DNA from: a virus
Length of the DNA: 22,722 nucleotides
Virus record (IMG/VR): IMGVR_UViG_3300035698_013801
Span: 1 to 22,722 of that record
Direction: 5' to 3' (one strand)
Both the position numbers and the translations under genes were made by a program. Numbering within the stretch: the stretch's first letter is position 1; the number at the start of each line of letters is the position of its first letter. Below the pieces are notes generated by a model, which was not told the origin of the DNA, searched no databases, and saw only the letters and a list, made by a program, of their open reading frames with translations. Shown in pieces: positions 1 through 22,722 of the stretch.

Positions 1-1
1 A

Positions 2-21
2 AGGGAGCTCTAAGGCTCCCT
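2..21 (-). terminator. Probable terminator hairpin after the last gene
   Basis: A perfect 7-bp inverted repeat (AGGGAGC / GCTCCCT) with a 6-nt loop lies 7 nt past the stop codon of the leftmost minus-strand gene. Only two T residues can be seen after the stem before the window ends, so the U-tract cannot be confirmed. Position and symmetry fit a transcription terminator closing the late operon; a plain mRNA 3' hairpin is the alternative. Confidence 0.5.
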
Positions 22-27
22 ACTTAC

Positions 28-561
28 TTATACCTTCCACATTAAGAATTTAAGGGATACATAAATTTCAGCATCGCCTCCAGGTGCTACAAACAAATAC
101 TTGGTATTTGGTTTTAATATAACTTTAGCACTCGCAGTAACTGACTGTATGCTACTGTCGGCTGTGTTGTAAGTCCACGTTATGCCCGTTGATGTACCAC
201 TACCGGTAACCGTTGGTTTCGCAATAGATGAAGACATAATATTGCTGTCATCCGCATAATTCCTATTTAAATTTACAAGCGATACAGCTACACCATCTTC
301 TACCTCCATTGTACCGTCTTGATCCTCATTTAAGGACATCACTAAATAACCTGTTGTAGATACTAAAGGTATGACAGCCACTGGATCATCTCCAGTTTCA
401 AAATATGCGTACAAGGTACCACTTATAGCCACACCAGATGCATTTTGAAAAGAATGCAATGACCCTTGATCAGTTAACGACCCAAGAAGCCCTGCGTTGA
501 TTGAATATTTGTATGGGTTACGAACTGTATTCACACCATCACTCTTTAATACTCCAGACAT
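28..561 (-). CDS. Unrecognised probable virion protein (177 aa)
   Basis: I do not recognise this family. The 177-residue protein is rich in Thr, Ser, Val and Gly with short alternating hydrophobic stretches, as in beta-sandwich virion proteins, and has no signal peptide, membrane segment or enzyme motif. The ATG is preceded by a good AAGGAG ribosome binding site. It is the last gene of the late operon, 13 nt after a 127-aa gene and downstream of two beta-helix proteins, and is followed by a hairpin. From position alone it may be a tail-fibre accessory, a tip decoration or a fibre-assembly protein. Confidence 0.6.
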   Translation of the reverse strand: MSGVLKSDGVNTVRNPYKYSINAGLLGSLTDQGSLHSFQNASGVAISGTLYAYFETGDDPVAVIPLVSTTGYLVMSLNEDQDGTMEVEDGVAVSLVNLNRNYADDSNIMSSSIAKPTVTGSGTSTGITWTYNTADSSIQSVTASAKVILKPNTKYLFVAPGGDAEIYVSLKFLMWKV

Positions 562-574
562 AATATCTCCTTAG

Positions 575-958
575 TTACGAGGCAGCTATGTAATGGCTTA
601 CCTCTATTGGAATGTAAATTTGTTTATCTAGCACCATGCTAACTTTATTCCTGAAACAAGTATTTTTCCCGTCTAAAATAATACATTCTTTACATATCTT
701 TGGATCAGTTTTAATTAAAATATATGTAGATAAACATACTTTCCCACAATCATCACTGTATAGCCTTATAGACCAATCATCACCAGTAGTCTCAGATTCT
801 TCAAATAAGAACCAACTACCTATTCTAACTGGTCTAGCAAGAGAACCACTGTACGGCCATCCTGTTGCTGCTTTGCATACCTGTATTAAAATATCTTTAT
901 GGTAAAGTTTTAATAACCCTCTACCACTTTCATCGTATTCATAAGTTATTGTATACAT
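575..958 (-). CDS. Unrecognised Cys-containing small protein (127 aa)
   Basis: Family not recognised. The 127-residue protein has six cysteines, three of them close together near residues 88-101 (C-x2-C then another), which is unusual among its cysteine-poor neighbours. A central stretch with Gly-Trp-Pro-Tyr-Ser-Gly followed later by Gly-Ser-Trp-Phe-Leu faintly recalls small cell-wall-acting proteins, but no catalytic motif can be shown, so no function is assigned. Its ATG overlaps the stop of the upstream beta-helix gene as TAATG, with GGAGGT just before it, implying translational coupling. It sits in the receptor-binding cassette. Confidence 0.6.
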   Translation of the reverse strand: MYTITYEYDESGRGLLKLYHKDILIQVCKAATGWPYSGSLARPVRIGSWFLFEESETTGDDWSIRLYSDDCGKVCLSTYILIKTDPKICKECIILDGKNTCFRNKVSMVLDKQIYIPIEVSHYIAAS

Positions 959-1989
959 TACTTACCTCCAGTAAAACCGATACCGGCATCAATACAAGGA
1001 CTTAATGATCCATATCTGAAATCTTCTTCTTCTGATTCTACTGATGCAAATACAGGATCATCTAGTACATTGTATACACCAGGTAATGTACCGTTATTAA
1101 AATTAGAATCTACGTTACCACTTGTATTGCCATAGAAGCAATTGTAGTCTACATAACCCATTACCAAAGGCTGACCAGTAGGTCCGAGTAAAGCGTACCC
1201 TGCTTGATCCATAAAGACATTATGATTGATATTTATTGTTCTATTGACTTTATCACCTGTACAGTATATACCATTACCATTGCTATAGAAAACACAATTC
1301 TGTACAGACACAGCGCAGTTAGAGGTAGTTAAAGCATAACCATCATTGTCAAACAATCTACATTGATCAAAAACTACATAATTAGCATCTAAAGCGTCAT
1401 CAGCTACAACTTTAATTGCATCAGCAGTATTGCTATAAAAAGAACAGTTAATGAAAGTCATATTAACTTCACCAGTGTTTTGTATATACATACCTTCAGC
1501 GGTATTACTATAAAAATTACACCCAACAAACACCAAACCGGATACGCCTACTAACATCTTTATTCCATCAGTAAAACCATGTATGTTACAATTAACAAAA
1601 CGTGTTCTTCCAAACGCTGATACTGTGTCAAGATTAAGTGTCAATAATTCGTTACTACCATCAAAATCAATATCAGTAAAACCTGCTTCAACACTAAAGG
1701 CCATCATATAAGTTGTAGCTATGGCACTAGTGGCTACTATATATGCTCTGCCTGCACCATTATATGGTGATCCATCCACTAGGTCACACCCAATTAAATA
1801 TTCACCATGAGCTATAGAAAACCTGTTGGTTTCACTATTAAATGGATTACTTTCATCGGAACATACATACAGAGTATCACCATTGGTTAGTATACCTCTA
1901 GCATACTCCAGTGTAGCTACACCAAGCGCAAAAGTCGTACCGTTATTGCTATTACTACCTCCAGTTGATCTTACATACCATGCAGCCAT
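958..1989 (-). CDS. Parallel beta-helix tail spike/fibre protein, copy 2
   Basis: A 343-residue protein that reads as a right-handed parallel beta-helix. From about residue 100 to 290 it has a recurring pattern of aromatic or hydrophobic residue, x, x, Cys, x, Phe, x, x, Asn, for example around FVGCNFYSN, FINCSFYSN and VQNCVFYSN, typical of the pectate-lyase/tailspike fold. The family includes phage spikes that bind or cleave surface polysaccharide; no catalytic residues can be assigned here. Its first ~85 and last ~70 residues match the next gene upstream closely, including the motifs LVDGSPYNGAG and DYNCFYGNTSGNV, while the middle is diverged. The start overlaps the preceding stop as TAATG after GGAGG. 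It probably contacts the host surface at the tail tip. Confidence 0.8.
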   Translation of the reverse strand: MAAWYVRSTGGSNSNNGTTFALGVATLEYARGILTNGDTLYVCSDESNPFNSETNRFSIAHGEYLIGCDLVDGSPYNGAGRAYIVATSAIATTYMMAFSVEAGFTDIDFDGSNELLTLNLDTVSAFGRTRFVNCNIHGFTDGIKMLVGVSGLVFVGCNFYSNTAEGMYIQNTGEVNMTFINCSFYSNTADAIKVVADDALDANYVVFDQCRLFDNDGYALTTSNCAVSVQNCVFYSNGNGIYCTGDKVNRTININHNVFMDQAGYALLGPTGQPLVMGYVDYNCFYGNTSGNVDSNFNNGTLPGVYNVLDDPVFASVESEEEDFRYGSLSPCIDAGIGFTGGK

Positions 1990-2996
1990 TATTTACCTCC
2001 TCTATATCCGTAACCAATATCTAAACAAGGACTAGTAGCTTGAAGTGAAAAATCTTCTGAACCGCTAACTACAGAAGTGAATTTAGGATCGGTCAATATA
2101 TTATTATTGCCAGGTAAGACACCACCATTAAAGCCACTATTTACATTACCTGAAGTATTACCATAGAAGCAGTTGTAGTCCATGTATACATACTCCCATG
2201 TACTAGTTTCTGATCTATCTATACCATAAGCACCTGCACCAGATATGATATTGTTTATAGCGATATCAATAATTGCATCACCCTTGAATGTAATATTATC
2301 GCTTGGAGCTCCATAGATAACATTACCTATTAGAGCCAATCTGCCATAATCCATATAGATATTCCAATTAGAGGTAGGATTGAAGATCCTGCAATTCCTA
2401 AATGTAAACTTACGCCTAGACCAATTAGCAGAGTCAGTAGCTATGTACACATTATTTGCATTGTTATAAAAAGCACACTGCTCAAAAACCATTGAAGCAT
2501 TAGTCTCACCATAGAATAGCATACCATAATCGCTATTGCCATAAAAGTTACAACGATAACAAATCACATTAACAGCGTTCCCTAAGTTTAGAGCACGTTC
2601 AAAGTCATGGAAATTACAACCAGTAAAAGTGCCATTGGAAATAGTCCCAGACCCACAGAATCTTGTAGTCGTTGAACTACCTTCAAAATCAATATCATGT
2701 ATACCATAAAAAACACTATCGTTAAACATTCTGGTGCTAGTAGCCTTCATGTATGCTTTACCTGCACCATTATAAGGGGAACCATCTACTAGATCAGCGC
2801 CTCTCCAGAATATAGCGCCATTTGTTAGCTCTGTAGCTATAGTAAATTTATTACTTGAGTTAGAACATAAGTATATTGTATCATAGTTAGTAGCGGTAGT
2901 ATTAGCGTACTCAGGTGTAGCCCAAGCAGCACCAAACGATGTACCTACATTACTGTCACTACCTCCACCATCAGCTCTCACATAGTAAACAGCCAT
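1989..2996 (-). CDS. Parallel beta-helix tail spike/fibre protein, copy 1
   Basis: A 335-residue paralogue of the gene that follows it. The N-terminus begins with the shared pattern Tyr-Val-Arg-x2-Gly-Gly and leads to LVDGSPYNGAGKAY; the C-terminus carries DYNCFYGNTSGNV, then a Leu-Pro-Gly, an Asp-Pro-x-Phe and a final Gly-Gly-Lys. Between them are beta-helix rungs of the type FTGCNFHDF, FEQCAFYNN and FRNCRIF. The conserved ends probably act in attachment and capping or trimerisation, and the variable centre in ligand contact; that is inference. The ribosome binding site is only moderate (AGTAGGTAA), weaker than that of copy 2. A minor tail or adhesin-like role is most likely, because the gene lies directly after the tail hub genes. 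Confidence 0.8.
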   Translation of the reverse strand: MAVYYVRADGGGSDSNVGTSFGAAWATPEYANTTATNYDTIYLCSNSSNKFTIATELTNGAIFWRGADLVDGSPYNGAGKAYMKATSTRMFNDSVFYGIHDIDFEGSSTTTRFCGSGTISNGTFTGCNFHDFERALNLGNAVNVICYRCNFYGNSDYGMLFYGETNASMVFEQCAFYNNANNVYIATDSANWSRRKFTFRNCRIFNPTSNWNIYMDYGRLALIGNVIYGAPSDNITFKGDAIIDIAINNIISGAGAYGIDRSETSTWEYVYMDYNCFYGNTSGNVNSGFNGGVLPGNNNILTDPKFTSVVSGSEDFSLQATSPCLDIGYGYRGGK

Positions 2997-3003
2997 TTAT
3001 TAC

Positions 3004-3339
3004 CTACTTGTTTGGGTGTACAGCCACAGATAAAATAGTATTTAATTTAGCCTTACTGTTTTTCTCATATGAGGTAACAAATTCTGATGCTCTAACGACA
3101 ACACCTATTAAATCAGCACCATTTACTACTGGTCTACCATCACCATCAGTACCATCAGTGCCATAAGCAGTATCTTTCAATACTTCAGCAGCATCGTTTG
3201 GGCACAATGTATTTATACCTCTAGCATAATACTGGTTTAATACTAAACTACACATATTATAAGTTTTTGATAGTTGATCTGCAAGAGGTCTGATTCTACT
3301 GTCACTGAAAACTTCAACTTCATTATTTGTTATAGACAT
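3004..3339 (-). CDS. Small tail-tip region protein, unrecognised (111 aa)
   Basis: The 111-residue protein has a helical first half (charged, with Leu-Ala-Asp-Gln-Leu-Ser near residue 20) and a Gly/Asp-rich loop, GTDGTDGDGRPVVNG, near residues 60-74, followed by a hydrophobic strand and a basic end. No family is recognised. The start ATG has a GAGGAG site 7 nt upstream inside the end of the tail hub gene, and its stop lies 8 nt before the first beta-helix gene. Position suggests an adaptor between hub and spikes or another tail-tip subunit. Confidence 0.65.
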   Translation of the reverse strand: MSITNNEVEVFSDSRIRPLADQLSKTYNMCSLVLNQYYARGINTLCPNDAAEVLKDTAYGTDGTDGDGRPVVNGADLIGVVVRASEFVTSYEKNSKAKLNTILSVAVHPNK

Positions 3340-3342
3340 AGT

Positions 3343-6306
3343 CTACTCCTCGGTTTGATTTGGTCCAATATCGTATTGAGTACTTGATTGCCAAGCACCT
3401 ATGTTAACTGTATTCTCTAATACCACAATTGGAGGTGTAGCATCAAATTCTATACCTACTAATTTGATATAAGGTTTCTTATCATTTATACCCGCTTGAA
3501 ATTCTCTTTCTATACATAAATACTTCTTATCAGTTGTACCCTTTATGTAAGTATCCGAAGAAAAATGAAAATACTTACCTACCTCTGTACTGGAAACTCC
3601 TAATGTACAGTACACAGTAACTATACGGAGTATAGAGGTATAAAGCCTAGCTACGAGTCTGGATATATCTTTAACTGTATCAAGATCGAAAACAGTAGTT
3701 AAATCAAACGTAGCTGCTCTATCATCGTCTAATATATCTTCAGCTCCAGATAAATTACTACTCAACAAACTATCAGCATTGTAAACAGAGGTAAAGGTAC
3801 TATCAGTATGTCTTTTAGCATATCTCACATCTAAAGAAGTAATTAACCTACTGGAATCGGTATAAGCTTCACTCCATTTAGTTACATTACCAGACATTAA
3901 TATTTGTGAGTTTGCTATGTTTGTTGACACATCTACATTCTCTATGGCGTGCATAGTAATATTGCCAAACTGATTCTCTCCAATAATTAAACCATGATCG
4001 TCACAGTATTTTTTTAATATAGTATCTAGCCTAACAGTACTCTCATATTGAGCGAAAGATGATTTATAACCATCTCTTTTAGTTGTAGCGTTCTGAAAAG
4101 AACTTTGATCTATATTAGTTATACCTGCCTGATCCCTCAAAAATGATTCTATTTGTGACGCAGGATCATCTATTAATGTACCATCAGAATAATTGCTACT
4201 ATAATATGTACCATCGTAGATTGTTCCTTTGCCTTGAGCCCAGATACGAGTCTTATTGAGATTAACCATAAAATCCATTATGATAAATATATCAGAAAAT
4301 TCAAAATCTATTATAGCCCAATCATTCTTGACAGTTTGGCACGCCCAAACTAATTCTATAGTGGCATCATTAAACTCATCAGTGTTTAAAAACCAATTAG
4401 GTATTATCTCTCCAGTATCAGTATCGACTGTGAACAAAGAGTAGTCGTAACCTCCAAATGCTATACCAGAAGCCCCAGCAACCATATCATATTCAGCAAA
4501 ACCTAAAAGACTATAATCACTCAATCCATCCTGAGGAGATGAAGCAGAATTATTTTCAAATGTTACTGAATTAGTTGCCCCGTTAAATTCAGTTATTGAT
4601 AATAAATATGAGGTATCATAATGATAAGACTCAGTAAGATCACTAATAAATTTCTTTGGAGGTATATTATCATCACCAGTTATACCATTTAATTTACCCG
4701 CTCCTGTATTGAAGCCTATGAGTCCTGCATACTGTTCGCCAAAAGTACTGACATATATATCATTGTAAGCCGATCTAAACCATACTTGAGTTAATACTGT
4801 ATCACCACACATTGAATCTAGTTGAAATCTACCAACTAGACGCATGTTTTTTATACTACCTGTAACAGATATTTTTGGAACAACCAATGGAAAACTAAAT
4901 ACAGATTTCTTTGATTCTACACCATCATATGTTTGAAGATCATAATCGCTACTATCCCACTGCAGACTAACAGCATTATTGGAATTAACGGCAGGGTATT
5001 TCCAATCTTCAATCTTACTATAATCACTTAAATCTAACTCACCTACCTCATCGCCGTTATCATTACCATACCCAGTGAAACCTAGACAAGGTATAAGAGC
5101 TTGACAATATATATCCTGAGCTTCATTCTCCACATCAAGAAATATTACACTAGATTCATCAGCATGAGCAGCTATGTCAGTATCTTTCATACCTCTATAA
5201 ACTTTCCACGTAGCAAACTTACCTGTCGTAAATATAGTATACTCTACTTGAAACACATGCATTATCTCATCATCTATTTGAATGTAATGAGGTTTCTTAT
5301 CATTTATATCAATACTATAACTAGCAGCAGAACTTGTATCTATAGTTAAAGTACCATTATCCGTGCCAGATACATATTGAATAGTAGCACTATCTGGATC
5401 TATAATGCACCAAAAAGTGTATACTGAGCCATTCAATTCTTTGAACAATAATAAATTGTCATCATCATCTTTGTATATAGTTGATGTAGTAAATGCAGTA
5501 GCAGGATCAACTTTAAAAACGATATTAGTAGTGGCTATCTGCTCTACATATATTTCGATATACCTATCACCAGAATCTGTTATAGCTAAATCTAATTTCA
5601 ATGGCTCTTTACCAAGTATAATTCTCTTGTTATCGGCACTTATAACTAAATTAGACACATCATCTGTCACCTTATACTTTACTTTAGATTCCTCATCCCA
5701 AGAAAATAAATCGGTTATGTCTTCTATCCCAACAGTAGAAACATCTAACTGACTAAATCCAGATAACACAACAGGCATAAAAGATTGGTCATAAGTGAAA
5801 TCACCGTATAAGATAGGTATGATATTATCAGCATAATTCTCATACGGGCTATTAGCTAACGTACCTAGCATAGTATCCAATATATTACGGCTACGACAAC
5901 TAAAAACAACTTTATTTAATGAAGGCTTGACTTTGTATATCTTACCTGTAAAAGCAGTAGATCCATTAACAACAAATTTGACTTGTCTACCTATTAGGGC
6001 AATAGGATCTACAGTCCTAGCAGTATTCTCTAATGTGAAAGAAACATCAGCTTGTTTTGCTAAACCGCCTACACCTTGTATTTTAGTAGTCTCTTGAATC
6101 AACTGAAGCTTTTTTAAGATATCTACTTTTTGATTCATCTTACCTATATCAAGTAATGATGAAGGTATCTCTGTGTATCCAGTAATTGTTTGGCTTGGAA
6201 CATTGCTGACAAAAAACCCATTGACATTATTTGTGTATCCAGAGAATGGAGAGGTAGTACTCCAGTCGTCAGATGAATTAGGGAAAATCCTTATTGTCGT
6301 AACCAT
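3343..6306 (-). CDS. Probable tail hub / central tail tip protein (987 aa)
   Basis: This is the largest gene of the window and the first big one after the tape measure. In siphoviruses that place holds the tail hub or host-specificity protein (gpJ in lambda). No sequence match to gpJ is visible. Residues ~65-150 look like a hub-type barrel region (a short strand-rich segment ending in Cys-Arg-Ser-Arg-Asn), followed near residue 165 by an Ile-Pro-Ile-Leu-Tyr-Gly-Asp motif of a kind I associate with phage tail proteins. The middle (about 450-700) is Asp/Ser/Tyr-rich and beta-like, as in carbohydrate-binding modules. The C-terminal third has a long segment around Asp-His-Gly-Leu-Ile-Ile. AGGAGGAG precedes the ATG. 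Function is inferred mainly from size and position. Confidence 0.65.
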   Translation of the reverse strand: MVTTIRIFPNSSDDWSTTSPFSGYTNNVNGFFVSNVPSQTITGYTEIPSSLLDIGKMNQKVDILKKLQLIQETTKIQGVGGLAKQADVSFTLENTARTVDPIALIGRQVKFVVNGSTAFTGKIYKVKPSLNKVVFSCRSRNILDTMLGTLANSPYENYADNIIPILYGDFTYDQSFMPVVLSGFSQLDVSTVGIEDITDLFSWDEESKVKYKVTDDVSNLVISADNKRIILGKEPLKLDLAITDSGDRYIEIYVEQIATTNIVFKVDPATAFTTSTIYKDDDDNLLLFKELNGSVYTFWCIIDPDSATIQYVSGTDNGTLTIDTSSAASYSIDINDKKPHYIQIDDEIMHVFQVEYTIFTTGKFATWKVYRGMKDTDIAAHADESSVIFLDVENEAQDIYCQALIPCLGFTGYGNDNGDEVGELDLSDYSKIEDWKYPAVNSNNAVSLQWDSSDYDLQTYDGVESKKSVFSFPLVVPKISVTGSIKNMRLVGRFQLDSMCGDTVLTQVWFRSAYNDIYVSTFGEQYAGLIGFNTGAGKLNGITGDDNIPPKKFISDLTESYHYDTSYLLSITEFNGATNSVTFENNSASSPQDGLSDYSLLGFAEYDMVAGASGIAFGGYDYSLFTVDTDTGEIIPNWFLNTDEFNDATIELVWACQTVKNDWAIIDFEFSDIFIIMDFMVNLNKTRIWAQGKGTIYDGTYYSSNYSDGTLIDDPASQIESFLRDQAGITNIDQSSFQNATTKRDGYKSSFAQYESTVRLDTILKKYCDDHGLIIGENQFGNITMHAIENVDVSTNIANSQILMSGNVTKWSEAYTDSSRLITSLDVRYAKRHTDSTFTSVYNADSLLSSNLSGAEDILDDDRAATFDLTTVFDLDTVKDISRLVARLYTSILRIVTVYCTLGVSSTEVGKYFHFSSDTYIKGTTDKKYLCIEREFQAGINDKKPYIKLVGIEFDATPPIVVLENTVNIGAWQSSTQYDIGPNQTEE

Positions 6307-6315
6307 ACTCTCCTC

Positions 6316-6735
6316 CTAAGAAACTAATAACATGTAAGGGAAAAATAAATCATACTTCTGCGGAGGGACAAGAGTTACCATACCCTCTGAATCCGTACCT
6401 CCTGCGTAACGGACATTGAGTAAGGCAGTGTTAGTACCGTTACCCAAGTCAACACCTGTTACAGCAGATATAGTGAAGCGATTCTTTTGGAATTTAACGT
6501 AATCCTCTAACCACTCCCTAAAATCCTCACCATCGTATGAAGCTAAATTCTTCATCACCAATTCCCCATATATTTTCGTAGGCCCAGAATCATAAACTTT
6601 TTCTGTACCATCTGAAATATCTAGTTTGAATTGATTCAATCTTTTCTTCCAGAACTGTGTACCATATACTATACTACCTGTTATAGTAAGACTGGTAGTA
6701 ATATTATCTGTTATTGTAAAAGTAACTGTACTCAT
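6316..6735 (-). CDS. Small tail protein, possible distal tail component (139 aa)
   Basis: The 139-residue protein is beta-rich at the N-terminus (Thr/Ile alternation over residues 1-25) and contains a Trp-Lys-Lys-Arg segment, a central helical stretch (Glu-Asp-Phe-Arg-Glu-Trp-Leu-Glu-Asp) and a hydrophobic C-terminus. It lies between the tape measure and the probable hub, where siphoviruses encode distal tail or minor tail proteins (lambda gpM/gpL). Its ATG overlaps the tape measure stop as ATGA, and the GAGGAG site sits inside that gene. The assignment to a distal tail ring is positional only. Confidence 0.6.
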   Translation of the reverse strand: MSTVTFTITDNITTSLTITGSIVYGTQFWKKRLNQFKLDISDGTEKVYDSGPTKIYGELVMKNLASYDGEDFREWLEDYVKFQKNRFTISAVTGVDLGNGTNTALLNVRYAGGTDSEGMVTLVPPQKYDLFFPYMLLVS

Positions 6736-9317
6736 CTATTTAACTCCTCGTGTATAACAGGCATTACATTATCCCTTACAAACTCCTCAGTCCCTATTAC
6801 ATTTTGAAATACTATACTGCTACCTCCACCCTTCATAGGTTTACCTCTATCTAACGCTTGAGCTATAGCTTCATCACCACCGAGTTTTTGAACTTGATAC
6901 CGACTCAACACATGTTCTCCCGCAGATAGATTGTATAGATTGCTATCAGATGTTGCATTCCCATTACCTTGGATAGGTCCATTACTACCTTCACGTAATG
7001 AGGATAAAGCTGAAGCTGCACTAATTACCTGAGCAGTATATGCAGCAGCTATAGCTCCAATAGCTATACCGGCTATTATCCTTGTTGCAGGTCCACCTGT
7101 TGTTTGTGCAACAGTATTTACAACAGCTAAAACAGCACTCATTGTCGCCGTAGCTATAGCCATAGCAGCATCAAGTTTAGCTTGCTTTTTCTTAGCTTCT
7201 TCAATCTTTTTCTCTTGCACTAGCTTTTGAGCTGTATACTTTTTTTCAAGTTTTATTTTTCTACGTTTAGAAATACCATCTTTACTTATCTCTCTCTGAT
7301 ACTTAGCATCAATCATTGCCATCTCTTGTTGATACTGAGATATCTTTTTACCAAAAGCAGCATCAGATATTGCAGAAGCAATATCATTAGCTCCCTGAGC
7401 AGCCTCCATTATACCAGACATCATATCTATTTTGTATTGGGTCTGCTCAGCGTAAGCATCCTTTAACGCTTTAGTATTTGCTAGAAGTTCGTTATCTAAT
7501 GTAAGTAAACGTTCCTTGAGCGTTATACTTGTCTGCTCTAAGTCGTTTATCTCTTTTTTCTCAGCACGAACCATAGCAGCATCAAATTGTTTTACCTTCA
7601 ATACTTTTGCTGCTGCTGCTGCTTTTGCTGCTGCTGCTGCTGCTTTTGATGCTACTGCTGCTGCTTCTGCTGCAGCTTTTGCAGCTTTTGCAGCTTTTTC
7701 TTGTTGGATTGATAGAGCTAAAGCTTTAGCGAGAGTTTCAGAATCTGTACCAGTACCAGTACCAGCACCAGTACCTCCATCACTTTCACTACCTGCTCTA
7801 GATTTTACTCCATATTTTACTGTGGATAAAGTATTGCTAGTAGCTTTGGCATCTGCTTCTCTACCTTTACCGGTAAAAATAAAGCTTGAAGCTGTTTCCT
7901 TATACGTTTTTTTATACTGCTTTGTGGCTTCGGCTAAAGCGTGCCCAGCTTTTTTCATACCTTCCATTGGAGCAGCAAAAAACTTACCTCTGCTTTCATC
8001 CGCCCATTCAGCTCTAGCTTTACCCAATTCTTTTCTAAGTTTAACTATATTCTCTATGTCTTTAACATTTTGCTCAGTGTAATATTTTGAAGCAGATACA
8101 CCCTTCATCTCTATATTCATATTGAAAAGACTAGCTAAACTAGTTACCATTTTACCAACCATTTTAGACGCTAATAAAGCAGAATCAGCTAAAATTTCTA
8201 TTAGTAAACCAGTTGTTCTTATACCATCTTGATTGTTATCTACCCAGGTGTCAAGATCCCTAAAGGAATCAGTTAATGAAGTTATAAAATCTTTAGGGCG
8301 ATTACCAAAAGCATCAGCTATGCTGAGACTTACTTCATTCAAAACAGATATCATTATCTTCCATCTATTTTCAAGTGAATCACGCATTTCATCTGCCATA
8401 GATTTAGCATTTACTGTACTATCTCTTAATTCTTTTGAAAGAGCTTTTACTTTACTAGACATATTTGATACAACAGTTGCACCTATAACTGCACGTTTAT
8501 TGAACTGCTCCAGATTATCTTTTACTTTAAACCCTTTATCTTTGAGAGCTTTCAATACATCAACTAAGCTCATGCCAGTTAAATCCATATCTTTCAAAGC
8601 TGCAGAAGTTGCGGAGGTAGGCTTGAGTAACTGAGTTAACATGTTCTTAAGATTTGTACCTGCAAGACTTCCTTCTATACCACTATCCGCTAGAATACCT
8701 AATATAGCAGCTACTTCTTCCAACTCCTCGCCAAGTTGAGAAGCAACAGGTCCAGTATGTTTTAAAGATCCCATGAACGTATCTAAAGTTAATTTAGTGT
8801 TCACTAAAGCTTTTGCTGTTACATTTACAGCTCTAAGCGGTTTAACACCAAATTGATTCATTACTGTCAATACAGCATCAGCTGTTTCCCCTAAGCTATT
8901 ACCTGAAGCTGTAGCTAAATCCATAGACTTATCTAACAAACTTATAGCTTTCTTACCTCTAGCTCCACCCTTGGTAATTAAAAGCATAGCCTCTGCAACA
9001 GTTGTTGCAGTAAACTCTGTACGCGCAGCCATGTTACGCAACTCTTTATTTAAACCAGAGATATCTCCTTTAAGCTGACCTATAGCCTTTACACGAGTTA
9101 TAGCATGTTCGAATTTAACTACTTGCGTTACTGCATTCCGTAAATTATTTATTAAGAAATGCAATCCTTTATACACACCAACAACAGCAAAAGCTTTCTT
9201 TAAGGTATCACCAAGACCTTTAACTTTCTTACCTGTCTTACGTGATGCTTTACCTATTTGCTCTATACGTTCTCTACCTTTGTCATCAATGGTAGTTCTT
9301 ATTACTATATCTGACAT
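6732..9317 (-). CDS. Tail tape measure protein (TP901-type)
   Basis: An 861-residue protein that sets tail length and is held in the tube lumen. The N-terminal third (about residues 70-310) has the TP901-type tape measure core: Ala-Ala-Arg-Thr-Glu-Phe-Thr-Ala near 97, a Met-Asn-Gln-Phe-Gly-Val motif near 153, and Asp-Ser-Gly-Ile-Glu-Gly-Ser-Leu-Ala-Gly-Thr-Asn-Leu near 212. The middle is helical, with an Ala/Lys coiled coil encoded by GCA/GCT repeats at about residues 539-572, preceded by a Gly-Thr linker. A hydrophobic Ala/Ile/Val segment lies at ~712-765, as in other tape measures that may cross the host membrane. The start lies 4 nt after the stop of the frameshifted chaperone extension, matching the G-GT-H order in lambda. 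Confidence 0.93.
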   Translation of the reverse strand: MSDIVIRTTIDDKGRERIEQIGKASRKTGKKVKGLGDTLKKAFAVVGVYKGLHFLINNLRNAVTQVVKFEHAITRVKAIGQLKGDISGLNKELRNMAARTEFTATTVAEAMLLITKGGARGKKAISLLDKSMDLATASGNSLGETADAVLTVMNQFGVKPLRAVNVTAKALVNTKLTLDTFMGSLKHTGPVASQLGEELEEVAAILGILADSGIEGSLAGTNLKNMLTQLLKPTSATSAALKDMDLTGMSLVDVLKALKDKGFKVKDNLEQFNKRAVIGATVVSNMSSKVKALSKELRDSTVNAKSMADEMRDSLENRWKIMISVLNEVSLSIADAFGNRPKDFITSLTDSFRDLDTWVDNNQDGIRTTGLLIEILADSALLASKMVGKMVTSLASLFNMNIEMKGVSASKYYTEQNVKDIENIVKLRKELGKARAEWADESRGKFFAAPMEGMKKAGHALAEATKQYKKTYKETASSFIFTGKGREADAKATSNTLSTVKYGVKSRAGSESDGGTGAGTGTGTDSETLAKALALSIQQEKAAKAAKAAAEAAAVASKAAAAAAKAAAAAKVLKVKQFDAAMVRAEKKEINDLEQTSITLKERLLTLDNELLANTKALKDAYAEQTQYKIDMMSGIMEAAQGANDIASAISDAAFGKKISQYQQEMAMIDAKYQREISKDGISKRRKIKLEKKYTAQKLVQEKKIEEAKKKQAKLDAAMAIATATMSAVLAVVNTVAQTTGGPATRIIAGIAIGAIAAAYTAQVISAASALSSLREGSNGPIQGNGNATSDSNLYNLSAGEHVLSRYQVQKLGGDEAIAQALDRGKPMKGGGSSIVFQNVIGTEEFVRDNVMPVIHEELNR

Positions 9318-9321
9318 ACTG

Positions 9322-10070
9322 TTAGCCTTTCAGGTTGACTCTGTCTACCTCTCTTTTGCGTTCCACATATACCACATGATTTTTTCTAGAAAGAAAATAA
9401 GACATAGTACTCCAAAAAGTAACTGGGTTAGCATAATCTATTTGCATATCTTCTATTATCATACCCGCTGCAGAAATTGTAAAATAGCCATTTGCGTCAA
9501 GAGGTGAACAAGCTATGATTAAAGTAAATATTTCCCATAACTTAGGTAACTCAGTATACCTAACCAAGTAACATAAATCCACCTCATGGTTATCTGTATA
9601 TGGACAAATACAGGAGCTCCCATCTGAGCTCCTTGCTTTGTAAGTCTGGCAGGATAGGCATTTTGATGGATGCCATTTCCAGTCAATAGTGGCATCACAC
9701 CAGACTATTAGTTTTTTGTATCAACTCCCATATACGCAACTAGGATTTTTTGTAGTAAACCTTCTTTCCCTAGTACAAAACTGAAAATAAGTTTTCTATC
9801 TACCTCTGAATCAACACTAAATAAATTACCATCTTCATCTACTATACCTTCAACACGTGACAAGCAAGAGCATACTTTAAGTAACATAGCACTTGATTCC
9901 TCATCCTCTTCTAATTCCTTTGCTGTCTTACTTTCTACCTTCTCTTTCATTTTGATAAGTTCGCCAATTTGATCAACAAATAATGGAAACTCAAAAAACA
10001 ATGAAAACTGGTCATCATTTTCTTTATACATTATTTCTATCTCACGATTTTTCTTTACTATAAAAGCCAT
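9322..10070 (-). CDS. Frameshifted tail assembly chaperone GT (249 aa)
   Basis: Predicted -1 frameshift product. The 120-aa upstream reading frame ends ACA AAA AAC TAA; slipping back one base on A AAA AAC makes the next codon CTA, and that frame stays open for 129 codons, to a stop just before the tape measure. No start with a good ribosome binding site exists for the downstream part: it has only a weak GTG at 9582 that would cut off its first 43 residues. In lambda and many long-tailed phages the G and GT products coat the tape measure and recruit tube subunits. The extension begins with a Cys-rich segment (C-x12-C-x2-C-x12-C-x-C) that could bind zinc. The frame was checked codon by codon from 9711 to 9583. 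Confidence 0.85.
9708..10070 (-). CDS. Tail assembly chaperone, G-like (120 aa)
   Basis: The unshifted product, 120 residues, acidic and helical, with a cluster around Lys-Glu-Leu-Glu-Glu-Asp-Glu-Glu near residue 53. It lies between the tube protein and the tape measure, the place of lambda gpG. The ATG follows GGAGGAAC. The gene ends in a canonical slippery heptamer immediately before TAA, so most ribosomes should stop here and a minority make the 249-aa fusion. Sequence similarity to gpG is not obvious, as is usual for these fast-evolving chaperones; context and the frameshift site carry the assignment. Confidence 0.82.
   Translation of the reverse strand: MAFIVKKNREIEIMYKENDDQFSLFFEFPLFVDQIGELIKMKEKVESKTAKELEEDEESSAMLLKVCSCLSRVEGIVDEDGNLFSVDSEVDRKLIFSFVLGKEGLLQKILVAYMGVDTKN
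9711..9729 (-). promoter_or_regulatory. Programmed -1 ribosomal frameshift site
   Basis: The heptamer A AAA AAC (9717-9711) lies in the zero frame as X XXY YYZ directly before the TAA stop. GGGAG (9729-9725) lies 7 nt upstream and could pair with the 16S rRNA tail, as the internal Shine-Dalgarno of E. coli dnaX does. Downstream, GATGCCA (9696-9690) and TGGCATC (9675-9669) form a 7-bp stem with a 14-nt loop starting 14 nt after the heptamer. A second, perfect 8-bp stem, AGGAGCTC / GAGCTCCT, lies at 9633-9612. Confidence 0.85.
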
Positions 10071-10096
10071 CTTGTTCCTCCAAGATTAAATGTAAA

Positions 10097-11491
10097 TTAT
10101 CTAATAAACATCGGGTTAACCGAGTTCAAATTACGAGTTCTCATTACCATAGGTCCACCTTGTATTGTATCTACACCTTCTAATATATTTGCAACTTTAG
10201 TGTAAGAAGTACTGAATCCAGTTTTAAGTATTAACACCTCTTTTGCTACATCACTGTCATCAGGACCTCCATCTGTAATTATAGCATCAGCTATAATAAA
10301 TTCCAACATATAAGAATTACCATCATCAGCTAAGTACTCTGCAAAAATACGAGCAGTTACCTCACTGAAGGAATCCCGCAATGCTTGAAAAGTTTCTGAA
10401 GAGTATCTTGACAATGTAATAGTAGCCGATACCTCATACTTACCTTCAAAACATGGTTCAGTTAAGTATAAACCGCTAACAGTATCTTGCACTTTTTGAA
10501 GAGGTATACTACATTCTATTGACACATCAGTAGCTGCTAAAGATACATAACTAGCATCAGTTGTGCCAAACTGTATACCAATCTGGTGATGGGCAGGTAT
10601 AAATTCATTATCTACCACATCAGAACTAGGAGTCCATGCTGAAGAGGAATAATCACCCCTTTCTTCGCCACGTCCAACTAATTTAACAGACAAAGTAGAT
10701 AATCCTGCTGCTTGACTAGTGAAGGTAAACCCTTGACACATAGAATTTTTGTACCTATGATCAACAGTGCCTAAAGCTATACCAAAAGTAGCAGATCTAT
10801 TTTTCTTATCCCCTATAGAGTATAAAGACGTATGTAATGTCTTTTCAGCAGTAGTATAATCCGCTATTTCTCTAGTTAATGCATCCAATTCATAAGTAGA
10901 CTCATACATAACATCAGCACTACATGAATCATAAGTTATGTTATCATCAGATATATTATATAATGTACCTCCAGTAGCACCACCTACAGGTATCAAAATA
11001 GAATCCGTTAAACCAAAAATGTAATAAGTGTTTATACCATTAATTTCTTTTCTTAAATACTCAAATGAGTTACCACTACTTGCTGCTACATCTGTGTATA
11101 AAAAACCGGTACCTCCATTAGATGCTAAATTAGCTATACTGGTAGTGTCAGTTATAACTACAGCTATAGTAGGTACAATAGTGTTTACAAATCCAAAAAT
11201 AACATACCAAAGTTTATCAATACCCTTAAATCTAGGATGCAGAGATATTTCATATTCAGACATTTTACTTATTTGTCTAGGTAAAGCTTTAAAGCCATTA
11301 GATACAATAGTATTATCTTCAGTAGATCCTATAGTAAAATTCTTACCAAACGAAAGATAAGGTAATAAATCACCTGCGCCAAGAGTAGCTGCAGAGGTAG
11401 ATCCTCCCCAACCATCTGTTGTAGCTATATTTTCTGTAAGGCCATCCTCTAACTCCATTGCAGCATTTTGCAACACCTTAACACTTGCCAT
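10097..11491 (-). CDS. Tail tube protein paralogue B (464 aa)
   Basis: The 464-residue protein lies just before the G/GT chaperones, where lambda has its tube protein gpV, so it is probably a tail tube or tube-related subunit. It shares with the preceding gene a C-terminal pattern Arg-Tyr-Ser-x-Glu-Thr-Phe-Gln-x2-Arg-Asp, then a Tyr-x2-Asp, a Thr-Asp-x4-Asp and a terminal Gly-x4-Tyr region, so the two are paralogues. It is longer than typical tube proteins, partly because of an insert of about 100 residues around 110-210 that is Thr/Gly-rich, possibly an outward domain. GGAGGTAA precedes the ATG. Which paralogue forms most of the tube cannot be told from the sequence. Confidence 0.75.
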   Translation of the reverse strand: MASVKVLQNAAMELEDGLTENIATTDGWGGSTSAATLGAGDLLPYLSFGKNFTIGSTEDNTIVSNGFKALPRQISKMSEYEISLHPRFKGIDKLWYVIFGFVNTIVPTIAVVITDTTSIANLASNGGTGFLYTDVAASSGNSFEYLRKEINGINTYYIFGLTDSILIPVGGATGGTLYNISDDNITYDSCSADVMYESTYELDALTREIADYTTAEKTLHTSLYSIGDKKNRSATFGIALGTVDHRYKNSMCQGFTFTSQAAGLSTLSVKLVGRGEERGDYSSSAWTPSSDVVDNEFIPAHHQIGIQFGTTDASYVSLAATDVSIECSIPLQKVQDTVSGLYLTEPCFEGKYEVSATITLSRYSSETFQALRDSFSEVTARIFAEYLADDGNSYMLEFIIADAIITDGGPDDSDVAKEVLILKTGFSTSYTKVANILEGVDTIQGGPMVMRTRNLNSVNPMFIR

Positions 11492-11510
11492 TATTTACCT
11501 CCGTTATGAG

Positions 11511-12497
11511 TTAGTTAGTTAATATCATCTTAATAGGCGACCAGAAAGTCATATTACTATTTACATAGGTAGTGTTTATACCATTTCTACCAACACTAAC
11601 TGTAATATCCTGACCTGTAATATCATCATCTGTTAAATTAGCATCCAGAACTACATTAGGAAATTGTATTTTTAAAGCATTTGTTGCATCTGAGTACAAA
11701 TACAATTCTATTTGAAGTTTTGTCCAATCATCGCGATAATTCTGAAAAGTTTCAGCACTGTATCGTGGTATTTTAAATGATAAAGAAACAGAAGGTCTAC
11801 CACCACCTGCGAAAAGAGGAGTAAGGATACCTCTACTATTGTATCTTTGATCACTGTATCCAGTGATTATCTCTATCTCAAAAGATTCAATGTTTAAATC
11901 ATCTCCAGAATCCAAAGCAGCTGATTGAGGGCCAATTCTGAAATAACCATTAGTACCACCAAGGTTAGGGAAAGTGAGAGGTTGTTTTGGTACTTCACCA
12001 TAAGTTGCTTTGAAAGAAGTTGGAAAAGCAGAGGTAGCAGCTCTAACTTGAGTAGTCATAGCTGTAACATCTATAGCACTTTTTATAATATCGTTAACAC
12101 CACCAGATATCTTTAAAGATTTAGGATATATATTAGCGTACTGTAAGCAGTTCACAGAATTTAGTATAGCCAAAGACAATCCAGTTGTTTCATCTCTTTC
12201 AGTTTCAAATCTAAAATTAGTATATTCAGTATCCGCTTGATCAAAAATCATTTGCAACCAAGGTAAACTAGAATATACATCTAAATTTGTATCTATAGAC
12301 CCTTCTTGAGTAAGATTACCTTGAAGAGGTAAGTTCATAAATGGATTACCAAAAATGCTCTCATCAGCAATTGGATCATATTTTTTAGAGGTACCATCTG
12401 ATAAGAACGGTACAGTGAAAAAATCTGTAGTCATAAAAGCTGTTGCAGCTTGTCTAGCTACAGCCATCTTTTTTAAAACTTTAACAGTGCTACTCAT
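11511..12497 (-). CDS. Tail tube protein paralogue A (328 aa)
   Basis: The 328-residue protein is paralogous to the next gene downstream. Both begin with Val-Lys-Val-Leu and carry the same C-terminal block, here RYSAETFQNYRDDW near residue 240. The strand-rich composition and place between the gpU-position protein and the chaperones suit a tail tube or a related ring protein. The ATG overlaps the previous stop as ATGA, with GGAGA a few bases upstream. One paralogue may build the tube and the other a terminal ring, or both may alternate; this is inference. Confidence 0.75.
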   Translation of the reverse strand: MSSTVKVLKKMAVARQAATAFMTTDFFTVPFLSDGTSKKYDPIADESIFGNPFMNLPLQGNLTQEGSIDTNLDVYSSLPWLQMIFDQADTEYTNFRFETERDETTGLSLAILNSVNCLQYANIYPKSLKISGGVNDIIKSAIDVTAMTTQVRAATSAFPTSFKATYGEVPKQPLTFPNLGGTNGYFRIGPQSAALDSGDDLNIESFEIEIITGYSDQRYNSRGILTPLFAGGGRPSVSLSFKIPRYSAETFQNYRDDWTKLQIELYLYSDATNALKIQFPNVVLDANLTDDDITGQDITVSVGRNGINTTYVNSNMTFWSPIKMILTN

Positions 12498-13219
12498 AGT
12501 GTCTCCGTATCTTTTAAAAGTACTTTAATGCCATATGTTACTATACACGACATTGTTTTTTGCATCAATTCTTTTTCTAAGAAAATTTCTGGGTACTGTT
12601 CGACAACTTCAAATCCAGTACATGGTGAATTACCTCTTCCTTCATCGGTATAAAACGAGTATATCCTATCAGCTATTTCTTTACCATACCCTGCTGCTAC
12701 CTGCATCTCAAGTAAAGTAGGGTTAGCTGCATCAGTATCAGTTCTAAAGTAAGCTGCTGTGCCAAAACGTAAATTCCACTGTAACTCTCTTTGAGATATT
12801 GCTCCCTCACATTTGGCTTTAGTGACTAATGTTTCTAATCTTGGGAATAAAGAATCATTCTTAGAATCTAAATCCAAGTCTTCACCATAAACTACATTAG
12901 TTGAATCGGATATAAATGAACAAGTACGAAATTTATTTTCAAGTGTTTCTAATATCTCATCTAAAGCACCATACACTTTAAAATCATATTCTAAATCCGC
13001 TTCACCAGAAACTAAAGCTATTACCTTTAAAGTCTTTAATTTTTCATTATTGCTGCCAGACACAGTCATGATATTATTAACTGTATCCATAGTATAATTA
13101 AATGTATATCCCGCTATTTCTGTATCATCCTTACCTGTCGCTGTGCTAGTTATTGTAGGATCAACTGCATTAGCTAAATAAGAGGGTACAGAAACTTCTT
13201 TCTTATATGTTATTTCCAT
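12494..13219 (-). CDS. Putative tail terminator / tail completion protein (241 aa)
   Basis: The 241-residue protein occupies the lambda gpU position, between the gpZ-like protein and the tube genes. No clear motif is seen. The first ~85 residues are strand-rich and Thr-rich; the rest looks alpha/beta, with Leu-Glu-Thr-Leu-Glu-Asn-Lys near residue 91 and a Trp-Asn-Leu-Arg-Phe-Gly segment near residue 148. Members of the terminator group are usually shorter (about 130-180 aa), so the N-terminal part may be an addition. It starts inside the end of the preceding gene (10-nt overlap) after AAGGAAGTG, and its stop overlaps the next start, so the three genes should be translationally coupled. Confidence 0.55.
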   Translation of the reverse strand: MEITYKKEVSVPSYLANAVDPTITSTATGKDDTEIAGYTFNYTMDTVNNIMTVSGSNNEKLKTLKVIALVSGEADLEYDFKVYGALDEILETLENKFRTCSFISDSTNVVYGEDLDLDSKNDSLFPRLETLVTKAKCEGAISQRELQWNLRFGTAAYFRTDTDAANPTLLEMQVAAGYGKEIADRIYSFYTDEGRGNSPCTGFEVVEQYPEIFLEKELMQKTMSCIVTYGIKVLLKDTETL

Positions 13220-13845
13220 ATTTTAGTCACTTCCTTTAATTGTCTTTTAACCAATGCTGCTGCTGATGATTTAGTTTTATTTGCGGCAGGTTTAAATATG
13301 GCTCTCACTGATCCACGTATACCTGTCTCATGTTTAAATCTCATTGCTAAAGTTTGCTTTGTATCTGTTCTTTTATCTGAAGCAACAACTTTACCATCAA
13401 CCACTGCTTGAATCCTAGATCTTTTACCTACAAACCCTCTGCCAATGAACTTATTGTCTGGACTTATGTTTACTTTGTACTGACCTATGTAATCAGTACC
13501 TCTTCCTTTTGATTTCATCCCTCTTCTTACAAGACCCGCTAGAGCCATGGTATTTTGTTTTACGATAGTTCTACCATATGTCCATTTAGCTGAATCTTCT
13601 ACCATCTCTGTATATCTACCTGTACGTTCTGTGATTCTTCCAGGTGTTGTTGCTTGCTCTTTAGCCATACGCCAAGGAGTCTTTTTCTTACCTACTGTGT
13701 TAGGTATGATCTCCCTTGCTGCTGCTCTTCTAGTTTTATCCAACCACTGTGTTATGGCTTTATATATTAATGGTGAATATCTCTTCGTTGTAACTCTTAC
13801 TTTTTTCTGAAGTAATTTGTCATTATATGTAACATTTGCTGCCAT
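13210..13845 (-). CDS. Minor tail protein Z-like / HK97 gp10-like (211 aa)
   Basis: The 211-residue protein is strongly basic, rich in Lys, Arg and Thr, with few acidic residues. Length (lambda gpZ is about 192 aa) and position, first gene of the tail module, fit the gpZ or HK97 gp10 family, which works at the head-tail junction to complete tails. Residues 1-45 look helical with Trp-Leu-Asp-Lys-Thr-Arg-Arg, and the end has an Ala-rich basic helix. GGAGGTAATGA precedes the ATG, which follows the capsid-gene terminator by 18 nt. No motif is decisive, so the family name is moderate confidence. Confidence 0.65.
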   Translation of the reverse strand: MAANVTYNDKLLQKKVRVTTKRYSPLIYKAITQWLDKTRRAAAREIIPNTVGKKKTPWRMAKEQATTPGRITERTGRYTEMVEDSAKWTYGRTIVKQNTMALAGLVRRGMKSKGRGTDYIGQYKVNISPDNKFIGRGFVGKRSRIQAVVDGKVVASDKRTDTKQTLAMRFKHETGIRGSVRAIFKPAANKTKSSAAALVKRQLKEVTKIWK

Positions 13846-13863
13846 TCATTACCTCCAGATATA

Positions 13864-13893
13864 AGGAAAGACGAACCTCCGAAGAGGCTCGCC
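13864..13893 (-). terminator. Rho-independent terminator after the capsid gene
   Basis: In the RNA (minus strand) a 10-bp stem including two G-U pairs closes on a UUCG tetraloop flanked by C and G (13893-13870), the most stable tetraloop class, followed by UUUCCUU. It begins 7 nt past the capsid stop codon and ends just before the ribosome binding site of the next gene. It should end, or more likely thin out, transcription between the head and tail modules. Confidence 0.8.
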
Positions 13894-13900
13894 ATGTAAA

Positions 13901-14896
13901 CTAAATGCCAGTTGTACCATCAACCGTAGTCTTCATGTTAGTAAGTAAGTGACCATAGTCAGTATTAACTTTGGTTCCACGAAACTCACGAGCACGAATA
14001 ATATTGCGATTGTAGGTAGGCTCTTCATACGACTCAAGAATATAATTACTTGAGTAACTAGACCAGTTGAGCTGTTTAATAACACCTTGAGCTTTAAGAC
14101 CTTCGGCTGAAACTAACTTACCAAGGAAGGCATAATCATTAGTCCAAAATTTACCGATACTAGCAGCACTAGCTAATTTAGCTGTATCATAAATAGCTTG
14201 AGTAGGTATAACTTCTTTCACACCTAGGTATGAAGCAAGATAACCTGCTTTTACTTCAATGGTACCTCTAACGATTTCAGTATATGAACCAGAATATTTG
14301 AAACCATTTTTAATTTCATCAGTAAGCATCACATACTCAATCAAATCATCTGATAGAATAAGACTCAATGCAGATTTAGACGCACCACACACACCACGAA
14401 TAGCTTTAGCGGCTGTATTAACAACTGCCCAAGGCGTAGCATTTATTGGATCATCCCATTCATTTGTAATAGAAGTAGTCTTGCCAGACCAAACAGTAGT
14501 ATTAAACAATGCTTCAGCTACACGACTCTCGCGCCCTAACATCATACCTTCTGTTGCTAACTGCATAGAAGTTTCTTCATGGCTAATGTATTTTGCATCT
14601 TTTAATGCGTTTACATTATCAATAGGCTCCTCAAAACCATGTTCTCTAGTGATGTATGAATCATCATCCCATTCCCACTGACTACGTGCATACGATCCAT
14701 CCGCATGGCGTCTCGTATCCATAACTTTCATTCTTGACTCACGTGAAAGAACAGGGTAATAACCAGATACCTCATCCACATTCGTTGTCATTGCAATACG
14801 ATCACCAACAAGTTTCAATTCATCAAAATTGATCTCTTCAGCCATATCGGTAAGATCTTGGCGTATTGTTACGCTTGAACCTCTTTGAATTCCCAT
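13901..14896 (-). CDS. Major capsid protein (gpE position, HK97 fold)
   Basis: The 331-residue protein follows the decoration gene, as gpE follows gpD in lambda (gpE is 341 aa). It forms the icosahedral shell. Visible features are a short N-terminal arm, an Arg-rich segment (Thr-Arg-Arg-His near residue 61) followed by a Trp-x-Trp-Asp-Asp-Asp stretch that may be the E-loop region, a helical region around residue 120 (spine helix), and a C-terminal strand region with an Arg-Glu-Phe-Arg-Gly segment. Codons look less A+T-biased than in the tail genes, as expected for a highly expressed protein. AAAGGA lies upstream of the ATG. No N-terminal cleavage site is evident. Confidence 0.88.
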   Translation of the reverse strand: MGIQRGSSVTIRQDLTDMAEEINFDELKLVGDRIAMTTNVDEVSGYYPVLSRESRMKVMDTRRHADGSYARSQWEWDDDSYITREHGFEEPIDNVNALKDAKYISHEETSMQLATEGMMLGRESRVAEALFNTTVWSGKTTSITNEWDDPINATPWAVVNTAAKAIRGVCGASKSALSLILSDDLIEYVMLTDEIKNGFKYSGSYTEIVRGTIEVKAGYLASYLGVKEVIPTQAIYDTAKLASAASIGKFWTNDYAFLGKLVSAEGLKAQGVIKQLNWSSYSSNYILESYEEPTYNRNIIRAREFRGTKVNTDYGHLLTNMKTTVDGTTGI

Positions 14897-14915
14897 AATT
14901 CCATTATCCTTTTCT

Positions 14916-15854
14916 TTAAGCGTTATTTCTAACGACTAGAATGTTAAAAGTTGCGCCTGTTGCACCTGGATCAGTAAATGTAAGAGTAACCGTTTTAGAG
15001 GTAACCACTGCATGTAAATCAGCCAAACCAGTTGTTGTATCTTCTGCTGAAGTAACAAAAGCTAAATCGCCTTCGGCAATAGAATCATTGAGGTAAGCCA
15101 CAGTTGTAGCATCATCGGCTGCAGTCACTTGAGCAAGAGCCACAAGAGTTATAGCTGCAGGAGTACTTACTTTACCTTGAACTTCATTTATGTAACAAGC
15201 AATTTCTTCTGTAGCAACACCTGCATCACCTGCATAACATAGAATATGTGCATCTACCCAAGCTGATCCACTCCAAATAACATACTTACCTTCATCGGTT
15301 ACGTAATAAACATCACCGGCAGTAGGAGTACAATTACCTGCAGTAGTTGCAACGGTAGTACCATCAATAGCTACCCAGTTTGCACCATCATAATAAACTA
15401 TATCACCAAGAACTGCACCAGTGATATCACCAGATGCATTCCATGTAGCAATCTGAGTTGCACCACTTGGAACAATATAAGCATCTCCCAAAGCAGGTGA
15501 AGCATCTAAAGATAAGTTACGACTAGCAATAACAGATACTACTTGATCAGCAGCAGCATTGCCTGCACCCTTAACAGCACCAACAGCGCCTGTAGCAAAC
15601 AGAGCTGCGTTAGCAACAACTGTACCTGCAAGACGTAAAAAGAAAGTAGTATCTGTGTAATCAAACGGCATCACACTAACTTCATAGTTATTCTCATCAC
15701 CACGTACTCGCGTAAAGCCCAAAGCTTTTTCACCATAAGTAGGGTAAGCAGGTACATCTGCAGTTATCTTAACTACACGATTTTTTTCGAGTTGGCTTGT
15801 GGCTATAATCTCTCTAGGCAAGAGTCTTTCACCATAATATTTACGAATTGCCAT
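14916..15854 (-). CDS. Capsid decoration protein with inserted surface module (312 aa)
   Basis: Located at the lambda gpD position, but 312 residues instead of about 110. Residues 1-112 look like a capsid cement or decoration domain (basic N-terminus, an Ala/Gly-rich stretch at 75-105). Residues ~113-205 hold two related units: Gly-Asp-x-Tyr-x-Val, a Trp, then Gly-Asp-Ile-Val-Tyr-Tyr-Asp-Gly-x-Asn-Trp, and again Gly-Asp-Val-Tyr-Tyr-Val with Ser-Gly-Ser-Ala-Trp. This resembles DUF2793-type fibre modules. Residues 231-312 form a further Thr/Ala-rich strand domain. Its start overlaps the protease stop as TAATG with AAGGAG upstream. It probably covers and stabilises the head and displays extra domains outside. 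Confidence 0.75.
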   Translation of the reverse strand: MAIRKYYGERLLPREIIATSQLEKNRVVKITADVPAYPTYGEKALGFTRVRGDENNYEVSVMPFDYTDTTFFLRLAGTVVANAALFATGAVGAVKGAGNAAADQVVSVIASRNLSLDASPALGDAYIVPSGATQIATWNASGDITGAVLGDIVYYDGANWVAIDGTTVATTAGNCTPTAGDVYYVTDEGKYVIWSGSAWVDAHILCYAGDAGVATEEIACYINEVQGKVSTPAAITLVALAQVTAADDATTVAYLNDSIAEGDLAFVTSAEDTTTGLADLHAVVTSKTVTLTFTDPGATGATFNILVVRNNA

Positions 15855-16393
15855 TAGTTATTCTCCTTTACATTCTGACCGAAAAAATTTGGAAAATCAG
15901 CACGTGCATGTTTCCATGCTGTACCTTTAGTACATGAATATTTTTGCATACAATATGCCATTGCTTGAGCAGCATCTTTTGGTTCTGATCCATCAAGTTC
16001 GGTACCATCTTCAGAATGACCTGCGAAATCAGGAGCAGATTTCACAAAAGCAGCTTTTGCTGAGTTTTGGGTTTCTTGCGTTTTAACCGCAATCAACTCA
16101 TAAGCTTCAGTCAAACTCTTACCTTCATCAACCAACTCTTGTCCGTAATCTTTAACCCCAAAAGAAGTAGCGAAAGATATAATTTTTGTTTGTTCAACTG
16201 ACAAAGCTTCTTTGGCTTCAACACCAGATTTGAACTCTGTGAGTTCAGCTACTTTTGCAGTTAAAGCAGCAGTCTCTGCTTCACTGGAAAACTTACCTGC
16301 GTCATATACATCTGTATATAATTCAGGAGCGTTTTCTTTTAAGTCTTCTTTTGAGAAGGCTTTTAATTGATCTTTTAAAGAACTGTTAAACAC
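15854..16393 (-). CDS. Nested capsid scaffold protein, Nu3-like
   Basis: An in-frame internal start within the protease gene. GTG at 16393 (residue 289 of the protease) is preceded by AAAGGAG with a 6-nt spacer, a site as good as those of the separate genes. Translation gives 179 residues identical to the protease C-terminus: Lys/Glu-rich, helical, with likely coiled coil around residues 50-110, as expected for a scaffold. In lambda, Nu3 is made in the same way from the 3' end of gene C and is needed to assemble the procapsid. The internal start is seen in the sequence; use in vivo is inferred. Confidence 0.65.
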   Translation of the reverse strand: MFNSSLKDQLKAFSKEDLKENAPELYTDVYDAGKFSSEAETAALTAKVAELTEFKSGVEAKEALSVEQTKIISFATSFGVKDYGQELVDEGKSLTEAYELIAVKTQETQNSAKAAFVKSAPDFAGHSEDGTELDGSEPKDAAQAMAYCMQKYSCTKGTAWKHARADFPNFFGQNVKENN

Positions 16394-17257
16394 AGGATTC
16401 TCCTTTGATTTGGTTAGAAAAGAATAAATATAACTTGGTTCGATAACACCTGCAAAATTTCTTATCTCATCGATAAGACCAAGCTCCAAAGCTTCCTCGG
16501 CGTTATACATACGCGCTTGTGTGTCACGTAAAACTTGCGGGTCTATATTTCTATATTTTGCTACATCAGCAATGAAGTAACCAACAGTCTTATTTAAAGA
16601 AGCCTGTATCTCCGCTGTATCCCCGCTTGATAACGGTTCATGTGGATTACCTAGAGCTTTATAGTCACCTACTTTAATACAGGTAACTTTTAATCCGTTA
16701 GCTGCATCAGCTCCACTTTGATCTACATGCATAGTATAGCCACCAATGCTACCTATATGTGAATCAGTGTAAGCATAGATACGTCTTGCTGATGAAAATG
16801 CCCAAACACCTGCACTCGCCATCATCCCATTGACAAAAACGTCTACCGGTTTAATCGCATTTACCTCTGCAATTAAATCACAGACTTCTCTAATTCCCAA
16901 ACCTGAGCCACCTGGTGTATTTACATCAAGTAGTATTTCAGAAACCTTAGGATCATCTAACATTGCATACATTGTACCCATAAGGTTAACAGTAGTCATC
17001 AACCCTGAGACACCTTCCATACCCATAGACTTTTGAAGCATCACGCCATGAGCAGTAACAATACCTTTGCCATTATCTAAAACAGTATACTTAGCTTTGG
17101 TATCTTCGTCATAAATATTAGCGCCCTGCCCTAATCTAATATCTCCACCTTCAAGCTTTGTATGTATAAGATCCTCAATGACATTTAGCATCGAAGAATG
17201 TACAAACAATGGTGTTATTGCTAATTCCCTTAAAAATAATGATAATCTCGTATCCAC
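15854..17257 (-). CDS. S49-family prohead protease with scaffold C-terminus (gpC-like)
   Basis: A serine protease of the SppA/ClpP-like S49 family that processes the portal and scaffold during head maturation. With GTG 17257 as start there are 467 residues. The core has ILLDVNTPGG near 108-117, the nucleophile Ser148 in Met-Ala-Ser-Ala-Gly, GSIGG at 169-173, and the probable general base Lys200 before GNPHEPL; the lambda gpC counterparts are easy to align. The C-terminal ~180 residues are the scaffold part. I chose GTG 17257 because AGGAGG lies 4 nt upstream; an upstream ATG at 17305 in the same frame has no such site and would add 16 hydrophobic residues. Confidence 0.9.
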   Translation of the reverse strand: MDTRLSLFLRELAITPLFVHSSMLNVIEDLIHTKLEGGDIRLGQGANIYDEDTKAKYTVLDNGKGIVTAHGVMLQKSMGMEGVSGLMTTVNLMGTMYAMLDDPKVSEILLDVNTPGGSGLGIREVCDLIAEVNAIKPVDVFVNGMMASAGVWAFSSARRIYAYTDSHIGSIGGYTMHVDQSGADAANGLKVTCIKVGDYKALGNPHEPLSSGDTAEIQASLNKTVGYFIADVAKYRNIDPQVLRDTQARMYNAEEALELGLIDEIRNFAGVIEPSYIYSFLTKSKENPVFNSSLKDQLKAFSKEDLKENAPELYTDVYDAGKFSSEAETAALTAKVAELTEFKSGVEAKEALSVEQTKIISFATSFGVKDYGQELVDEGKSLTEAYELIAVKTQETQNSAKAAFVKSAPDFAGHSEDGTELDGSEPKDAAQAMAYCMQKYSCTKGTAWKHARADFPNFFGQNVKENN

Positions 17258-17326
17258 GTCACCTCCTAGTGTAAGATACATAAAGTAAAAAACAAAATGG
17301 AACATAAAATGAGGAGGAACAGTTCA

Positions 17327-18898
17327 TTAAAAGTTACCATCCTGTTTTCTACGTTCTTCTTTTTCCTCGTCGGTGAGATCTTTACTTTCGCCAGGTCTCT
17401 TTTCTGTTTCTCTAGTATCTTTAGCCGGATCAGATACACCTTCAAGAATTGCTTCTAAAGGTATTTCTATTCCAAGTTCCTTCTCTTTGTCACGAATGTA
17501 AACTAATATTTCTGAAACCCTATCGACTTTAAGCTTACCTACCTCGATTAATTCCTCATTTACTTCATTAAAAGATACTCCACGCTCTTCACATATCCGT
17601 TGTGGTGTAGTCACTAAATTTTTAAGATCTAAAGCATTTGCTCTAGCTTCCTTCTCAGGATCTAAAATAGAGTAAGTAGGCCAACGTATTTTTACATGGT
17701 AATCACCAGTATTGCGAATATGGTCAAAGATCATACCTTCTTCAATTACAGTATCAAGCACCCATTGAAGTATATCCTCTAAACCGTTACGCCATCTTCT
17801 TATAAGTGTCTTGCGCTCGTTAGCACCACCACGCCAAGAAGAATAGTTTACTGATCCAAGATCCAAGAATAAAATTTCATACGGAATACGCAATAACATC
17901 GAAATTTGCTTGCATAATCTTACAATAAATGCATCTTGATTATCAGATGGTTTATTTGGTGAAGCAAAATCAATTTTCTCATTCGGTCGGAGGTATGAAA
18001 TCATACCTGGAAATAATTTAGTTACCCGCCTAGAATTGTTACCATCTTGTGGATCTGTATTTACTCCACCATCACCATCTGACGTCATTGATTTCCACGC
18101 CCGCGCAGGGTTTTGAGAAGTTACAAAACCTGCGTAACACGCGGCAACCCTTGCACCTATCACAACAGCTTCAATATAATCATCCAGATGTTTAAGTAGC
18201 GTCATAGCCGGAGTTAGTATTGGATATTGTCGTGACATATTCGGTCTAGCGTTTACTGGTGACTTAAAGAGCCGGGTTACCACTCTCCCATCACGTTCAA
18301 CAGGGTAAAAATCAAAATTTTCTTTAACATTACTGAGTTGATCCATCTTGCTGTACTTCTTAACCCAATAACCTTTTATCTTACCTTTAGAATCATACTC
18401 AACACCATTCCTTACCTTCGGAATATCACCGTTGCTGAGTTTAAATAGCATAGAAGCAGGTGTACGAACTCTTTGAGCCTCAATAAGATCAATTACAGTT
18501 TGTTTACCTTCTTCCCTACTCTTATCTAAAGGAAGTGATACAATTATATCACCATCACCAAAAGATGAACTCTCTAAAATCTCTACAGTAGAAAATAAAG
18601 TCTCTTTATTCACTGTACAATCTTTATAGAACTCATCAAGTCGAGTTTGAACATCTTTTTGTTTTAATTTGTTTTCAGATACAGATATAAGTTTATTTGG
18701 ACTACCTATCGCGTTAACAAACCCTTGTTGCATACCTGCGACAATTGGATTATCCTTTATAAGCTGACGGCTACGTCGTCTAAGGGTAATAAGAGTACCA
18801 CTGTCGGATAATTCCTTATCGGCAGTGTACTCTTTACCCACTAGCCACTCTGAGTTATAAGCTGTATTTCTAACTGATTTAAAGGTAGAAGCTGACAT
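17327..18898 (-). CDS. Portal protein (lambda gpB family)
   Basis: The dodecameric portal forms the head entrance for DNA and the seat of the tail. 523 residues (lambda gpB is 533). Family features are an Arg-rich helix followed by Asp-Asn-Pro-Ile-Val-Ala-Gly near residues 40-55, and the Asn-Tyr-Ser-Ser-Trp-Arg-Gly-Gly motif near 355 followed by a long Arg-rich helix, which matches the conserved Tyr-Ser-Ser region of lambda-type portals. The C-terminal tail is highly charged, with Lys-Glu-Lys-Arg runs. The start ATG 18898 overlaps the stop of the gpW-like gene as TAATG, with AGGAGG 6 nt upstream; a TTG two codons earlier lies too close to that site. Confidence 0.93.
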   Translation of the reverse strand: MSASTFKSVRNTAYNSEWLVGKEYTADKELSDSGTLITLRRRSRQLIKDNPIVAGMQQGFVNAIGSPNKLISVSENKLKQKDVQTRLDEFYKDCTVNKETLFSTVEILESSSFGDGDIIVSLPLDKSREEGKQTVIDLIEAQRVRTPASMLFKLSNGDIPKVRNGVEYDSKGKIKGYWVKKYSKMDQLSNVKENFDFYPVERDGRVVTRLFKSPVNARPNMSRQYPILTPAMTLLKHLDDYIEAVVIGARVAACYAGFVTSQNPARAWKSMTSDGDGGVNTDPQDGNNSRRVTKLFPGMISYLRPNEKIDFASPNKPSDNQDAFIVRLCKQISMLLRIPYEILFLDLGSVNYSSWRGGANERKTLIRRWRNGLEDILQWVLDTVIEEGMIFDHIRNTGDYHVKIRWPTYSILDPEKEARANALDLKNLVTTPQRICEERGVSFNEVNEELIEVGKLKVDRVSEILVYIRDKEKELGIEIPLEAILEGVSDPAKDTRETEKRPGESKDLTDEEKEERRKQDGNF

Positions 18899-19131
18899 TA
18901 GCAACCTCCTATTGATTGAAATATATCACCATCTTCTACACCTAAAGCTTCTTGATCCGCCATACGTTTTAGATAAGAAGTGAATTTAGGAATCTCACTA
19001 CCTACAGAAATATACGTTGTACGCATCTCTCTTGCATTCTCAACAGATGCTGTGAAAAATGATTCAATACGTTTTTCTGAAACTGCATTGAGCCATTTTA
19101 GATACATATCTGCCCATGTTGTCCATGCCAT
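18898..19131 (-). CDS. gpW-like head-tail joining protein
   Basis: A 77-residue protein between the large terminase and portal genes, exactly where lambda has gpW (68 aa), which binds the portal after packaging and prepares the head for tail joining. It is a small, mostly helical protein with an exposed-strand segment, Thr-Thr-Tyr-Ile-Ser-Val-Gly-Ser-Glu-Ile-Pro, before a second helix Phe-Thr-Ser-Tyr-Leu-Lys-Arg-Met, the order of elements expected for the gpW fold. The start ATG 19131 overlaps the terminase stop as TAATG. A TTG three codons upstream lies almost on the ribosome binding site, so it was rejected. Confidence 0.75.
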   Translation of the reverse strand: MAWTTWADMYLKWLNAVSEKRIESFFTASVENAREMRTTYISVGSEIPKFTSYLKRMADQEALGVEDGDIFQSIGGC

Positions 19132-21020
19132 TAAATCCAATCCTCTCTGCTGTCTACAAAATTTTCATATATATCATTTGAATTTGAATTTGCTGGATTG
19201 ACTCCTATATTACTAGTATCAACCTTAGCAGCACTGGCAACTAACGGGTTACAAACGAAACCTTCTTTTTCTATTTCGTGTCGTAATATACCTCTGTCAG
19301 TCGGCACATCTAAACAAATATATGTATGAATATCCGCATAGCGAAAATCATTTTGACCTGCTTTTTTCCAGATGATTTTTTCCTCACCTGTCTTTTTATT
19401 TTGTTCCTTGACTTTTCTAACATTACAAAATTGATTACAATAATCATTACTGACATCCATAGGTAATTGAAATTGCCTAGTGTCACACGTTTCTTCAGTC
19501 TCTGCAAGATACTCACATGTTCTAACTAAATACAGATCCAATTCTTTATTGTAGGTATAACGTGTAGGCTGCCTATCCTGACCTTTTACCATAAAAATTC
19601 TAGGTATACCAAAAATGGCGGCATAGAGTTCTTTAGTTCTATGTCCACCAGTATCTATTGCTAAGTAGGATACTCCCCATCCATGTTTAAGTCCTATAAA
19701 TGTACGTTCAAAAATATCTTTCATTATTTTTAAAATATCATCACGAGATGCAATATGCATTGAGCATGGTTTGAACTCTTCATCTATTAAACAAGTAAGT
19801 CTATTGGCTCCAAAACCTCGATAAACAACATAGAAACCATTATCCTGAGTATCTATACCTGCTGTTATAACTTTTACACCTTCTGGTACATCACCTTTAC
19901 GATAGCCTCTACGTTGATCTTTAAGTTTAAGTGAAGACGTTTTACTTATATCATCTACCCAAAAACTAGCTCTCCAACATTGAACATAATTTTTATAATC
20001 ATGTAGTTTATCTTTTACCTCTATATACTTATTAGCTATACGTGTAAAACTACGAAATGGAGAAACCATTGAGTTCCACCAGAATATCTCACGATCAGTA
20101 CGATCATTATTTTCATACCAATTAGATGGATTATTACATTCTGAAGCTCTCCAATGTCCATCCTGTTCTTTAATCATCCTAATATATAAACCATGTATAT
20201 TCCAATCCTTTTTCCTATTCAGATTGGAGAACTCAGCACCGCAGGATTGACATAAGCATTTACGTTTTTTTAAATGTTTCCTATCATCCAATAACTGAAT
20301 TTCACCACAACTCTGGCACTTAGAATGCCACATCCATACACTTGTGAAAGGTACGTCCAGTTGATTGAATAATAAATCTCCTTCAACTGAAGGCGAACTA
20401 ACTAAATAAGCTTGAGCTAAACCCCACTCTAAATAGGTAGTTAATCTATCCTCTATTAGTTGGATTGCATTAGATTCGTTACCTGTCGTTAGTGGCAATA
20501 GCCTAGCCTCATCAACTGCCGCACGCTTACGAGGTATAGATGACATTGTTGATAATGATCCACCCCATGCAAGCGCAATATTCATATTCTTTAAATTTAC
20601 TTCAGCCTTATTGACATCCCTGACATGTCCAGTTTTATGGATAGCCATCTCTGGAGTGTTTTCCAGTACATCAATAAGTTTTTCCTGTACAAGTTTCCTA
20701 CCCATCTTTTCATCAGGTAGTAACCAGATCATTGGACCTGGATCTTGTATCACAGTATCAGCAAAAGCAGTCTGTAAGAAAACAGTCTTACCCGATTGCG
20801 TTGGCGCTACACACATAATCCATTTTACTCTAGTGTTGCCTATAAGTTTCATAGGAGCTTTTAAATACGGAGTTAAATCTAAATCAATCTTTTCAAGAAT
20901 GTTACCTTTCTGAGGTATCCTCAGCATCTCCGCTATTTCCGTAGCGGGAATCCTCTCTTGGATTTTCAACCAATTGAGTTCGTCTGAGCTTATTCTTATT
21001 TTCTTCTTCCCAGTTTGCAA
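19131..21020 (-). CDS. Terminase large subunit (GpA family)
   Basis: The packaging motor ATPase and nuclease, 629 residues (lambda gpA 641). Walker A is APTQSGKT at residues 72-79, Walker B ends in Val-Asp-Glu at 169-171, and a zinc ribbon with Cys235, Cys238, Cys257 and Cys260 follows. The RNase H-like nuclease has Asp390 in AGIDTQD, Asp456 in AIDTGG and Asp563 in the ADIHTY region. The start is taken as TTG 21020, because GGAGG lies 6 nt upstream and the first 50 residues (Arg-Ile-Pro ... Thr-Pro-Tyr-Leu) match the usual N-terminus of the family. This gives a 119-nt overlap with the small subunit. The next start, ATG 20927, has a poor site. Confidence 0.94.
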   Translation of the reverse strand: MQTGKKKIRISSDELNWLKIQERIPATEIAEMLRIPQKGNILEKIDLDLTPYLKAPMKLIGNTRVKWIMCVAPTQSGKTVFLQTAFADTVIQDPGPMIWLLPDEKMGRKLVQEKLIDVLENTPEMAIHKTGHVRDVNKAEVNLKNMNIALAWGGSLSTMSSIPRKRAAVDEARLLPLTTGNESNAIQLIEDRLTTYLEWGLAQAYLVSSPSVEGDLLFNQLDVPFTSVWMWHSKCQSCGEIQLLDDRKHLKKRKCLCQSCGAEFSNLNRKKDWNIHGLYIRMIKEQDGHWRASECNNPSNWYENNDRTDREIFWWNSMVSPFRSFTRIANKYIEVKDKLHDYKNYVQCWRASFWVDDISKTSSLKLKDQRRGYRKGDVPEGVKVITAGIDTQDNGFYVVYRGFGANRLTCLIDEEFKPCSMHIASRDDILKIMKDIFERTFIGLKHGWGVSYLAIDTGGHRTKELYAAIFGIPRIFMVKGQDRQPTRYTYNKELDLYLVRTCEYLAETEETCDTRQFQLPMDVSNDYCNQFCNVRKVKEQNKKTGEEKIIWKKAGQNDFRYADIHTYICLDVPTDRGILRHEIEKEGFVCNPLVASAAKVDTSNIGVNPANSNSNDIYENFVDSREDWI

Positions 21021-21498
21021 GAAATTCCTCCGAGTTTAATTCATTCAAAGCAGAGTTGTATGCTTTTGTTAGCATCTCTTCAATCAGTAAAGCACTATCA
21101 TTTATACCTAGCAGCCTTGGAGATATAGATTTTATTGCATATCTAATTTTACTAGCCACAGCTTGAAAAGAAATACGAACTCTATCTTTAATAGTTTCTA
21201 CCTCTACTAATTCATTTAACTTCTCACCATTTGCTATTTTTAATTTTAAAATCTCTTCTTCTTTTTTCTGTACCTCTAAATCTAATTTCTTAGACTCAGG
21301 TGCATCACCTCCACCACGTTTAGACATCATCCGTAGTGCCTTTACAACTTCAAACAATGGCCATGCGCCATTGTCGGATTTTACGCCATATCTGGAAGTC
21401 ATTAAAGAAAAAACATCACCATCTATATTCGAATGTTGCTTAATCCATTCACGAGGTACATAAACCTCTTCAAAGCGTTCATTTCTTTCAAATTTCAT
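20902..21498 (-). CDS. Terminase small subunit (Nu1-like)
   Basis: The 198-residue protein directly before the GpA-type terminase, so it should recognise the phage DNA and load the large subunit. The N-terminal ~60 residues could hold a winged-helix DNA-binding domain (Val-Pro-Arg-Glu-Trp-Ile-Lys-Gln-His, then Leu-Phe-Glu-Val-Val-Lys-Ala-Leu). Residues 68-110 form a Lys/Glu-rich helix followed by Val-Arg-Ile-Ser-Phe-Gln-Ala-Val-Ala-Ser-Lys, the pattern seen in Nu1/DUF1441-type small subunits. The acidic and Arg-rich C-terminus probably binds the large subunit. The start codon abuts the stop of the upstream gene (TAA then ATG), with GGAGGTG 10 nt away. Confidence 0.8.
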   Translation of the reverse strand: MKFERNERFEEVYVPREWIKQHSNIDGDVFSLMTSRYGVKSDNGAWPLFEVVKALRMMSKRGGGDAPESKKLDLEVQKKEEEILKLKIANGEKLNELVEVETIKDRVRISFQAVASKIRYAIKSISPRLLGINDSALLIEEMLTKAYNSALNELNSEEFLANWEEENKNKLRRTQLVENPREDSRYGNSGDAEDTSER

Positions 21499-21777
21499 TT
21501 AAAACACCTCCGGTGATTGCCCTGTTTGCTTAACTAAATATTCTAACATTTTACCATGTCTAGCAACATCTAAATTTGCAGGGCAGGTAGTTGAATGAAC
21601 AACTAAGGCTTTCTCTATTTGATCAGGTACTGTTTCTTTATGAGCTATCAGTAAATGTACTTCCATAGCTTCATGTATTATATTATGCATTGACCTAGCT
21701 TTGAAAACTGACGTTAGTATGATAGAAGTTAGACCTACTAATAAAGCACTTAAAATAGTAATTATTGTTGACTCCAT
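21499..21777 (-). CDS. Small membrane-anchored protein of unknown role (92 aa)
   Basis: The first gene of the late operon, 92 residues. Residues 4-24 form one strongly hydrophobic transmembrane or signal-anchor helix followed by Lys-Ala-Arg; there is no signal peptidase site. The rest is soluble with seven His and a single Cys (Cys-Pro-Ala-Asn near residue 66). No family is recognised. Single-helix membrane proteins before the terminase genes can be holin-like or related to superinfection or lysis, but no evidence picks one. Its start and ribosome binding site (GAGAGG) lie in one copy of a 36-bp tandem repeat, so its translation may be affected by the second copy. Confidence 0.7.
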   Translation of the reverse strand: MESTIITILSALLVGLTSIILTSVFKARSMHNIIHEAMEVHLLIAHKETVPDQIEKALVVHSTTCPANLDVARHGKMLEYLVKQTGQSPEVF

Positions 21778-21839
21778 GACCTCTCCACTCTACCTACTGG
21801 ATGTTGACTCCATGACCTCTCCACTCTACCTACTGGATG
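21768..21839. repeat. Tandem 36-bp duplication spanning a start site
   Basis: Two perfect, adjacent 36-bp copies (21768-21803 and 21804-21839). Each carries the same Shine-Dalgarno and ATG of the 92-aa gene. As 36 is a multiple of three, the upper ATG lies in the same frame but meets TAG after seven codons (peptide MESTSSR), 12 nt before the true start. Confidence 0.95.
21790..21813 (-). other. Seven-codon upstream reading frame (MESTSSR)
   Basis: This mini reading frame arises from the upper copy of the tandem repeat. It has the same ribosome binding site as the real gene, starts 36 nt upstream and ends 12 nt before the real ATG. It could act as a leader peptide that delivers ribosomes to the true start by reinitiation, or simply be a by-product of a recent duplication. 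Confidence 0.45.
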
Positions 21840-21840
21840 T

Positions 21841-21850
21841 TGTGATCACA
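21841..21850. repeat. Perfect 10-bp palindrome in the late leader
   Basis: TGTGATCACA is fully self-complementary and lies between the late promoter and the first gene, next to a run of CA/GT dinucleotides. Its half-sites look like CRP half-sites, but the 6-bp spacer of a real CRP site is missing. It could be an operator or part of a packaging site. Confidence 0.5.
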
Positions 21851-21888
21851 CACAAACACACACACAAAAAAAACACTAGTTATAATAC

Positions 21889-21917
21889 AATATAGTTAAG
21901 GCACAACTAGATGTCAA
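21889..21917 (-). promoter_or_regulatory. Sigma70-type late promoter
   Basis: On the minus strand TTGACA (21917-21912, perfect -35) is followed after 17 bp by TATATT (21894-21889, 5 of 6 matches to the -10). Transcription should start near 21882 and read leftward into the 92-aa gene and the whole late region, about 105 bp of leader later. It is the only consensus-grade promoter I see upstream of the operon. Confidence 0.7.
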
Positions 21918-22722
21918 TAGTATATTTTTTTTTATTTATTTTTTAAAGTATGCTATTTATTTACAGTATAATACTTAAAAAAATTGATTTAAATGCTATA
22001 GAATGCAATAACTCTTTTATGGTACACTTGTATACTTAATTGAATTAAATATATTCACGCTACTTTAAAACACGTCTGAATTGGAATTAGATCATCTGCA
22101 AACAAATAGTAATTATAGCCTGAAAAAAATCCCAAAAACTACTAACTAACTAATACTATATATCCCTTTACTGTAGAAGGAAAAAAAAAAAAAAAAAATA
22201 TATATATAATAGAGGGTAATTTTGTATAAGTTAGTATTGTAGTACTGGATATTATAACACATTGATTTCAATGGATATACAGCAATCATATAATGTTGAT
22301 TTTTTCGAGAAATTAATACTCTAAGAAGTACTGTAAATGTAAGTGATTGATTTGACTATACTTACAAGAGTTGATTTTTTGGCTTATAGTACTTTTATAG
22401 TATTAATATTCTACTTTAAGTAAACACTGTATCTTGTTTAAAATCAATGACTTACAGCTATTGATATTTTGTGCGTACTCACATCTTTTAGTAGGTAGGG
22501 TTGAACGGTATAATAAATAATAATTTAATAGGGATTTAAATAAAAGAATAGGTATAAAATGTATAGATTATAAAGATAATTTAACTATATATTGACTTAT
22601 TTACATACAAATAGTACTAAATATAGCATAAAAAGACAACTATAGATAAACTGATTTTGTGTTGGCAGTAAGGGAATAGCACAACTGAAAAATAAAAATG
22701 CCGTTTTGAACGAACTCAATAC
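21918..22722. other. A+T-rich region without a convincing gene
   Basis: About 800 bp upstream of the late promoter holds no reading frame that looks like a gene on either strand. It contains an 18-A run at 22181-22198 followed by a TA run, four AGTACT palindromes (22241, 22327, 22388 and 22613), and GTTGATTTTTT twice (22295-22305 and 22370-22380, 75 bp apart). AGTAGGTAG at 22490-22498 repeats, inverted, a part of the tandem repeat near the first gene. No tRNA, CRISPR array or clear terminator was seen. It could be a control, replication or packaging region, or a boundary between gene modules. Confidence 0.6.

Follow-up and report, generated by a model that had tools for sequence, protein, structure and literature searches.

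Between the tail tube and tape measure genes of this virus lie two overlapping reading frames, and the question is whether they are joined by a -1 ribosomal frameshift and, if so, which elements could bring it about. The window, that is, the whole stretch of DNA analysed, is the IMG/VR virus record IMGVR_UViG_3300035698_013801 (positions 1 to 22,722; 22,722 bp). All of its main genes are on the minus strand, as are the genes and signal elements described below, and follow a lambda-like order: terminase large subunit, portal, major capsid, two tail proteins of the Phage_tube_2 type, G, T, and tape measure. For the junction of G and T, the initial annotation had proposed a dnaX-like -1 frameshift signal. 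The frameshift as such is supported by the conserved heptamer and the frames, and one mRNA very probably gives rise to both G (120 aa) and a G-T fusion (249 aa) by programmed -1 ribosomal frameshifting. Judged from sequence comparisons, the signal is predicted to be of the lambda G/GT type; it has a downstream stem reminiscent of dnaX and insertion-sequence (IS) signals and lacks a conserved Shine-Dalgarno element.

The tail tube-like gene upstream of G (10097 to 11491) is of the Phage_tube_2 type. It is adjoined by a second tail-tube-like gene (11511 to 12497), the two products being weakly similar to each other (29% over 89 aa), and the same pair is also found in several relatives. Elsewhere in the window, two tandem paralogous proteins, 39% identical and by eye resembling repeat or pectin-lyase-like proteins, are encoded at 958 to 2996, and the right end of the record (21778 to 22722) is AT-rich with long A and T runs and has no long minus-strand ORF.

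Overlapping frames and slippery heptamer

The G-like gene, a tail assembly chaperone ORF by its position between tube and tape measure genes and its homologues in 13 relatives, extends from 9708 to 10070 (120 codons) and is preceded by GGAGG. It ends with ACA AAA AAC TAA, and therefore the heptamer A_AAA_AAC (9711 to 9717) is in phase and the zero-frame stop codon TAA (9708 to 9710) abuts it, as had been annotated. The T-like frame (9322 to 9711), accessible by a -1 shift only, is open for 129 codons (9325 to 9711) and is closed by TAA (9322 to 9324), 4 nt ahead of the ATG at 9317 with which the tape measure gene (6732 to 9317) begins. Both the extent of this frame and the predicted fusion of 249 aa, likewise annotated before, were confirmed from the window. 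AAAAAAC occurs 13 times in this AT-rich record, against 6.9 expected, so it is not rare and the heptamer by itself proves little. It is the sole in-phase X_XXY_YYZ site within the 13-nt overlap of the zero and -1 frames in the window.

The comparison rests on 14 lineages, the window and 13 relatives. T as a query yielded L002 to L004, and the T alignment added L007/L008. With the neighbouring tail-tube gene as a query, L012, L013, L018, L049, L056, and a contig from a Bacteroidetes MAG (L042) were obtained; in the latter, T was located afterwards, once the tube gene had led there. Since these six relatives were reached through the tail-tube gene, neither T nor the heptamer played a part in their selection. 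A pattern built on the T motif, from which the heptamer and the 3' arm of the stem described below were excluded, added L021, L023, L026, and L028. The T-motif pattern scan gave no match outside the family, and a relaxed version applied to IMG/VR found no further relatives, so that the family appears saturated there. G as a single query found no relatives in IMG/VR, the T alignment had no matches among GTDB contigs, and fusion, T, and tube protein had none among annotated phages. In the 11 relatives aligned, T is 28-50% and G 22-34% identical to its counterpart in the window. The MAG relative (L042, L019) lies on a 48-kb contig. A search of 395 genomes of the Bacteroidetes phylum detected no relative other than this one MAG contig, and the single occurrence is therefore put down to either a rare prophage or an error in binning. 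L028 is on a 208-kb contig, which greatly exceeds those of the other relatives in size and possibly represents a provirus or a large phage.

In all 14 lineages, A_AAA_AAC is present in phase at the homologous G/T junction, and a TGG follows eight nt past it. Relatives retaining both frames but lacking the heptamer, which would have spoken against the frameshift, were looked for, and none was encountered among the 14 lineages. In the 12 lineages checked, the distance from the end of the T frame to the tape measure ATG is between -1 and +5 nt. The overlap of the two frames amounts to 13 nt in L049 and to 16 nt in L021. The stop-adjacent layout holds for the window but is not a general rule, as the position of the zero-frame stop codon is not conserved. 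It abuts the heptamer in four of the 14 lineages only (the window, L012, L023, and L056), is one codon past it in L018, L021, L028, and L049, eight codons past it in L003, L004, L007, and L026, and 32 and 41 codons past it in L013 and L042, respectively.

T could also be a separate gene with its own start, next to which the heptamer would be incidental. A late GTG at codon 43 past the slip point, before which no possible in-frame start exists in the window, would allow such a reading. In the relatives, the first possible start is at codon 8 or later, beyond the conserved WCD motif. In every lineage this motif directly follows the slip point and precedes any possible start, and the heptamer is kept in 14 out of 14; we give an independently initiated T next to no credence.

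A conserved stem downstream of the heptamer

The 14 sequences can be aligned without gaps from the heptamer to the codons for Cys-Gln (CQ) in T. Within this alignment an outer stem of about 11 bp, absent from the initial annotation, begins 4-5 nt past the heptamer. Its 11 pairs join alignment columns 13-23 with 64-74, corresponding in the window to 9705-9695 with 9654-9644. The 5' arm is located at 9695 to 9706 and the 3' arm at 9643 to 9654, on the codons of T residues C21-Q22. Nine contiguous pairs are formed in the window, between AGUCUGGUG (9706-9698) and UGCCAGACU (9651-9643).

Of the 14 lineages, 12 have kept the stem whole or almost whole, and 87% of the cells are paired over all 14. 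Changes on both sides that preserve pairing were observed at four positions: G-C, G-U, C-G, and A-U at pair 13/74; A-U, U-A, and G-C at pair 14/73; C-G, U-A, and G-C at pair 15/72; and U-A and C-G at pair 21/66. When the changes were placed on a protein tree built without the stem codons, in which some nodes are weakly supported, C-G at pair 21/66 occurred in three separated lineages (L003, L007, and L026), and U-A or G-C at pair 14/73 in at least two. The covariation score was 0.307, compared to 0.163 for shuffled alignments (none of 500 reached the observed value) and at most 0.082 for versions of the stem slid along the alignment. RNAalifold predicted the same outer stem unprompted.

As the stem region is coding, T was recoded synonymously as a control, with the protein fixed and the codon usage of each contig retained (2000 recodings, first run on 12 lineages). 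The recoded sequences had 112.0 pairs on average (sd 4.5, maximum 124), compared to 134 observed, a number not reached by any of the 2000 recodings. Fold energies combined to a Stouffer z of -9.9 relative to the synonymous recodings. Two lineages depart from the pattern: L042 does not have the outer stem but a different stem at the same place, and L056 shows a weak fold only, with no clear stem there. An Rfam search of the window gave no match at the gathering threshold, and none of note at the junction.

A 3' stem-loop a few nt downstream of the slippery site, as in dnaX, is thus present here. From its conservation and covariation, the outer stem is likely to be the stimulator of the frameshift. 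Since the 3' arm coincides with the conserved codons of C21-Q22, one stretch would both encode the Cys-rich head of T and form the stimulator.

The same elements bear on transcriptional slippage, by which the A run would generate a mixed mRNA population and hence the fusion without any slipping of the ribosome. Runs of 6-7 A are indeed found at the junction in the lineages, but RNA polymerase slippage usually takes place on runs of 8-9 or more, and the run is short by this measure. The final C of the heptamer and its phase are invariant, as codon re-pairing requires, and an mRNA stem past the run is conserved. Slippage of the polymerase is accordingly considered very improbable, and ribosomal frameshifting is the reading followed below.

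GGGAG and further hairpins

The initial annotation had ascribed the dnaX-like character of the signal to an internal Shine-Dalgarno sequence, GGGAG, together with the stop-adjacent heptamer and two stems, 14 and 78 nt downstream. Every one of these elements is present in the window. GGGAG (9725 to 9729, within ATG GGA GTT) ends 7 nt before the heptamer, and its pairing to the anti-Shine-Dalgarno sequence (-6.8 kcal/mol) is in the top 7% of in-phase sites of the window. The motif comprises, however, the codon for the glycine of a conserved AYxG motif. When pairing was compared to that of sites with Gly at the same codon, no enrichment was detected in the family (combined P 0.89), and a canonical or published stimulatory Shine-Dalgarno motif is found in six of 14 lineages only. 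An internal Shine-Dalgarno sequence about 10 nt upstream, as in dnaX, is not a consistent feature of the 14 lineages. In this comparison, GGGAG is a codon effect of the conserved glycine and not a conserved Shine-Dalgarno element.

The first of the two annotated stems, GATGCCA/TGGCATC (9669 to 9696), begins 14 nt past the heptamer and has its place in the loop of the outer stem. It can be formed in the window but is not conserved; 63% of its cells are paired, which is equal to shuffled sequences.

The second, a hairpin of 8 bp (9612 to 9633) annotated at about 78 nt and measured to begin 77 nt past the heptamer, fared differently. It is situated in an insertion of T, between the Cys pairs, which most relatives do not have. 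At the same place, the sister lineage L012 (tree support 0.96) has an insertion of its own with a longer hairpin of other sequence. Folding at this place exceeded synonymous chance in the window (z -4.2), L012 (z -4.6), and L021 (z -3.6), and in most lineages nothing strong was found. The hairpin is thus probably a real but clade-specific addition. A terminator scan flagged it, yet its T tract is interrupted, and the counterpart in L012 was not flagged.

In the sub-clade formed by the window and L012, the distal hairpin is predicted to begin one unpaired base past the proximal stem. A composite signal may be imagined for these two lineages, in which the proximal stem, the independently evolved second hairpin, and the stop-abutting heptamer together would tune the G:G-T ratio, the 3' arm also encoding the Cys-rich head of T; this is considered rather doubtful. 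The arrangement of the initial annotation, with GGGAG acting as the internal Shine-Dalgarno sequence, is considered improbable. The window's distal hairpin beyond synonymous chance speaks for it, as does the pairing strength of GGGAG, but that strength is explained by the glycine codon, the 14-nt stem is not conserved, the distal hairpin is confined to one sub-clade, and the distance to the stop codon varies from 0 to 41 codons.

Predicted function and comparison with known systems

T begins with the motif WCDATIDWxWxPSxCxxCQ, which contains conserved Cys residues. In its Cys cluster (9711 to 9601), C18, C21, and C36 are invariant and C5 is nearly so (12 sequences), which suggests a possible metal site. 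A CxxC...CxxC stretch (WHSKCQSCGE...CLCQSCGAEF) is also found in the terminase large subunit (19131 to 21020) and is superficially similar to WHPSKCLSCQ in the T motif. Searches with G and T against Pfam and PHROGs, singly and as aligned families, gave nothing convincing, and PDB sequences contained no match. The AlphaFold model of T (mean pLDDT 80.5) is helical and weak around the Cys residues; for G, the mean pLDDT was 75.8. A fold search of the PDB with both models yielded no significant match. Gene order and the frameshift, rather than homology, are therefore the grounds for the assignment as chaperones, and G and T are regarded as putative tail-assembly chaperones of a family unannotated in Pfam/PHROGs.

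Normal translation would produce G of 120 aa. On reaching A_AAA_AAC, the ribosome would run with its downstream edge into the RNA stem of about 11 bp, and the paused tRNAs on AAA-AAC could re-pair with AAA-AAA; T would then be translated and the G-T fusion of 249 aa be formed. In bacterial -1 signals, the structure is found 4-10 nt past the motif (PMC4066793), and the spacing of 4-5 nt fits this rule. The heptamer A_AAA_AAC slips far less readily in E. coli than A_AAA_AAG does (PMC5009743), and this would be in keeping with a requirement for a structure. In lambda, the tape measure is bound by G, and T brings in the tube protein (PMC5009743). By analogy, G would form a coat on the tape measure protein and the G-T fusion would bring in the tail tube protein, and production of the two, depending on the rate of slippage, would set the chaperone ratio.

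The kind of frameshifting is known from other phages, while this signal and protein family are new. No earlier description was found in the open-access literature, the key G/GT paper (Xu et al. 2004) being outside that scope. A family of tail-chaperone frameshifts missed by Pfam/PHROGs is thereby outlined, and its slippery site and covarying stem can be traced across deeply diverged phages. This makes it a clean comparative case of a weak bacterial heptamer, A_AAA_AAC, combined with a downstream structure and lacking an internal Shine-Dalgarno sequence. It also serves as a warning that what looks like a Shine-Dalgarno element in a single sequence can result from a codon effect. Annotation that takes no account of frames would overlook both the T frame and the 249-aa product.

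Among known systems, G/GT of lambda and its long-tailed phage relatives shares the gene order tube - G - T - tape measure, a -1 slip near the end of G, a T without its own start, and a fusion about twice the length of G. Of the lambda-type characteristics, two frames that overlap in the interval from the major tail protein gene to the tape measure gene, a conserved in-phase heptamer, and a startless T were found here. The locus differs by its A_AAA_AAC heptamer, the covarying 3' stem, the conserved Cys-rich motif at the start of T, and the lack of detectable homology to annotated chaperone families. It resembles dnaX of E. coli in that an A-rich heptamer is followed, after a few nt, by a stem of about 11 bp, the functional dnaX stem being 11 bp (PMC5009743). 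In contrast to dnaX, AAC replaces AAG in 14 of 14 lineages, no internal Shine-Dalgarno sequence is conserved, and the shift gives a longer instead of a shorter product. Transposase signals of the IS3/IS911 type also combine an A-rich heptamer with a stem 4-10 nt downstream, a branched or long loop, and a fusion product, but here the genes are phage tail genes without insertion-sequence context. For the haloarchaeal virus HCTV-2, a -1 G-T shift at A_AAA_AAC has been predicted in tail genes (PMC5009743); HCTV-2 is an archaeal virus, and the likeness lies in the heptamer and the tail-gene context.
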